In this document: one piece after another, positions 1 to 63,193 of the stretch
Layout of the letters: each line of letters opens with the position of its first letter
How positions within the stretch are numbered: position 1 is the stretch's first letter
The notes under the pieces: model-generated
Database searches by the model: none
The model's input: the letters and a program-made list of their open reading frames with translations, nothing else
Told to the model about the DNA's origin: nothing
NCBI GenBank assembly: GCA_015061955.1
Contig: SUVO01000015.1
Span: 1 to 63,193, forward strand
Direction: 5' to 3'
DNA from: Verrucomicrobiaceae bacterium
GTDB lineage: Bacteria > Verrucomicrobiota > Verrucomicrobiia > Opitutales > Intestinicryptomonadaceae
Length of the DNA: 63,193 nt
Made by a program: the position numbers and the translations under genes

Positions 1-25
1 CATTATTAAACTAACAGAGACTCTA

Positions 26-182
26 TTGTCCCATTTTGTCCCAAGAAATTTTTTTGGGATTTTATTTTTTATTTAAATAACATAAAAAGACTGAAGTTCT
101 TTTTTAGTGAAGTAAAAACCTTTGGAGCCCGCTATTTTACTGGGTTTGCAGTCATTTAAATTCTTGGGACAAAATGGGACAA
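26..182. repeat. 22-bp perfect inverted repeat, arms 26-47 and 161-182
   Basis: The arms at 26-47 and 161-182 are exact reverse complements separated by 113 bases. Each arm holds two tandem copies of the octamer TTGTCCCA spaced by two bases. Nothing else in bases 1-334 looks like a gene; the stretch is AT-rich with no convincing reading frame. The repeat lies on the 3' side of the minus-strand tRNA-Val gene, where integrases commonly insert elements. It could be a doubled protein-binding site or the edge of an element extending left of the window. Function unknown. Confidence 0.7.
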
Positions 183-334
183 AAATACTCAAAAAATTGC
201 AGTTTTAAGCTGAAATTTGGGATTTTCTTTGATTTTTTAATATAGCAAATATATCTGTAATATATTGATATTAAGCGTATTGCAAACTTACTTGGCTCTA
301 ATATCGCGTATTTAAAGGGTTTTGAGAGGAGTAG

Positions 335-375
335 AGAAAAAATAAGAGTCGTAAGTTGTTGAACTTACGACTCTT
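335..375 (-). terminator. Intrinsic terminator of tRNA-Val
   Basis: A perfect 14-bp stem (344-357 with 362-375) with a 4-base loop starts five bases beyond the tRNA CCA end. On the minus strand it is followed by a T-rich tract (335-343), as expected of a Rho-independent terminator. The other strand has no such tract. Confidence 0.85.
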
Positions 376-379
376 AAAA

Positions 380-456
380 TGGTGGGAGTAGCAGAACTCG
401 AATCTGCGACCCCTTGCGTGTCATGCAAGTGCTCTAACCAACTGAGCTATACCCCC
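380..456 (-). tRNA. tRNA-Val (anticodon GAC)
   Basis: Read on the minus strand, the 77-base sequence folds as a full cloverleaf. The acceptor stem is GGGGGTA with TACTCCC (one G-U pair), followed by discriminator A and an encoded CCA at 380-382. The D arm carries GTTGGTTAGAGC, and the T arm has GATTCGAGTTC. The anticodon stem CTTGC/GCAAG closes the loop ATGACAC, giving anticodon GAC, which reads valine GUY codons. A strong terminator follows at once, so the gene looks monocistronic. Confidence 0.95.
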
Positions 457-733
457 TATGTGTATATAGATAGTATTCAATCATATTTACCCATTTTTTT
501 GCAAGCATTTTTTAACACAATTTCACAAACTTATCTCTTCTTATTTAGTTTACAGATACAACTCTTCTAAAAGCTATATATACATCAACTATCTTACAAC
601 ATTTGTTTACAACGCATACAACGAAATGACAAAAAACTATTTATCTATACAATACAGTTTATTACGCAAATGTTTATCATGAAATATTTTCTACTTGATT
701 TACATCTATTTTATCTTTTGAATTCCATTGTTC

Positions 734-2422
734 ATGAGAGTTATTATTTTTATTTTTCTCTTTTTATTTAGTTCTTCTACTTTTGCAGAAAACTATTTGA
801 TGAATGCCAAAGTGGTATCATCGAACGAATGCACTTATCCTAACATAGATTTCAAATATCTATGTGCAACTCGCGAATTTTACGAGTTCATCAAAATATT
901 TACTTTGCAATCGCCACAAAAGGCTCAAAATCAATATCGCAATTTAGTCGACAACGGCAGAACTCCAGAAGCAAGGCTTTGGGGATATTTAGGGCTTCGT
1001 TTATTGGGTGTTATTTCTGACGAGCAAGCTGTACAATCTCTAAAGGCTCGTGGTGAAAAAGTCCGATATTTAAATGGCAGTTGGCTTGAAGAAAATCTTA
1101 TTTCTAATGAAGTTTATAGCAGATTAACTTCCGATTATAACGGGCGTCCAGCTCGCTATCCACGAAGTATATATCCAAAACTGCCCGAAAAATACTTCGA
1201 TGTAGATTTATCGAGATATTACAACGATATATCACCAGAGTCTCTACGCAATCATGCTAAGCGACTTCTCAAAGAAGCCGATATGATTGTTTCTGACTAT
1301 GTATCAGCAGGTGCTATTTACACGAAAGAAGCTTGGGCTTTCAATTATTTCAGATTGATCGCCGACCCAAAAACACGCATTGACGATATTAAAGAAATTT
1401 TTGAAACTGCTCAATTCGACGAAGGTAAATTATATGCCTATGTTTTGTTGAAGCGTTTAGGATATTCGCGTTTAGCTGAAGAATTAAATGCTCAGGCTAA
1501 GTTGTCAGAGAAAAAATATTGTTCGCAAAGTGGTTGTATTGTTGGTCATGAAGATTCTTATGAGCGAGCTATACAAATTGCGGAACGTTTAGAACACTAT
1601 ATTGCTCCCAAGCGTACTGATTCTTTCTATAATCGCACGTGTCATCAATGTCTGGATAAACATATAAGTGAATTCAACTTCAACGCAAAAGAAAATCGCT
1701 ACGATAAACCTTTTGTTTCGGCACAGTTCAAAACGCAAAAAGTATCAGAAGTTGAACTGCCTTTACCGCGACGTTTTGATATCAATTTCAACAACAAATT
1801 ATCTTTGGGCGAAGCATATTTGCTTGCTCAAGAATTTTACAATACCTTAATTCGCAATGAAAATGAAGCTTCTGAAATCAAGGCTTGCTACGAAAAATAT
1901 CTGAAATTTTACGAAGGTAAACCAACTACTATTTTTTCTCAATATGGTAGTTATGTTGCTATATCTAAACACGAAAATTCTTTTAAATTTGATGTAGTAA
2001 AAAATGGCAAGATAGAAGATTATCAAGGCAAGTGTATTTCTTTTGTGTTAGAAGATATTTTGCGTTCATTTGGTGATAATCATTTTTATTCGGCAATGAA
2101 TTTTTGCAAAAAACAACAATCTATTTTTTCTAAACAAATTTTTAATATTTTTGCAAACAGTGTTTATGCTGAAAAGTCTAAGCCATGCAAAGTTGACAAG
2201 TGGGTTGCTATTTTTGATGAGCACTATGTGGTTTCTTTAACTCCGTTTTTTGAAGAAAACAAGAATTCTGCAAAATATAAAGAATCGGTAAAGCTTGCGT
2301 TTAAAATTTTCAACAAGGCTAATGATGATGCGAAAATGAAATTCACAGAGTTTTGTTCAAAAAATAAAATTACTCCAGTGTGGGAGATTTTTCCCGACAT
2401 CATTGAAAGTTCTTTACAATAA
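734..2422 (+). CDS. Exported protein of unknown function
   Basis: I do not recognise this protein. It has 562 residues from the ATG at 734; a TTG two codons earlier is an alternative start. Residues 1-18 form a classic signal peptide: one Arg, a Phe/Ile/Leu-rich core, then a cleavage site like TFA-EN. This implies export to the periplasm or outer membrane. The rest is soluble-looking, mostly helical and charged. Cysteines come in local groups (CSQSGC near residue 265, CHQC near 300), suggesting disulfides. No catalytic motif or transmembrane segment is evident. The phosphoesterase gene follows after 29 bases on the same strand, so they may be co-transcribed. Confidence 0.75.
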   Translation: MRVIIFIFLFLFSSSTFAENYLMNAKVVSSNECTYPNIDFKYLCATREFYEFIKIFTLQSPQKAQNQYRNLVDNGRTPEARLWGYLGLRLLGVISDEQAVQSLKARGEKVRYLNGSWLEENLISNEVYSRLTSDYNGRPARYPRSIYPKLPEKYFDVDLSRYYNDISPESLRNHAKRLLKEADMIVSDYVSAGAIYTKEAWAFNYFRLIADPKTRIDDIKEIFETAQFDEGKLYAYVLLKRLGYSRLAEELNAQAKLSEKKYCSQSGCIVGHEDSYERAIQIAERLEHYIAPKRTDSFYNRTCHQCLDKHISEFNFNAKENRYDKPFVSAQFKTQKVSEVELPLPRRFDINFNNKLSLGEAYLLAQEFYNTLIRNENEASEIKACYEKYLKFYEGKPTTIFSQYGSYVAISKHENSFKFDVVKNGKIEDYQGKCISFVLEDILRSFGDNHFYSAMNFCKKQQSIFSKQIFNIFANSVYAEKSKPCKVDKWVAIFDEHYVVSLTPFFEENKNSAKYKESVKLAFKIFNKANDDAKMKFTEFCSKNKITPVWEIFPDIIESSLQ

Positions 2423-2451
2423 CTCATATATTTTTTAACTTTTACTATGTT

Positions 2452-3408
2452 ATGAAAAGAAGAACTTTTTTTAAATCATCATTACTGACGTTAGCTGGGG
2501 CATCGGTTGGTTGTTCGGTTTTACAAGGTAATTCAACCAAATTTTCGGTTTCGCAAACAGGACATAAAATAGAAGTTTTTTCTGATAAAATTAAAGAGCA
2601 GTTCAACATTATTTTTTCTGCCGATATTCATATTGCAGTAGATGAAAATTTACAGCCACCTTTTGATGATTTCGCAAAACGTATGCACAAATATGGCGCA
2701 CGCAACGCCGATACAATTATCAAGTTTTCAAAAGTTGCCAAAGAAAAAAATAGCAAGGCAATCTTCTTAGCTGGCGATATCATCAATTATCCGTCGAAGG
2801 GCAATATAGAAATTGTTGCCGATGCTTTCAAAAAAAGTTCAGTTCCAATTTACTATGTTGCAGGTAATCACGATTGGCATTTTGAGGGCGTAGAGGGTAG
2901 CGACAACGAGCAACGTGCAAAATGGTTGCCGATTTTAAAGCCTCTCTATAAAACACAAAATCAGCTTGTTGATGCAGTAGTTATAAATGGGGTAAAGTTC
3001 ATTTTATTAGACGATTCAACTTACGACATTTTGCCAGAGCAGTTGAGCTTGTTTGAGCGTCTTTTACGTGAAGACAACTTGCCAAAGATTGTAGTGTGTC
3101 ATATTCCATTCTATGCAAAGGGGCGTGATGTTGGCTTCGGTTTGGGAAATCCAGAATGGGGCGCAAAGAAAGACCCATTGTACAAAATTGAACGTCGTCA
3201 GCAATGGAGTGAAAAGCAATCGCCTTTTGCTATGCAACTTCATTCTATGTTGTTTTCAGATCCCAATATTATGGGCGTTTTGGCAGGGCATATTCACAGA
3301 CAGAGTGCCGATTATATCGATGGAAAGTTTCAATTTGTTGCTCCATATGGTGGCAATAATTTTAGAGGTAAAAACGAGTGTTTGGAGATTTCTTTTTCGC
3401 CTGCTTGA
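2452..3408 (+). CDS. Exported calcineurin-like metallophosphoesterase
   Basis: A 318-residue phosphoesterase of the calcineurin-like fold. The metal-binding motifs appear in order: SADIHIA (D58, H60), AGDII, AGNHDWH, CHIPFY and AGHIHRQ. These are the D-x-H, GD, GNHD, H and GHxH blocks of the family. The N-terminus reads MKRRTFFKSS, a twin-arginine (RRxFFK) leader followed by a hydrophobic stretch, then Cys21 after SVG. It is therefore probably Tat-exported and possibly lipid-anchored. Substrate cannot be told; such exported enzymes act on phosphomono- or diesters including nucleotides. It lies downstream of the unknown exported gene and before a weak terminator. Confidence 0.85.
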   Translation: MKRRTFFKSSLLTLAGASVGCSVLQGNSTKFSVSQTGHKIEVFSDKIKEQFNIIFSADIHIAVDENLQPPFDDFAKRMHKYGARNADTIIKFSKVAKEKNSKAIFLAGDIINYPSKGNIEIVADAFKKSSVPIYYVAGNHDWHFEGVEGSDNEQRAKWLPILKPLYKTQNQLVDAVVINGVKFILLDDSTYDILPEQLSLFERLLREDNLPKIVVCHIPFYAKGRDVGFGLGNPEWGAKKDPLYKIERRQQWSEKQSPFAMQLHSMLFSDPNIMGVLAGHIHRQSADYIDGKFQFVAPYGGNNFRGKNECLEISFSPA

Positions 3409-3436
3409 TTTCTTAATTATATATAACACTGAAAGT

Positions 3437-3475
3437 AAAAAGATGGAAAATTTATAATTTTTTATCTTTTTTTTT
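3437..3475 (+). terminator. Probable terminator after the metallophosphoesterase
   Basis: AAAAAGAT at 3437-3444 pairs with ATCTTTTT at 3464-3471, with further A/T pairing inside. A run of nine T follows. The stem is AT-rich and weak, so this is a moderate call. Confidence 0.4.
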
Positions 3476-3561
3476 AGTAAAAAACGCTTGACAAATTTCT
3501 TTTTTTGGGGGGCAGTATTTGAAGTTATGTTTAAATTATAACAATAATACATAACAGCAAA

Positions 3562-3786
3562 ATGAAAGCTCTACTTAAAACATTATCTCTAACAGCTTGT
3601 GTTGTGTCATCGTCTGTATTTGCTGCTGACATTCCATCAGGTGTTATTACTGATGATATAACAGGTACAATTATAAACAAAGGTGCATACGTAATAGATC
3701 TATCTACTGCTGGTAAAACAATTACAATTACTCATGCTGATAGAGTTTGGTACAAGTATAATACGTGTTCTAACGTGGATTTATAA
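3562..3786 (+). CDS. Small secreted protein, possibly the truncated start of a larger surface protein
   Basis: A 74-residue frame with a clear signal peptide: Lys at positions 2 and 6, a hydrophobic core, and a cleavage site like VFA-AD near residue 22. The mature part is rich in Thr, Ile and Gly (GVITDDITGTIINKG), resembling the N-terminal beta-repeat of large surface or autotransporter-type proteins. The frame then stops abruptly after a dissimilar tail (YKYNTCSNVDL). That tail overlaps by 17 bases the end of the convergent protease gene. This is consistent with a 5' remnant cut by a rearrangement, but a genuine short secreted peptide cannot be excluded. Confidence 0.5.
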   Translation: MKALLKTLSLTACVVSSSVFAADIPSGVITDDITGTIINKGAYVIDLSTAGKTITITHADRVWYKYNTCSNVDL

Positions 3787-4966
3787 CAAAGCAGTTGCGA
3801 CCAACAACTTTAGCATCGGCAAATCGCACCCATGTTATAGTAAACTTGTCGCCCCACGAGTTAGACACTGCAAGTTCTTTCGACTTTTTGTTGTAGCCTA
3901 TAATTAGACATACATGAGGCCCTTCTAATTTTCGCTCGAGCTTTTCTTGTTTTTTAATAATTTTCTGATACGAATTAAAGTCTTCTTTTAATCTCAGTTG
4001 CGAATTTTCAATCATACGTTTTGTATAATCTTCGGTTGAAAATAGGGTCCAGAAAACAGGAATTCCCTTATCGACCATAGCAACAATGGTATTCATCGAA
4101 AAGCTACCCACATTAGCCATACGCAATTTGAATGAATTTGATACACTGCGAAAGTCGGTCATAACGCTGTCTATTGTTGTACCACCACCAACTTGCGATT
4201 TACATATAGCGGCTATTTTGTGCATATCTACATCTTGAATATTGTAGTACTTCAAAACTCGTTCTATGGTTGCTGGTACGCAATAACCTTTTGCACCTTG
4301 GTCTACCATAGGTATATTTTGAATATATACATCACCGTTTGAATCTTTTTTTACATTAGTTTTCCCGTCAAAATCTGCCGATAATGCTGTTTTTGCGTTG
4401 TCGGCACCTGTTGAATTTGATGGGGTTATGTGTAGAATTATAAATTCTTTTGCTTTAAATTCTAACCACAATGCAAATTTATCGTGTTTCCAAATCCACG
4501 CTTTATTTTTTACTCTACCCGAACCCCAATACCCATTTTTAGATTTTCCAGCCAAATTAGTGAGTGATTTTTCAAGAGTTTCCCACTGTTGTTTCATTTG
4601 GCGTTGAAGTTGAGGTGTCCACTTTTTACCATCAACAGAGTCTCCTTTATTGAAGAAAACAAAATCTATTTGCGATACTTTGCCTTTTATTTCTTCAAGA
4701 CGAAGTTGCTCTATTTCAGCACCGAGTACTTTACCTTTGGCGTATGTTGTATGAATTGCACCATTTGCTATTTTTGTGGTACTAAACTTTGCTCCCATAC
4801 GCTTGATGAAATCGGCAGGGGAGTCGTCCCAAAGGTTTGAGTCTTGAAGAAAGTTTATACCAAATTTTTTATTGATAGCGTTAATATCGTCTTGTGCAAA
4901 TGTGGTTGCTGAAACCATAAGTGCCAACGACACTCCCAAAATTTTTACAAATTTTTTGTTAATCAT
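3770..4966 (-). CDS. Exported C39-like cysteine protease domain protein
   Basis: A 398-residue protein with a signal peptide (cleavage near TTFA-QD, residue 24). The N-terminal ~200 residues match no family I recognise. The C-terminal ~180 residues look like the C39-like papain-fold peptidase domain. They show an upstream Gln (MVDQG) and the nucleophile in GYCVPAT (Cys229). They also show the general base in PHVCLIIGY (His351) and an Asn/Asp-containing SNSWGD box. With all catalytic residues present it is likely active in the periplasm, but substrate is unknown. No ABC transporter is nearby, so it is not an obvious bacteriocin-processing transporter. Its 3' end overlaps the short secreted gene on the other strand. 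Confidence 0.75.
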   Translation of the reverse strand: MINKKFVKILGVSLALMVSATTFAQDDINAINKKFGINFLQDSNLWDDSPADFIKRMGAKFSTTKIANGAIHTTYAKGKVLGAEIEQLRLEEIKGKVSQIDFVFFNKGDSVDGKKWTPQLQRQMKQQWETLEKSLTNLAGKSKNGYWGSGRVKNKAWIWKHDKFALWLEFKAKEFIILHITPSNSTGADNAKTALSADFDGKTNVKKDSNGDVYIQNIPMVDQGAKGYCVPATIERVLKYYNIQDVDMHKIAAICKSQVGGGTTIDSVMTDFRSVSNSFKLRMANVGSFSMNTIVAMVDKGIPVFWTLFSTEDYTKRMIENSQLRLKEDFNSYQKIIKKQEKLERKLEGPHVCLIIGYNKKSKELAVSNSWGDKFTITWVRFADAKVVGRNCFVINPR

Positions 4967-5025
4967 AGCCGTAAATCTTTCAATAGGTTTAGGTTATTTT
5001 TATTTTGTAGAGAAGTCAAGTTTTA

Positions 5026-5829
5026 TTAAGTTAAGTAAATATCGTTGCGTTTATCGGTATGTACAGGGATTTTTTTTCTGACATCGATAACATCTTGTAG
5101 ATTTATGTCGGCAAAGGCTAAAGAGTCGGGAATATCTTTGTTGCACTGCGCTATAACATTTCCCCAAGGATCTATTGCTTGCGATAAGCCGAAGTATTCT
5201 ATTTTCTTTTCGCCAAAACATTCAGTTCCGCATTGGTTTACAGCAACTACAAAAAACTGATTTTCAATGGCTCTGGCTTTAGTTAAAATTTGCCAATGCT
5301 CAGAGCGAGGATATGGCCAGCCAGCAGACAACAAAACTATGTTTGCACCCATTTCAGCCATAGTTTCAAAAAGTCGGGGGAAACGTAAATCGTAACAAAT
5401 TGCCAACCCTATTTGCCCCAAAGGCGTTTCGACAACCGTAATTTTGTTGCCAGCAGAACAATGACGATGCTCGTTAAAGACCGAAAATAAATGTAGTTTG
5501 TCGTAATGAGCAATTTCGTTGCCTGAATTATCAAACAAGTGCATTCGGTTTGTAGGTGGTTTTGTAGGGTTTATCAGATGAGGTGTTGAGCCACACAAAT
5601 ATAAATTATTTGTTTTTGCAATATTGGATAGTTCAAAAATTAGTTCGTTTTGATGTGCTTGAATATATTCGTTGTTTTTTTTGTAATTAAAACCACAAAC
5701 AAACATTTCAGGAAACATTATAATGTCGGCATTATTTGCCTTAGCTTGCATTGCAAAATTTTTTACTTTTTGCAGGTTTTTAGAGACGTCGCCTTGAACG
5801 ACCGATATTTGTGCCAACGCAATTTTCAT
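5026..5829 (-). CDS. Carbon-nitrogen hydrolase (nitrilase/omega-amidase family)
   Basis: From the ATG at 5829 the product has 267 residues. A TTG ten codons upstream is possible, but the 5829 start forms an ATGA overlap with the preceding gene. The nitrilase-superfamily catalytic triad is visible: Glu41 in FPEMF, Lys111 in YDKLHLF and Cys145 in ICYDLRFP. The sequence around the Cys and the later LSAGWP and NQCG segments resemble Nit2/omega-amidase-type enzymes (the YafV group). These hydrolyse alpha-keto acid amides such as 2-oxoglutaramate in the cytoplasm. Substrate assignment is by resemblance only. It is the last gene of a four-gene minus-strand operon. Confidence 0.85.
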   Translation of the reverse strand: MKIALAQISVVQGDVSKNLQKVKNFAMQAKANNADIIMFPEMFVCGFNYKKNNEYIQAHQNELIFELSNIAKTNNLYLCGSTPHLINPTKPPTNRMHLFDNSGNEIAHYDKLHLFSVFNEHRHCSAGNKITVVETPLGQIGLAICYDLRFPRLFETMAEMGANIVLLSAGWPYPRSEHWQILTKARAIENQFFVVAVNQCGTECFGEKKIEYFGLSQAIDPWGNVIAQCNKDIPDSLAFADINLQDVIDVRKKIPVHTDKRNDIYLT

Positions 5830-6200
5830 TGAAAACGAATTTTTGTTATATTTTCGCATCCTTGCAGTTGTCTGATTTTTGCAAGAATTTTTGTCTGATT
5901 AAATACTATGGCTTGTTTTACTTGTGCATTTATAGTCGACACAAATACAATATCTCCCAAAACATTATACACAAAAGACTTGTTTGCAAGTTTTGCATCT
6001 ACGCACATATTCCAGTTTTCTGAAATAGTTTCGAGGGTAGATGCATGCACCATTTTTGCTGATAGGCGTTGTAAGATGGCATCGGTAAGAGCATCGGCAC
6101 GCATTACTTTCCCTTCACTTTTGCGAGGTTTTGTAGAGTCGACAAAATACGGCATTTCGCGAAAGTCGTTCAATAGTCTTGTGTCGCGATAAAGGGGCAT
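5826..6200 (-). CDS. DUF721/DciA-like protein
   Basis: A 124-residue basic protein. Its C-terminal half (about residues 60-120) carries the DUF721 pattern. That is a Trp-containing helix (ENWNMCVDAKLA), then a segment reading like the 'G-x-L-x-V-x-v-x-S-sx-w-x-qel' beta-strand block (GDIVFVSTINAQVKQ), ending KIRF. DUF721 proteins include DciA, which loads the replicative helicase in bacteria lacking DnaC, and nucleic-acid binding is expected. The family is divergent, so the call is moderate. Its stop codon overlaps the hydrolase start (ATGA), and it begins one base after the Nudix gene, so translation is probably coupled. Confidence 0.6.
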   Translation of the reverse strand: MPLYRDTRLLNDFREMPYFVDSTKPRKSEGKVMRADALTDAILQRLSAKMVHASTLETISENWNMCVDAKLANKSFVYNVLGDIVFVSTINAQVKQAIVFNQTKILAKIRQLQGCENITKIRFQ

Positions 6201-6201
6201 A

Positions 6202-6792
6202 TTATTTGTTTTTTTTAGGAATTTTCAGCAAAAACTTTTGCAAAAAGTACACAACATTTATTGCTATACAGTGAAAAATTTTTTTAGAAGCAACCAAAGA
6301 ATCAAGCTTTTGTATATCTACAAGTTTTAATTGTATTTCTTCGTTTGCATCTAAATTTAAATCGGCAACTTTTTTGCAATTTTCAATCAATACAATATGT
6401 GCCAAATTATTTTGAATTGCAGGATTCGGACTATACGAAGCAAGTAGTTTAGCTTTAGTGCCAATGTATCCAGTTTCTTCTAAAAGTTCTCTTTTGGCAG
6501 CTTGAATGGGCGTTTCGTTTGCATCTACAATTCCTCCTGGAAACTCCCAACTTGTTTTGCGAGCTCCAAAGCGAAACTGATTTACTAAGATAACTTTTTT
6601 AATCCCTTTGTCTTCTACAATTGCAGCACACTGAACCCAATCGGCAGATTTGTTTATATAAAATTCATCTTGTCTGCCATCTGGGTGTTTAAAAGTTTCG
6701 CCGACTATTTTAAAAACTCTACAGTCGGCGATATCTCTTGATTTAATCAAACGCCAATTTGCTGGCGTAGAATTTGTTTTTTTTGTTGGCAT
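6202..6792 (-). CDS. Nudix hydrolase, ADP-ribose pyrophosphatase type
   Basis: A 196-residue protein with a complete Nudix box at residues 87-109: G-x5-E-x7-REUxEExGU, read as GIVDANE then RELLEETGY. The Glu residues that bind Mg2+ are intact. The preceding EFYINKSADWVQ and VILVNQFRFGARK segments and the overall layout match the ADP-ribose pyrophosphatase (NudF-like) branch. That branch cleaves ADP-ribose to AMP and ribose-5-phosphate. The start codon overlaps the LysM gene stop by one base. The lysine-rich C-terminus is unremarkable. Confidence 0.85.
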   Translation of the reverse strand: MPTKKTNSTPANWRLIKSRDIADCRVFKIVGETFKHPDGRQDEFYINKSADWVQCAAIVEDKGIKKVILVNQFRFGARKTSWEFPGGIVDANETPIQAAKRELLEETGYIGTKAKLLASYSPNPAIQNNLAHIVLIENCKKVADLNLDANEEIQLKLVDIQKLDSLVASKKIFHCIAINVVYFLQKFLLKIPKKNK

Positions 6793-7385
6793 TAGGGAAT
6801 TACGATTTCCTGACCAATCTTCAAACGCGATGGATTAGCTTGTGGATTAGCTTTTACGATAGCGTCAACACTTACGCCATATTTCTTAGCGAGCTTTGCA
6901 AATGTATCGCCACTTTGGATTTTGTGCGTTTTTGCGTCGGTATTTTGCTTCGATGCTTCTTGTTGTTGAGGCTGTTGTTCGTCTGGTTTTGATTCTTTTA
7001 CAACAGGTTTTTCAACAGTGCGTGTTGCCAATTTTTCGATAGATTCTCTGTTGCTTACAACTTCTGAACGAATTGCGTTTATATTAGCTTGTAATGTATT
7101 TACAACTTGTTGTGTTTGTCTTGCCAATTCGTTAACTTTGTTGTCCGACTTTAACGTTTCAAATTGCGAAACAATTGAATCAATGCGATCGTTTATTTTT
7201 TTTATTTCAAGTTCGATACTTGCATTTTTTTCAATTTTTGCATTCATTTCTTCAGAAGCGTTGCTTATTTTTGTAAGAGCAATACCACCTACTGCTGAGG
7301 CTATTATAGCAATGCCAAATCCGAGAATTGCCATTACTGGAACTATTAGTGATGTTTTAGGTGTTGATTGAATTTCGTCTTCCAT
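6792..7385 (-). CDS. Membrane-anchored coiled-coil LysM protein
   Basis: A 197-residue protein. It has a short cytoplasmic tail, one transmembrane helix (residues ~13-36, VPVMAILGFGIAIIASAVGG) and a long heptad-rich helix (~40-120). A Gln/Lys/Pro-rich linker and a C-terminal LysM domain (~152-197, IQSGDTFAKLAKKYGVS to IGQEIVIP) follow. LysM binds peptidoglycan, so the protein should bridge the inner membrane and the cell wall. It is first in the operon with the Nudix, DciA-like and amidase genes. Its promoter should lie in 7386-7474, shared with the divergent glnD. Confidence 0.85.
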   Translation of the reverse strand: MEDEIQSTPKTSLIVPVMAILGFGIAIIASAVGGIALTKISNASEEMNAKIEKNASIELEIKKINDRIDSIVSQFETLKSDNKVNELARQTQQVVNTLQANINAIRSEVVSNRESIEKLATRTVEKPVVKESKPDEQQPQQQEASKQNTDAKTHKIQSGDTFAKLAKKYGVSVDAIVKANPQANPSRLKIGQEIVIP

Positions 7386-7474
7386 AATGATAAAATTTTT
7401 TTGATTTTAGTAAGTCCGACATTAGCAATTTCTTCTTAATTTACAATAAAAATTATTGAAATGATGCCTACTTT

Positions 7475-10144
7475 GTGCGATATATACTTCAAATGCTTCA
7501 GAGCAGTGAAATTTTTGAACAGATAAAGAAAGCTTGCGATTTTTCAACCGCAATAGAACTTGGTAAGCAAGACTTAGTATTAGCCAAACTTAAAAATGCC
7601 TTAAAGATTGTTGAAGATTTTCATCTTCATGGTGGGGCTGGTACAATAGTTTGTCAGGCAAATTGCTATGTAATAGATTCTCTTTTAACTAGTATTTTTA
7701 ATTCGTTCCAAAAACGACGCAATAAATTACATACCGAAGCTTCTAAGAAATTTTGTGTTCTTGCCTTAGGTGGATATGGGCGTTGTGAAATGTCGCCAAG
7801 TAGTGATGTTGATATAATGCTACTTTTTTCTAGGGCAGTTAGCAAGCAGTTAAAGGCAAGTATTGTGGATATGTTTTTGTATCCTCTTTGGAATTTAGGA
7901 TTAAAAATTGGGCATGTATCGTTGACATCTACTGAGGCTATCGACAACGCTTTTAAAGATCCAATATTTTTAAATGCAATTTTCGATGTTCGTTTTTTAT
8001 GTGGTTCGCAGTCGTTGTATTCTCGTTTTAGCTCTAAGTTTAAACTTCGTCTATTTATGCATAAGCGAACTCACTTCGAGCATCTTATGCGTTTGAAAAG
8101 AGATAGACATGAAAAATTTGGGTGGACTCCATATCTTCAAGAACCAAATATAAAAAATGGCATAGGTGGTTTGCGAGATTTTCATACGATGCGTTGGAAA
8201 ACCAAAATGAATTTTGGTGGTGATATTCGTGAATTGGCAAAACGTAAGATAATTTCGTCAACAGAGTATTTGCAAGTTATGCGTGCGTTTGAATTTTTGT
8301 TGCGAGTTAGAAATCACTTACACTACATTTCAACTTTCCCGACAGATACTGTTGATGCTGAATATCAACCAAAACTTGCCGACTTTTTTTGTAGAGAATG
8401 CAATGTATCGGAACGAATCGAACTATTTATGCGAAAGCTTTACTTTGCATTTAGAACAGTTGATTTTGTTTCAAAATCGGCACGCAAACGTATGCGATTG
8501 AAATTACCCGATGATGTTCGCAATAATATGCGTAATATAGGGTCGCGTTTTTCCAGAAACAAAAAAATACACTTTGACGAATTTTCTGTTTGGCGAGGCG
8601 AGGTATCGGCGCATAGTTCTACTGTTTTTAAGCGTCGTCCAGAAATGCTAATGGATATTTTTAGAAAGTGTCAGGACTTTGATGGAGCGCCATCGGAATC
8701 TCTCGAATTATTAATTCGCGACAATCTCTATTTGGCAGATGATTCATGGCGAAATTCTCCTAAGGTTTACTTATCGTTTTTAGATATTTTAAAAAACAAG
8801 GGTAAGGTTTTTTCGGCACTTGAGGTTATGCATTATTGGGGAGTATTGGGCGCATTTTTACCCGAGTTCAACGACATAACTTGTATGGTGCAACAAGAAT
8901 ATTATCATCGTTATACTGCCGATGTTCACACGTTAAATTCTATTGCAATTTTAGATAAAATATTTTGTGCAGGTGCCGACGATGGTGTGTATTGGCGATA
9001 CCATAAAGCTTTGATGTCGTTGGCCGAACCCGAAATAATTTATTTAATGCTTTTGCTTCACGATATAGGTAAAGGTGATGGTATAAAAAGTCATGCTCAA
9101 GTTAGTGCCGATACTGCAAGCTATATTTTGAATCGCTGGAATTTGCCTCAATCTGAAATAGATGCTGTTGTTTTTGCAGTGAAAAATCATTTAGAAATGG
9201 CTCGTTTCTGGCAACGCAACGATGTAGATGATGACGATGCTATACGCCGTTTTGCTCGACTTGTTGGTAATGAAACCAATCTAAAATATTTGTATATTCT
9301 TACCTTTTGCGACGCCAATGCTACAAATGATACATTCTGGAATTCGTATAAACAGAGCCTTCACGAAATGTTGTACACAAATACTTTACAATGTTTGTCA
9401 GATGAAAATGGGGAATCGTTTGAAATTATGCACAAACGTAGCTCGATGATTGTTGCTGAAATTTTAGAATCAGATAAAATTGTAGGTTTAGAAAATGTTC
9501 TTACAAAACATTTAGAATTGCTTCCACAAAACTATATTTTTAGTCATGGAAAAGCCGATGTTATTAGACATGTAAAGTTAGTTGACGAATTTTTGAAAAA
9601 CCAGATTTTAGGCATTGATGTTCCTGCTATTGAGTGGGGCGATCATCCTCGTCGTTCTATAAGTAGCTTATGCGTGGTTTCGCGAGATAGAAGTGGTTTG
9701 TTCTTGAATTTGGTAGGTATCTTAACCCTAATGGGATTTGATATTTTGGGGTCAAAAATTTTAACTCGTACCGATGGTATTACTATTGATACATTCTTTT
9801 TGGCGAGTGCAGATGGTGGTATTGCAAAAAATCCTCAGTTGCGTGAATATTTCAAAAAATATGTTTCAATGTATCAGAAGGGAAGTTTATCAGTAGAAAA
9901 CGAAGTTGAAAAAATTTGGGCAAAAACTTCACAAAAAGCCAAAGGCGATATTATAAAATCGGTAAAGGTTTTTAGACGTTCAAAAAATATTGTAGTTGAA
10001 ATTTTGGCGTTTGATTGTAGAGGAATTCTCTTTAAAATAGCAAAAAAAATAAGGGAACGTGGATACGAAATTGTATTTGCACGCGTAAATACCGAACATA
10101 GTTTTGGCAGAAATACTTTTTATATTCGTAAGCCAAAACCGTAA
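7475..10144 (+). CDS. glnD: Bifunctional uridylyltransferase/uridylyl-removing enzyme GlnD
   Basis: An 889-residue protein of normal family length. From the N-terminus it has the nucleotidyltransferase motif GGYGRCEMSPSSDVDIM (from residue ~99, with the metal-binding D-x-D). An HD phosphohydrolase domain follows (LLLHDIGKGD near 530). Two C-terminal ACT domains start near residues 730 and 830. GlnD uridylylates PII proteins under nitrogen limitation and removes UMP when glutamine is high. All catalytic motifs are intact. The start is GTG at 7475, or the ATG six codons later at 7493; neither has a strong Shine-Dalgarno. No glnB or glnA is in the window, so its PII partner is elsewhere. Confidence 0.95.
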   Translation: MRYILQMLQSSEIFEQIKKACDFSTAIELGKQDLVLAKLKNALKIVEDFHLHGGAGTIVCQANCYVIDSLLTSIFNSFQKRRNKLHTEASKKFCVLALGGYGRCEMSPSSDVDIMLLFSRAVSKQLKASIVDMFLYPLWNLGLKIGHVSLTSTEAIDNAFKDPIFLNAIFDVRFLCGSQSLYSRFSSKFKLRLFMHKRTHFEHLMRLKRDRHEKFGWTPYLQEPNIKNGIGGLRDFHTMRWKTKMNFGGDIRELAKRKIISSTEYLQVMRAFEFLLRVRNHLHYISTFPTDTVDAEYQPKLADFFCRECNVSERIELFMRKLYFAFRTVDFVSKSARKRMRLKLPDDVRNNMRNIGSRFSRNKKIHFDEFSVWRGEVSAHSSTVFKRRPEMLMDIFRKCQDFDGAPSESLELLIRDNLYLADDSWRNSPKVYLSFLDILKNKGKVFSALEVMHYWGVLGAFLPEFNDITCMVQQEYYHRYTADVHTLNSIAILDKIFCAGADDGVYWRYHKALMSLAEPEIIYLMLLLHDIGKGDGIKSHAQVSADTASYILNRWNLPQSEIDAVVFAVKNHLEMARFWQRNDVDDDDAIRRFARLVGNETNLKYLYILTFCDANATNDTFWNSYKQSLHEMLYTNTLQCLSDENGESFEIMHKRSSMIVAEILESDKIVGLENVLTKHLELLPQNYIFSHGKADVIRHVKLVDEFLKNQILGIDVPAIEWGDHPRRSISSLCVVSRDRSGLFLNLVGILTLMGFDILGSKILTRTDGITIDTFFLASADGGIAKNPQLREYFKKYVSMYQKGSLSVENEVEKIWAKTSQKAKGDIIKSVKVFRRSKNIVVEILAFDCRGILFKIAKKIRERGYEIVFARVNTEHSFGRNTFYIRKPKP

Positions 10145-10242
10145 ATATAGGGTTGTTTGACACTCGATAAATAAAAAAAAGAAACTTGCAATTATTTCAT
10201 ATTTAAGACAATATTATCAGCATACTAACGGGGTTGAAACTA

Positions 10243-12168
10243 ATGCGATTTCTAGATTGTATTAGTTGGTTTAAAAATAAAAATATTATGAATTTATTAC
10301 AAAAAATAAAAACATTTTTTTCGTTGAGAAACATTGTTCTTACGGGAGTGTATTCGTTTATAGTTGTGGTAGCGTTTTATATGTCGTTTTTTCTTCGCTT
10401 CGACTTTGATTTAGATGATGTAGCGTATCATGGTAGAAATCATTTATATACTATATTGCTAATTCTTTGTGTAAATTTAAGTTCGTTGTATGTGTTTGGT
10501 CAGTACAAGGCGTTCTTAGCGTTCTTTTATATGCGAGATTTGTTCTTGTTAGTGTGGTCGCAAATTTTTGCATTTTCAATACTCTTTGTTTTGATGATTT
10601 TCTTTCCATTATTTGCATTTCCACGTGGGGCTCAATTAATCTGTTTTATTTTGACATTATCTGGTTTAGGCATAATGCGTGTTGGGTTGCGTTTAGTTCG
10701 TGAACGTTTATATGTGAGAAATCAGGAAAACAATTCTTTTACTAAGAGCAGAGTTGCTATATTGGGTGCTGGTAATTTAGGTGCATCGTTGGTGTCGGAT
10801 TTGCTAAGTAAAAGTCATTTGGGGGTAGAACCTGTTATTCTTTTAGACGATGATCCAAGTAAAGTAGGCAAGAGAGTTGCTGGTATTGAAATTGTGGCTG
10901 TTCCAAAAGATTTTACGATGTTAAAACATCGTTATTTGATTGACCGAGCAATCATTGCTATATCAAAAATTTCATCTACTCGTCTTTCTGAAATAACTAC
11001 AGCTTTGCGCAAAGTGGGCATTAGTGCGTTAATTCAGCCATCGTATTTTGATTTTGCAGTAGGTAGAACAAAATTGGCGCCAGTTCGTCAAGTTAACGTT
11101 TTAGACGTTTTGGGTAGAAATCCAGTCGATTTAAACGATGCTTTTATTGGAGAAAGTTTGCGTGGTAAAGTTGTTATGGTTACAGGTGCTGGTGGTTCAA
11201 TTGGTAGCGAGTTGTGTCGACAAATTGCCATGCGCAAAGTTGATATGTTGATATTAGTTGAACATTGTGAAGTTCAACTTTTCAAAATAGAACAAGATCT
11301 AAAATCGTGTAAATTTGGTGTTCCAATAATACCTCTTGTAGCAAATGTTTGCGATTCTGCAAGAATGGAGTATTTAATAAAGCGCTTTAAACCTCAGATT
11401 ATTTTTCACGCAGCTGCGCATAAACATGTTCCGTTGATGGAGTATCAGCCAAGTGAGGCTTTGAAAAACAATGTGCTTGGTACTTGGACTGTTGCAGATT
11501 TAGCAAGTAGATGTGGCGTTGAAAAATTCTTGTTGATATCGACCGATAAAGCAGTGAATCCGACAAATGTTATGGGGGCATCAAAGCGCTTTGCTGAACT
11601 TGTTGTACAATCTATGCAAAATAGACTGGATAATAAAACATGCTTTGTTGCAGTGCGTTTTGGCAATGTGTTAGGGTCGTCGGGTTCTGTAATTCCAACG
11701 TTTAAAAAACAGATTGAAGCAGGTGGTCCAGTAACATTGACGCATCCAGATGTAACTCGATATTTTATGACAATTCCAGAAGCTGTTGGTTTGGTTTTGC
11801 AGTGTGGTGCTCAAGCAAATGGTGGTGAAATTTTAGTTTTAGATATGGGAGAGCCAATTAAAATTATTGATTTGGTACGCAGAATGATATCGCTGAGTGG
11901 TTTTGAACCCGATAAAGATATAAATATAGAAATAATAGGGTTGCGTCCTGGTGAAAAGCTTTACGAAGAACTTCAGAATAAAGATGAACGTTTGGTGCGT
12001 ACAGAACACGATAGAATATTCTGCTTTAGTTGTATGCCAGAAAAATACGAAGACATATACGAATATGTGAAGAAAATTAGAGATATTTCTGATACTACTT
12101 CTGTAAACGATTTAAAACGTTTCTTGTGCGAAGTTGTTCCCGAATATAGAGTTCAATATTACGAATAG
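10243..12168 (+). CDS. Membrane-bound UDP-sugar 4,6-dehydratase (PglF/WbpM/CapD type)
   Basis: About 641 residues from ATG 10243; ATG 10288 (15 codons later) is also credible, as it sits just before the first membrane helix. Four transmembrane helices lie in the first ~170 residues. A first nucleotide-binding fold (ILGAGNLGASL, ~174) and then the dehydratase domain (VTGAGGSIGSE, ~312) follow. The catalytic region reads STDKAVNPTNVMGASKR, with Met in place of the usual catalytic Tyr. This SMK triad is the hallmark of PglF/WbpM-type 4,6-dehydratases that start synthesis of diamino or deoxy sugars for surface glycans. No glycosyltransferase cluster is adjacent. Confidence 0.9.
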   Translation: MRFLDCISWFKNKNIMNLLQKIKTFFSLRNIVLTGVYSFIVVVAFYMSFFLRFDFDLDDVAYHGRNHLYTILLILCVNLSSLYVFGQYKAFLAFFYMRDLFLLVWSQIFAFSILFVLMIFFPLFAFPRGAQLICFILTLSGLGIMRVGLRLVRERLYVRNQENNSFTKSRVAILGAGNLGASLVSDLLSKSHLGVEPVILLDDDPSKVGKRVAGIEIVAVPKDFTMLKHRYLIDRAIIAISKISSTRLSEITTALRKVGISALIQPSYFDFAVGRTKLAPVRQVNVLDVLGRNPVDLNDAFIGESLRGKVVMVTGAGGSIGSELCRQIAMRKVDMLILVEHCEVQLFKIEQDLKSCKFGVPIIPLVANVCDSARMEYLIKRFKPQIIFHAAAHKHVPLMEYQPSEALKNNVLGTWTVADLASRCGVEKFLLISTDKAVNPTNVMGASKRFAELVVQSMQNRLDNKTCFVAVRFGNVLGSSGSVIPTFKKQIEAGGPVTLTHPDVTRYFMTIPEAVGLVLQCGAQANGGEILVLDMGEPIKIIDLVRRMISLSGFEPDKDINIEIIGLRPGEKLYEELQNKDERLVRTEHDRIFCFSCMPEKYEDIYEYVKKIRDISDTTSVNDLKRFLCEVVPEYRVQYYE

Positions 12169-12299
12169 TTAAGTAAAATTACTATTTGCAATACGGAATA
12201 TTTTTGTTCTGAAATGTACTTTTTGCTTGAAAAAAATTATTTTTTTTTAGAGTATCGATAACGTATAAAATTATACAAACAACAAAACTATATATAGAA

Positions 12300-13175
12300 A
12301 TGAAAAAAATATTGTTAGCAATGTCAATTTGTGCAGCAAGTTTTGCTTTTGCACAAAATAACAACACAGGTGCCGCTGCATCGCAGCAAGCAGCTGCTGA
12401 ACAGCCTCAAGAAAAGGTTGCAGAATCACTCGCTGATTTGAAACTCGGCTCAAAGGTTCTCGACAGATTCTCGGCTTCTGTAACAGTCGGTTATGAATCG
12501 GCATATGTATTCCGTGGTATCAAGGAAGCAGGTCATTCGGTAAGCCCACAAGTTGATTTCGGTTACGATTTTGGCGCAGGCTTTGCTGCTTACGTTGGTT
12601 ACTGGGGTAGCTATGAAATTGGTGATAACACATACAATTTCGAAGAAAGCGATCTCTATGCAGGTGCTACATATACTGTTAAAAACATCACTTTCGATAC
12701 AGGTGTAATTACATACATCTACCCAGATGGTAACGACGAATGGGAATGGAAATTTGCAGTAAGCTATGACACAACTGAATTGCTTGGTGATTTCAATGTA
12801 TGCCCATCGATTGCTTACTTCTACAACAATGAGCTCGACACAAACACACTTGAACTTGGTTTGTCGTACTCGGCTCCAGTTATGAAGTGGATTAATGGCG
12901 ACAACTGGTTGTCGATTGATTCTTCGATTATCTATGGTTATATTGCTCGCGAAGGTTCAAATGCAAAAGCATACTCGGGCGACTATAGCTACTTCCAATT
13001 GAAGTCAGACGTTCGTATCGCTGTAACAGATTACTGCTCGTATTCATTCGGTATCCGTTATTCATGGGCATCGGATAATGCAGTACGTGGTAGTGGTCCA
13101 TATGCAAGCCCAGACATCATGGCTGATGAAAAGGGTAATGTATGGTTCGGTACAGCAATCTCGTTCGGTTTCTAA
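12300..13175 (+). CDS. TorF-family putative porin / outer-membrane beta-barrel
   Basis: A 291-residue protein with a signal peptide (cleavage FAFA-QN, residue ~19). An Ala/Gln-rich linker follows, then a barrel of alternating aromatic and polar residues. The segment VTVGYESAYVFRGIKEAG is the typical start of the Gcw_chp/TorF family, whose members begin with a 'Y.SDYVFRGIS' strand. The C-terminus ends in Phe (AISFGF), as needed for Bam-dependent insertion. Codon choice differs from the neighbours (many TTC, TAC, CTC, ATC), a sign of high expression. It is followed by a strong terminator and looks monocistronic. The solute is unknown. Confidence 0.85.
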   Translation: MKKILLAMSICAASFAFAQNNNTGAAASQQAAAEQPQEKVAESLADLKLGSKVLDRFSASVTVGYESAYVFRGIKEAGHSVSPQVDFGYDFGAGFAAYVGYWGSYEIGDNTYNFEESDLYAGATYTVKNITFDTGVITYIYPDGNDEWEWKFAVSYDTTELLGDFNVCPSIAYFYNNELDTNTLELGLSYSAPVMKWINGDNWLSIDSSIIYGYIAREGSNAKAYSGDYSYFQLKSDVRIAVTDYCSYSFGIRYSWASDNAVRGSGPYASPDIMADEKGNVWFGTAISFGF

Positions 13176-13198
13176 TATAATACGAATTTAAATTTAAC

Positions 13199-13230
13199 AA
13201 AAAAGCCTTCGATAATCGAAGGCTTTTTTT
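13199..13230 (+). terminator. Intrinsic terminator after the porin gene
   Basis: A perfect hairpin (AAAAGCCTTCGA, 13201-13212, with TCGAAGGCTTTT, from 13216) with a 3-base loop. It is followed by a T run and lies 23 bases after the porin stop. Confidence 0.9.
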
Positions 13231-13535
13231 GTTGCTTAATTTTGCGTTATTTTTTGTATGCTACACTAAAATGTAAATCTATATTTTCATTATTGCAGAT
13301 TTCAATTAACTATATTTGCTTTATCAGATTATCATTTTGCATTTCGGTTGTAGTTATTGGTTTAATTGGTCAACAAAATGTTAGGTTGCCTTTTTATTAT
13401 TTAGTTTGCTATGATTGGCATCAATGCGTATATATCGCGATTTTCTAATAACATTCCACGCCCTGTAAAACTATGATTTGATTTGTACTGTTAGTTTTTT
13501 GTAAGAAGTCGCAATTTTCAAAGTTAGAATATGTA
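13231..13535. other. Gene-free stretch with nothing recognised
   Basis: About 305 bases between the porin terminator and the tRNA-Met terminator. It contains a 68-codon open frame (13242-13448), rich in Cys, Phe and Ile, with no signal peptide pattern, ribosome site or family resemblance. I see no RNA fold or repeat here. Confidence 0.5.
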
Positions 13536-13567
13536 CAAAAAAAGACGACTTCACCTATGTGAAGTCG
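13536..13567 (-). terminator. Intrinsic terminator of tRNA-Met
   Basis: A 9-bp perfect stem, CGACTTCAC (13546-13554) with GTGAAGTCG (13559-13567), and a 4-base loop. On the minus strand it is followed by a run of T (13536-13543). It starts ten bases after the tRNA 3' end. Confidence 0.85.
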
Positions 13568-13576
13568 CCATCAAAG

Positions 13577-13651
<75 letters not shown>

Positions 13652-13788
13652 AATATTAAAAAAGAAGTCTGCAAATTTACCTTGATTTGTCAAGATTAAA
13701 TTACAAAAAAAATCTTTTAAAGAACAAAAAAAATCGAATTTAATTTTTTTCTTAAATCCGACTTTTTAAAATATCGGAGCAATAAGTG

Positions 13789-14037
13789 TTATTCAGCAAC
13801 TACAACAGAAACTTTTCTGTGTGCGCCGTCCCACTTAACTATGCCGTCAACGAGCGAGAACAAAGTATAGTCTCTACCCATACCAACATTTTCACCTGCG
13901 CGAACCTTAGTACCGCATTGGCGAACAATAATGTTGCCTGCCAAAACATATTCGCCACCAAATTTCTTAACGCCTCTGCGTTGCGAATTAGAGTCGCGAC
14001 CATTCTTAGCTGAACCTTGACCTTTTTTATGTGCCAT
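13789..14037 (-). CDS. rpmA: 50S ribosomal protein bL27
   Basis: An 82-residue basic protein beginning [20 protein letters not shown], the unmistakable bL27 N-terminus that reaches towards the peptidyl-transferase centre. The central RRGVKKFGG and IIVRQCGTK segments are also canonical. There is no N-terminal extension needing Prp-type cleavage, unlike Firmicutes bL27. It lies 22 bases downstream of rplU in the usual rplU-rpmA order, so the two are co-transcribed. Confidence 0.98.
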
Positions 14038-14059
14038 AAAAAACTAATCCTTTCTTAAC

Positions 14060-14374
14060 TTACGCTTTGATAGATTCAACCTTCAAGACAGACAACTCTT
14101 GGCGATGACCCTGCTTGCGCTGGTAGCCCTTTCTACGATGCTTCTTGATGATGACTACTTTTTTGCCGCGTTTGTTTTCCAATATCTTAGCAGAAACGCT
14201 TGCGCCTTCTACCAAAGGTGTGCCAAACTTAGCTGCGTCTGCTTCTCCAACCATGAGGACTTCCTTGATTTCAACAACATCGCCTGCATTAGAATTTGCA
14301 AAACGATTGACGATGATTACATCGCCTTCGCTCACGGTCAACTGCTTTCCTTGTATTTTAATTGTAGCTTTCAT
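14060..14374 (-). CDS. rplU: 50S ribosomal protein bL21
   Basis: A 104-residue protein of normal length. It has the bL21 pattern of a beta-barrel start ([20 protein letters not shown]), the middle [15 protein letters not shown], and the conserved C-terminal block [16 protein letters not shown] that binds 23S rRNA. First gene of the rplU-rpmA pair. A terminator-like hairpin lies just upstream of its start and may be an autoregulatory leader. Confidence 0.97.
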
Positions 14375-14390
14375 TTCCTTTTGAAAATTT

Positions 14391-14414
14391 CTAAAAAGCC
14401 ATTATTAAATGGCT
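14391..14414 (-). promoter_or_regulatory. Terminator-like hairpin in the rplU leader
   Basis: AGCCATT (14397-14403) pairs with AATGGCT (14408-14414) around a 4-base loop. On the minus strand the stem is followed by TTTTTAG. It ends about 17 bases before the rplU ATG, too close to serve an upstream gene, so attenuation of rplU-rpmA is the natural reading. bL21 leaders are known RNA regulators in some bacteria; here this is inference. Confidence 0.4.
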
Positions 14415-14540
14415 CTTTAAATTTCTTGCAAGCCTTTTTTTTTATTTTTTTATAAATATTGCAAAAAATATGTGTTTTTTACTATTTCATTAGGGTTTTA
14501 GGCTTGAAAATAATGCGTAATTTAAATTATTTTTGCACTT

Positions 14541-14687
14541 ATGAGTATTTTTGAATGGTTCTTTAGTGCAGTATTGCCTCCAATAATATCGTACTTACAT
14601 ACTAATTTAGCAACGCACAAATGGAAAATTATTACATTTATAATATTAATACTTCTATGTATATTCTTTGATGTTTACTACATATAG
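14541..14687 (+). CDS. Possible 48-residue single-pass membrane protein
   Basis: A short frame, ATG to TAG, lies in the gap between rplU and the anti-sigma gene. It encodes MSIFEWFFSAVLPPII, a short polar segment with Lys, and a hydrophobic helix (IITFIILILLCIFFDVYYI) at the C-terminus. The composition is that of a small bitopic membrane protein. No clear Shine-Dalgarno precedes it, the region is AT-rich, and chance frames of this size occur. It faces the convergent anti-sigma gene with a 9-base gap. Function unknown. Confidence 0.3.
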   Translation: MSIFEWFFSAVLPPIISYLHTNLATHKWKIITFIILILLCIFFDVYYI

Positions 14688-14696
14688 AACGTATTT

Positions 14697-15170
14697 TTAA
14701 TCGGCTTTAAATATAAGGTGTTTGGGTAGTACTTCAATGATTGATGCTTCGCTATCATCGGCTTTTATAGAATTTCTTATATGTGCTTTATAATTGATTA
14801 TTGGAGATTCTATTTTGCCATCATCTTCTAAAGCTTCAGCTTTTGACGGGCTTAAAGCTATATACACAAATACAGCACAACTTACCAATAAGCAAGCTAT
14901 TGCACTCCACTCCGAAACAGCTCTTATTTTTGAGCGTTTAGGTGGTTCTATAAGTTTTTCTATATCTAAACCTGCAATCTTTGTAAAAACCACTTTACGA
15001 CCGTAAAGTTTACACATTGTTTTGTGCATAGCACAGCTTCGTAAAAAATAATCTTTTGCTTGGGAATTTGAATGAATACAATCGAAAAGTTGTTGAGTTT
15101 TATCGACAGATAATTCTCCGTCGATATATTCTGAAACTAAACGTTTAAAACCCTCTTTCGATATTATCAT
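14697..15170 (-). CDS. Probable membrane anti-sigma factor
   Basis: A 157-residue protein whose start overlaps the end of the ECF sigma gene (ATGA), the standard arrangement for a sigma/anti-sigma pair. The N-terminal ~60 residues contain VSEYIDGELS, like the 'LS.YLDGEL' opening of anti-sigma domains. The zinc-binding H-x3-C-x2-C is not present in normal form. One transmembrane helix lies at ~88-107 (AIACLLVSCAVFVYIAL), followed by a ~50-residue periplasmic tail. Inferred role: hold the sigma factor at the inner membrane until an envelope signal arrives. The call rests mainly on context and topology. Confidence 0.65.
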   Translation of the reverse strand: MIISKEGFKRLVSEYIDGELSVDKTQQLFDCIHSNSQAKDYFLRSCAMHKTMCKLYGRKVVFTKIAGLDIEKLIEPPKRSKIRAVSEWSAIACLLVSCAVFVYIALSPSKAEALEDDGKIESPIINYKAHIRNSIKADDSEASIIEVLPKHLIFKAD

Positions 15171-15772
15171 ACAAATTTTTCAAGCTTTTCACGCAAAGTA
15201 TCTCTAGCTCGGGCAAGACGGCTTTTTACTGTGCCAATGCTCAAGTTCAACTTTTGTGCAATTTCTTCGTAGCTCAATTCTTCAGCAACACGCATACGCA
15301 TAATTTCGGCGTATTCAGTTGGAAGGGAATTCATTACTTCTGCCATAATAGCTTCATTGTCGTTACGTTCAAGAAGTTCGGCTGGCGATACATCTGAACT
15401 TGGCAACACGTCGGCTAACGTAGCTTGAGCATCTTCGTTTGCATTTATTGTTATTGCGTTGTCGAGCGACATTGTAATATCGCTACCACGACGTTTTGCT
15501 TTTTTAAGTTTGTTTATTGAAAGATTACTAATAATTCTAAATATCCAAGTCTTTAGTGAAGACTCACCACGAAAGGAAAATATTCCTTTGCGTATTTTTA
15601 ACATTGTATCTTGGGTGAGTTCTTCGGCGTCCTCGTGATTTTTTGTAATCGACTTAGCTTTGAGGAAGATTTCGTTCCCATAGAGGCGGGAAAGCAATCT
15701 ATAGCCTTTTTCCTCATCGTGCTTGATAAGTTCGATGATTTCTTTCTCGTCTAATGTTTTTGAATTTGTCAT
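15167..15772 (-). CDS. ECF-family RNA polymerase sigma factor
   Basis: A 201-residue sigma factor of the RpoE/SigW type. Region 2 includes the core-binding and -10 recognition helices (EDAEELTQDTMLKI, FSFRGESSLKTWIFRI, NLSINKLKKAKRR). Region 4 is the helix-turn-helix ELSYEEIAQKLNLSIGTVKSRLARAR. The ~45-residue linker between them, rich in Ala and Asp, is somewhat long. Region 1.1 and region 3 are absent, as in ECF factors. It is divergent from the GTPase operon with a 192-base gap, so that operon is a plausible target. ECF factors usually also activate their own promoter. Confidence 0.92.
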   Translation of the reverse strand: MTNSKTLDEKEIIELIKHDEEKGYRLLSRLYGNEIFLKAKSITKNHEDAEELTQDTMLKIRKGIFSFRGESSLKTWIFRIISNLSINKLKKAKRRGSDITMSLDNAITINANEDAQATLADVLPSSDVSPAELLERNDNEAIMAEVMNSLPTEYAEIMRMRVAEELSYEEIAQKLNLSIGTVKSRLARARDTLREKLEKFV

Positions 15773-15964
15773 TTGCGTATAATATATAAGTTATAGACTA
15801 TTGTTTTTCTAAAAAGTTTCAATAATTTTTTTAGAAGTTTTGCTTTTAGATAAAAATTAACTTTTCTACCCTCGCTTTATAAATTCGGAAAAAATTGTAA
15901 AAAATCTAAAAAAAACAATTGCAGAGTAGATTTTTTTTTGAGATTATCAGTACAGATAAGTGTT
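15773..15964. promoter_or_regulatory. Divergent promoter region, sigma factor versus GTPase operon
   Basis: This 192-base AT-rich gap must hold the promoters of both the ECF sigma gene (minus) and the GTPase operon (plus). It contains several A/T homopolymer runs, including a ten-base T run just before the GTPase gene. I could not identify a confident ECF-type (GGAAC-like) -35 box; TTCGGAAAAA near 15886 is the only weak candidate. Confidence 0.4.
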
Positions 15965-17695
15965 ATGTTTGATTTTATAAAATTCTCGAAAAAGACAAAG
16001 GGCATAGCTCTTTTTAATTGTAGAACAGGTGTGGTCTCTAAAATAGACACCTTCCCCTTTTTTGCTTCGGCTCAATTGGAAGCTTGTGATACCCGCGATG
16101 CAGTGTTAGAGATTTTTACTCAAGGCGATGGCGCTTTTGTTGTTTCACCCATAAAGAAGGGTATGTTTATAAATAGCGCACCATTTAGTGAGCCTCAGAT
16201 TGTTTCCGACACCACAACATTGCGTATCGACGATAATTTGTTCTATTTAACTACATCGGCAGAAATAGCTGAACGCTTTAGAAAAATCGATGTGTCGCGT
16301 TGGTTAATATTTTATGCTGAAACTGGTAGAATTGAAGATGAAGTTCCATTTGAACGTGTGAAAAATAGTGTTATAAATCGCGGTTTAAGTGGCGATGGTA
16401 TGGCTATATGTCCATGTAATTTTGAGGTAGGTTTTACTTTTCCAAGTGTTTTTGGCGATGGTGAAAGTGGAAGCAATTCGTCTATAATGGCTATAACGCC
16501 TGTTTTAGCTGAATCGGCTGTTGCTGCAACGTGTCCACTGTGTTGGTTGAAGTTTGATCTTGGCGACGCTATGAGCATTGCTACTCACGAAAGTTTACGT
16601 GGCGATCCCATATTAGGTTCTGATGAAATGTTGCGCTTTTTACCAACATCGTTCAATGAAGATGGTGTTGCACTTGATGCAACTGGAATGCCTTCGCCCG
16701 ATATAGCTTGTCCACATTGTCGCAAGCGTTTGCCTCCAAATTATTTAGAGCTTGATCAAAAAATATTTTCGATAGTAGGTGCGCCAAGTTCTGGGAAATC
16801 GTATTATTTGAGCGTTCTTATAAATCAGTTGCAATTATCGCTTTACAAAAATTTTGGTATTGTGATGAAAGATTTAGATCCTTCGGGAAATATGCTTTTA
16901 ACACAAATGAAAAACCGTCTTTTTGGGGCGAAACGTGCTGAAGACGCAATATTGGCAAAGACTGCATTAGAAGGGGCAATGTACGAAAGATATCCACGTT
17001 TTGGGAAAATGGTTTCGTTGCCCAAGCCTATGACTTATTCTCTTGCTGAAGATAATAAACAGTCTACTTCTATGATTTTTTACGACAATGCTGGCGAGCA
17101 TTTTGAACCAGGTTTAGATATAGAACAATCGCCAGGTGCTATGCACGTTGCAAGTTCGGCAGCAATATTTTTCTTATTCGACCCTGCGGCAAATCGCGAC
17201 TTCAAAATGGTGTTGGCAGATTATCCAGATCCTCAGTTGTCGATAGTTGGTCGTATTGATCAGCAAGATACTATATTATCAGAAATGGAAGTTCGCATAA
17301 AGCGTATCAGGGCTCTTGATTTAGACAGAAAAATCGATACTCCTTTGGCTATAATAATAGGCAAGTGCGATATGTGGCAACATCTCTTAAAAGAACCATT
17401 GCCGAATTTGATAGATAATGGCAAATTAGATTTAGATGCAGTTGAGCGTTCAAGTAAAATATTGCGTAATTTCTTGTTGGAAATTGCACCTAATATAGTT
17501 GCTGCTGGCGATTCTATTTCGTCGAATACAAAATATTTTGCAGTAAGCGCCTTAGGACATTCACCTCAAATGATAGAAGACGGCTTTTGTGCAGGAAAAA
17601 TTGCACCTGTTCCTGGAAAATTAAATCCAATGAATGTTGAATTGCCTACAATTTGGGCGTTGTCGCAATGTACAGATTTAATACCTACTAAGTAA
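15965..17695 (+). CDS. Zinc-ribbon TRAFAC-like GTPase of a predicted multi-component system
   Basis: 576 residues from ATG 15965; an in-frame TTG nine codons upstream is less likely. The N-terminal ~145 residues are uncharacterised. Cysteine pairs follow (CPC ~149, CPLC ~189, CPHC ~248) and suggest a zinc ribbon. A P-loop NTPase domain comes next: G1 GAPSSGKSYY (~272), G3 DNAGEHF (~373) and G4 GKCDMW (~465). The DxxG and K-x-D motifs favour GTP over ATP. It resembles the GTPase domains, called DO-GTPase2-like in my recollection, of predicted conflict or signalling systems that pair with GAP1 proteins. The stop overlaps the next start (TAATG). Confidence 0.7.
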   Translation: MFDFIKFSKKTKGIALFNCRTGVVSKIDTFPFFASAQLEACDTRDAVLEIFTQGDGAFVVSPIKKGMFINSAPFSEPQIVSDTTTLRIDDNLFYLTTSAEIAERFRKIDVSRWLIFYAETGRIEDEVPFERVKNSVINRGLSGDGMAICPCNFEVGFTFPSVFGDGESGSNSSIMAITPVLAESAVAATCPLCWLKFDLGDAMSIATHESLRGDPILGSDEMLRFLPTSFNEDGVALDATGMPSPDIACPHCRKRLPPNYLELDQKIFSIVGAPSSGKSYYLSVLINQLQLSLYKNFGIVMKDLDPSGNMLLTQMKNRLFGAKRAEDAILAKTALEGAMYERYPRFGKMVSLPKPMTYSLAEDNKQSTSMIFYDNAGEHFEPGLDIEQSPGAMHVASSAAIFFLFDPAANRDFKMVLADYPDPQLSIVGRIDQQDTILSEMEVRIKRIRALDLDRKIDTPLAIIIGKCDMWQHLLKEPLPNLIDNGKLDLDAVERSSKILRNFLLEIAPNIVAAGDSISSNTKYFAVSALGHSPQMIEDGFCAGKIAPVPGKLNPMNVELPTIWALSQCTDLIPTK

Positions 17696-19041
17696 TGGCT
17701 TATCAACTAATATACACAAGTTATCAATCATCACTTGTTCAGGGCAGAACAGGTTTTAGTACTGTTGCTCGTTCGGTATCAATGCCAGAACGCTTAGTTG
17801 CTGAAATTGAAAGAATAAGTCAGTACGATATAGAAAAGGGTACCGTTTTTGCACACAGAATAATATCGTTGCCGGCTCAAGTATATCACGTTCTCACTCG
17901 TACGAAAGATTGTGGTGTAGATTATACAAATAGAAATAATTACATTGCCCATCATTTGATTTTTTCGGCGCAAGAAGTTGATAATATTACAGCAAATCCA
18001 GCAGAAGTAATGCTTTGCTTTGATGGTTGGGTTGATGCTTTTGAAGGTGAGCCTCGATTTATTGAAGATATAGATTGTTCACAATTTTGTAAAAGTGTTG
18101 TACAACTTCCTGCTAGAACATGGCAACGGCGCTTTGGCGATTGTGGATACGCATCGGTTCTTGGTGATAACTCGCAAATTTATGCTGATGTAAACGATTC
18201 CACAACTTTATTGTATTTGTATGCTGAGGCATTGTTATTGCTCAAGTTAAAAAACACTGATTGGTGCAAAACATTTACAACTCATTCTCTGCCTATCGAT
18301 AAACCTACCGATTTTAATTGGTGTGCTGGAAATTCTATATTACCAGAAAATGCCGATATTGATTTGTCGAGAAACAAAAGTAAAGTTTTACCATCGGGCA
18401 GAGGTGCCGAATATGCACGTTCAGGAGTTGCAACGAATGCCGAAAAATATAATTTGTCGGTGCAAAGAAATGAGTCGAGTAATAAAGGCTTTAATGTTGT
18501 TGAGTCTGAAAAGTCTTCGTATGTGCCTGTGTACATTGGTATTGCTGTCAGTGTTGTTATTTTGGTAATTGCGATTGTGTATTATGCGTTGGGGGCTGGA
18601 AGTTCTGATGATTTTGTAAAGCAGACTGAACCCAAAAAAGAGGTTTTATCAACTTTATCAACAGAAATCGATGTACCTGCAAACATAGAGCAACCCGATA
18701 AGAAAATGACCTTGTCTGAAATAATAACGCAGGTTCGTGAAAAAATAAATAACGGTAAGTTTTCTGAAGCAATAGAATGTTGGAATAAAAGCCAATACGC
18801 AAAAAAACATCCAAGATATTTGGAAGATTTTCAGTATGATATAGCTTCTACAATAAAGAGAATGATGCGATTTGCTGAAAATGTTTCGTTGAACGATATG
18901 GCATCTGAAAAAGAAAAAAATAAAGCCTTAACAAATTTAGAAATAATTGAAAACTCTGTTAACTTTCTGCCCGAAACTTCGCAGAAATTGACTTTACAAA
19001 AAATAGCGGAATTAAGACGCGCAATTAGTAAAAACAAATGA
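17695..19041 (+). CDS. GAP1-N-like membrane protein (GTPase-associated)
   Basis: A 448-residue protein. Residues 1-~160 open with QLIYTSYQSSLVQGRTGFST and continue with VARSVSMPERLV and NRNNYIAHHLIF. This pattern matches my memory of the GAP1-N domain of GTPase-associated protein 1. A linker follows, then a single transmembrane helix (~278-300, VYIGIAVSVVILVIAIVYYA). A C-terminal helical domain (~340-448) looks TPR-like or coiled. It starts on the GTPase stop codon and overlaps the following gene by four bases, so the three are translationally coupled. A physical link to the GTPase is inferred from context. Confidence 0.65.
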   Translation: MAYQLIYTSYQSSLVQGRTGFSTVARSVSMPERLVAEIERISQYDIEKGTVFAHRIISLPAQVYHVLTRTKDCGVDYTNRNNYIAHHLIFSAQEVDNITANPAEVMLCFDGWVDAFEGEPRFIEDIDCSQFCKSVVQLPARTWQRRFGDCGYASVLGDNSQIYADVNDSTTLLYLYAEALLLLKLKNTDWCKTFTTHSLPIDKPTDFNWCAGNSILPENADIDLSRNKSKVLPSGRGAEYARSGVATNAEKYNLSVQRNESSNKGFNVVESEKSSYVPVYIGIAVSVVILVIAIVYYALGAGSSDDFVKQTEPKKEVLSTLSTEIDVPANIEQPDKKMTLSEIITQVREKINNGKFSEAIECWNKSQYAKKHPRYLEDFQYDIASTIKRMMRFAENVSLNDMASEKEKNKALTNLEIIENSVNFLPETSQKLTLQKIAELRRAISKNK

Positions 19042-21860
19042 CACCAGAATTAGTAATAGTTAAAATACAGTCGTTGTTGTCGAGCGATAATACCGAAAAC
19101 TTGGCACAACAGCGCGCAATAGCAATGGAATATTGTAATCAGTGTACGCAAGTTCACGAGTTGTTAGAGCATTGTGGTGCAATGATAAAAGCTGGGCGCG
19201 AGTATTCTGCGTTGGAGTTTGCTGAATCGAGTACATTGCTTGAACGTATAAATACGCTTTCATTTAAAGAAGGTAAAATTTGGTTAGATTATTGTGCCGA
19301 AAAAAAATTACCATCGCCAATGCCGTTCGACGAAACACTGGTAGAAATGGTTTCGGCATTGTATCAAAAAAGCATTTCGCAAACACATCCGTTGTACAGA
19401 GATTATCGCAGAGCTATGCGTTTGCGTGATTTCGATAAAGCGTTATCGGTTATAACTACAATTTCAAAAATTAATTCAACCGATGAACTGGCTAAAGAAG
19501 AATGTCAGCGATTGCGTAAAAGTGTTGTTGAACGCAAGCTTAAACGTTTGGCTGAATTATTACATGGTAATATTCCCGAAACAAACGATGAATTTGAAAA
19601 AATATGTGCATTCCTTGAACGTAATGATGATTATGTACGTGGTATGCCAGAATGGACCGAAGCTATGAAAAAACGAGCTGAAATATCGCAAGCTAATCTA
19701 TACGAGAAGGCCGTCGGAATTGTAAGCAAAATGCGAATGCTTTCACCAGACGAAAATTTAGATGAAGTTGTATCGCTTTTGGGCGAATTAAATTCTTTGC
19801 CTGAAAATCTAAAGCTTTCTCCGATAGATGAAGATTTTATTGAAAGTATTTCTAAATATGCGTTAAAACGTCAGGCTGAAAAAATATCGAAAGAAAAAAT
19901 TGCAAGAGCAGTCGTAGCAATAACAGAAGAATTAGAAAATAAAAAAGCTGTCGATAATAAATTGCGTTTGGAAAAACTCAAAAAGTTGCGTTCAGAAGCT
20001 AGTAGTGGTTTGTCTACCGAAATTGCAAAAGTTCTCGATAAAAAAATATCGGTGCTCGAGAAAAAATTGTTTATGCGTAAAATTTCATTGTACTCTGGAA
20101 TTTTTGCAGGGGTTTCGTTGTTGGGCGTGGGTGGTTATTTTGGTTCTATTATAGTAATTGATAAAATGGAACGCAAAGATTTTGAAACTTCTTTGGCAAA
20201 AATATCGCACATAGAAGACCCTAACGAAAAATTAAATTCTTTGAATAAACTTGAAGCTAAGTATAGAGATATTTTAAATGATCCAGCCTTTGGTGGCAAG
20301 TTTTTAGATATTAAAAAACAGGCAGATGCAAAGGTCGCCGAAACCGACAGACTTAAGAAGATGTTGGATTTTGCTGAAAAAATCAATTATACAACAGCAT
20401 CGTCAAAAGATGTTTCGGAAGCAAAAAAGATATTAGATAAAGTTGGTGAGGATGTATTTTTGTTGCCCGAGTCGGTTCAGCCAGCAATAAAAGAACGTTT
20501 AGATAAAATACAATCGAAAGCTATCGATAAAATAGAAGAACGTAAAACTAATATCAGACGTAGAATTAGAGATTTGCTAAAGAATTATGAGGAGCTTTTA
20601 GCCCAATACGAAAGCTTTAATTTTGATAGAACAATGCTCGATAAACGCTACGATGTAATTGTTCCAGAATTGCGAGCTTTGATGGAAGATTCTGATTCTA
20701 TTTTTAAACCAGATCAAATAGATATTGATAGTTATAACGATTTGTCGAATCGTATAAAAGATGCAAAATCTAAATATGCTGATTTTGATGATGCAAGAAA
20801 GTCGCTGTTGTCGTCGAAGACATTTGAAGAATATATAGCAATGGCTAAGCTTTTGAATGATAATCCAAATGTGCCAGCCGATTTTACGAAAAAACTTTCA
20901 AAAATTTTAAATCAAACACAAGCTATCAAAACTGGGCAATTAGCTAATTATGCCGATGCATCGGCAGTTGAAAACGCTTTCAGGATTGGTGAATTTTCGC
21001 GTGCAGTTGTAAAATTACCTCAGTTGTTGGGCGATGTACATATTTATGTCAGAGAAAATGGGAAGCGTATTCACTCTTTAGGCGAAGCTGTTGAACGTGA
21101 AAACAAATGGGATAGTGGTTCCGAAACAATGCAACGTGTAAACGAGATTGTTGAAGGTGGCACAACAAATACAGTATTGTACAGAAAACATCAGATTGAT
21201 GGGCAAATTCCAACGGGCGAAAAATTGTTCAAATTGGGATTGAGTGCAGAGTCGAAATTTGCTCAAGAGGTGTTGAATATTGCTGCTCAGGATTCTTTAA
21301 TTGAAGCTATTGAATATTGTGCAAATGGAAATGTAAATCCAGTGTTTAAACTGATATTAGAAAAATATCTCTTTGAGCAAATGCGTAAAGACCCTATCTT
21401 TAGTGGATTGCTTTATTCTAAAACAGCACTCGCACGTGAAAAAATGGTCAATAAACATGCCAGAGGTTTTTCGTTCCACTCTTGGTTGTTTGAAAATGGA
21501 CCTCGTAAACGTTTTGTTGAAAAAGAATTGTATTCAACTCCTTTACCTAATTTAAAGAAAGAAGCTAAGGTGTGTGTAGATTCTATTCTTATTATCCAAA
21601 AAAATCCGTTGAAAATGGTTGGTATTGTTCAAGAAAACGGTAAGAAAAAAGTTTTTGCAGATTCAAAGGGCGCTATTTGGGCTGTAAATATGGCTGGTAA
21701 TTTTTCCAGAATGGCATCGAGTATGGATATTATGGGGAAAGGTTCGGCAGAGTTGAGCCCGTTGTTTGCAGAAGTAAAGTCTGATAAAGAAGTAAATGAT
21801 GAGGCTGTTGCAAAGTTTAATCACGAATCTGCCGACAAATCTACTAAGAAAGCTAAGTAG
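19038..21860 (+). CDS. Large coiled-coil protein with one central transmembrane helix
   Basis: A 940-residue protein that I cannot assign to a named family. Residues 1-~345 are helical, probably cytoplasmic and rich in Glu and Lys, with repeat-like segments. One strong transmembrane helix lies at ~349-372 (LYSGIFAGVSLLGVGGYFGS). Residues ~373-640 are long heptad-rich coiled coils. The C-terminal ~300 residues look globular, with many aromatic residues. With no signal peptide the N-terminus should be inside and the coiled coil outside or periplasmic. The 4-base ATGA overlap with the GAP1-like gene ties it to the same unit. It may act as the membrane scaffold or effector. Confidence 0.6.
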   Translation: MTPELVIVKIQSLLSSDNTENLAQQRAIAMEYCNQCTQVHELLEHCGAMIKAGREYSALEFAESSTLLERINTLSFKEGKIWLDYCAEKKLPSPMPFDETLVEMVSALYQKSISQTHPLYRDYRRAMRLRDFDKALSVITTISKINSTDELAKEECQRLRKSVVERKLKRLAELLHGNIPETNDEFEKICAFLERNDDYVRGMPEWTEAMKKRAEISQANLYEKAVGIVSKMRMLSPDENLDEVVSLLGELNSLPENLKLSPIDEDFIESISKYALKRQAEKISKEKIARAVVAITEELENKKAVDNKLRLEKLKKLRSEASSGLSTEIAKVLDKKISVLEKKLFMRKISLYSGIFAGVSLLGVGGYFGSIIVIDKMERKDFETSLAKISHIEDPNEKLNSLNKLEAKYRDILNDPAFGGKFLDIKKQADAKVAETDRLKKMLDFAEKINYTTASSKDVSEAKKILDKVGEDVFLLPESVQPAIKERLDKIQSKAIDKIEERKTNIRRRIRDLLKNYEELLAQYESFNFDRTMLDKRYDVIVPELRALMEDSDSIFKPDQIDIDSYNDLSNRIKDAKSKYADFDDARKSLLSSKTFEEYIAMAKLLNDNPNVPADFTKKLSKILNQTQAIKTGQLANYADASAVENAFRIGEFSRAVVKLPQLLGDVHIYVRENGKRIHSLGEAVERENKWDSGSETMQRVNEIVEGGTTNTVLYRKHQIDGQIPTGEKLFKLGLSAESKFAQEVLNIAAQDSLIEAIEYCANGNVNPVFKLILEKYLFEQMRKDPIFSGLLYSKTALAREKMVNKHARGFSFHSWLFENGPRKRFVEKELYSTPLPNLKKEAKVCVDSILIIQKNPLKMVGIVQENGKKKVFADSKGAIWAVNMAGNFSRMASSMDIMGKGSAELSPLFAEVKSDKEVNDEAVAKFNHESADKSTKKAK

Positions 21861-21869
21861 TTTATTAAA

Positions 21870-22277
21870 ATGACATCTCCAAAATATAAATTACTTTGGA
21901 AAGGCGTTGAAAGTGGTCCGTACTCTGCTTCCGATATTCAACGTATGTTGAAGTTCGGAGAAATTGGTGTGTTTCATAAAATAAAAGCAGATGGTATGCC
22001 TGATTATGTGTTGTTGAAGGATTTTGATTTTTCTACAAAAACATATGTAGCTTCTAAAAATAAAAATGTTAGTATTTTTATGGAATATGTTGCGTATGTA
22101 ATTGCTGGAATGTCGTTTTTATCGTTGTTGTTTTTAGGCATAGGTGTAGTAGGTGGTATTACTATGTGGTTGCTTGGATATAAACCAATCGCGTGTAGAT
22201 GTATTTTATTGAGTATGGTTATTGGTTCATTCGGATTTATTTTCTTTGAGAAAATTTATCCGACACTGGTTCAATAA
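21870..22277 (+). CDS. GYF_2-domain small membrane protein
   Basis: A 135-residue protein. Residues ~5-55 form a GYF_2 (DUF4339) domain: YKLLWKGVESGPYSASDIQ then IGVFHKIKADG. It keeps the GP[YF] core of this peptide-binding fold. Two transmembrane helices follow (~71-95 and ~105-128). It begins 9 bases after the coiled-coil gene in the same operon. GYF domains bind proline-rich peptides in eukaryotes; bacterial GYF_2 proteins are mostly uncharacterised and often sit on membrane proteins. A second GYF_2 protein is encoded at 32442-33293. Confidence 0.75.
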   Translation: MTSPKYKLLWKGVESGPYSASDIQRMLKFGEIGVFHKIKADGMPDYVLLKDFDFSTKTYVASKNKNVSIFMEYVAYVIAGMSFLSLLFLGIGVVGGITMWLLGYKPIACRCILLSMVIGSFGFIFFEKIYPTLVQ

Positions 22278-22318
22278 AAATGTTGCGATTTTATGTAGTG
22301 AGTATTTTCTATTAAGAC

Positions 22319-23173
22319 GTGAAAAAAAATCGAAAAATCTTGTTTGTTGTAAATGTCCAAAAGCCAAATGCGTTGGATATAGCCAATAAGTTGTCGGCTG
22401 TTGCCAAGGAAAATGGTATCGACACTGCAATATCTACGGTGCATCCAACACCAGAAGAATACTTTATAGATATTGATAGTTGTTGCGTTATTGGTGGCGA
22501 TGGAACTATATTGTCGTGTGCTAAGATGTTAGCAAAATATAGCATTCCCGTTTTTGGTATCAATTTGGGTAAACTTGGCTTCTTGGCAACTTACAACGAG
22601 GATATAGATAAAGATTTGTTTTTATTGTTGGCTCAGGGCGATGGTAAAGTTTTTGAACGCGCTATGTTGCAAACTAGTTATCAAAATAAAAATTATTTGG
22701 TTTTAAACGATTTTGTTTTGAAAGATTCTCGTATAGGTGGCATATCAAAATTTCGAATTTATGCTGATAACGAATTTATTGCCGAGTATATGGGCGATGG
22801 TTTGATTTTCGCAACACCAACTGGATGTACTGCATATAATTTATCGGCAGGTGGTCCAATTATTCACCCAAAGTCTCGCTCATTTGTTATGACACCAATT
22901 TGTCCACATACATTGTCGAACAGAAGTTTGGTATTAAGCTATGGAACGTTAGTTAAAATAATATGCGTAAGTGGGGAAAGTGCTTTGATTGCCGATGGTA
23001 CACAAGTTGCTACTATGACAAAAGGCTCTGAATTAGAACTATATATGCCCCCTTGTAGCGTAAAGTTTATGCGATATCGCGGACATTCTTATTTCGGAAT
23101 TTTGCGAAGTAAGTTAGGATGGGCAGATGACCCTCGCGAATTGGAAAATAAAAACAGGATGTCGAAAAAATAA
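22319..23173 (+). CDS. nadK: NAD kinase
   Basis: 284 residues from a GTG start. The family motifs are all present: the GGDGT box in CCVIGGDGTILS, the FGINLGKLGFL loop, and the signature MGDGLIFATPTGCTAYNLSA with PTG[S/C]TAY. The later SNRSLVLS and IADG segments match as well. The enzyme phosphorylates NAD to NADP and sets the NADPH pool in the cytoplasm. It lies 41 bases after the GYF gene and is probably part of the same long transcript, which links the GTPase module to housekeeping genes. Confidence 0.96.
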   Translation: MKKNRKILFVVNVQKPNALDIANKLSAVAKENGIDTAISTVHPTPEEYFIDIDSCCVIGGDGTILSCAKMLAKYSIPVFGINLGKLGFLATYNEDIDKDLFLLLAQGDGKVFERAMLQTSYQNKNYLVLNDFVLKDSRIGGISKFRIYADNEFIAEYMGDGLIFATPTGCTAYNLSAGGPIIHPKSRSFVMTPICPHTLSNRSLVLSYGTLVKIICVSGESALIADGTQVATMTKGSELELYMPPCSVKFMRYRGHSYFGILRSKLGWADDPRELENKNRMSKK

Positions 23174-23176
23174 AAT

Positions 23177-23584
23177 ATGAAAGAATCTGATAACAACATT
23201 TTTGATGGTATTGCATTCAGTATTTCACTGATTGCAATCGAGGCTTGTTTGGCAATAAATATTTTATTTTTTATCTTAAGTATAATACCACATCCTGATT
23301 ATAGCCAAGTAGTAAGCTCGCCTTGGGGGATATCGGTGCTGATAGATGTATTGTTGTTTGTTCTTTTGCTTACAAAGTATAAACCATTTGAATTGGTTCA
23401 ATTTAAGGCGTTTGCTTGCGCAGGATTTTTCGGGTATTTGGCGTATTGTTCCAACCATAATATAGCTTTGCCTGTATGTATGTGGTTGTTGATAGGTTTG
23501 TTAACTCGTAGATTGGGCGTTTTTATTGCATCGGTTGTAGCTGTGTTTGCAGTAGGATGTTGTGCAATATATAATTTTCTTTAA
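23177..23584 (+). CDS. Small four-helix membrane protein of unknown function
   Basis: A 135-residue hydrophobic protein with four predicted membrane helices (about residues 12-37, 50-67, 76-92 and 99-133) and a short charged N-terminus. No family is recognised. It starts 3 bases after nadK and ends 17 bases before the YihY gene, so it is in the same operon. The unbroken frame and tight spacing support it being real. Confidence 0.7.
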   Translation: MKESDNNIFDGIAFSISLIAIEACLAINILFFILSIIPHPDYSQVVSSPWGISVLIDVLLFVLLLTKYKPFELVQFKAFACAGFFGYLAYCSNHNIALPVCMWLLIGLLTRRLGVFIASVVAVFAVGCCAIYNFL

Positions 23585-23601
23585 TTTTAAAAACTTAGGT
23601 T

Positions 23602-25065
23602 ATGGCAGAGCATAAAGCTAAAAAAAATTCACTCGTAAAAAAAACTAAGAACTTTTTAGACGACCTTTGGACTGTTTCTTCGGAAGGCGAAAAGGGTATT
23701 AGAAGAATAGCTATTATCTTGGCACGAATTATCTATACCATTTGTATGGGGATTGTCAAAAAACGCATTCTTGTTCAGGCATCGTCGTTGTCGTATGCAA
23801 CATTGTTGGCAGTTGGTCCTATATTGGCAATTACTGTTATGTTTTCGAGTGTGTTCTTTAAAGATAAAGACGAAGACTTCGTTTATAACAATATAATGGC
23901 AGCCGCAACGTTTGTAATGCCAGCTTTCAACGAAATGAATATAGACGAAACATCGGTTTCAAATACCGAAAACACGTCATCGCAAAATTCTGCAAAAGTT
24001 GCAACTGCCGATAATTCTCAAACAGCTAAAGGGAAAGCTCATATAAATCCAGAAATTTATAAGTTTATTGATAATATTTCAAAGGGTAGTGCCAAGGCAG
24101 GTATCGTAGGTATAGTTGCTATGATTGTAACGTGCTTGTTGTTGTTGATAAATATGGAAAGTGCGTTCAATTATATTTGGGGTGTTGAGGTTGGTAGAAA
24201 TTGGATGAACAGAATTGTATTCTATTTTGTGATGATATTTTTTGGTTCGGTAGGGTCTATTTTTGCAGCTGCGCTTTTTGCAACTCCTACAATAGCTAAA
24301 GTTTTTGGTGGCATTGCTATTATTAGAGATTATGTACATTGGATAAGCTATGGCTTTGGTATGTTGGTGATGATTATAGTGTTGTCGTGCTTTTATAAGT
24401 TTATACCATTTACAAAGGTGAAATGGAGTTCTGCTATTGTTGGTGGTATTGTTATTACAATGTTGTTATTGTTGAATAATAAGGGATCATTCTTATATAT
24501 TTCATACATAAGTAAACAACAGAGCTTATACGGATATTTAGCAATTGTTGCTGTTGCAATGTTTAGTTTGTATATTTTCTGGATAGTATTGCTTTCTGGT
24601 GGATTGATAACTTATGCTGTTCAATTTGTTGGATTTTTCGACGACGACCAAGCGTGGAATAAAATTGGCGAAAGAACAAAAAGTATGTGCGCCCTCGCTG
24701 TATTTTCGGAGGTAGCAAAAGACTTTTATGAAAGGGGTAAGGGATGTTCTAATTTAGATTCGCTTTCTCAAAAATTGAAGTTGCCAAAGGTGTTATTAGC
24801 ACGCTGTGTAAAATTGTTGTCGGAAAAAGATTTAGTTTGCGTAGTTGATAATAGAGCAGAAGATAGTACTATGTTGAAGCCATCGGTGTCGCCGGATGCT
24901 CTTACGGTAGCAGGATTTTTATCGAAAATATCGGAAGCTGAAGGCGATAGATCAATAAACGAGCGTTTGTCGGGATATGAAAATTCTGTAAAACTTGTGT
25001 TGGGCTCGTTTGCAGAATTTGCAAAAACTGATATGTTATCTAAGAAAATACGCGATATTTTATAG
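23602..25065 (+). CDS. YihY/BrkB-family membrane protein with C-terminal winged-helix-like domain
   Basis: A 487-residue member of the YihY (old name BrkB) family. The charged N-terminus leads into LVQASSLSYATLLAVGPILA, the family's first-helix motif. Four or five further membrane helices end near residue 345. The first extracytoplasmic loop holds a low-complexity Ser/Thr/Asn insert (~115-145). The C-terminal ~130 residues look like a winged helix (LDSLSQKLKLPKVLLARCVK then LCVVDNR-like wing). This extension is known in long YihY proteins. Function is unsettled in the literature; earlier ribonuclease BN claims were wrong. One base separates it from pdxH. Confidence 0.88.
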   Translation: MAEHKAKKNSLVKKTKNFLDDLWTVSSEGEKGIRRIAIILARIIYTICMGIVKKRILVQASSLSYATLLAVGPILAITVMFSSVFFKDKDEDFVYNNIMAAATFVMPAFNEMNIDETSVSNTENTSSQNSAKVATADNSQTAKGKAHINPEIYKFIDNISKGSAKAGIVGIVAMIVTCLLLLINMESAFNYIWGVEVGRNWMNRIVFYFVMIFFGSVGSIFAAALFATPTIAKVFGGIAIIRDYVHWISYGFGMLVMIIVLSCFYKFIPFTKVKWSSAIVGGIVITMLLLLNNKGSFLYISYISKQQSLYGYLAIVAVAMFSLYIFWIVLLSGGLITYAVQFVGFFDDDQAWNKIGERTKSMCALAVFSEVAKDFYERGKGCSNLDSLSQKLKLPKVLLARCVKLLSEKDLVCVVDNRAEDSTMLKPSVSPDALTVAGFLSKISEAEGDRSINERLSGYENSVKLVLGSFAEFAKTDMLSKKIRDIL

Positions 25066-25066
25066 T

Positions 25067-25708
25067 ATGGATTTATTTGAATTTAGAAACGAATATCTCA
25101 AGGGTGGACTCGAACGAGAAATGCTTTCGGAAAATCCTTTCGAGCAGTTTAAAGAATGGTTTAATCATGCAGTTGAATGTAAAGTTGCAGAGCCTAATGC
25201 AATGGTAGTTTCTACTGTTTCGGCTAAAGGTATGCCATCAAGTCGCGTGGTGTTGTTGAAGTCGTGGGACGAACGTGGTTTTGTTTTTTACACAAATTAT
25301 AAAAGCCAAAAAGCTACTGATTTAGAAGCTAACAATAATATTTGTGCAATATTTTCTTGGCTCGATTTAGAACGTCAGTTGCGTATAGAGGGAACTGCCG
25401 AAAAAGTTTCGACTGCTGAGTCTTTAAGGTATTTTATATCTAGACCATTTGGTAGCAGATTAGGTGCGTGGGTATCGCAACAAAGTTCTATAATATCGTC
25501 GCGAAGTTTGCTTGAAATGCAGTTTCAGAAAATGAAAGAAAAATTTGCTAATGGCGAGGTTCCTTTGCCTGATTTTTGGGGTGGAATTAGAATTATTCCT
25601 AAACGCTTTGAGTTTTGGCAAGGAAGAGCCAACAGATTGCATGATCGCTTTGCATACGAAAAAACCGATGATGATAATAAGTGGAAAATATCGCGTTTAC
25701 AACCTTGA
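25067..25708 (+). CDS. pdxH: Pyridoxamine 5'-phosphate oxidase
   Basis: 213 residues from ATG 25067, one base after the YihY stop; longer upstream frames run into that gene and are rejected. The FMN-binding and substrate motifs are canonical: NAMVVSTVSAKGMPSSRVVL, FVFYTNYKSQKATDLEAN, ERQLRIEG, SRPFGSRLGAWVSQQSS and the C-terminal FWQGRANRLHDR. The enzyme oxidises PNP or PMP to pyridoxal phosphate with FMN and oxygen, so the organism is probably not a strict oxygen-free specialist, or uses it rarely. Last gene of the operon. Confidence 0.97.
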   Translation: MDLFEFRNEYLKGGLEREMLSENPFEQFKEWFNHAVECKVAEPNAMVVSTVSAKGMPSSRVVLLKSWDERGFVFYTNYKSQKATDLEANNNICAIFSWLDLERQLRIEGTAEKVSTAESLRYFISRPFGSRLGAWVSQQSSIISSRSLLEMQFQKMKEKFANGEVPLPDFWGGIRIIPKRFEFWQGRANRLHDRFAYEKTDDDNKWKISRLQP

Positions 25709-25713
25709 AAAAT

Positions 25714-25746
25714 AAAAAAAGCATATTCTGGTGAATATGCTTTTTT
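25714..25746. terminator. Bidirectional terminator between pdxH and the pilin-like gene
   Basis: GCATATTC (25721-25728) pairs with GAATATGC (25733-25740) around a 4-base loop. The stem is flanked by an A run on the left and a T run on the right, so it works for both converging units. It closes the long operon that begins at 15965. Confidence 0.9.
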
Positions 25747-25757
25747 GTGTTAAATTT

Positions 25758-26102
25758 TTAATATTTGTATTCGTATGGTTTTGCATTGGGGATATCTAAT
25801 GTGAATGTTCCCCCCGATTTTTTTATGATTAAATTGTCGTATTTTTCGCCTGCAATCGAATGAATATCGTTAATTCGTTTTTCGTTGAGCAATGTTGTAT
25901 ATGCAACTTGTTGTACGTTGCGTTCTGTCATATACGAGTTGCCAGCTTCAACAATCTTTACTAGTTGTTCGTTTATCAAATTGTTGCGAACTTTTATCTT
26001 AACTCTTGCTGTTGCTGGAATAAATACAACTGCAAGTAATCCTACTATTATAAAAGTGAGAATAATCTCTATTATAGAAAAGGCTTTTCTGAATTTTTTC
26101 AT
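25758..26102 (-). CDS. Type IV pilin-like / pseudopilin protein
   Basis: A 114-residue protein with a short basic leader (MKKFRKA) and a class III signal FSIIEIILTFIIVGLLAVVF. It carries the invariant Glu at +5 of the mature protein. The residue before the cleavage site is Ala instead of the usual Gly, which is tolerated in some prepilins but less common. The body is short (~85 residues), as in minor pseudopilins such as GspH/I types. Verrucomicrobia carry many stand-alone G-type pseudopilins. No other secretion genes are near, so the partner machinery must be elsewhere. Confidence 0.75.
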   Translation of the reverse strand: MKKFRKAFSIIEIILTFIIVGLLAVVFIPATARVKIKVRNNLINEQLVKIVEAGNSYMTERNVQQVAYTTLLNEKRINDIHSIAGEKYDNLIIKKSGGTFTLDIPNAKPYEYKY

Positions 26103-26213
26103 ACATACGATAGAAATAAAAATGTAAAATAATGCAATTAAATTTTATCGGCGTTTTCCCATTTTGTTTATTGTTATGTTGACAGATTATATACGCTACT
26201 TAGCATTGAGATC

Positions 26214-28682
26214 ATGAAAAAGTTTATTTTTGTATTGTTGGGAATGAGCCTTTTTTTGAATAGTTTTGCCGTAAAAGACGCAATGCCATCGAAAGAAGTT
26301 TTAAATACACCTACTTTTTATGAGGGGAAATTTATATCGCCTGCTTCTGATAAGAAAGATCCTCAGGTGTGCAATTTTAGGAATACATTCAATCTAAAGC
26401 AAGTTCCAGAGAGTTTAGTTATAAATATAACTGCTGAAAATCGATATATTTTGTACGTTAACGGAAAGTATGTTTGCAGAGGTTCGGAGTCGGGTGATTT
26501 TTGCAACTGGTTTTACGATACCATAGATATTGCCGAGTATTTAAAAGTTGGGAAGAATGTTATTGCAGTAACGGTTGTAAATTTTGCAGACTTTTCGCCT
26601 GCTGCTTTCTTTTCGGGAAATGGTTGTTCGCTTTGGGTTCAACCTAACAGCCAAGAATATGCTTTCTTGAACTCAAATTCAAAAAACTGGAAATATCAGG
26701 TAGATAAAAGCGTTGTGTTCCGTACGGGAATTTTCTATGCTGGTGGTTCAGAGTTTGTTAATGTAAAAAATGCGATGTCGCAAAATTGGAAGAACGTTGA
26801 TTTTAATGATTCTTCTTGGAATAAAGCTTTTGAAAGTTTGCGTGTGCGTAATCCAAATTGGTTTGGATATGCGCGATATGTGTTGAAACCACGTTCTATT
26901 CCAATGCTCGAAGAAAAACCTATTCGTTTGGCATCGGTGCGAAAGGTTAATGGAGTAAAAGGAGTGTCGGCAAAAGATGTTGATTTCATAAATGGCAAGC
27001 CTTTTGAAATTCCTGCAAATACAAATTGCAAGATAGTTTTAGATATGGGGCATCTTACAAACGCATATGTAGATTTCTCGGTAGAAGGTGGGGCAAATGC
27101 AAATATGAAAGCAATTTATTGTGAATCGTTTACATCGCCTAAATTGGGAGGTAATAAGTTTGGCAAAGGTAATCGCAATGAAATAGAAGGAAAAATTCCA
27201 GCGTACCCACTTTCTGATTTCTATGTTTTTGATGGCAAGTCTCGTTCAATTCAAACATATAATTTCCGTTGTTTCCGTTATGTGCAGTTGGATATAAAAA
27301 CTGCAGATCAACCTCTTATAATAAAAGATTTTAAAGGAACTTTTACAGGGTATCCGTTTGCTGAAAAAGCAAAATTTGAAAGTGATGATTCACGCTTAAA
27401 GAAAATCTGGGAAGTTGGTTGGCGTACAGCACGCTTGTGTGCTTGGGATACTTACTTCGATTGCCCATTCCACGAACGCTTGCAGTATATTGGCGATACG
27501 CGTATACAGGCGTTAATTTCACTGTATGTTGCTGGCGATGCTCGTTTGATGAAGAAAGCATTAAAAATGTACAACTCATCTCGTATGGGTGATGGAATTG
27601 TTCAGTCGCGTTATCCTTGCAAGCAAACGCAGTTTATTGCGCCATTCTGCTTGTATTGGATTGGTATGCTGAACGATTATTATATGCATGTAGATGATTC
27701 TGTTTTTGTTGCAGAAAATCTTGATTGCGTTGAATCTATTATCAACTGGTATGTTGGAAATATTGATAAAAATACGGGTATGTTAAAACAAGACGTACCC
27801 TATTGGAATTTTGTTGACTGGGTCGAAGATTGGCGAATTGGCGTACCTCCTGTAAGCGATAAATCTGGTTCGGCGATAATATCGTTGCATTTGGCTATTG
27901 CTCTTGATGACGCTTCAAAGATGATGGAAGATTTTGGTCGCAAAGATGTTGCAGAGCGTTATCAACGTTTGAGCAAGTCGATAAAAGATAGCGTTTACAA
28001 GCTTTGTTGGAACGAAAAACGTGGCTTGCTTTCCGATGCGTCTGGCATTGATAGATTCAGCCAACATGCAAATATATTTGGTATTTTGTGCGATGCAATT
28101 CCAGAAAAAGACCAAAAGAAAGTCTTAGAAAAAATAATAAAAGAAGCAAAAACATCGTACGCAAAACATAATCCTGACGATATAATGGAAGCTACGTTCT
28201 ATTTCAAATTTTATTTGTTCCGAGCAATGAACAAAGTTGGCGTAAGTGGAGATGTTTTTGGCGAACAACTCAAACCTTGGCACGATATGGTAAATATTGG
28301 CTTGACTACTTTTGCAGAAAATCCTGAACCAACTCGAAGCGATTGTCATGCGTGGAGTGCGTCGCCAATATACGAATTCTTTGCAACTATTTGTGGTGTA
28401 AATCCATCTTCTGCTGGTTTTAAAACTGTTCGCATTGATCCTAATATGGGTAAATTAAATTATGTAAAAGCATCTATTCCTCACCCAAAAGGAACAATAA
28501 AAATTGAGCTGAAAAAGAGTGAAAATGCAACTAATTATGAATATGCAGATATTTCTCTTCCAGATGGTGTTGTGGGCGAGTTAGTATTAGGTAAAAACCA
28601 TGTTAAAAAATTTACAAAATCTCTAATCATATATGCGTGGGTATCGCAACGTGCTCATGTAAAACCATTGCATGCAAAGTAA
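26214..28682 (+). CDS. Exported alpha-L-rhamnosidase-like glycoside hydrolase (GH78 type)
   Basis: An 822-residue protein with a signal peptide (cleavage near SFA-VK, residue ~20). Residues ~30-175 hold the jelly-roll carbohydrate-binding domain typical of GH78 (ITAENRYILYVNGKYV with GKNVIAVTV). A second beta domain follows, then an (alpha/alpha)6 barrel from ~395. The barrel opens with TYFDCPFHERLQYIGD, matching the GH78 catalytic block 'DCPQR.ER..W.GD' with its acid/base candidate Glu421. Trp-rich segments (VDWVEDW, HAWSASPIY) fit as well. It probably removes rhamnose or a similar sugar from plant or host glycans in the periplasm. Divergent members act on other sugars. Confidence 0.8.
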   Translation: MKKFIFVLLGMSLFLNSFAVKDAMPSKEVLNTPTFYEGKFISPASDKKDPQVCNFRNTFNLKQVPESLVINITAENRYILYVNGKYVCRGSESGDFCNWFYDTIDIAEYLKVGKNVIAVTVVNFADFSPAAFFSGNGCSLWVQPNSQEYAFLNSNSKNWKYQVDKSVVFRTGIFYAGGSEFVNVKNAMSQNWKNVDFNDSSWNKAFESLRVRNPNWFGYARYVLKPRSIPMLEEKPIRLASVRKVNGVKGVSAKDVDFINGKPFEIPANTNCKIVLDMGHLTNAYVDFSVEGGANANMKAIYCESFTSPKLGGNKFGKGNRNEIEGKIPAYPLSDFYVFDGKSRSIQTYNFRCFRYVQLDIKTADQPLIIKDFKGTFTGYPFAEKAKFESDDSRLKKIWEVGWRTARLCAWDTYFDCPFHERLQYIGDTRIQALISLYVAGDARLMKKALKMYNSSRMGDGIVQSRYPCKQTQFIAPFCLYWIGMLNDYYMHVDDSVFVAENLDCVESIINWYVGNIDKNTGMLKQDVPYWNFVDWVEDWRIGVPPVSDKSGSAIISLHLAIALDDASKMMEDFGRKDVAERYQRLSKSIKDSVYKLCWNEKRGLLSDASGIDRFSQHANIFGILCDAIPEKDQKKVLEKIIKEAKTSYAKHNPDDIMEATFYFKFYLFRAMNKVGVSGDVFGEQLKPWHDMVNIGLTTFAENPEPTRSDCHAWSASPIYEFFATICGVNPSSAGFKTVRIDPNMGKLNYVKASIPHPKGTIKIELKKSENATNYEYADISLPDGVVGELVLGKNHVKKFTKSLIIYAWVSQRAHVKPLHAK

Positions 28683-28756
28683 AATTTAATACATGCAAAG
28701 TTTTGTCGAAAACAAAAAGATTGAACTTGAATAAAAATTTTTAATATAAAACAACA

Positions 28757-29176
28757 ATGGAAGAAAAAACATTCATAATATTAAAGCCAGATTGCATGGA
28801 AAAAAAACTATTGCCAGTGGTAATGGCTAAATTTCTAAATGCAGGGTTAGATATAGTAGCATGCAAAATGTCGCAATTAGACGAAAAAATTCTTGCAGAA
28901 CATTATGCTCATATTGTCGACAAGCCATTTTATCCACCACTTGTTGCGTATATGACACGCAAACCTGTAATTATGGCAATTTTGAAAGGCGACAATGCAG
29001 TTTTGCGTGTACGCAAGCTTTTAGGTTGTACAAATTCGCTTGAAGCTCCTGCTGGAACAATCAGAGGTGAGTATGGCGTTGATACTCGCGAGAATGTTGT
29101 ACATGCTTCCGATAGCCCAGAAAATGCCAAAATCGAAATTGCTCGATTTTTTGATAAAGCCGAAATATTCGGCTAA
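28757..29176 (+). CDS. ndk: Nucleoside diphosphate kinase
   Basis: A 139-residue enzyme of normal length. It starts EKTFIILKPDCMEKKL (the conserved KPD block) and has the nucleotide-binding TNSLEAPAGTIRG. The catalytic histidine lies in NVVHASDSPENA (His116), which becomes phosphorylated as gamma-phosphate passes from ATP to other NDPs. Cytoplasmic. It is followed 9 bases later by rsmG, so the two are co-transcribed. Confidence 0.97.
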   Translation: MEEKTFIILKPDCMEKKLLPVVMAKFLNAGLDIVACKMSQLDEKILAEHYAHIVDKPFYPPLVAYMTRKPVIMAILKGDNAVLRVRKLLGCTNSLEAPAGTIRGEYGVDTRENVVHASDSPENAKIEIARFFDKAEIFG

Positions 29177-29185
29177 AAGCCTACG

Positions 29186-29827
29186 ATGAATAACCCATTT
29201 GAAAAATTCAATTTCACTTCAGATGTGATTGAAAAACTCAATCATTATGCAATGTTGTTGCGTGAAGCAAATCAAAAAGTAAATTTGCTTTCTCGTAAAG
29301 ATATGGATGCTGTTGAGTATCGACACGTTGCGTTTTGTGCATCTATTGGCGAGTTCTTTCAACCTGCCAAGAATGCTCGCATTGCTGATGTAGGTACAGG
29401 TGGTGGTCTTCCCGGAGTTGTAGAGGCTATATTGTATCCACAGGCAGAAGTTTTTATGTTTGATGGCGTTGGTAAAAAAATAAAGATGATTCAGCACTTT
29501 ATTCAAGAATTGAAGCTCGACAATGCACAGGCTTTTAATATCAGAATAGAAGAATTCAAAAGTATGTTCGATTACGCAACAGGGCGTTCGGTGTGTGCGT
29601 TGCCTATGTTTTTTGGTTTTGTAAAAAAACGCCTAAAACATGGTCGCAATGGGAATTTGCAAAATGGTGTTGTTTACTTTAAAGGAGGCGATTTAGAACC
29701 AGAATTACTTGCTAAAAAAATCACTCCTGATGCTGAATTTGACTTGCAGAAATTTTTTGATGACCCACTATACGAGGGCAAAAGAATATCGGCATTTTCC
29801 ACTCGAAAAGTATTAGCAGGTGTATAA
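29186..29827 (+). CDS. rsmG: 16S rRNA (guanine527-N7)-methyltransferase RsmG
   Basis: A 213-residue Rossmann-fold methyltransferase. It has the RsmG opening helix pair ending NQKVNLLSRKDMD, followed by the SAM-binding loop IADVGTGGGLPGVVEAIL. The FDGVGKKIKMIQHF segment and a late FKGGDLEPEL strand match as well. The target is G527 of 16S rRNA, near the decoding site; loss gives low-level streptomycin resistance in other bacteria. A strong terminator follows. Confidence 0.93.
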   Translation: MNNPFEKFNFTSDVIEKLNHYAMLLREANQKVNLLSRKDMDAVEYRHVAFCASIGEFFQPAKNARIADVGTGGGLPGVVEAILYPQAEVFMFDGVGKKIKMIQHFIQELKLDNAQAFNIRIEEFKSMFDYATGRSVCALPMFFGFVKKRLKHGRNGNLQNGVVYFKGGDLEPELLAKKITPDAEFDLQKFFDDPLYEGKRISAFSTRKVLAGV

Positions 29828-29830
29828 AAA

Positions 29831-29862
29831 ACAAGGCTAAGATTAATCTTAGCCTTGTTTTT
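29831..29862. terminator. Bidirectional terminator between rsmG and the esterase gene
   Basis: A perfect 12-bp stem (29831-29842 with 29847-29858), loop TTAA, with T runs on the exit side for both strands. It separates the converging rsmG and esterase genes. Confidence 0.92.
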
Positions 29863-29873
29863 GGGGGAGTGTT

Positions 29874-30704
29874 TTATTTTTTTGTTTCTTGTTGAGTCAT
29901 TTTACAAACTTTTTTGATAAAGCTTGTTGCTATAACTGTTAGCCCATCAGCACAACTTCCATGGTGTGTACCTTGCAATTCAAAAATCTCTGTGTAAGGC
30001 GATGTATTGAGTGTGCGTACTGTTGCTTCAAGAAAGAAGTTTTCTTCTACACGGCATTTCCATTCAAGACGACGGTCTCCGAGAACTATGCACAATGGTG
30101 CAATTTTATTTTGAACATTTCCCAATATCGAAAGTTCGTCTATTTGTGGAACGTAAGTGTTTGTAGTATCGCCACAATCTTTGCGTACTCTAAAGTGTTT
30201 TGTAACTTGGGCAGACAATAGAATAATACCAGCTAAGTCAGTATTTTTTATATTGTGCTTTTGCAGATACTTTGGGGCAAAACCTACCATACCACTTAAA
30301 TATCCACCTGCAGAGTGTCCACCAATGAAGATTTTTGTTTTGTCTACACCAAGCTTTTCTGCATTTTTAAAAACCCATGCAACAGCTTCTGCAGTATCAT
30401 CGATAGCTTCCCAAGCCTTGATTTTAGGCGATAAACGATAGTTTGCGCATATCAATACAAAACCATTTTTTTTGCTTGGAAGTTTTTGTGGACTGAATTT
30501 TTTATCTCCACCTGTAATACCACCACCATGAAACCAAACAAAAGCAGGTTTTAATTTTTTAGACTTGTTAATGTTGTAAACGTCTAATTTACAACGCTCT
30601 TGTGCGTATTCATCTGTATTTGATGTGTACGACACATCTTTTAAATCTTGTGCATAGACAATTGTTGCTACAAATAAACTAATAAATGTTATAAAATTCT
30701 TCAT
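29874..30704 (-). CDS. Exported alpha/beta-hydrolase (esterase/lipase family)
   Basis: A 276-residue protein with a signal peptide (cleavage YA-QD, residue ~19). It has the hormone-sensitive-lipase/BD-FAE layout: oxyanion-hole motif FHGGGITGG at ~58-66, nucleophile elbow GGHSAGG with Ser131, and a late Thr-His-His segment (~245) supplying the catalytic His. The first strand carries the LDVY motif seen in this group. It is likely a periplasmic carboxylesterase acting on acetylated or feruloylated glycans. That would fit the nearby GH78-type enzyme, though the two are not co-transcribed. Substrate is inference. Confidence 0.85.
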   Translation of the reverse strand: MKNFITFISLFVATIVYAQDLKDVSYTSNTDEYAQERCKLDVYNINKSKKLKPAFVWFHGGGITGGDKKFSPQKLPSKKNGFVLICANYRLSPKIKAWEAIDDTAEAVAWVFKNAEKLGVDKTKIFIGGHSAGGYLSGMVGFAPKYLQKHNIKNTDLAGIILLSAQVTKHFRVRKDCGDTTNTYVPQIDELSILGNVQNKIAPLCIVLGDRRLEWKCRVEENFFLEATVRTLNTSPYTEIFELQGTHHGSCADGLTVIATSFIKKVCKMTQQETKK

Positions 30705-30842
30705 ATCTACGATGTATAGAAAGCGTATGTCTTTTAGTCAACGTTTTTTAGGGATAATTGCAAATAAAACATCACTATACTTGACTTGATTTTTATGTTT
30801 TGTTAAAAGTGTATAAAATAATTTTAACGGAGGTCTTTATAT

Positions 30843-31460
30843 ATGTTTACAGGAATAGTAGAAGCAACAGGTACAGTGGTATCGTTTGAAGAAAAACAAG
30901 CAGCATGGCTTTTAAAGCTTAAAGTACCAACTTTTATTGCAGAGTCGCTCAACGATGGTGATTCGTTGGCTTGTAATGGTTGTTGTCTGACACTCGTAAA
31001 CAGAGAAGACGATATTTTAAGCTTTGAACTCCTCGAAGAAACTATACGTTTGACCGATTTTGAAGGTATAACTGCAGGAGCCTTGATAAATTTAGAGCGT
31101 CCATTGGCAGCAGGTGCTCGCTTGGGGGGACATTTTGTTAGTGGACATGTTGATGTTCGCAGTACTGTTGAAGTTTTTGAGCAACGTGGCAAAAACTTTT
31201 ACTTGCGTGTTGCTGTACCCCAAGAATTTGCAGGTTATACCGTTTACAAAGGAAGCATTGCTATTGACGGTATATCGCTTACAATCGCTGAAGCAGAAGA
31301 TGGTTATTTGGCTGTTTGGTTGATTCCACATACGCTAGAGGTTACAAATCTTTCTGAATGCAAAGTAGGTAAGTTTGTAAATTTAGAATTCGATTTACTT
31401 GCAAAATATGTGGAAAAAATCGCGATGGGTAAACGCGATAAATCTCCATATCAGCCTTAG
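30843..31460 (+). CDS. ribE: Riboflavin synthase alpha chain
   Basis: A 205-residue protein beginning MFTGIVEATGTV, the family signature, and built from two lumazine-binding repeats (~1-95 and ~96-190). The second has GSIAIDGISLTIAE. The enzyme converts two 6,7-dimethyl-8-ribityllumazine molecules into riboflavin. It has a strong Shine-Dalgarno, GGAGGT at 30829-30834, eight bases before ATG. No other rib genes are adjacent, and the ~138-base leader is too short and unlike an FMN riboswitch. Confidence 0.96.
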   Translation: MFTGIVEATGTVVSFEEKQAAWLLKLKVPTFIAESLNDGDSLACNGCCLTLVNREDDILSFELLEETIRLTDFEGITAGALINLERPLAAGARLGGHFVSGHVDVRSTVEVFEQRGKNFYLRVAVPQEFAGYTVYKGSIAIDGISLTIAEAEDGYLAVWLIPHTLEVTNLSECKVGKFVNLEFDLLAKYVEKIAMGKRDKSPYQP

Positions 31461-31466
31461 AGGCAA

Positions 31467-32417
31467 ATGCGTAGACGCTCGTTCAGACGTTTGACAAAAA
31501 AGCGCGCCATAGCTATTGCATTGTCGATGGTGCTATGGCTTTTTTGGTGGCTATTTGCTCCAGTTTCAAACTTATCTGATGTTGAAATTTCTGACGTTCA
31601 AGAATGCGAGTTTACTCGAGATTTTGTTCGTGTGTGTACTTGGAATGTACATAACTATAACGTTTCAAATCGTCGTGTAAAAAATCGTTGGATAAATTAT
31701 CCAAAGCCAGAAAATGAACGCGATGCCGTTGCGTTTACATTGGCAAAAATTGATGCCGATATTATTCTAATCCAAGAAATGGGTGATAAAACTTATCTGA
31801 ACGACCTATGTATTAGATTGTCTAAAGCAGGTAAAAAGTATCCGTATGCTTTTGTTTCGGAGTACGATAGTCCGTCTAGATTAGCTATTTTAAGTAGAAT
31901 AAAACCAAATAAAGTTTTTGATTTTTCTGATACTCGTATAATTGTTAAAGGTGAACATACTTACTCGCCTCGTGGTACACTTGGTATTAAAACAAACATT
32001 AAGGGAAAAGAACTTTATACGTTTTCACTTCATCTAAAAAGTAAAGTAAATGCCAAGAAAAAAGACGAAAATTTTATTCCATTTCGTTTTGCAGAGTTGA
32101 GGGCTATCGGTAAACGTGTGCAATATGCAACTGGTAAAAATGCTCTTGTTATTTATGGTGGAGATTTTAATGATGAACCAAAACCGAGGTTCCTGAAGAA
32201 TTTAGGTGATGTAAGTATTGTACCTCAATCTGATATGTTAGGTAGTTCGTATACTTACCATTGGTTAAAGAAGAATATATTTTATACTTACGATTTCTTT
32301 GTAGTATCGCCAAGATTAGCTTCATTTATAAAGAAACCAGCAGTTATTGTGCCTAAGGGTGAGGGAAGTGATCACTGTCCGGTTTATGTAGATATACAGC
32401 TTTTCAATTCGAAATAA
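31467..32417 (+). CDS. Membrane-anchored endonuclease/exonuclease/phosphatase-family protein
   Basis: A 316-residue protein. It has a very basic start (MRRRSFRRLTKKR), one membrane helix (~14-31, IAIALSMVLWLFWWLFA) and then an EEP-fold domain facing outwards. The fold's motifs are visible: CTWNVHNYN (Asn), LIQEMGD (Glu), YGGDFNDEP (Asp and Asn) and the terminal SDHCPVYVDI (Asp-His). All metal and catalytic residues are kept, so it is probably an active nuclease or lipid/sugar phosphatase at the periplasmic face. Substrate unknown. It lies 6 bases after ribE. Confidence 0.8.
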   Translation: MRRRSFRRLTKKRAIAIALSMVLWLFWWLFAPVSNLSDVEISDVQECEFTRDFVRVCTWNVHNYNVSNRRVKNRWINYPKPENERDAVAFTLAKIDADIILIQEMGDKTYLNDLCIRLSKAGKKYPYAFVSEYDSPSRLAILSRIKPNKVFDFSDTRIIVKGEHTYSPRGTLGIKTNIKGKELYTFSLHLKSKVNAKKKDENFIPFRFAELRAIGKRVQYATGKNALVIYGGDFNDEPKPRFLKNLGDVSIVPQSDMLGSSYTYHWLKKNIFYTYDFFVVSPRLASFIKKPAVIVPKGEGSDHCPVYVDIQLFNSK

Positions 32418-32441
32418 AATATAGAAAATTTTTCTATAATT

Positions 32442-33293
32442 TTAATGATTTCTTTTGAAGGTTTTTCCGTGTATATATTTTAATTGTCGCAAGATTACAG
32501 ATACAAAAATAATAGATACTAAAGTTAAAAATATCTGTAATGAACAATTGTAAATTTTGTATATAAAAATGTCATTTAACAAATGTAGATTGGCTTTTAA
32601 AGTTATGGCAAAGTTATTGTAAATAATACTAATCCACGTAATAAACCATACAAACATCCATGTTTTTACAAATATATGCGATACTATATGACGACGCTTT
32701 CTAATGGTCATTTCAAGTGATCTATAAATGCGTTTTATTATTGCAGGCACTAATATTATATTTGCAATAGGTGTTAATGTTCCAATAACAGCTTTTGTTG
32801 GCGACATCATAAAACCTGTTGTATTTTTCTTTGCCGTTTTTATTACTTTTGATGTCCAAATAGCCAACATTACAAAAATAAATATAAACATTCCCCATTG
32901 CACTAAATTTATAAGTTTTAGAGAAAGCATTGTTTCGTTGAACTGCAATAGTGTCTTTATATCTTCAGGCGAATTTATTTGTCTTATATCTGGAGAAAAC
33001 AATTCTACGACACGTACAATCATATATATTTTGTATCCCAACAAAAGCATGAAGGCATACATAATAGCGCGTAATAGGTACGTACAATGTTTTAGATTTT
33101 CAAAGTTGAAATCTTTTTTTTGGCTGATTGTTTTTTTATAAAAATCGGTACGCGAAAATTCAGCCCAGTTTTTCATATTTTGTGTCCAAACTTGCGTAGA
33201 GGGTGTGATTTTCCCCTCTTTAAAAAGTTTTATGAGAGCTGGGTCTGATATAGGACCTTCTTGTTCCTTATTTTCTTTTATGTAGTACCACAT
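32442..33293 (-). CDS. GYF_2-domain, DUF4328-type membrane protein
   Basis: A 283-residue protein. An N-terminal GYF_2 domain (WYYIKENKEQEGPISDPALI to WTQNMKNWAEFS, ~2-50) is followed by a multi-helix membrane region (~75-270) of about five or six helices. Its middle segment GFMMSPTKAVIGTLTPIANI resembles the DUF4328 conserved part. No enzyme motif is seen. It is a single gene, convergent with the EEP gene and upstream of mnmE on the same strand. It is the second GYF_2 membrane protein in the window. Confidence 0.7.
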   Translation of the reverse strand: MWYYIKENKEQEGPISDPALIKLFKEGKITPSTQVWTQNMKNWAEFSRTDFYKKTISQKKDFNFENLKHCTYLLRAIMYAFMLLLGYKIYMIVRVVELFSPDIRQINSPEDIKTLLQFNETMLSLKLINLVQWGMFIFIFVMLAIWTSKVIKTAKKNTTGFMMSPTKAVIGTLTPIANIILVPAIIKRIYRSLEMTIRKRRHIVSHIFVKTWMFVWFITWISIIYNNFAITLKANLHLLNDIFIYKIYNCSLQIFLTLVSIIFVSVILRQLKYIHGKTFKRNH

Positions 33294-33341
33294 AGTAATT
33301 ACTCTTATATGCTGAAAAAAATACAGATTGTGTCAATTTTA

Positions 33342-34685
33342 TTATTTCCCTATGCAGAATTTAGAGAATATTCTATCTAAAACTGCTTCGTTATCGGTTT
33401 TTCCAACAATATCGCCTAAGGCGTTTAGTGCTTCTCGAATATCTGATGCTGTAAGTTCGGCTGCAGCATTATTTTTTGCACTCAATACTGCCTCATTACA
33501 GTAATTTAGAGCTGTTTGCAATGATTGTGCGTGGCGAGCCGAAACTAAAATATCATCGGCAACTGCAGTTATGTGATAAGTATTTATGAGCTTTGAAATT
33601 GCATTGCGTAATTCGATAGCGCCACTTTGAGTTGCACACGATACGTTTACACATATATATTTGTCAAATTGTTGCGATACAACTGATGGATTTGCCGACT
33701 GAATATCGCATTTATTTATTACTATTATTGTATTTTCGGGAAGAAGTTTGTTTGTATCGAACTCCGTTAAGTTTGGATTAGCTACATCTACTACAAATAA
33801 ACAGATGTCGCATCCAGATATTTTTGCACGCGCTCTGTCGATACCAATAGCTTCAAGTTTATCGCTACTACCACGCAAACCTGCAGTATCGGTCAAATTT
33901 ACAGCAAAGCCATCTATTGATGTTTTTTCACTGATAAAATCGCGTGTAGTACCAGCTATATCGCTGACGATAGCTCGTTCGTCATCTAAAAGTAAATTTA
34001 GCAACGATGATTTTCCCGCATTGGGAGCACCTGCTATTACTATATCTATTCCTTGATGCACCAAAGGTGAAAATTTTGCTGTTTCAATCAAAGCCGACAT
34101 ATTTTTTGTACAAGATTCTATTGCCGAAATTATTACATTTTGGTCTTCGGTAGGTAGATCATCTTCTGGGAAATCAATATAAGCTTCCATCAAAGCGAGT
34201 GCATCTAATAGTTTTTCCGACATATTGTTTATGCGTTTGCCGAGTTCTCCAGAAAGTTGCTTTTGGGCAGCTTTTAATGAACGAGTGCTGCGTGCCTGTA
34301 TTAGTAGGGCTACTGCCTCAGCTTGACTGAGATCGATTTTCCCATTTTCAAATGCTTTTCTGGTAAATTCGCCAGCTTGGGCAGGTTCTGCACCGCGAGC
34401 TATGAGGTCTGATATTATAGATTGGATTATAAATGGATTACCATGTGTTGCAATTTCTAAACAATCTTCGCCTGTATATGAGGCTGGAGCTTTAAAGTAT
34501 GTAGCTACTGCATCATCAAGAATATCTCCATTTAGGTTCTTATATGCAACTCTGTGGGCGTAGCGAGGTTTTAGTTGTTTTGAAAAAACATCGGTTGCAA
34601 TTTGCATTACTTTAGATCCACTTAGTCGGATTACGCCTATTGCAGATTCTCCAGTTGGGGTTGAAAGTGCTACAATTGTTCTCAT
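33342..34685 (-). CDS. mnmE: tRNA uridine-5-carboxymethylaminomethyl modification GTPase MnmE
   Basis: A 447-residue protein with all MnmE parts. The N-terminal formyl-THF-binding domain includes VIRLSGSK, SYTGEDCLEIATHG and GEFTRKAFENGKIDLSQAEAV. The helical domain holds an inserted G domain: G1 GAPNAGKSS (~218), G2 AGTTRD, G3 DTAG and G4 NKCD. The C-terminal CIGK box is intact. With MnmG it modifies U34 of tRNAs reading two-codon boxes. It ends an operon of DUF192 lipoprotein, small membrane protein and mnmE, coupled by 4-base overlaps. Confidence 0.97.
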   Translation of the reverse strand: MRTIVALSTPTGESAIGVIRLSGSKVMQIATDVFSKQLKPRYAHRVAYKNLNGDILDDAVATYFKAPASYTGEDCLEIATHGNPFIIQSIISDLIARGAEPAQAGEFTRKAFENGKIDLSQAEAVALLIQARSTRSLKAAQKQLSGELGKRINNMSEKLLDALALMEAYIDFPEDDLPTEDQNVIISAIESCTKNMSALIETAKFSPLVHQGIDIVIAGAPNAGKSSLLNLLLDDERAIVSDIAGTTRDFISEKTSIDGFAVNLTDTAGLRGSSDKLEAIGIDRARAKISGCDICLFVVDVANPNLTEFDTNKLLPENTIIVINKCDIQSANPSVVSQQFDKYICVNVSCATQSGAIELRNAISKLINTYHITAVADDILVSARHAQSLQTALNYCNEAVLSAKNNAAAELTASDIREALNALGDIVGKTDNEAVLDRIFSKFCIGK

Positions 34686-34948
34686 TTTTTGTTAGATTTG
34701 TAAATTTTATATCCAGAAACTATTACTATTGCTGATATGCAAAAGGCAAATCCTCCATTAGTAAAAGAATCTATAATTGCTTGAAATTTTGTTGATCCAG
34801 TTTGTTTTTGAAAATCGATTTCTTGTTCCTGTTGCCAAGGTGTAAGTTTTTGATATTTTATCGAATAAGAAACTAATCCACATATACTTGCAATTAAAGC
34901 ACAAGTGAATAAAAGTAATAATTTTAAACGCATTGGATAGCGTTTCAC
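34682..34948 (-). CDS. Small two-helix membrane protein of unknown function
   Basis: An 88-residue protein with helices at ~7-28 (LKLLLLFTCALIASICGLVS) and ~64-82 (GFAFCISAIVIVSGYKIY), and a polar loop of ~35 residues between. No family recognised. It overlaps both neighbours by four bases (ATGA), so it is translationally coupled to the DUF192 lipoprotein and mnmE. This supports it being a real gene. Confidence 0.75.
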   Translation of the reverse strand: MKRYPMRLKLLLLFTCALIASICGLVSYSIKYQKLTPWQQEQEIDFQKQTGSTKFQAIIDSFTNGGFAFCISAIVIVSGYKIYKSNKK

Positions 34949-35430
34949 TTTATTGCCTTTCGTATTTTTAGAATTTTATAGAAGGTTTGCATATCGAGTT
35001 TTTCGCCAACGTTAACGTTGTTTTTTTCAAACCAACCAGCATTAGTTTCTATACAATAAAGAATGTCTGAACGTGCCGATTTTACTGGATTTAAATTGTG
35101 TGGATACATTTTTTTTATCTCGGTAATTTCACCATCTTTAGTAAGAAAAGCTATGTCGAGTGGTATTTCGGTATTTTTCATCCAAAACGACATTTCTTTT
35201 GGGGTATCGAAAACAAAAATCATAGCATTATTTTCGGGCATACTTTTACGGAACATCAATCCCTTTGCTTTTTGATGTTCGCTAATAGCAATTTCTGCAA
35301 ATATTGTCTTATTGCCTAATGTAAGCTCGTATACGTTATTTGTAGATGTAGTATTTGCTTGTTTTGAGCATGAAACTAATGCAAATATCAAGACTTGCAA
35401 AAATGTTATTATTATCCAAAATCTTTTCAT
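34945..35430 (-). CDS. DUF192-family lipoprotein
   Basis: 161 residues from ATG 35430; ATG 35442, four codons up, is also possible. A lipoprotein signal ends FALVSC at residue ~21. The rest is a DUF192 domain: AEIAISEHQKAKGLMFRKSM, MIFVFDTPKEMSFWMKNT, PLDIAFL and a late LYCIETNAGWF. These segments match the 'GLM.R..l....GMlFvf......FWMknT.iPLDi.fi' pattern. The family is widespread, small and of unclear role, usually in the periplasm or envelope. It heads the operon leading to mnmE. Confidence 0.88.
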   Translation of the reverse strand: MKRFWIIITFLQVLIFALVSCSKQANTTSTNNVYELTLGNKTIFAEIAISEHQKAKGLMFRKSMPENNAMIFVFDTPKEMSFWMKNTEIPLDIAFLTKDGEITEIKKMYPHNLNPVKSARSDILYCIETNAGWFEKNNVNVGEKLDMQTFYKILKIRKAIK

Positions 35431-35498
35431 ATTTAAAAGCATACATTAAGGATTGTAAATTTATACAATTTTCGCAACACTAATTTGAAAGTCAAACA

Positions 35499-36617
35499 AT
35501 GAAAAGTGAAATTCTACTTTACGGTAATACAAGAACATCGGCAGATATGTTTTATTTTGCTGGAGTATCTATTCATGACGACTTTTTTTGCTTTACGTTG
35601 AATGGAAAAAAATGTGCATTGTTAAGTCCGTTAGAAATTGGTAGAGCTCGCAGAACTTCTAGATTAGATTGCATTTTTGATTACTCGGAAGTTGTTGCTC
35701 AGATGCCTAAGAACACCAAGAAAACTTATTTCGACGCTGTTGTTTCTTTGTTAAAGAAAAATAAAGTGCGTTCAATTGTTGTTCCCGAAAATTTTCCAGT
35801 AGGTATGTTTAATAATTTTCTCGAAAGGGGAATTAGCATTGAATATTGTGAAGGAGAGTTCTTTGAAGAACGTGCAGTAAAATCGCAATTTGAGATAAAA
35901 GAAATTCAGAAAGCAAATAATGTGGCGTCGGCTTGTTTTAGCTTAGTTGAAGACATTTTGCGTGTATCGGATATTCGTGATGGCGTGCTTGTTTATGATG
36001 GCGAGAATTTAACATCGGAATTTTTACGATCAGAAATAGAAAAACTTTCAATATCGTTGGGTGCCGATGCTTTAGATACAATAGCAGCTTCGGGAAATCA
36101 GGCATGCGACCCACACGAAGTTGGGCATGGGGTTATATCGGCTAATTCTTTAATTGTTTTCGATATATTTCCACGTTTGCGAAGTACTGGATATTTTGGC
36201 GATATGACACGTACATTTCTCAAGGGCGAACCATCGCAAAAACAACAGAAACTTGTTGAATGTGTTTTGAAAGCACAACAGAATGCGTTAAAATGTGTTC
36301 GAGCTGGTGCTAATGGCGCTGTCATTCATAATTCAGTAGTACAATATTTTGAAGATGAAGGTTATAAAACTAAGCAAATTAGAGGTAGTTGGGGAGGTTT
36401 TTTCCATTCCACTGGACATGGCTTAGGCTTAGATGTACATGAAGCGCCTTCGTTGGGTATTCGCAATTGCACATTGGAGTGTGGCAATGTAGTAACTGTT
36501 GAACCAGGTTTATATTATAAAGGTATCGGTGGGTGTAGAATTGAAGATAATGTTGCTGTTGAACGCACTGGAGCAAGATTGTTGTCAGATTATCATTACA
36601 ACTGGATTATTGATTAA
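35499..36617 (+). CDS. M24-family Xaa-Pro peptidase
   Basis: A 372-residue pita-bread-fold metallopeptidase. An N-terminal creatinase-like domain (~1-135) is followed by the catalytic domain. Its five metal ligands appear in order: FDIFP (Asp), FGDMTRTF (Asp), STGHGLGLDVHE (His), TVEPGLY (Glu) and RIEDN (Glu). It cleaves N-terminal residues before proline or processes dipeptides in the cytoplasm. It is the first gene of a very compact plus-strand run reaching 45395. The next gene starts 5 bases later. Confidence 0.92.
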   Translation: MKSEILLYGNTRTSADMFYFAGVSIHDDFFCFTLNGKKCALLSPLEIGRARRTSRLDCIFDYSEVVAQMPKNTKKTYFDAVVSLLKKNKVRSIVVPENFPVGMFNNFLERGISIEYCEGEFFEERAVKSQFEIKEIQKANNVASACFSLVEDILRVSDIRDGVLVYDGENLTSEFLRSEIEKLSISLGADALDTIAASGNQACDPHEVGHGVISANSLIVFDIFPRLRSTGYFGDMTRTFLKGEPSQKQQKLVECVLKAQQNALKCVRAGANGAVIHNSVVQYFEDEGYKTKQIRGSWGGFFHSTGHGLGLDVHEAPSLGIRNCTLECGNVVTVEPGLYYKGIGGCRIEDNVAVERTGARLLSDYHYNWIID

Positions 36618-36622
36618 TTTTT

Positions 36623-37231
36623 ATGAGAATTTTAGTTTCATTTTTTATTTTACTGATTGTTGTTCCAACTTTTGCGAACGATTTTCAACAGGCTGATGCC
36701 ATAATGAAAGAGGCTGTACGACTTCGTACGCTTACTGCAAAAACTGAAATGCAGACAATAAAAGAAGTGGAAAATTTAGATAGACTTTGTACTTCTGCAC
36801 GCCTGTATTTGTCTACATTAAATTCAAAAATCGAGGAGTTGGAAAAATCGAATAAAGCTGTATCAAAGGCTAATGAAGAGTTGTCGGTATCGATAAAATC
36901 TGATATAAAAAATATAGATTTGATATCGAAGTATCTCGATAAATTTTATACAACAGTGTATTTGCAACTTCCTAAAGATTGTAGTTTGAGAAAACAATTT
37001 AAAATGGAAAATTTCTCAGCCAAAACTGTCCCCGAAAAATTACGAACTACTTTGGCATTTTTAGAAGCTCTTAAACGTACAGATAAGGAGGTTGTGTACG
37101 AAAACAATATGGTTTCTTCTGGGATTTTTCTGAAGGTGAAGGCTCAAAAGGAAAACTCAACTGATGTTGTTCAAGGCAATGTAATTCGTGCTGATATGAA
37201 AAAGTTTTACGAAGAAAGGATTGAAAAATGA
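36623..37231 (+). CDS. Exported coiled-coil protein, DUF3450-like, of the TonB2-type operon
   Basis: A 202-residue protein with a signal peptide (cleavage FA-ND, residue ~18) and then a long heptad-rich helix (~25-95). A smaller C-terminal part follows (VSSGIFLKVKAQKEN). Length, topology and position directly before a TtpC-like gene fit the DUF3450 proteins that precede TonB2-type systems in Vibrio and Shewanella. Sequence identity to DUF3450 is not obvious by eye, so the family call leans on context. The 4-base overlap with the next gene indicates translational coupling. Confidence 0.6.
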   Translation: MRILVSFFILLIVVPTFANDFQQADAIMKEAVRLRTLTAKTEMQTIKEVENLDRLCTSARLYLSTLNSKIEELEKSNKAVSKANEELSVSIKSDIKNIDLISKYLDKFYTTVYLQLPKDCSLRKQFKMENFSAKTVPEKLRTTLAFLEALKRTDKEVVYENNMVSSGIFLKVKAQKENSTDVVQGNVIRADMKKFYEERIEK

Positions 37232-38394
37232 AAAAAAATTTAATCCTCTTATTAACATTTTTATGTGCCAATATTTGCATAGCAAACTCGCAACTAATAG
37301 ATGTTGCAAAACGCGAATTAGAACAAGCTCAACGCGAGTATTCTGACGCATTGAAAAAACACAATACACTTATAAGTGAGAAACAAAAGCAGTATAATGT
37401 TGTCTGTGCTGAAATTGAAAAAGCAAAAGATTTGTTGTTGCAATTAAAACGTGGGGCAGAAGCAGTTTCAAATCTGAAAGATAGCCGATTGTTTTATAAA
37501 AATTTATGTTCAGAATTGTCGTTAGAGCTTGAAAGAATTAGCAGTAAAAGCATTCAGCCATCGACTTCGTCTGGAGAAATTTATGCGTTGATGAAATCGG
37601 AAATGCAAAATAGCTTTTGCCAGTTATCGCTCGCTACATTTCCAGTAACAGCTTTCGATGTTAAAACAAAGGAACGTTTACAAGGTAAAGCATTTAGCGT
37701 TGGTGGATTTAAATATTTTGTAAGTACAGAAAAGAGTGGCTTTTTAAGTAGTGCAAATATTGTTTATGGTAGTAAATATGCCGAAGAAATAAATAGTTTT
37801 ATAGATGGTAAAAGCAATACAATTCCTGTTGATTTATCGTTTGGTAAGTTAGAGAAATCTGAACGCAATGCTACAACATTTTTAGAAAAAGTTGAAAAAG
37901 GGGGGATTTGGATTTATCCAATTTTATTGTTGGGAGTATTGTCTATTTTGGTAACTGTATTGAAATGTATTCAGTTGGTAGTGGTGTCGACTAAAAAATC
38001 AATGGCTAATTTTAATCAAGAATTTCTCAATACAATAAACGATGAAATGTCGGTAAAACAGAAAGAAGATTTGGCGTTCAACTTTGTATGTCGCAAACAA
38101 GTGCAGTTGAAATGTTGGATAGAAGTTTTGTCTATTTCTGCGGCTGTTTCGCCCTTATTGGGGTTGCTTGGAACAGTAAGTGGTATTATAAAAACTTTTG
38201 CAGAGCTTTCGGTGGCGTCTTCTAAGACTAACGAAATAAGCGATGGTATAGCTGAGGCTTTGATAACAACCGAGTATGGCTTGATTGTTGCAATTCCTGC
38301 GTTGATTGCTAATGCGTTGTTATCGCGTAAAATTAAAAAGATTGTAGAAAATTTGCACATTAGCTTGTTTGAATGTGTGTCTTCTAAAAAATGA
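37228..38394 (+). CDS. TtpC-like MotA/TolQ/ExbB-domain protein
   Basis: A 388-residue protein. It has a signal peptide (cleavage ~IA-NS, residue 20), a coiled coil (~25-110), a periplasmic middle, and then three membrane helices of the MotA/TolQ/ExbB fold. These are GGIWIYPILLLGVLSILVTV (~227-250), SAAVSPLLGLLGTVSGIIKT (~305-330) and TTEYGLIVAIPALIANALLS (~345-370). The LLGLLGTV and GL..AIPA motifs are diagnostic. The long N-terminal extension distinguishes TtpC of TonB2 systems from plain ExbB. It probably couples the proton motive force to the TonB partner. Overlaps both neighbours by four bases. Confidence 0.85.
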   Translation: MKKNLILLLTFLCANICIANSQLIDVAKRELEQAQREYSDALKKHNTLISEKQKQYNVVCAEIEKAKDLLLQLKRGAEAVSNLKDSRLFYKNLCSELSLELERISSKSIQPSTSSGEIYALMKSEMQNSFCQLSLATFPVTAFDVKTKERLQGKAFSVGGFKYFVSTEKSGFLSSANIVYGSKYAEEINSFIDGKSNTIPVDLSFGKLEKSERNATTFLEKVEKGGIWIYPILLLGVLSILVTVLKCIQLVVVSTKKSMANFNQEFLNTINDEMSVKQKEDLAFNFVCRKQVQLKCWIEVLSISAAVSPLLGLLGTVSGIIKTFAELSVASSKTNEISDGIAEALITTEYGLIVAIPALIANALLSRKIKKIVENLHISLFECVSSKK

Positions 38395-38798
38395 TAAAGT
38401 CTATTACAGATAATATTCTATATATTTTTGATTCTGCCATATGTTTGATGTCGGCATTGGCAGTGGTAGGTATTGTGGCGTTTTATTTCGCAATTTCTAC
38501 ATATATTTTAATAAGAACAGAGGGAAAACATTGTAATTTAGATTTTATAAAAGCTCGGTTGCACGATGTTAAGATTGTAAAAATATTGGCATTTTCTGCA
38601 CCTATGATTGGGTTGTTAGGAACTGTGGTTGGAATTGGTAAGTGTATCGCGTTTGCCGAAGATACTGCGGCTGTTTCTGATGGCATTTCTTTCGCATTGC
38701 TCACCACTCAAACTGGACTGATAATAGCTATTCCAGCTTGGATATCTGCAATAGTACTAACTTCAAAATTGAAAAAAATATCGTTGGAGTGCAAGTAA
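38391..38798 (+). CDS. exbB: ExbB-like proton channel subunit (short form)
   Basis: A 135-residue protein, shorter than classical ExbB (~240), as is usual for ExbB2 in TtpC-containing systems. Three helices are seen: SALAVVGIVAFYFAISTYIL, SAPMIGLLGTVVGIGKC and LLTTQTGLIIAIPAWISAIV. The family signatures GLLGTV and TGL..AIPA are intact. It forms the inner-membrane motor with ExbD. Its stop overlaps the ExbD start (TAATG). Confidence 0.88.
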   Translation: MIKSITDNILYIFDSAICLMSALAVVGIVAFYFAISTYILIRTEGKHCNLDFIKARLHDVKIVKILAFSAPMIGLLGTVVGIGKCIAFAEDTAAVSDGISFALLTTQTGLIIAIPAWISAIVLTSKLKKISLECK

Positions 38799-39196
38799 TG
38801 AGAAAACAAAATATAGATTTTCAAGATGACGCGCAGGTGGAAGAAATAAATATTTCTCCACTTATAGATGTGGTGTTTATTCTGTTGATTTTTTTCATTC
38901 TAACTATGGCGTTTTCCGATAAGTTAGCTATGGATATAGATGTTCCACAAGCATCTAATGCGTCGGCTAAAAGTAGTGATTTTTTGAATGTTTCAATTTC
39001 TAAATCAGGCGAAATTTTTCTTCAAGAACAACCTTGTTCGTTGTCTATATTGCCAGAACGAATAAAGGCATTACATAAAGATAAAATTTTAATTTATACC
39101 GATAAATCAGTTAGAGCCGATAAACTTATGGAAGTAATCGATTCTGTGAAATCGGTAAGTGGTGTTTCCATATACTTAGCAACTCAAAAAAAATGA
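38798..39196 (+). CDS. exbD: ExbD-like energy-transduction protein
   Basis: 132 residues from ATG 38798, which overlaps the ExbB stop by one base; the frame continues upstream but that part lies inside exbB and is rejected. The family block EEINISPLIDVVFILLIFFI contains the single membrane helix with the essential Asp that carries protons. The periplasmic domain of ~80 residues ends in the usual IYTDKSVRADKLMEVID fold. It overlaps tonB by four bases. Confidence 0.93.
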   Translation: MRKQNIDFQDDAQVEEINISPLIDVVFILLIFFILTMAFSDKLAMDIDVPQASNASAKSSDFLNVSISKSGEIFLQEQPCSLSILPERIKALHKDKILIYTDKSVRADKLMEVIDSVKSVSGVSIYLATQKK

Positions 39197-39858
39197 GCAG
39201 TTCAACAACATTAAAAACAACATTTGTAAAAATCGGCAGTTTGGTTATGGCGATAGTTTTTGTTGTTGCACTTTTTGTTTTGCAAGCAGTGTCTATTTCT
39301 TCAAAAAAAAATGTTCATAATGATGTTGTGAAAATTTTTCAATACCAGCCTCAACAAAAAGAAGTAAAGCTCAATAACGAAGTAAAAAAAATCAAGGCGA
39401 TGGTTTCAAATGTTAAAATTGGACACGCTTTGCCAGTAGAAGTTCCAGCGATAAATGCTTCAAGTTTGTCGTTGCCTGATGCTTCTATTTCTGTGCCTAA
39501 AAACGATGGTGGAGATTTTTCGTTGGCTATTTTTTCAACTGATACGGCAAATAGTTTTACTTCTGATATTTTTGAATTAGATATGCTTGATAATGTGCCT
39601 CGCCGTTTAGATAAAACAATAGTTCGCTATCCTAAGCAAATGTTGAAACGAGGAATAGAAGGTAGTGTGAAACTTCGAGTTTTGATAGATTCGACAGGCG
39701 TGGTGTCGATAGAATCGGTCATTAGTGCAACTAATTTATATTTTGAAAAAGTAGCACTTCAGGCCGTTGAAAAATTTTTGTACGAAGCACCTTTGCGAAA
39801 CGGCAAACCTGTGAAAGCTCGTTTTGTTTTAGAAGTCCCATTTAAAATTATACGATGA
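39193..39858 (+). CDS. tonB: TonB-family energy transducer
   Basis: A 221-residue protein with one N-terminal membrane helix (~15-36, SLVMAIVFVVALFVLQAV). A periplasmic linker of ~90 residues lacks the classical Pro-rich EP/KP repeats. The C-terminal TonB domain (~140-221) reads YPKQMLKRGIEGSVKLRVLI, then ALQAVEKFLYEAPLRNGKPV. The R-G-x-x-G-x-V/L core and the final PFKII are typical. It should contact TonB boxes of outer-membrane receptors; none is encoded in the window. Coupled by ATGA overlaps to exbD and the TPR gene. Confidence 0.92.
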   Translation: MSSSTTLKTTFVKIGSLVMAIVFVVALFVLQAVSISSKKNVHNDVVKIFQYQPQQKEVKLNNEVKKIKAMVSNVKIGHALPVEVPAINASSLSLPDASISVPKNDGGDFSLAIFSTDTANSFTSDIFELDMLDNVPRRLDKTIVRYPKQMLKRGIEGSVKLRVLIDSTGVVSIESVISATNLYFEKVALQAVEKFLYEAPLRNGKPVKARFVLEVPFKIIR

Positions 39859-41099
39859 AATATTTTATAACATTTTTACTATTGTTGCCTATATCTATTT
39901 TTGCAGAGATATCGGTTTCCGATATGTTCTCAAAGCCAACAATGAATAAGTACGAAGCGGAAATAGTCGCTAAAGCTATGAAGGCTTCAAACGTGTCGGA
40001 AGAATGCGAAATACTCCTTTCTGCATCTAAAAAAAGCTGGGCTGGGGCGCCATTGTTATTCAACTTAGGTAATGCATATTTTAGGAAAGGCGACCATAAC
40101 GAAGCCATAAAATATTTTGAACTTGCTTTGCAAAAACAAAAGTTCTTTTTAGCATACAAAAATTTGGGGTTTGCATATTATGCAAAAAATGACCAACAGA
40201 AAGCCCTTGATGCGTTTGCACGTGCTCTGGCAATTTCCGGAAACAGCGATGTTCAAATACTAACATGGATGGCTAACCATTGTGCAAAAGAAGGCGATAT
40301 TTCTTCGGCATTGGCTATGTGTAATCAGGCTTTGATTTTTTCTCGTAGTGATGCTCTTTACTATGCCAAAATAAGATTTATGATTGATTTGAATATGTTG
40401 GCAGAAGCCGAAAAATTGGCATCGCTTCAATTTGCTAAGACAAGAAACAAAAACTATCTGCGTTTGCTTGTGAAGGCTCGTTTAGCCCAAGATGATAAGG
40501 TCGGAGCTATTTCTGCGTTAGAAATGTTGAATAGTTGCAACGATATTGATAAATCAAATTTAGAGTTGTTAGCTGATTTATATTTTTCTGTGGGAGCGTA
40601 CTCAAAAGCTTTAGAATTCTACGGTAAAAATTCGTCATTTGCTAAACTTGAAAATTTGGCGTTTGCATGTATAAACACAAATGATCTGAAAACTGCATTA
40701 AAAATAGCAAAAAAATTAGAAACAAAAAATGTAGCAAATAAAATTAAAGGAATTATATTTGCGCGATCGGGCGATTTTTCAAAAGCTGTGTTGCTTTTGC
40801 GTAGTTATTTAGATTGTAATCAATCTGATTTTGTAGCAGTTTGGGAGCTTGCAGAAGCATTGTACAAAAACAAAGAATATACACAGAGTTCTGTTATGTA
40901 TTCACGTTTACTTGTCGACGAAGCTTATCGGTATTCTGCAAAGCATTCACTTTTGCGTAATGCGTTAGCCTTAGAGCGTTATAATGAAGCATTAAGTTGG
41001 GCAAGAGACTTAGCAAAAAACTATCCTACGCCAGAGGTGGAAGATTTCAAAAATAAATTGGAAAACTACTGCAATGAATTGGAAAAGTCCACACAATAG
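39855..41099 (+). CDS. Exported TPR protein of the TonB2-type operon
   Basis: A 414-residue protein with a signal peptide (cleavage FA-EI, residue ~17) and tandem tetratricopeptide repeats from ~55. Clear units include LLFNLGNAYFRKGDHNEAIK, AYKNLGFAYYAKNDQQKALD and a later ELLADLYFSVGAYSKAL. A TPR protein at this position is the last member of TonB2 clusters in Vibrio and relatives, where it supports the transducer. Periplasmic protein-protein scaffold is the inferred role. Its end overlaps the possible folP start by 26 bases. Confidence 0.87.
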   Translation: MKYFITFLLLLPISIFAEISVSDMFSKPTMNKYEAEIVAKAMKASNVSEECEILLSASKKSWAGAPLLFNLGNAYFRKGDHNEAIKYFELALQKQKFFLAYKNLGFAYYAKNDQQKALDAFARALAISGNSDVQILTWMANHCAKEGDISSALAMCNQALIFSRSDALYYAKIRFMIDLNMLAEAEKLASLQFAKTRNKNYLRLLVKARLAQDDKVGAISALEMLNSCNDIDKSNLELLADLYFSVGAYSKALEFYGKNSSFAKLENLAFACINTNDLKTALKIAKKLETKNVANKIKGIIFARSGDFSKAVLLLRSYLDCNQSDFVAVWELAEALYKNKEYTQSSVMYSRLLVDEAYRYSAKHSLLRNALALERYNEALSWARDLAKNYPTPEVEDFKNKLENYCNELEKSTQ

Positions 41100-41901
41100 A
41101 AAATTGCCGTTGCCTAAAAATCACCCATTGATAATGGGAATTTTAAATGTAGGTGAAAATTCATTTAGCGATGGTGGCAATTTTTTTGAAGTATCTTCGG
41201 CCTTGAAACACGCTGAAGATATGGTTTCAAAAGGTGTTGATATAATAGATATTGGTGCCGAATCTACACGTCCACAGGCAAAACCACTTACGTTTGATGA
41301 AGAAATTGACATTCTTTTACCACGTTTAAAAGTTGTTCGCAAAGAGTTTCAGGATATGCCAATATCGGTAGATACATACAAGCCCGAAGTTGCAAAAATG
41401 GCAATATTAGAGGGTGCCGATATTATAAACGATGTTTATGCTATTCGCAAAAATGATTGTTATCAGATGGCGAAAACAGCAGTCGAAGTTGGCGCTCCAC
41501 TTATCCTCACGCACTGTTGTCGAGGTGAAGCATTTGATGGTGATTTTTTTGATTTTTTTATCAGAGGTATGCGTAAACGTATTGAATGTGCTTTGGCTGA
41601 AGGTTTGAACAAGGATATGTTAGTTGTTGATGTGGGTATTGGTTTTGGTAAAAGTGTTGAACAAAACTTTGAGCTTGTTCGCCGACTCGACGAAATAAAA
41701 CAACTTGGCTTTGGTGTGTTGCTTGGGGTTTCGCGTAAGTCGATGTTTGCCGATATTGCAGGCGATTCTTTTGCTTTGCGTGATACGGCAACTGCTGTTA
41801 TTAGTGCATACTGTTCATCTAAAAATAATTGCGATATTTTGCGTGTTCACAATGTTGATGCAAACATTATTGCAATAAAAACAATTTCAAAAATTATTTA
41901 A
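41074..41901 (+). CDS. folP: Dihydropteroate synthase
   Basis: A 275-residue TIM-barrel enzyme joining p-aminobenzoate to dihydropterin pyrophosphate. Motifs: MGILNVGENSFSDGG, DIIDIGAESTRPQAK, SVDTYKPEVA, IINDVYA, DVGIGFGKS and the late LGVSRKSM. The first loop reads NVGENSFSDGG where most bacteria have NVTPDSFSDGG; this flexible loop helps form the pABA/sulfonamide pocket. Start ATG 41074 overlaps the TPR gene by 26 bases; a TTG at 41110 or the ATG at 41134 are alternatives. First of a folP-folB-folK set. Confidence 0.94.
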   Translation: MNWKSPHNRKLPLPKNHPLIMGILNVGENSFSDGGNFFEVSSALKHAEDMVSKGVDIIDIGAESTRPQAKPLTFDEEIDILLPRLKVVRKEFQDMPISVDTYKPEVAKMAILEGADIINDVYAIRKNDCYQMAKTAVEVGAPLILTHCCRGEAFDGDFFDFFIRGMRKRIECALAEGLNKDMLVVDVGIGFGKSVEQNFELVRRLDEIKQLGFGVLLGVSRKSMFADIAGDSFALRDTATAVISAYCSSKNNCDILRVHNVDANIIAIKTISKII

Positions 41902-41904
41902 ATT

Positions 41905-42279
41905 ATGGACGAAATTATAATTGAAGGTCTTAAGCTTAAAGGTAAACATGGTTGCTTTGCTTTTGAACGCAACGAATTGCACGATTTTGAAGTGTCGATG
42001 CGTTTGTTCTTAGATGTACGCAGAGCATCAAAAACCGATGCTCTTGAAGATACCATTGATTATCCTCAAGCTATGGCAATAGCCGAAGGTGTGCTTTCTG
42101 GTGAAAGTGTTCGCTTAATCGAAAAACTTGCCGACATGATTGCCGAACGTCTTTTTATACGCTTCGAGCTTTTGCAAGAAGTTGAAGTCGAGGTCGTAAA
42201 ACTTGGTGTAGATGTTGGTTTCGAGTTTGCAAAAATATCTACAAAAATTCATCGCAAAAGAGATTTTTACATAAAATAA
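41905..42279 (+). CDS. folB: Dihydroneopterin aldolase
   Basis: A 124-residue tunnel-fold enzyme of standard size. It has IIIEGLKLKGKHGCFAFER (the 'l.g..r..HG...E' block with the pterin-binding region) and DTIDYPQAMAIAEGV. RLIEKLADMIAERLF and the C-terminal VVKLGVDVGFEFAKIS follow. It converts dihydroneopterin to 6-hydroxymethyl-dihydropterin. It sits 3 bases after folP and 1 base before folK. Confidence 0.92.
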   Translation: MDEIIIEGLKLKGKHGCFAFERNELHDFEVSMRLFLDVRRASKTDALEDTIDYPQAMAIAEGVLSGESVRLIEKLADMIAERLFIRFELLQEVEVEVVKLGVDVGFEFAKISTKIHRKRDFYIK

Positions 42280-42280
42280 A

Positions 42281-42763
42281 ATGGCAATAGTAGTGTTAGC
42301 TTTAGGCTCTAATATGGGCAATAAACTTCAGAATTTACGCGAAGCTTGTAAGCGTGTTTCTGAATTTGCTAATATTCAATCTAAAGCGTGTGTTTACGAA
42401 ACTCCACCTGCATTCTATGAGCAACAAGACAACTTTTATAATTCGGCAATAGCAATTTCTACTGAATTAGATGCTTTTGATTTATTGAAACGTTGTAAAG
42501 AAATTGAATCTGATATGGGTAGAGAAGCTTCGTTTAGAAATGCTCCACGCCCGATAGATTTAGATATTATTTTTATTGAAGGCAAAAGCATATCTGATCC
42601 TGTTTTAAACGTACCTCATATCGACTGGCAAAACAGAGATTTTGTTATAACTCCATTGATTGATTTATGCGAGTATGGCATATTTAATTCGAGTACTTTT
42701 AATTCTGAAAAACAATTTTTAATAAATAAAAAACGTGCATTCAAAAAAATAGCAGATTTATAA
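42281..42763 (+). CDS. folK: 2-amino-4-hydroxy-6-hydroxymethyldihydropteridine pyrophosphokinase
   Basis: A 160-residue HPPK. It has the start LALGSNMGNKLQNL, the ETPPAF...DNFYNSAI block, and the signature RNAPRPIDLDII with the two Asp that bind magnesium. It pyrophosphorylates hydroxymethyl-dihydropterin with ATP, feeding FolP. It is one base from folB and from rsmI. Confidence 0.95.
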   Translation: MAIVVLALGSNMGNKLQNLREACKRVSEFANIQSKACVYETPPAFYEQQDNFYNSAIAISTELDAFDLLKRCKEIESDMGREASFRNAPRPIDLDIIFIEGKSISDPVLNVPHIDWQNRDFVITPLIDLCEYGIFNSSTFNSEKQFLINKKRAFKKIADL

Positions 42764-42764
42764 A

Positions 42765-43454
42765 ATGGAAACAGGAAAATTATACATTGTTGCAACTCCA
42801 ATTGGAAATTTATCCGACATCACTCAACGTGCATTAGATGTTTTGCGTGAGTGCGATATCGTTGTGTGCGAAGATACTCGTGTAACGGGGGCTATGTTGC
42901 GAAAGTTTGACATTTCTAAAGAAATGTTTGTAAACGAAAATTCTCGCGAACGTGCAGTTGCACCTATTTTGCTTGAAAAATTAAAGTCGGGCAAAAATAT
43001 AGCATTGGTAAGCGATGCAGGTACACCTTGTATTAGTGATCCTGGTTTTAGAATTGTACGCGCATGTAGAGCTGAGGGCATTGATGTTATTCCTGTTGTC
43101 GGTGCGTGTGCGTTTGTTGGGGCGTTGTCGGCATCTGGTTTGCCAAGCAATTCGTTTTTATTCTCGGGATTTCTTCCTCCCAAAACATCGGCTCGCAAAA
43201 ACTTTTTTGAAAAGCACAAAGAATTTCCACATACGCTCGTATTTTATGAATCTCCATATAGAATAGAAAAATTTATAGATGATGCTATTGAGGTTTTGGG
43301 TGAAAACAGAGTAGCTTGTGTTGCAAAAGAAATCTCTAAAATGTACGAGCGATTTTTTATCGGAACATTGGGCGAGATAAAAAGTGCCTTAAAATCGGCA
43401 TCAACTAAGGGTGAGTTTGTAGTTATAATTGCTCCAGAGGATTTTGTTTTGTGA
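42765..43454 (+). CDS. rsmI: 16S rRNA (cytidine1402-2'-O)-methyltransferase RsmI
   Basis: A 229-residue tetrapyrrole-methylase-fold enzyme. Motifs: LYIVATPIGNLSDITQRAL, VVCEDTRVTG, ALVSDAGTPCISDPGFRIV, PSNSFLFSGFLPPK and LVFYESPYRIEK. All are family-diagnostic. It adds the 2'-O-methyl to C1402 in the decoding centre. It lacks the extra C-terminal domain of ~55 residues found in longer RsmI forms. Its stop overlaps the GTG of the following phosphatase gene. Confidence 0.95.
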   Translation: METGKLYIVATPIGNLSDITQRALDVLRECDIVVCEDTRVTGAMLRKFDISKEMFVNENSRERAVAPILLEKLKSGKNIALVSDAGTPCISDPGFRIVRACRAEGIDVIPVVGACAFVGALSASGLPSNSFLFSGFLPPKTSARKNFFEKHKEFPHTLVFYESPYRIEKFIDDAIEVLGENRVACVAKEISKMYERFFIGTLGEIKSALKSASTKGEFVVIIAPEDFVL

Positions 43455-44338
43455 AGTTAGTTATAGATATAGGCTCTAATACAATAAAGTGTTTGCTTGC
43501 TCGTGTAAATAAGCAAGGTAACATTGAAAAACTTTTTGAGCACTCTTTAGAAAGTAGAATTTCTGCAGGTGGTGGTATACTTGTAGAAAACGCATCAACA
43601 CTAATTGCAAATTCAATAGAGGTTTTGATAGAAAAAGCAAAGGCTTATTGTAATAATTTTCAAAGTATAGCAGTTGCTACAAGTGCCTTGCGTGATGCAC
43701 CGAATAAAGAAGATGTTATAGCCGATGTCTTAGAAAAAACATCGGTTGCTATTAATGTTTTGTCAGGATACGAAGAAGCACGCTTATCGTATTTAGGGGC
43801 GTGTTCCGACAATGCTATACCTAACTCCCCAACAAAAACATATTTCGATTTAGGTGGTGGAAGTATGGAGATTGTTTTTGGTAATTCGTTTACAATGAAA
43901 GGTGCGTATAGTTTGCCTATTGGTGCTGTAAGTGTTACTAAAAAATTTTGTACATCTGAAAAAATATCAAAACAAACGCGTACCGAAATATCAGATTTTG
44001 TTGCAAAAGCATTTGCTAATATTCCTAAAGACAAGAGTGATATTCTCGTTGGGGCAGGTGGTGCAGTTGTTGCAGCAAGATTGTTAAACGAAAAAATCAA
44101 TGGTGTTATTTCTAACAAAATTTTATTGAGCGATATTGAAACATTTGTAGATGTTTTATCTGAAATGTCAGTATCTGAGCGTGTGAAAAAATTTTTTATT
44201 GCAAAGAGTAGGGCTGATATTTTAGTATCTGCTTTAATTTGTGTGGGAGGTTTGATGCGTCATTTAGGGCATTCAGAGCTTTTGCATACCTTTAATAACT
44301 TAAGATATGGAGTAATTATAAATGAACATAAAAAATAA
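43451..44338 (+). CDS. Ppx/GppA-family exopolyphosphatase/pppGpp phosphatase
   Basis: A 295-residue ASKHA-fold protein. The phosphate-1 loop is in LVIDIGSNTIKCLLARV, the SALRDAPN block follows, and the phosphate-2 loop is in FDLGGGSMEIVFG. It is of the short type without the C-terminal HD-like domain. It hydrolyses polyphosphate or pppGpp; which one cannot be told. GTG start overlapping the rsmI stop by four bases; its end overlaps the next gene by 17 bases. Confidence 0.88.
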   Translation: MKLVIDIGSNTIKCLLARVNKQGNIEKLFEHSLESRISAGGGILVENASTLIANSIEVLIEKAKAYCNNFQSIAVATSALRDAPNKEDVIADVLEKTSVAINVLSGYEEARLSYLGACSDNAIPNSPTKTYFDLGGGSMEIVFGNSFTMKGAYSLPIGAVSVTKKFCTSEKISKQTRTEISDFVAKAFANIPKDKSDILVGAGGAVVAARLLNEKINGVISNKILLSDIETFVDVLSEMSVSERVKKFFIAKSRADILVSALICVGGLMRHLGHSELLHTFNNLRYGVIINEHKK

Positions 44339-45395
44339 AATTTTAACTGTTTTGAGTTTTTGTTTTTCATCCATAGCTATGGCTGTTCCTCAAAAAATTA
44401 TATTTGATACCGATATGGGTAACGATTGCGACGACGTTGTTGCATTTCAAATGCTTTTGAGTTATGTAAAAAGTGGCAAAGCCGATTTGTTATGTGTTGC
44501 AATAAATAAAGACAACCCATACGCTCCAAAATTTACTCGTTTAATCAGCGAGTTTTATGGTTTTGACAATTTGCCAATTTTTATGGTTAAAGACGGTTTT
44601 GCTAAAGAAGATGGTCATTTCAATAGAAAAACTCTTGAAGCAAAAAATCCAGATGGGTCATTGCGTTTCCCATTAAAAAATAAAGACGAAAAATTTGAAG
44701 ATTCTATTCGAGGACTTCGCAAAACTTTAGTTGCTCAACCAGACAATTCAGTTGTTTATATATCTGTTGGCTTCTTGTCGAACATTGCTCGTTTGTTGCA
44801 ATCTCAACCCGACGATATTTCATCGCTTTCTGGTAAAGAGTTAGTTGCTAAGAAAGTTAAATATATATCAATTATGGGTGGTGGTTTTGCTCCACATAAA
44901 TTTTGGGGAAGTAAAGGTGATAAAATTAAGCCTGAGTACAATATAAAAATTGACCCTCCAAGCTCGACTTATGTTTTGTCGAATACGCCAGTTGATATTG
45001 TATTAAGCCCATTTGAAGTTGGTTTGTATTTGCAATTCCCGTATGCTGAAGTTATGCATGGTTTCTACGATGCAAAAAATAATCCAGCATCATTTGCATG
45101 CAACGCTTATGTTTATAGAATTTTTGAAAGATCAAAGGTTACTGCCGAACTCGACCGTTATATGTGGGACCCTTCCAGTGTTCTCTACGTTTTTGAACCA
45201 CACCACTTTGGTATATCGGTTGCAGGCGATGTTGTTTTAGACAAAAACGCTGTTACTATTTTCAAACCAAATCCAAAGGGTAAAATTAAGTATTTAATTT
45301 TAGCTTGGGATGTTGTAAACAACAGACCTATAAATCAGCGAGCCATTGTAAATCGATGTGCAGAGCTTTGTAGGTTTTCTCCAAAAGGAAAATAA
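44322..45395 (+). CDS. Exported nucleoside hydrolase-like protein
   Basis: A 357-residue protein with a signal peptide (cleavage AMA-VP, residue ~21). The IUNH calcium/ribose motif IFDTDMGNDCDDVVAF (D-x-D-x-G-x-D-x-D-D) follows directly. The later FLSNIARLL and IMGGGFAP blocks also match. The C-terminal Asp ligand may be in DPSSVLYVFEPHH. Export suggests it cleaves purine or pyrimidine nucleosides, or a related N-glycoside, in the periplasm. It starts inside the end of the Ppx gene and is closed by a strong terminator. Confidence 0.85.
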   Translation: MNIKNKILTVLSFCFSSIAMAVPQKIIFDTDMGNDCDDVVAFQMLLSYVKSGKADLLCVAINKDNPYAPKFTRLISEFYGFDNLPIFMVKDGFAKEDGHFNRKTLEAKNPDGSLRFPLKNKDEKFEDSIRGLRKTLVAQPDNSVVYISVGFLSNIARLLQSQPDDISSLSGKELVAKKVKYISIMGGGFAPHKFWGSKGDKIKPEYNIKIDPPSSTYVLSNTPVDIVLSPFEVGLYLQFPYAEVMHGFYDAKNNPASFACNAYVYRIFERSKVTAELDRYMWDPSSVLYVFEPHHFGISVAGDVVLDKNAVTIFKPNPKGKIKYLILAWDVVNNRPINQRAIVNRCAELCRFSPKGK

Positions 45396-45410
45396 AAAAT
45401 TAAACATAAC

Positions 45411-45446
45411 AAAAAAATGGAAGCTAATATTAGCTTCCATTTTTTA
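45411..45446. terminator. Bidirectional terminator between the nucleoside hydrolase gene and gyrA
   Basis: ATGGAAGCT (45417-45425) pairs with AGCTTCCAT (45432-45440), flanked by an A run and a T run. It ends the long plus-strand run from 35499 and the gyrBA operon on the other strand. Confidence 0.92.
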
Positions 45447-45471
45447 TTTAATCAGAACAAGCTATTTGGCT

Positions 45472-47904
45472 TTATTCCTCTTCGCCATCGCGTATATCTA
45501 CAATCTTACAGATACCTATTAAGCTATCGCCTTCAGCGAGATTGATTAAGCGAACGCCTTGTGTTGTTCTACCGATTACTCTTACGTCTTTAACTGGCGA
45601 ACGAACTGCTTGACCATGGAGAGTGAACATCATCACTTCGTCATCTTCACGAACCGACAATGCGCCAGCTACACCATTTGTCTTGATAGCTATAACTCCA
45701 CTACCACCACGATTTTGTACACGATATTCATCGTAGTTAGAGCGTTTGCCTTGACCATTTTCGCCTGCAATTAAGAGTGTTGAATTTGAGTCAACAACAA
45801 CAATAGCTTTTACGCAATCGTTATCTTTCTTGAGTGTTACACCACGAACACCGCGCGTATCTCTACTCAATGCGCGCAAATCAGCTTCGTTGAAACGAAT
45901 AGACATACCTTCGTGTGTTACCAAGATTATGTTTGCTTCTGGCTCTGTGAGAACTACGCCGATTAAGTCGTCGCCTTCATCGAGTGCAATACCTTTAATA
46001 CCACCTTTACGGCAATTCTTATATTCTGGCAACATTGTTTTCTTTACAACGCCATTCTTTGTAGCCATTACAAGTGCGAGATTTGCATCTTCAAGATTTT
46101 TTGTGCAAATCATTGCTGCAACTTTTTCATCTGGTTTCAATTCAAGTACATTTTTGATTGAGCGACCTTTTGAAATTCTGCTACCTTCTGGAATTTCGTA
46201 AACTTTTTCTACGTACACTCTACCATTGTTCATAAAGAACATTATGTAGTCGTGTGTAGAGGCAGTAAAGATATGTTCGATGAAGTCTTCATCGTACTGA
46301 CCACTACCGATTACACCCTTACCACCACGCTTTTGCGAACGATACGAACTTACGCTTGTACGTTTGATAAAGCCGTTGTGCGATACGCTTATAATACAAC
46401 CTTCGTTTGCAATAACGTCTTCCATACGGAATTCGCCTTCGGCAGCAATGAGTTGTGTTTTGCGTGGGGAGTCGTACTTTTCTTTCATTTCGATAAGCTC
46501 TTTTTTAATTACACCCAAAAGCTTCTTTTCGTTTTCGAGAATTGAACGATACTCGTGAATTAAACGCATCAATTCCATATACTCGTTCTCGATTTTTTCG
46601 ATTTCGAGACCTGTCAACTGATGCAAACGTAAATCCAATATAGCATTTGCTTGACGTTCTGAGAGCGGATATTTTGCCATCAAGGCTACTTTGGCTTCAT
46701 CTTTATTTTTTGAGTCTTTAATTATTTTGATGAAGTCATCAATATTATTGAAAGCGATTTTATAACCCTCTAAGATGTGTGCTCGGTCTTCTGCTTTACG
46801 CAAGAGATAAGCAGTTCTACGATAAACAACTTCTCTACGATGCTCAATGTAGCATTCGAGCATTTCTTTTATGTTCATTTGCTTTGGCTTACGTTTATCG
46901 AGAGCCAACAAAATTACACCGAACGAAGCTTCTAATTGTGTATGCTTAAAGAGTTTATTCATTACAACTCTTGGCGATTCACCACGCTTGAGCTCTATTA
47001 CAACACGTGTGTTTTCGTCGGATTCGTTGCGAATATCGCTAACTTCGGTAAGCACTTTTTCAGCTACCAAATCAGCAATACTTTCAACTAATGTTTGACG
47101 ATTTACATTGTATGGAATTTCGGTAATTACAATTTGTTCTTTGCCATTTTTAAGCTCTTCAACGTTTGCAACACCACGCATTCTTACAATGCCACGTCCG
47201 GTTTTCATGTAGCTTTCAATGCCTGCTCTACCTACTACACAACCACCTGTTGGGAAGTCTGGACCTTTTATAACTTCCATCAACTGTGGAATTGTTGTTG
47301 ATGGATTATCTATCAACATACAGATACCGTCAATGAGTTCGCCCAAGTTGTGAGGTGGAATGTTAGTTGTCATACCAACTGCGATACCTGTTGAACCATT
47401 CATCAACAACATTGGCAATGCAGCTGGTAAAACAGAAGGTTCGGTTGTGGATTCCTTATAATTTGGAACAAAATCAACTGTATCGCTATCGATATCGCTC
47501 ATCATATCTTCAGCTAACTCTTCAAGCTTACACTCTGTATAACGATAAGCTGCAGGTGAGTCGCCTTCGATTGAACCAAAGTTGCCTTGTGGTATTACAA
47601 GTGGATAACGCATTACCCAGTCTTGTGCCAAACGTGTGAGAGTGTCGTAAACTGAGCTATCACCATGTGGGTGATAGTTTTTAAGTACTTCACCAACAAC
47701 ACCAGCGCATTTGTCGAACGATGAGTTATGACGCAAACCTTCACGCAACATAGCGTACAACACACGACGTTGTACAGGCTTAAGACCATCGCGAACATCT
47801 GGAAGCGCACGCGATACTATAACCGACATCGAATAATCGATGTACGCACTTTGCATAATTTGCGTTATGCTCGAATCAATAATTTTTTCGTTTTCTGTAT
47901 ACAT
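45472..47904 (-). CDS. gyrA: DNA gyrase subunit A
   Basis: An 810-residue type II topoisomerase subunit. The N-terminal winged-helix region (SRALPDVRDGLKPVQRRVLY) and the catalytic Tyr in AAYRYTECKLEEL are present. The C-terminal pinwheel has the GyrA box SQKRGGKGV, which separates it from ParC. The quinolone region reads HPHGDSSVYDT, so Ser and Asp at the E. coli 83 and 87 positions are wild type. It makes negative supercoils with GyrB. It lies 18 bases after gyrB on the same strand. Confidence 0.98.
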   Translation of the reverse strand: MYTENEKIIDSSITQIMQSAYIDYSMSVIVSRALPDVRDGLKPVQRRVLYAMLREGLRHNSSFDKCAGVVGEVLKNYHPHGDSSVYDTLTRLAQDWVMRYPLVIPQGNFGSIEGDSPAAYRYTECKLEELAEDMMSDIDSDTVDFVPNYKESTTEPSVLPAALPMLLMNGSTGIAVGMTTNIPPHNLGELIDGICMLIDNPSTTIPQLMEVIKGPDFPTGGCVVGRAGIESYMKTGRGIVRMRGVANVEELKNGKEQIVITEIPYNVNRQTLVESIADLVAEKVLTEVSDIRNESDENTRVVIELKRGESPRVVMNKLFKHTQLEASFGVILLALDKRKPKQMNIKEMLECYIEHRREVVYRRTAYLLRKAEDRAHILEGYKIAFNNIDDFIKIIKDSKNKDEAKVALMAKYPLSERQANAILDLRLHQLTGLEIEKIENEYMELMRLIHEYRSILENEKKLLGVIKKELIEMKEKYDSPRKTQLIAAEGEFRMEDVIANEGCIISVSHNGFIKRTSVSSYRSQKRGGKGVIGSGQYDEDFIEHIFTASTHDYIMFFMNNGRVYVEKVYEIPEGSRISKGRSIKNVLELKPDEKVAAMICTKNLEDANLALVMATKNGVVKKTMLPEYKNCRKGGIKGIALDEGDDLIGVVLTEPEANIILVTHEGMSIRFNEADLRALSRDTRGVRGVTLKKDNDCVKAIVVVDSNSTLLIAGENGQGKRSNYDEYRVQNRGGSGVIAIKTNGVAGALSVREDDEVMMFTLHGQAVRSPVKDVRVIGRTTQGVRLINLAEGDSLIGICKIVDIRDGEEE

Positions 47905-47922
47905 TTTTCAAAACCTTTCAAA

Positions 47923-50871
<2,949 letters not shown>

Positions 50872-50895
<24 letters not shown>

Positions 50896-50958
50896 AAAAA
50901 GTAGGCAATTTCATTGCCTACTTTACCATTATTTGAATCTTTATTCGCAAAGTGGTGC
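50872..50958. repeat. 16-bp inverted repeat enclosing the ispG terminator
   Basis: GCACCACTTTGCGAAT at 50872-50887 is the exact reverse complement of 50943-50958. The 55 bases between hold the ispG terminator hairpin. A nested or cruciform structure is possible. The same GCGAA/AGTGG core recurs in the dispersed repeat nearby. Confidence 0.75.
50889..50924 (-). terminator. Intrinsic terminator of the ispG operon
   Basis: AAAGTAGGCAAT (50898-50909) pairs with ATTGCCTACTTT (50913-50924), loop of three. On the minus strand the stem is followed by a T run. It lies about 50 bases past the ispG stop and ends the uppS-ispG operon. Confidence 0.88.
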
Positions 50959-50972
50959 GTCCACACACTTTT

Positions 50973-52775
50973 TTAGGGCTCTTGCCATTTGCCGTTATCT
51001 TTAATTAGTTGAATTAGGCGTTCAATGGCTTGTTCTTGTGGAATATTTACCTCTACGCATTTTTTATTTTTGTAGAGATTTATCTTACCTGGGGCACCAC
51101 CTACATAACCGAAATCTGCATCAGCCATTTCACCGGGACCATTTACAATACAACCCATAACACCAATTGTTACATTCTTAAGGTGCGAAGTTGCCTTTTC
51201 GATTTTTGCGACAGCTTCTTGAATATTGTAGAGCGTTCTGCCACAACTTGGGCAAGCTATGTATTCGGCTTTTGAGCGACGTGCTCTTGCTCCTTGTAGG
51301 ATAGCTAAAGCGTATGCAGTGTCTTTTTCGGCATCGCCAGATATTTCAACAGAAACTATGTCGCCAATACCATCTACCAGAAGCGAACCAATGTAGATTG
51401 AAGCTTCGTTGAGTTGTTCCATTTCTGAAACGTTTTTATCGACAAGTTTTGAAGAATCGAACTTGAGCCAAATTGGATTTTTACCCCCGAGTTTTTTGAG
51501 TTCGGCTACAAATGCACGAGCTTCACCAACGGCATGTTTTTTTGCAACTGGGGCAGGGGCAACAAAAATTAGATTTTCGTTAGCGAGCAAGTGTTTGCAT
51601 TTAGGGAGGAAATCGGTTGAAATTTCTGCAGCTACTTTGCCAAGTTTTAAATCGTCTTCAAGCTTGCATGGGCAGTCGTAGGAGGCAATCTTTATATTTT
51701 CACCATTAGAGAGAATAGCCTGATTATTGTTGAATTGAACGTCGGCATTTTTTGCGTCTCCAAAGCTTGCGGCAGCTGGAACATTGTCGGAACCAATTTT
51801 GAAATTGCCACAATCAATATTTATAGTTTCTCTGCGATTATATGTGTAGAAGTCTATATCTTCGTTTGGTTGTGGCAGAGCATTTTCAGAACGGATTTTA
51901 TTGGCAAGTTCTGCTATATTTTTTGCAACTGGAATTTCTGCAACAGGGTCTTCGGTTAAAGATACTCTGATAGTGTCGCCAATGCCATCAAAAAGCAAAC
52001 CACCAATACCCATAGAACTTTTTATACGAGCATCTAAGCCAAAGCCAGCTTCTGTAACACCGAGATGCAATGGATAACTAAAGCCTTCTTCTTTCATCAT
52101 TTTTACAGCAAGGCGATAAGTTTGTGTCATTATACGGGTATTACTTGCCTTGAACGAGAACAAGAAGTTATGAAAATTTAAGTCTCTGCAAATTCTTGCA
52201 AATTCAAATGCGGCTTCCACCATACCGAACGATGTATCTCCATAACGACGCACAATTCTGTCGGATAGCGAACCATGATTTGTGCCAATACGGATAGCTC
52301 TACCTAATTCTTTACAACGCAAAACTAATGGTGTGAATTTTTGACGAACTTTTTCAAGCTCGGCTTCGTATTCTGCATCAGTGTAATCTGGTTTACCATC
52401 GAGACGTTTGTCGGTAAAATTTCCGGGGTTTACACGGATTTTTTCGACATGTTCTACTGCTTCCATAGCAGTTTGAGGTAAAAAGTGAATATCGGCAACT
52501 AATGGATTTGAAAAACCTGCTGCTTTGAATTTTTTTGAAATATCTCCTAACGCTTTAGCTGCTTCAAGGTTCTGTGCAGTTAAGCGAATAATTTGACAAC
52601 CAGCTTCTGCAAGATCTATACATTGTTTAACCGATGCTTCAACATCGCAAGTTTTTGTGTTAGTCATCGATTGTACAACTATCGGTGCGTTTCCACCGAT
52701 TTTTACACCACCAACATCTACTTGGTTGTTTTTTATTCTTACGCAATTAACTCGAGAGTTACAATAGCTTTCCAT
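50973..52775 (-). CDS. ispG: 4-hydroxy-3-methylbut-2-enyl diphosphate synthase (IspG/GcpE), long form
   Basis: A 600-residue IspG. The TIM-barrel domain (~1-270) includes VVQSMTNTKTCD, KIRVNPGNF and RIGTNHGSLSD. An extra domain of roughly 200 residues follows (~280-490), as in plant, chlamydial and Bacteroidota enzymes. The C-terminal iron-sulfur domain has CPSCGRTL (~507) and GCIVNGPGEMADADFGY (~541), giving three cluster Cys. It catalyses the reductive ring opening of MEcPP in the MEP pathway. Last gene of the envelope operon; gap of four bases to rseP. Confidence 0.96.
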   Translation of the reverse strand: MESYCNSRVNCVRIKNNQVDVGGVKIGGNAPIVVQSMTNTKTCDVEASVKQCIDLAEAGCQIIRLTAQNLEAAKALGDISKKFKAAGFSNPLVADIHFLPQTAMEAVEHVEKIRVNPGNFTDKRLDGKPDYTDAEYEAELEKVRQKFTPLVLRCKELGRAIRIGTNHGSLSDRIVRRYGDTSFGMVEAAFEFARICRDLNFHNFLFSFKASNTRIMTQTYRLAVKMMKEEGFSYPLHLGVTEAGFGLDARIKSSMGIGGLLFDGIGDTIRVSLTEDPVAEIPVAKNIAELANKIRSENALPQPNEDIDFYTYNRRETINIDCGNFKIGSDNVPAAASFGDAKNADVQFNNNQAILSNGENIKIASYDCPCKLEDDLKLGKVAAEISTDFLPKCKHLLANENLIFVAPAPVAKKHAVGEARAFVAELKKLGGKNPIWLKFDSSKLVDKNVSEMEQLNEASIYIGSLLVDGIGDIVSVEISGDAEKDTAYALAILQGARARRSKAEYIACPSCGRTLYNIQEAVAKIEKATSHLKNVTIGVMGCIVNGPGEMADADFGYVGGAPGKINLYKNKKCVEVNIPQEQAIERLIQLIKDNGKWQEP

Positions 52776-52779
52776 GATT

Positions 52780-54510
52780 TTAAAATTTAGTTTTTATGTT
52801 ATAATGATTATAAATTTCGCTATGTTTTTCAAGAATGTTGTCTCCGTTCCATCTTGCAAAGCCTATGTACACAACATATGCCATAAGAGCCATAAACATC
52901 AAGGCAAAAATAGTTTGAATTATAGCAAAAACACTACTTGGTAAAGCTTTGCCACGTATTTTTTCTATTATAGCCAATGCTATATGCCCACCATCAAGTA
53001 CTGGTAGGGGTAGCAGATTGAGTACTGCCAAGTTTATATTGAGCAGTACGGTAAACGAAATAACCAACATTATTGCAGTATCGGACAATTTGTATATGAC
53101 TCTGCCTATATCGACAGGTCCAGCCAACGAGCTTATACCAATATCGCTTTTAGGATTTATCAAACTCGTTAGAGCGTTTACAACTTTTTCGATAGACGTT
53201 ATGAACTGTTTTGCAACAGAAGGATGACGTACAACCGTTATATCTTTTAGCTGATATCCCAACATTATTCTACTTTTTTGTGGGATTTCTTTAATCGACA
53301 TATTTGTTGTATGAATATCTTTAAGTTCAAAATTAGTACCTACAAAATTTAGAGTATCGTTTTTATTTTCAGCCAGAGCTGATTTTATATCGGCAAAAGT
53401 TTTCACTTTCTTGCCATTAATCTGATATAGAACATCGGCAATATCTACATTTTGGTTTGGTGTTTTTGAAAAGACTTTAATACATTTATTAGGCGAGTCT
53501 ATTTCTAACAATCGAATTTCTTTATTATCGAATTTTAAACTTAAAAGTTGTTTAGTTAAATATATGCGTTTAGGCGTAGTTTTTAAAATTAACGATTTTT
53601 TATCACGCAAGATATTTACATTTACGCTTTCGTCGTTTTTGTATTGCGAAAGTACTTTTGATAAATGCGATGGAGCATAAATTTTTTGAGAGTTTATACC
53701 TACAACTTCATCGCCGACTTTAAACCCAGCTTTTTGTGCTGGAGAGTTTTCCATAATTGTATCAACAATCATACGTCGGGCAGGTTGAACACCAATCATT
53801 CTAATTTCATCGCCAGTAGATATATTGGTTTTTATCAATTTTGGATGGACATCGAATGTTAGTTTATTGTTGTTTCGCAATATTTCTATTTTTGCAAGAG
53901 GTTCATCTTTTGCGTTTCTGCCCGAACCCATTGCTATTTGTTCAATTATATCTTCAAACGAATTTACTTTATGATTATCAATTGACAGAATTTTATCGCC
54001 TTCTTTTATTCCAGCCAATTTAGCAGGAGACTCATACTCTATACCATGAGCATCGACAATGTTTTCCATTCCACCAACACGAGTTTCACGTAGTACTTCT
54101 TGTTCGGGAACGCCTACATACCACACAACAATTGCCAATATAAATGCCAATATAACGTTGAATAATGCACCAGCCAAACTTACACAGACTTTTGCCAGAC
54201 ATGTTGCTTTTGGTAGATTTGCTGTTTTTTCTGCATCATCATCTTCTTCGCCTTCTAATTTCCCTAAATCCACAAGTTGAGGAATTGCAACATAACCACC
54301 TAAGGGCAATAACGACACCATATATTTGCAACCATCTTTGCCTTGCCACTGGAACAGTTTTGGACCAAAACCTATTGAAAAACGCAATATTTTTAGACCA
54401 AATGCTTTTGCCATTAAAAAGTGTCCGAGTTCATGAATGAAAATCGAACCACCAAACAGCAGGATAATTAGAATACATCCCCAGAAGTTTGAGAATATAG
54501 AGAAATTCAT
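52780..54510 (-). CDS. rseP: RseP-family site-2 intramembrane zinc metalloprotease
   Basis: A 576-residue membrane protease, longer than E. coli RseP (450). The first helix carries FIHELGHFLMAKAFG with HExxH. The last helices have NLLPLPVLDGGHI with the third zinc ligand. Between them are two clear PDZ domains (~135-225 and ~230-310, SPAKLAGIKEGDKIL and SPAQKAGFKVGDEVV) and a third, degenerate PDZ-like segment (~315-410). RseP cleaves anti-sigma factors and leftover signal peptides; the membrane anti-sigma at 14697 is a possible substrate. Three bases from dxr. Confidence 0.95.
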   Translation of the reverse strand: MNFSIFSNFWGCILIILLFGGSIFIHELGHFLMAKAFGLKILRFSIGFGPKLFQWQGKDGCKYMVSLLPLGGYVAIPQLVDLGKLEGEEDDDAEKTANLPKATCLAKVCVSLAGALFNVILAFILAIVVWYVGVPEQEVLRETRVGGMENIVDAHGIEYESPAKLAGIKEGDKILSIDNHKVNSFEDIIEQIAMGSGRNAKDEPLAKIEILRNNNKLTFDVHPKLIKTNISTGDEIRMIGVQPARRMIVDTIMENSPAQKAGFKVGDEVVGINSQKIYAPSHLSKVLSQYKNDESVNVNILRDKKSLILKTTPKRIYLTKQLLSLKFDNKEIRLLEIDSPNKCIKVFSKTPNQNVDIADVLYQINGKKVKTFADIKSALAENKNDTLNFVGTNFELKDIHTTNMSIKEIPQKSRIMLGYQLKDITVVRHPSVAKQFITSIEKVVNALTSLINPKSDIGISSLAGPVDIGRVIYKLSDTAIMLVISFTVLLNINLAVLNLLPLPVLDGGHIALAIIEKIRGKALPSSVFAIIQTIFALMFMALMAYVVYIGFARWNGDNILEKHSEIYNHYNIKTKF

Positions 54511-54513
54511 TTA

Positions 54514-55683
54514 TTAATATCCAAGTTTTGCTATTATATCGGAAGCATTTCTGCGTGCTAAAGCATCTGCTTGAAGTACATCGTCGAGTGTTTGAGGATC
54601 GAGATGTTCTGTACATTCAAGTGTTTTGCCAACAACAGTTGCAATTTCAATCCAAGGCAAACGTCCTTTTATAAATTCGGCAACAGCTACTTCATTAGAA
54701 GCGTTAAAGCACGTTGTAGCAGTGCCTCCTGTGCGAAGTGCAGAAAACGCATGAGCCAAGCATGGAAAACGCACTACATCAGGTGGGGCAAAATCGAGAG
54801 TCATTGGTTTTGTAAAGTCGATAGTTTCAACCGATGGCAATCCTCGTTTACCATAAAGCAAGCTATGCGATATTGCAAAAGTCATTGATGGAGGCGAGAA
54901 GTGGGCCTTTATTGAACCATCGCGAAATTGCACCATTGAGTGTACTATGCTTTGGCGTTGTACTACTACCTGAATTTGATCTGGTGATACATCGAAAAGC
55001 CACTTAGCTTCTATAACTTCCAAGCCTTTATTAGCGAGGGTTGACGAGTCGATTGTAACTTTGGGCCCCATATTCCAATTAGGATGTTTTAGCGCTTGTT
55101 CGGGCTTGATTTGTTGCATTTGTTCAAGAGTATAATCTTTGAACATTCCACCAGAAGCTGTAATTAAGAGCTTAGCGATGTCGTCTTGACGTTCTCCTAC
55201 AAGACATTGAAAAATTGCATTATGTTCGCTATCGAGGGGCAACATTTGAACTTTATTTTCTTTTGCCGAACCCATTACGAATTTTCCAGCCATTACCAAA
55301 AGCTCTTTATTTGCAAGGGCTATATCTTTACCTGCTTGTATTGCAGCAAGTGTAGGTTTTAATGCTGTTGTACCAACTACTGCTGCAACAACGGTATCGA
55401 TTTCTGATAAAGTTGCAACTATTGTTAAGCCTTCTTCGCCACAGAACAACTGAACAGACGAATCGAACAAGCCCGATGTTTTTGCTTTTGAGTATGCGTC
55501 TTCATCGTAAATTGCTACATATTTTGCATTAAATTCTTTTGCAATTTTTGCGAGTTTTTCAAAGTTGTGTTTACCTGCTATACCAACTACTTCAAGTCTA
55601 TCTGGATTAGCACGAACAACGTCTAAAGTATTATCGCCAATGGAGCCTGTTGCTCCTAAGATTGAAAGTTTTTTTATTTTCAT
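54514..55683 (-). CDS. dxr: 1-deoxy-D-xylulose 5-phosphate reductoisomerase
   Basis: A 389-residue enzyme of normal length. The NADPH motif LGATGSIGDNTLDV is at the N-terminus. ALANKELLVMAG, LPLDSEHNAIFQCL, ITASGGMFKD and HPNWNMGPKVTIDSSTLANK make up the metal and substrate site. It makes MEP, the committed MEP-pathway step, and is in the same operon as ispG. The start overlaps the cdsA end by four bases. Confidence 0.97.
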   Translation of the reverse strand: MKIKKLSILGATGSIGDNTLDVVRANPDRLEVVGIAGKHNFEKLAKIAKEFNAKYVAIYDEDAYSKAKTSGLFDSSVQLFCGEEGLTIVATLSEIDTVVAAVVGTTALKPTLAAIQAGKDIALANKELLVMAGKFVMGSAKENKVQMLPLDSEHNAIFQCLVGERQDDIAKLLITASGGMFKDYTLEQMQQIKPEQALKHPNWNMGPKVTIDSSTLANKGLEVIEAKWLFDVSPDQIQVVVQRQSIVHSMVQFRDGSIKAHFSPPSMTFAISHSLLYGKRGLPSVETIDFTKPMTLDFAPPDVVRFPCLAHAFSALRTGGTATTCFNASNEVAVAEFIKGRLPWIEIATVVGKTLECTEHLDPQTLDDVLQADALARRNASDIIAKLGY

Positions 55684-56531
55684 ATATTACTTACAAAAAA
55701 TCCAATGTATATTAAATAACTCAATGGTGCACACAATATGAGCGAATCAGCTAAATCGAACGCCCCACCAATTCCTGGAATAATAGCGCCTGAATCTTTT
55801 ACATCCATTCTACGCTTGAAAACCGACTCAAGCAAATCGGAAACTATTGCAACCATTCCAATCGGAATTGAAACTATTGCTGCACTCAATGGTGTGATTT
55901 CTTTGTAAAAAATCCCATACTTTCCACAAATCCACGCAAATGATGCTCCTATAACTGCTGATGATACTATTCCACCTACTGCGCCTTCCCAAGTTTTGTT
56001 AGGACTCATTGTTGGTGCCATTTTATGGCGACCAAATGCACATCCTATAACGTAAGCGCCTATATCGGAAAACTTTGCTGCTGCAATTATCCAAACTGCA
56101 AACATTATATTTTCGTATGTATCATATCCAGATGCTACTAACGCATAAAATTTCAGCATGAACGGACTAATAAATATTGTAGCAACTGTTGGTGCTATTG
56201 TTTGTTTTACATAATCACCGTACGGATCTTTCACAATCATTATAAATAAAGGCGTTACAGCCATGGCAAAAACTAAATCGCCTATAAAATGATTTAATGG
56301 CAACGGGATTAGTGGATTATTTGTACTACATGCAAATATTAGTACAGTAGCTACCTGAATATACCAAAGAATTGGCTTATAATTAGCTTTTCTTAGAAGT
56401 GTACATATTTCGTAATTTACAGCTAATGAAAGTATCATTATCATTGAAGCAAATCCATAACTTTTCCCATAAACAATAGCAATTACAGCTATTGCCCAAA
56501 TTACTATTGTACTAAATATTCGTGCTAACAT
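55680..56531 (-). CDS. cdsA: Phosphatidate cytidylyltransferase
   Basis: A 283-residue polytopic membrane enzyme with about eight helices. The C-terminal signature is recognisable (SDLLESVFKRRMDVKDSG), with the Arg and two Asp that bind metals and CTP. The next part reads PGIGGAFDLADSL, where the classic motif is PGHGGxxDRxDS. The His and Arg changes are also seen in PVC-group enzymes, as far as I recall. It makes CDP-diacylglycerol for phospholipids. Overlaps uppS by seven bases. Confidence 0.92.
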   Translation of the reverse strand: MLARIFSTIVIWAIAVIAIVYGKSYGFASMIMILSLAVNYEICTLLRKANYKPILWYIQVATVLIFACSTNNPLIPLPLNHFIGDLVFAMAVTPLFIMIVKDPYGDYVKQTIAPTVATIFISPFMLKFYALVASGYDTYENIMFAVWIIAAAKFSDIGAYVIGCAFGRHKMAPTMSPNKTWEGAVGGIVSSAVIGASFAWICGKYGIFYKEITPLSAAIVSIPIGMVAIVSDLLESVFKRRMDVKDSGAIIPGIGGAFDLADSLILCAPLSYLIYIGFFVSNI

Positions 56532-57268
56532 TGTTTTTGTATTTGTTCAGAGGTTAGACCATATCGACGTTCACGATTTGCATATTCTTGTATTGCATCA
56601 TGTAAATGTTGTTCATCAAAATCTGGCCAAAGTATATCGGTAAAGTAAAATTCCGCATATGCAGCTTGCAACATTAGGTAGTTGCTCAAACGCTTTTCAC
56701 CTGAAGTCCTAATTATAAGATCAGGGTCGGGAATGTGAGCAGTATCTAAATTTTGTTGTATACATTCCCAAGTTATATCTTTTGAAGATATTTCGTTATT
56801 TTCTGCCGATGTTATTAACTTTTTTACGACTCTTGTTATTTCATCTCTCGAACCATAATTTAAAGCTAATATCAAGGTTTGCTTATTGAAATGTTGAGTT
56901 GATTTTTTTATTTTAGCAATTGCCTTTTGACAGTAAGATGGAAGTGCTGAAATATCGCCTATTGTTTCAAAACGGACTTCGTTTTTTATAAAGTCTTTTT
57001 CATTTGCTTTTATAGATTTTTCAAGCAAGTGCATTAAAGCCGATACTTCAACTTTTGGTCTATTCCAGTTTTCCGATGAAAATGCGTATAACGTTATATA
57101 TTTTACGCCAAATTTTCTGGCACCGTCTAAAACTTTTTTTATTTGCTGAGCGCCTTTTTTATGGCCTTCAATGCGTGATTTATTGTGTTGCTTTGCCCAT
57201 CGACCATTCCCATCCATAATTATTGCTATATGTTGGGGAACATTCATATTTTCTTTAAGAGCATTCAT
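56525..57268 (-). CDS. uppS: Undecaprenyl diphosphate synthase
   Basis: A 247-residue cis-prenyltransferase. It starts with HIAIIMDGNGRWAKQ (catalytic Asp), followed by GHKKGAQ, TLYAFSSENWNRP and the C-terminal PDLIIRTSGEKRLSNYL with LWPDFDEQHL. It makes the C55 carrier lipid used in cell-wall and glycan synthesis. First gene of the operon uppS-cdsA-dxr-rseP-ispG, downstream of the SRP RNA gene. Confidence 0.97.
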   Translation of the reverse strand: MNALKENMNVPQHIAIIMDGNGRWAKQHNKSRIEGHKKGAQQIKKVLDGARKFGVKYITLYAFSSENWNRPKVEVSALMHLLEKSIKANEKDFIKNEVRFETIGDISALPSYCQKAIAKIKKSTQHFNKQTLILALNYGSRDEITRVVKKLITSAENNEISSKDITWECIQQNLDTAHIPDPDLIIRTSGEKRLSNYLMLQAAYAEFYFTDILWPDFDEQHLHDAIQEYANRERRYGLTSEQIQKQC

Positions 57269-57299
57269 AAAAGTTGCGTTTACGCTTCGACAAAAATAA

Positions 57300-57403
57300 G
57301 AGGGGGTCAGGTTACCTACGGCACATCTGGAAAATCACTACCGTTGCTTCCTTCCGAACCTGGCGGGGTTTGCGTTTTCGCAAATTGCATAGGACCCGAC
57401 CTT
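57300..57403 (-). ncRNA. ffs: Signal recognition particle RNA, small bacterial (4.5S) type
   Basis: On the minus strand about 102 bases form one long hairpin. Its tip contains the universal helix 8 sequence, with AGGTTCGGAAGGAAGCAACG and then CAGATGTGCCG. The GGAA tetraloop and the asymmetric AC-rich bulge bind Ffh. The ends, GGTCGGGTCC and GGTAACCTGACC, close the base of the stem. A C-rich end followed by T-rich sequence (towards 57285) serves as terminator. There is no Alu domain, so it is the Gram-negative short form. Confidence 0.95.
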
Positions 57404-57517
57404 AACTAAATATCCTCTATTTTTTGGCGTGTATTGCAAGCATTTTTTTCAAAAAGAACTGTATTGTTTTACACTTTAATAAACTATTTTATTCAACAAA
57501 ATATTTCTTATAGAAAC

Positions 57518-57551
57518 AAAAAAAGAACGTTCCGTAGAATGTTCTTTTTTT
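57518..57551 (-). terminator. Intrinsic terminator after fabG
   Basis: An imperfect hairpin (AAAGAACGTTC with GAATGTTCTTT, one G-T pair) with A and T runs on its sides lies 20 bases past the fabG stop. The rest of 57404-57571 shows nothing recognisable. Confidence 0.8.
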
Positions 57552-57571
57552 GCAAGTTTTATGGGCGTATT

Positions 57572-58318
57572 TTACATATATAAACCACCATTTACACCAA
57601 TTATTTGTCCTGTTATGTATCCAGCTTGATCTGAAGCTAAGAACATACAAGTTGATGCAATGTCGCTTGTTTTACCCATTTTTTTCATAGGGATTAGTGG
57701 AAGCACTGCTTTTGTTACAGCTTCTGGTAAGACAGATGTCATGTCGGTTTCGATGAATCCTGGAGCAATAGCGTTTACAGTAATATTACGCGATGCAACT
57801 TCTTTAGCAACTGCCTTAGTAAAGCCAATCATACCAGCTTTAGCTGCCGAGTAATTTACTTGACCTACATTGCCCATTTGTCCTGATAAAGATGATATAT
57901 TTATAATTCTACCCCAACGCTGACTCATCATTGCACGAATGAGGTTGCGTGTTAGATAAAATGCCGACGACAAATTTGTTGCAATAACATCGTCCCATTC
58001 TTCGTCCGACATTCTCATTAAGAGATTATCTTTTGTTATACCTGCATTATTTATCAGGATATCTACTGCATCGTATTTTTCGAGAATTGTTGCACAGGCC
58101 TGTTTGATTTCGGCAGGTTTCGATACGTCGAAAGGTATAGCTTCGGCTTTTCCACCATTTGCTATTATATCTTCCGCAACTTTTCCACAAGATGCAGGAT
58201 TTTTACTTGAGCAAATTACTGTGCAACCTGCTTTAGCAAGTTCGAGTGCAATTTCTCTGCCGATACCTCTTCCTGCGCCACTAACGAGTGCAACTTTATT
58301 TGTATATGTTAATTCCAT
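57572..58318 (-). CDS. fabG: 3-oxoacyl-[acyl-carrier-protein] reductase
   Basis: A 248-residue short-chain dehydrogenase. The NADPH motif is SGAGRGIGREIALELA, followed by the NNAG motif and the catalytic Ser in ISSLSGQMG. The YSAAKAG block supplies Tyr and Lys. The C-terminus NAIAPGFIETDM to GQIIGVNGGLYM matches FabG closely. It reduces beta-ketoacyl-ACP in fatty-acid elongation. It stands apart from other fab genes here, followed by its own terminator. A related SDR of unknown substrate is the alternative. Confidence 0.92.
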   Translation of the reverse strand: MELTYTNKVALVSGAGRGIGREIALELAKAGCTVICSSKNPASCGKVAEDIIANGGKAEAIPFDVSKPAEIKQACATILEKYDAVDILINNAGITKDNLLMRMSDEEWDDVIATNLSSAFYLTRNLIRAMMSQRWGRIINISSLSGQMGNVGQVNYSAAKAGMIGFTKAVAKEVASRNITVNAIAPGFIETDMTSVLPEAVTKAVLPLIPMKKMGKTSDIASTCMFLASDQAGYITGQIIGVNGGLYM

Positions 58319-58363
58319 AACGTCTACTTATCTTAAATTTTATCGCAATAGTAAAGTAATTTT

Positions 58364-59764
58364 TTACGCACCCCAGAATGTTCTGTATAAAGCTTTTACT
58401 TCTTCCGATTTTTTAGCGAGTTTCTGCTTCGACTCTTCCGAATACTTTGCTTTTATACATGCACTCAATAATTTTGCTTGTTCTTGGCAAATCGCATCGT
58501 GCAATGGGAAAAAGAACTGATACAAGAAATACGCAAACTGCATATAACGCATTTTTCCAAACAAACGTGGCAATTTCTTATCGTGGGATTCTACAACAAC
58601 ATTTTTCTTATTTAAGATTGCACTTTTTACATCGTTCCATTCATTTGATTTTGCAAATACTATTGTGTAGCCTTCACCGAGTCTATCTCTACTATGGGCA
58701 TCGCTTGTGCCGAAAATATTTAAATCTTTACCCTTATCTTTAGCTTCAAACAAGGCACAGATTGCCAAGTCGGTTGAATCATCACTGCAAGACGAATTTA
58801 CTATTTCGAGATAATCGAATTTTGCACGTTCGCATAGGACTTGGACTACTCGTTTAGTAAGGTGTATATTCCTTTCACCCATTCTCCAGAACGGATGATT
58901 TAATGCTGACAATCCACCAAATTTATTGATAATTTCAAATTCAGCTTCCGAGCCAGCAACCGAATGAGCCTCTAAAGGCGTTAAATCTTTTGGAAGTGTT
59001 GGTAATATTTCCTCGATGCGTTTTTCAAATGCTTCTTTGTTATTATCGATGTAATCTGTAATACATTGGCTTGCTCCTATACTATGAACATGAGGAATAG
59101 CCTTGTGGCATTCTTCACCCTTGAAACAACGCATAGATATTGGCAATGGATTGAATTCATCGATAAGCAATTGCGAACCTTTTGTTGTTCTATGGTCAGA
59201 TAATGCCTGAAAATCAAAACCAACCTCTAAACATTTAACTCCCATAGTATCTGCAGCGTGTTTGCCGTCTGAGAAGCGAGAGTGCATGTGGAAGTCGCCC
59301 TTATATGCGCGCAAATTGTAGAGGTCTTCATCAAGGGCGTATACAGGGAAGTATTCTGCTGGAGTTCTTTTCTTCTTTCGTTTGGTTTGTACTTGTTTTT
59401 TACCATCTTTATAAAAGAGCATTACAACATACCCACCTTCTCTTTGGAATTTCCATGTGAAAGTAATTTTATTATCTGCTATGGTATATTTTGCACGTTT
59501 TGAAGGCGAGAATTTGTATTCGCCATCGTCTTCTTTTATATCAATTTGAAATAATTTTTTTATAAATTCTGGGGTAGCATTTATTTCAAGTTTTACTTCG
59601 TCACCAACCTTATAAATTCTACGAGCCATTGAGCAAACCTGTTGCTTTGATTCTGGATTTGCTGGGCTTATACGACGTATCTTTGCGGCTTGTGCTGGAA
59701 TTGCTGAAAGACCTGCAAACAGCGAACCTAAACCTAACGAGTGTAAAAAATTTCTTCTTTTCAT
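58364..59764 (-). CDS. Exported PHP-domain phosphoesterase
   Basis: A 466-residue protein with a twin-arginine leader (MKRRNFLHSLGLGSLFAGLS) cleaved near AQA. A beta-rich domain follows (~30-150). The PHP domain comes next with its metal motifs: GDFHMHSRFSDG, LSDHRT, SALNHPFW and GTSDAHSRD. Metal-binding His and Asp are all kept, so it is likely an active Tat-exported phosphoesterase or similar metalloenzyme. Substrate unknown. A Lys-rich C-terminal tail follows. Together with the metallophosphoesterase at 2452 it is the second Tat-type phosphoesterase in the window. Confidence 0.85.
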   Translation of the reverse strand: MKRRNFLHSLGLGSLFAGLSAIPAQAAKIRRISPANPESKQQVCSMARRIYKVGDEVKLEINATPEFIKKLFQIDIKEDDGEYKFSPSKRAKYTIADNKITFTWKFQREGGYVVMLFYKDGKKQVQTKRKKKRTPAEYFPVYALDEDLYNLRAYKGDFHMHSRFSDGKHAADTMGVKCLEVGFDFQALSDHRTTKGSQLLIDEFNPLPISMRCFKGEECHKAIPHVHSIGASQCITDYIDNNKEAFEKRIEEILPTLPKDLTPLEAHSVAGSEAEFEIINKFGGLSALNHPFWRMGERNIHLTKRVVQVLCERAKFDYLEIVNSSCSDDSTDLAICALFEAKDKGKDLNIFGTSDAHSRDRLGEGYTIVFAKSNEWNDVKSAILNKKNVVVESHDKKLPRLFGKMRYMQFAYFLYQFFFPLHDAICQEQAKLLSACIKAKYSEESKQKLAKKSEEVKALYRTFWGA

Positions 59765-59805
59765 AATAATTTATACAGTAATTACAACGAGCCAATTTTA
59801 CAAGA

Positions 59806-59840
59806 AAAAATAGGAACATATTTGCTATGTTCCTATTTTT
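59806..59840 (-). terminator. Intrinsic terminator after queF
   Basis: A perfect 15-bp hairpin (59806-59820 with 59826-59840) around a 5-base loop, flanked by A and T runs. It lies 16 bases past the queF stop and upstream of the PHP gene. Confidence 0.9.
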
Positions 59841-59855
59841 GAAAGTTTTTTGTGC

Positions 59856-60275
59856 TTAGATATTACTTGGGCGTTCTCCACTTTGCGCAGTAACTTTTAT
59901 GCCTATTCCTCCACGAATATTGAAATTGCCTTCTACCTGACACCACACTGGATCGAGTGCTTTTGTAAGATCTTGCAAAATTACATTCGTAAGGTGTTCG
60001 TGAAAGCAACCTTCGTTTCTGAACGACCACAAATACAACTTTAACGACTTGCTTTCTACTATCTTTTCGCGAGGTACATACGATATTTTTATTGTGGCAA
60101 AATCTGGCTGACCAGTCATTGGACAAAGGCATGTAAATTCATCGGTAAACAACTCTACCAAGTATTGGTTTTTTGTTTTACTTGGGAATACTTCGAGCTT
60201 TTTAGATGGCTTGTTTTTTTTGCCTGCACCAAGTTTAGTTAACGATGTTAAATCTTTTTTTTCGGTCTTTTTCAT
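59856..60275 (-). CDS. queF: 7-cyano-7-deazaguanine reductase QueF, unimodular type
   Basis: A 139-residue protein, the short (type I) form. The catalytic Cys51 is in [14 protein letters not shown] with Asp58. The QueF motif E-(S/L)K-S-x-K-x-Y/L-x-x-S is read as [20 protein letters not shown]. It reduces preQ0 to preQ1 with NADPH for queuosine in tRNA. It has a Lys-rich N-terminal extension of ~25 residues. It lies two bases after the MECR-like gene; no other que genes or preQ1 riboswitch are in the window. Confidence 0.95.
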
Positions 60276-60277
60276 AA

Positions 60278-61258
60278 TTAGAAATCCAACATTACTTTAC
60301 CCATACGCGAATTTTCTGAAGCACGTTTTAGAGCATTATTTACATTTTCAAGTTTGAAAGTCGAGTCAACTGGAGCCTGCAATGTTCCGTTTTTTATCAT
60401 TGCAAAGATTTTATCAAAAATTGATGCAACTTCTTCTTTTGAGTGTGTACGTTGATATTTATCCCACCAGAAACCACGCAAGCGTAAATCATTGAAGATT
60501 AAGAATCGGGTAGGGAAACGAACTGCATCTGAAACCATTGCTCCTATTGTTGCAATTGTAGCAGAGTTGCCCATAGCTTTTATCATATTCGAGACACTTT
60601 CGCCTCCAATTTGATTTAAGCCCAACAACAACTTACCTCCTGTTATTTCTTTGATTTTTTTTGCATCAAAATCTTTTTCATCAACAACTATATTTGCACC
60701 GATTTTTTCGAGCTCAGCTCTTTTAGCTTCTGCATTGCGAAGCATATTTACTGTTTTTATCCCACGCGATGCACAAATTTGAATCATAAAGTACCCCAAC
60801 GCACTACCAGCTCCATTTTGGATAATCCAATCGCCAGCGTTGAGTTTTTCAAACTCTTCAAGCACGCACAATGCAGTTGGAGGATTGATGAACGCCATAG
60901 ACTCTGTATTTATGTCGATATCGGAAGGTACAACCATAGCTTTTGCCGAATCCAACACTTGATATTGTTGCCAAGTTCCTAATTCAGCTGAAAGACGTAC
61001 ACGTTCACCTACTTTAATGGTTGCTTCAGATGCAACTTCAACAACCTCGCCAACACCTTCTCTACCTGCTATTGCAGGTAATTCTTTTAGCGTACCGTAC
61101 GATCCACCAATCATACCCAAATCTGATGGATTTATTGCTGCACGCAAAAATTTTACTAAAATTTGTCCTTCTTTAAGTGCTGGAACTTCAATTTCTTCGG
61201 CTTGTACTACTTCGGTAGGCTTCCCATAATTTCTATAAACAGCTGCTATACTTTTCAT
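60278..61258 (-). CDS. MECR/ETR-like enoyl reductase (MDR superfamily)
   Basis: 326 residues from ATG 61258, one base after the preceding stop. A zinc-free medium-chain dehydrogenase. [41 protein letters not shown] and [13 protein letters not shown] match mitochondrial-type 2-enoyl thioester reductase (MECR/ETR1). It also has the late [11 protein letters not shown] segment typical of that branch. It probably reduces trans-2-enoyl-ACP/CoA with NADPH, or acts as a quinone-type reductase. FabI or FabK elsewhere is possible. Operon with lipoprotein and queF. Confidence 0.85.
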
Positions 61259-61259
61259 T

Positions 61260-62087
61260 TTATTTATTTTGTTGACGTTTTTGCAATGCTTTTTCAAACG
61301 ATTTTTCTAAGCTCTCTATTGTTTGTGGCTTATATTGTTTTTCTATTTGTTCGTCGGAAAGTTCTTCTACTTTTTTACCACTTTTTTTAGCTTCAAGAAG
61401 TTTTTTTCGAGCGTTTATTTTTGCTTGTTCAATGCCTCTTTTACGTTCTAACTGTTTCTGTTTTTCTGCTTGGGCTTGCTCTATTTTCTGTTGAGCAATT
61501 TCGGCTTCTGTTACTTTTGATGATTCAAAAATACGAAGGATTGGCGTTGATGGATTTGGATATTTTTCTGGTGGGAAAAACTCAAGTGTCCATGTAATTT
61601 GATTTTTCAGCATGGCGGCTGTCATATTATTTGCCGATGTCTCTATTGGTGAAAAACCTCTCCATCCCCATTTAGAATCGCCCTGTAAGAATGCTTGCAA
61701 CTCGAGTGTTGCATAAAACTTTGTATCGTGTTCATTTGTTCGCATACTTGATATTGTTGGAACGGGCAGTGGGATATCGTCAAAATTATTTGCTTCTTTT
61801 ATTGAGACGCTCCATACAGGCACAAATATAATTTGGGCTTTTTGTTTGTCATCTACTGCGATGTATCCTTTTTCTGTTAAATTTTTCTTAATTTCAGAAA
61901 TTAATATTTCGCTTACTTGAGCTTCGTTATTAAATGTTTTAAATATTTCTTTACCATTTTGAGGTTGTTCAACATAAAATGTTTTTAAGCCTTCAAAGCT
62001 TATATCATCACGTTTAATTTGTGGTGTATTGCAACCAACGAGGGTAAACAATACTCCAAGCCCTACATATACTAAAAAATTTTTCAT
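61260..62087 (-). CDS. Lipoprotein with DUF4136-like domain and Lys/Glu-rich tail
   Basis: 275 residues from ATG 62087. A lipobox FTLVGC (Cys ~19) marks it as a lipoprotein. Residues ~25-170 have the DUF4136-like pattern: a short strand with FEGLKTFYVEQP, an ISEIKKNLTEKGYIAVDD helix and an ADIIF-like strand (AQIIFVPVW). The C-terminal ~95 residues are a highly charged Lys/Glu/Gln coiled coil, unusual for this family. Role unknown; envelope location inferred. First of a three-gene operon with the reductase and queF. Confidence 0.65.
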   Translation of the reverse strand: MKNFLVYVGLGVLFTLVGCNTPQIKRDDISFEGLKTFYVEQPQNGKEIFKTFNNEAQVSEILISEIKKNLTEKGYIAVDDKQKAQIIFVPVWSVSIKEANNFDDIPLPVPTISSMRTNEHDTKFYATLELQAFLQGDSKWGWRGFSPIETSANNMTAAMLKNQITWTLEFFPPEKYPNPSTPILRIFESSKVTEAEIAQQKIEQAQAEKQKQLERKRGIEQAKINARKKLLEAKKSGKKVEELSDEQIEKQYKPQTIESLEKSFEKALQKRQQNK

Positions 62088-62130
62088 ACCCAATATGTAT
62101 ATTTAATACCCTTTTATTTTCAACACTTTA

Positions 62131-62955
62131 ATGTTGAAAAATTACACCGTTATAAAGTATATTAATACTATGTTAGAAATAATGAGCGCAGACAGTGTAT
62201 GGGCCTCTGTTGTTGACGAGGCTACTAAAGCGGCTTCAAATGAACCCGCAATGGCTGAATTACTCGATGAAATATTTTTATCGAGAAGTAATTTATTTGA
62301 CTGCGTATGTTATAGAATTTCGGCAAAGTTGGAATCTCGTACTCGTCGCGACATTGGTATTATAAACACTTTTACTGAGGCTTTTGCAACCGATAAATCT
62401 ATCAGAGAAAATGTGGTTAAAGACATTGTTGCTATCCGACATCGCGACCCTGCTTGCCAATTTTTTATGAATCCTATTTTATACTTTAAAGGATTCCATG
62501 CAATAACAACTCATCGCGTTGCACACTGGCTTTGGAACAATGGGAAAGTTCATACTGCTTACTACTTACAAAGTTTGATGAGCGAAGTTTTTGCAGTCGA
62601 TATTCATCCTGCTGCAAAATTTGGTGGTGGAATACTTCTTGACCATGCAACATCTTTTGTAGCTGGTGAAACTACCGTTGTTGAAGATAATGTTTCTATT
62701 TTACACGAAGTAACTCTCGGTGGTACTGGCAACGAGATTGGTGATCGCCATCCAAAGATTAAATCGGGTGTTTTAATTGGTGCTGGTGCAAAGTTGATTG
62801 GCAATATAACTATTGGTAATTGTGCAAAGATTGGTGCTGGTAGCGTTGTTTTAAACGATGTTCTTCCTCACACGACTGTTGCTGGTGTTCCAGCAAAGCC
62901 TATTGCATCGGCATATCAAGAGGAGCCTGCTTCTTGTATGGATCAAAATTTCTAA
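62131..62955 (+). CDS. cysE: Serine O-acetyltransferase
   Basis: A 274-residue CysE. The N-terminal helical domain (~25-150) ends IRHRDPACQFF and GFHAITTHRVAHWLW. A left-handed beta-helix of hexapeptide repeats follows with the catalytic DIHPAAKFGGGILLDHATSF and SILHEVTLGGTG. It makes O-acetylserine for cysteine. The start is ambiguous: ATG at 62131, 62170 or 62182; the last begins MSADSVWASV and resembles the usual CysE start. It is divergent from the lipoprotein operon. Confidence 0.95.
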   Translation: MLKNYTVIKYINTMLEIMSADSVWASVVDEATKAASNEPAMAELLDEIFLSRSNLFDCVCYRISAKLESRTRRDIGIINTFTEAFATDKSIRENVVKDIVAIRHRDPACQFFMNPILYFKGFHAITTHRVAHWLWNNGKVHTAYYLQSLMSEVFAVDIHPAAKFGGGILLDHATSFVAGETTVVEDNVSILHEVTLGGTGNEIGDRHPKIKSGVLIGAGAKLIGNITIGNCAKIGAGSVVLNDVLPHTTVAGVPAKPIASAYQEEPASCMDQNF

Positions 62956-62977
62956 GTGGCGAAGATTGCTTGGCAAT
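62955..62977 (+). repeat. Dispersed 23-bp repeat, copy 2
   Basis: Starts on the last base of the cysE stop codon and matches copy 1 (50832-50854, opposite strand) at 22 of 23 positions, carrying the same ATTGC-TTG-GCAAT palindrome. A terminator hairpin follows 30 bases later. Confidence 0.7.
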
Positions 62978-63006
62978 ACTTCTTTTATTTTTGTAAATCT
63001 ATATAC

Positions 63007-63036
63007 AAAAAAGGCAATTCTAAGAATTGCCTTTTA
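63007..63036 (+). terminator. Intrinsic terminator after cysE
   Basis: AAAAGGCAATTC (63009-63020) pairs with GAATTGCCTTTT (63024-63035), loop TAA, with flanking A and T runs. Confidence 0.88.
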
Positions 63037-63104
63037 TCATAATTATATAAAAAATTCGCAATCAGTTTAGGACTAACATAGGGAATGGGAAATAAAAAAC
63101 GTGT

Positions 63105-63193
63105 GTGGTGTCTGCTAAAAGAGATGTTTGCGAGTTGGTGGAGCTGTGCTACGCACTGCCCACCCGAGCAGACGCTCTTTTAGCTACAAGCAC
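63105..63193 (+). ncRNA. Start of a structured RNA, possibly 6S RNA (partial, cut by window end)
   Basis: GC-richer than its surroundings and with no reading frame. GAGATGTTTGCGAG (63121-63134) matches 12 of 14 bases of the 5' part of E. coli 6S RNA. The later CACCCGAGC recalls its CCCUGAGC segment. A local hairpin is formed by GGTGG...GTGC-TAC-GCAC...CCACC. Two longer helices are possible: GTCTGCT with AGCAGAC, and GCTAAAAGAG (63114-63123) with CTCTTTTAGC (63175-63184). They share three bases and interleave, so they are alternatives. The 3' half is outside the window, which prevents a firm call. Confidence 0.4.

Follow-up and report, generated by a model that had tools for sequence, protein, structure and literature searches.

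The closest described relatives of the locus analysed here are the DO-GTPase/GAP1-N2 systems, for which Kaur et al. (2020, eLife; PMC7159879) predict conflict roles from comparative genomics. In its available sections, that paper reports GYF and membrane partners in planctomycetes, lists the verrucomicrobiae, finds an N-terminal zinc ribbon in 60% of DO-GTPases and two paralogous GTPase genes in 38% of systems, and names an FNIII-repeat protein for GAP1-N2 systems. Within the open-access literature that we searched, DO-GTPase/GAP1 systems appeared only as such comparative-genomic predictions. A second point of reference is YcjX, for which a crystal structure exists (PDB 6nz4/6nz5/6nz6) and which psp operons link to membrane stress; the accessible part of a PSP survey counts YcjX as a DO-GTPase. 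Lastly, TolQ/TolR-like motors with heterologous TolR pairs have been described in PVC bacteria (MBE 2025, PMC12204202); their partners, in the available portions of the paper, are a TPR gene plus a vWA transducer.

Gene content of the module

We analysed a stretch of 63,193 nucleotides (hereafter the window) from a Verrucomicrobiaceae bacterium whose genome, G000, comprises 2.43 Mb on 35 contigs. The features of interest are as follows:

14697..15170, minus strand: anti-sigma-like protein, 157 aa, one membrane helix (89-107); weak zf-HC2 match (E=0.1)
15167..15772, minus strand: ECF sigma factor, 201 aa; Pfam Sigma70_r4_2 (E=2.9e-17) and Sigma70_r2 (E=4.4e-13)
15794..15821, minus strand: ECF-type promoter-like site TGAAAC-N17-GTCTA, exact match, facing the sigma gene
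15918..15947, plus strand: possible vegetative-type promoter, ATTGCA-N18-GATTAT after an A-tract; read by eye, low confidence
15965..17695, plus strand: DO-GTPase2-like GTPase, 576 aa; FHA-like fold, weak GYF-like stretch, zinc ribbon, TRAFAC-type G domain
17695..19041, plus strand: GAP1-N2 protein, 448 aa; PF20013 (E=1.2e-17); one membrane helix (277-295)
19038..21860, plus strand: CC protein, 940 aa; one membrane helix (356-374)
21870..22277, plus strand: GYF_2-like protein, 135 aa, two membrane helices; GYF_2 (E=0.042)

The first-pass annotation of this DNA had described four coupled plus-strand genes, and the ORF coordinates bear this out: base 17695 is common to the GTPase stop and the GAP1 start (TAATG), the GAP1 and CC genes overlap by ATGA at 19038-19041, and nine bases separate the CC end at 21860 from the GYF start at 21870. 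The ATG at 15965 is the conserved GTPase start, judging from the aligned starts of relatives, and the ECF gene, which starts at 15772, is 192 bases away. Of the divergent ECF/anti-sigma pair reported across this gap, the ECF factor is firmly recognised through its regions 2 and 4, whereas the anti-sigma assignment draws on position, one hydrophobic helix and the weak zf-HC2 match. Apart from the ECF factor, an NCBIfam scan of the window proteins yielded little of use.

The GTPase carries all the motifs that had been read from its sequence, namely GAPSSGKS at residue 272, DNAGEHF at 374 and GKCD at 466, together with a zinc ribbon formed by CPxC pairs at 190 and 249. The four cysteines (C190, C193, C249 and C252) as well as G277, K278, E378 and D469 are invariant across the 38 rows of the alignment. 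The protein thus has a TRAFAC-type G domain with a P-loop, a DxxG-like motif plus conserved Glu, and a GKxD-type motif; the conserved Glu described for DO-GTPases in the available text maps to E378 here. Against Pfam DO-GTPase2 the window protein scores E=4.8e-4 (20.3 bits against a cut-off of 27), a weak call that is supported by relatives, since three of the four scanned exceed the cut-off; matches at E<=1 occur in all 22 rows of the GTPase alignment A1. Profile A1 finds a single GTPase copy in G000, with no second paralogue, which is compatible with DO-GTPase membership because the second paralogue is optional in Kaur et al. The GYF-like part was the best of six segments compared with GYF proteins (42 of 49, seven being dropped by the selection rule), at a probability of only 10.5%. 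Mean identity within the family is 76% for the zinc domain, 70% for the G domain, 57% for the GYF-like part and 27% for the FHA-like part. In loci L049 (2458-3669) and L050 (8407-9672), the called GTPase ORFs (403 and 421 aa) lack the N-terminal FHA-like part, and in L055 (8034-9822) the GTPase match is spread over two ORFs.

Structure comparison of the GTPase model matched Ras-like GTPases and YcjX. YcjX was the best VIA-align match (235 residues, 12% identity), and Foldseek ranked atlastins above it; a PDB sequence search returned little of use. The predicted G domain has a YcjX-type fold; the protein differs from YcjX in its N-terminal domains and in its GAP1-N2, CC and GYF partners. By analogy, the locus may work like a PSP/YcjX-type membrane-stress device.

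The second gene product had been called a GAP1-N-like protein with one membrane helix, and this holds: PF20013 (GAP1-N2) is matched at 64.7 bits against a cut-off of 24, and in all 15 rows of alignment A2. Neither GAP1-M nor GAP1-C was matched by the window protein in the Pfam scan; a weak GAP1-M match (E=0.059) was seen in the relative L131. Across the phylum, GAP1 proteins range from about 300 to 1260 aa, and within the family mean identity falls from 54% in GAP1-N2 to 40% in the middle and 24% at the C-terminus. A single-sequence scan of genome contigs with GAP1 found no relative.

The 940-residue membrane protein, likewise present as first described, matched no Pfam family below E=0.1. Its parts are a conserved N-terminal helical domain (1-170), a helical region, the membrane helix, long helices and a C-terminal alpha/beta domain (656-912); the AlphaFold2 model has a mean pLDDT of 86.4 and a pTM of 0.46. 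Mean family identity is 53% in the N-terminal domain, 27% in helices 171-350, 24% in the coil after the membrane helix and 38% in the C-terminal domain. From such differences in conservation between domains, we infer that the core complex is cytosolic and that the end of CC makes a contact in the periplasm. The orientation of the membrane proteins is presumed here, as the charge counts flanking the helices (2 vs 1 in GAP1, 4 vs 4 in CC) do not decide it.

The last protein was proposed to be a GYF_2 membrane protein, and its two helices agree with this, while its GYF_2 score stays below the cut-off. The call is supported by the homologue in L051, which exceeds the cut-off (45.5 bits) and carries an RDD domain; this homologue is distant, matching the window protein only at E=3.3e-4. 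GYF proteins of the scanned relatives carry RDD, CD225 or DUF4190 domains, and the GYF protein was unrecognised in L061 and L070. Overall, the Pfam searches suggested by the first-pass annotation thus placed GAP1-N2 above its cut-off and both DO-GTPase2 and GYF_2 below theirs in the window proteins. Elsewhere in the window, outside the four-gene module, another GYF_2 protein with several hydrophobic stretches is encoded at 32442-33293 on the minus strand (E=1.4e-14), next to a gene that looks MnmE-like by eye. In the same genome (L210:8991-15275, G000:C18), a sigma-like gene adjoins a Ser/Thr-kinase-like gene, followed on the opposite strand by genes for a membrane protein with a zinc ribbon and for two GYF_2 proteins, of which one has an SPFH-like N-terminus (all labels by eye).

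By its core pair, the locus is a DO-GTPase/GAP1-N2 system: as in the systems described in the available sections of Kaur et al., the GAP1-N2 gene directly follows a zinc-ribbon TRAFAC-type GTPase and there are membrane partners. Unlike in that description, no FNIII match was found in the seven window proteins scanned with Pfam, and the CC protein is undescribed in those sections.

Distribution and conservation of gene order

A GTPase alignment search of genome contigs returned 441 relatives, and the best 80 were retained; genes in relatives were called by a longest-ORF script instead of a gene finder. Among these best 80 of 441, the best-matching relatives were metagenome genomes of Opitutales and Verrucomicrobiota, a few of them from animal guts according to their titles, and one Puniceicoccaceae isolate. 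Since the 26 of 54 genomes with the GTPase (the source genome included) are also those with GAP1, the two are associated beyond chance; CC was found in 23 of the 54. Within the family, GTPase and GAP1 are present in 18 of 19 genomes, again counting G000. The exception is G010, which belongs to the same genus and is assembled in one contig; it is devoid of GTPase, GAP1 and CC, so the module is dispensable. In G001 the retrieved region contains N, and no CC was seen. Beyond the family, the GTPase is patchy, occurring in 8 of 35 genomes of the order. The genus also holds a second, diverged copy (L145:4494-10989, G008:C1), in which a 603-aa GTPase is followed by a 1567-aa protein with an internally placed CC-like region.

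Across 387 Verrucomicrobiota genomes, the GTPase profile matched in 80, GAP1-N2 in 72 and the CC N-terminal domain in 54. All three occur together in 50 genomes, GTPase and GAP1 without CC in 19, GTPase without GAP1 in 11 and CC without GTPase in three. As 47 of the 58 CC hits have GAP1-N2 within 7.5 kb (the other 11 do not) and all three proteins share 50 genomes, CC is a frequent, though not universal, partner of GAP1-N2 in the phylum.

The first-pass annotation had made its reading depend on the four genes staying together in relatives, and mostly they do. The arrangement of a divergent ECF gene followed by GTPase, GAP1, CC and GYF is seen again and again, both within the family and among environmental Opitutae, while the flanking genes differ. 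L042 and L043 have an intact module although their NAD kinase gene lies in another place, and we therefore take the unit to be the ECF pair and the four genes; the separation of the GTPase from GAP1-CC in G021 and G047 counts against this, as does the unrecognised GYF in L061 and L070. Runs of N interrupt L031, L062 and L106, and in L031 and L062 the run apparently starts inside GAP1.

These distributions bear on the conflict role predicted for such systems, in which GAP1 would sense an invader, the GTPase would set the threshold and the membrane protein would be the effector of an anti-phage or programmed-death response. The locus shares its core pair with those of Kaur et al., in the sections available, its occurrence in the order and phylum is patchy, and its partners vary across the phylum (GAP1 length, the RDD, CD225 or DUF4190 domains on GYF, and additional genes of roughly 535 aa in loci L213 and L217). 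Yet near-universal presence and stable gene order in the family weaken this reading, none of the four proteins matched PADLOC (2023) at E<=1, and no GTPase relative was found on plasmid, phage or viral contigs. The conflict role named in the first-pass annotation is a published prediction, and we regard it as improbable here.

Sigma-linked and motor-linked forms

An ECF factor of the same cluster accompanies the module in 15 of 18 family loci. Homologues of the anti-sigma-like protein (cluster 18) were found in 11 of 81 loci, including the window, and in many other loci cluster c6 takes the anti-sigma-like position behind the ECF gene. In front of the sigma gene, 10 of the 15 family loci with an ECF gene score at least 9/11 for TGAAAC-N17-GTCTA, a count that is partly circular, the motif itself having been derived by eye from these sequences; the remaining five reached 7/11, no better than dinucleotide-preserving shuffles. 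Because the site faces the sigma gene and recurs at this level, the sigma factor likely regulates its own expression. By comparison, ECF-type sites in front of the GTPase did not exceed 8/11 in 17 of 18 family loci; L072 alone reached 9/11, a score attained by 9.5% of shuffles (these shuffled in pair blocks, unlike those for the sigma-gene sites). The first-pass proposal that the ECF factor switches on the operon under envelope stress therefore found no backing, for lack of a convincing ECF-type site before the GTPase in the 18 family loci. By eye, the environmental Opitutae loci settled no promoter motif. Three exact copies of TGAAAC-N17-GTCTA occur in the 2.43 Mb genome, one of them before the ECF gene; of the other two, one precedes what we take to be a short BRO-N-like ORF and one lies near a presumed metX-like ORF. 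With at most one mismatch, 34 sites were counted genome-wide against 42 for the control, and we consequently claim no sigma regulon.

Read by eye, a vegetative-looking promoter before the GTPase is possible. One pattern recovered an A-tract/TTGC element 51-61 nt upstream of the GTPase in seven of the 18 family loci, the window not being among them; a further pattern did not match 15918..15947 and was not above chance in the window. A possible vegetative-type promoter and near-universal presence in the family would suit a constitutive scaffold for envelope building (lipid or outer-membrane traffic), without a stress role, the ECF gene being a neighbour that shares intergenic space. We consider this improbable, as the ECF adjacency survives in different genomic surroundings and the GTPase has a YcjX-like fold.

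In several other lineages, a MotA/TolQ/ExbB gene comes after the GYF gene, often together with two TolR/MotB-like genes, a form that the first-pass annotation had no means of seeing. We counted both associations in core loci, defined as GTPase plus GAP1 or CC (93 of 99 loci, dropping L062, L119-L122 and L133), scoring ECF and MotA anywhere in the locus. An ECF of this type was present in 58 and a MotA-like gene in 15; none had both, and 20 had neither, short contigs included. This count retains L084 and L227, apparently from the same genome, and three other sequence-sharing pairs. A larger count of 130 loci, duplicates included, gave 116 core loci with 76 ECF, 17 MotA and none with both. In the tabulated loci the ECF gene is divergent and adjoins the GTPase.

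Both B-like genes are present in nine of the 15 MotA loci and one in L127; L125, L126, L128, L130 and L131 end close to the MotA gene. In L220 the motor genes stand in front of the GTPase. No GYF-profile match was found in L222, L223 and L225 when all ORFs were scanned, including the module genes of L223 and L225 that opposite-strand ORFs had hidden in the longest-ORF calls. The B-like label relies on an N-terminal Asp, gene order and published precedent: an Asp lies in the N-terminal hydrophobic stretch of 9/9 A8 and 7/8 A9 proteins (the latter by eye), and the best Pfam match of the A8 proteins was ExbD at E=0.39, in one of nine. As in the PVC motors, so far as the available portions of that paper describe them, a TolQ-like gene and two unlike TolR-like genes here lie near a helical-repeat gene; GTPase and GYF have no occurrence in its main text (PMC12204202), and the window locus has no motor genes. 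Conversely, MotA, ExbB, TolQ and sigma do not occur in the main text of PMC7159879, which sets both linkages apart from that account. The motor-form A subunit also matches ZorA of Zorya (ZorAB), with E-values down to 8e-10, but only in the MotA-like core, and the four B-like proteins scanned had no ZorB match. In the Spartobacteria locus L127 (2568-8014), a ThiF/E1-like gene (ThiF E=2.5e-50) and an FHA protein lie beside the module; together with small ORFs judged by eye to resemble ubiquitin-like and RING-like proteins, this is possibly a bacterial ubiquitin-like conjugation locus.

No TolQ/MotA-like gene adjoins the window module. The motor-type A profile A7 had no match in G000 and one weak match (1.6e-5) among the 19 family genomes. 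As 11 of the 14 genomes with an A7 match (of 54) lack a GTPase match, this type of A subunit is not module-specific; strong relatives of it (E about 1e-66) occur in G035:C49 and G053:C90, genomes without the GTPase. MotA_ExbB was matched six times in the source genome, two of the matches lying at 37228-41099 of the window, in an ordinary-looking operon of two ExbB/TolQ-like, an ExbD-like, a TonB-like and a TPR-like gene (PF01618 matches, otherwise by eye).

The ECF linkage would also fit a complex that acts as the sensor of the ECF pathway, its membrane proteins controlling the anti-sigma factor and the sigma regulon being the output, with the GTPase operon not a target. The frequent ECF gene, divergent beside the GTPase in the tabulated loci, its absence from the 15 loci with the motor gene and the ECF-type site before the sigma gene, with none convincing before the GTPase, speak for this; no physical link between GAP1 or CC and the anti-sigma factor is known and no sigma regulon was recognisable from the site count, and we rate it unlikely.

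A possible GTP-switched envelope complex

The reading that we favour, at close to even odds (about 0.48), is a GTP-switched complex in the inner membrane, encoded by the four genes and serving to sense or repair envelope stress. Sequence and model provide its basis: a soluble GTPase, the closest match to its G domain being YcjX, and three partner proteins that carry membrane helices. The segments before the membrane helices would be cytosolic, and in the GTP state the zinc/G domain, the GAP1-N2 domain and residues 1-170 of CC would bind each other; the CC stalk could then carry the GTP state to the periplasmic C-terminal domain, with GAP1 as membrane adaptor or regulator and GYF as tether. A role in stress is suggested by the YcjX, PSP and ECF associations. 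The first-pass annotation had likewise proposed a GTP-switched complex at the inner membrane, and the GAP1-N2 protein, the TRAFAC-type GTPase, the three proteins with membrane helices and the conserved divergent ECF gene agree with that part of its proposal. Counting against the favoured reading are the patchiness in order and phylum, the absence from G010, the non-universal CC, the GTPase set apart from GAP1-CC in G021 and G047, the window's DO-GTPase2 and GYF_2 scores below cut-off, the lack of a convincing ECF site before the GTPase and of a recognisable sigma regulon, an A subunit that is not module-specific, a presumed topology, the 27% identity of CC from residue 170 to its helix and the Foldseek rank of atlastins above YcjX.

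In some other Verrucomicrobiota lineages the output would probably be mechanical and ion-driven, because TolQ/MotA-like and often two TolR/MotB-like genes accompany the module. In this lineage it would probably be linked to transcription instead, as the module lacks adjoining motor genes and has an ECF/anti-sigma pair in front. A broader and more doubtful reading is that a GTP-gated trans-envelope machine exists across Verrucomicrobiota, its YcjX-like GTPase/GAP1/CC/GYF switch controlling a TolQR/MotAB-like motor with two different B subunits in one form and being attached to an ECF pathway in the other, the output having been exchanged between mechanical and transcriptional in one direction or the other; the motor-less, ECF-attached form would be that of this gut lineage and of environmental Opitutae.

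What the survey contributes is the frequent third protein CC, the split between motor-linked and sigma-linked modules, and the fold link to a stress GTPase. Together they turn a vague prediction of conflict into testable claims, namely that the GTPase gates an ion-driven motor and that its loss alters envelope stress. If true, the module would be a candidate envelope-stress device peculiar to Verrucomicrobiota, gut species included.
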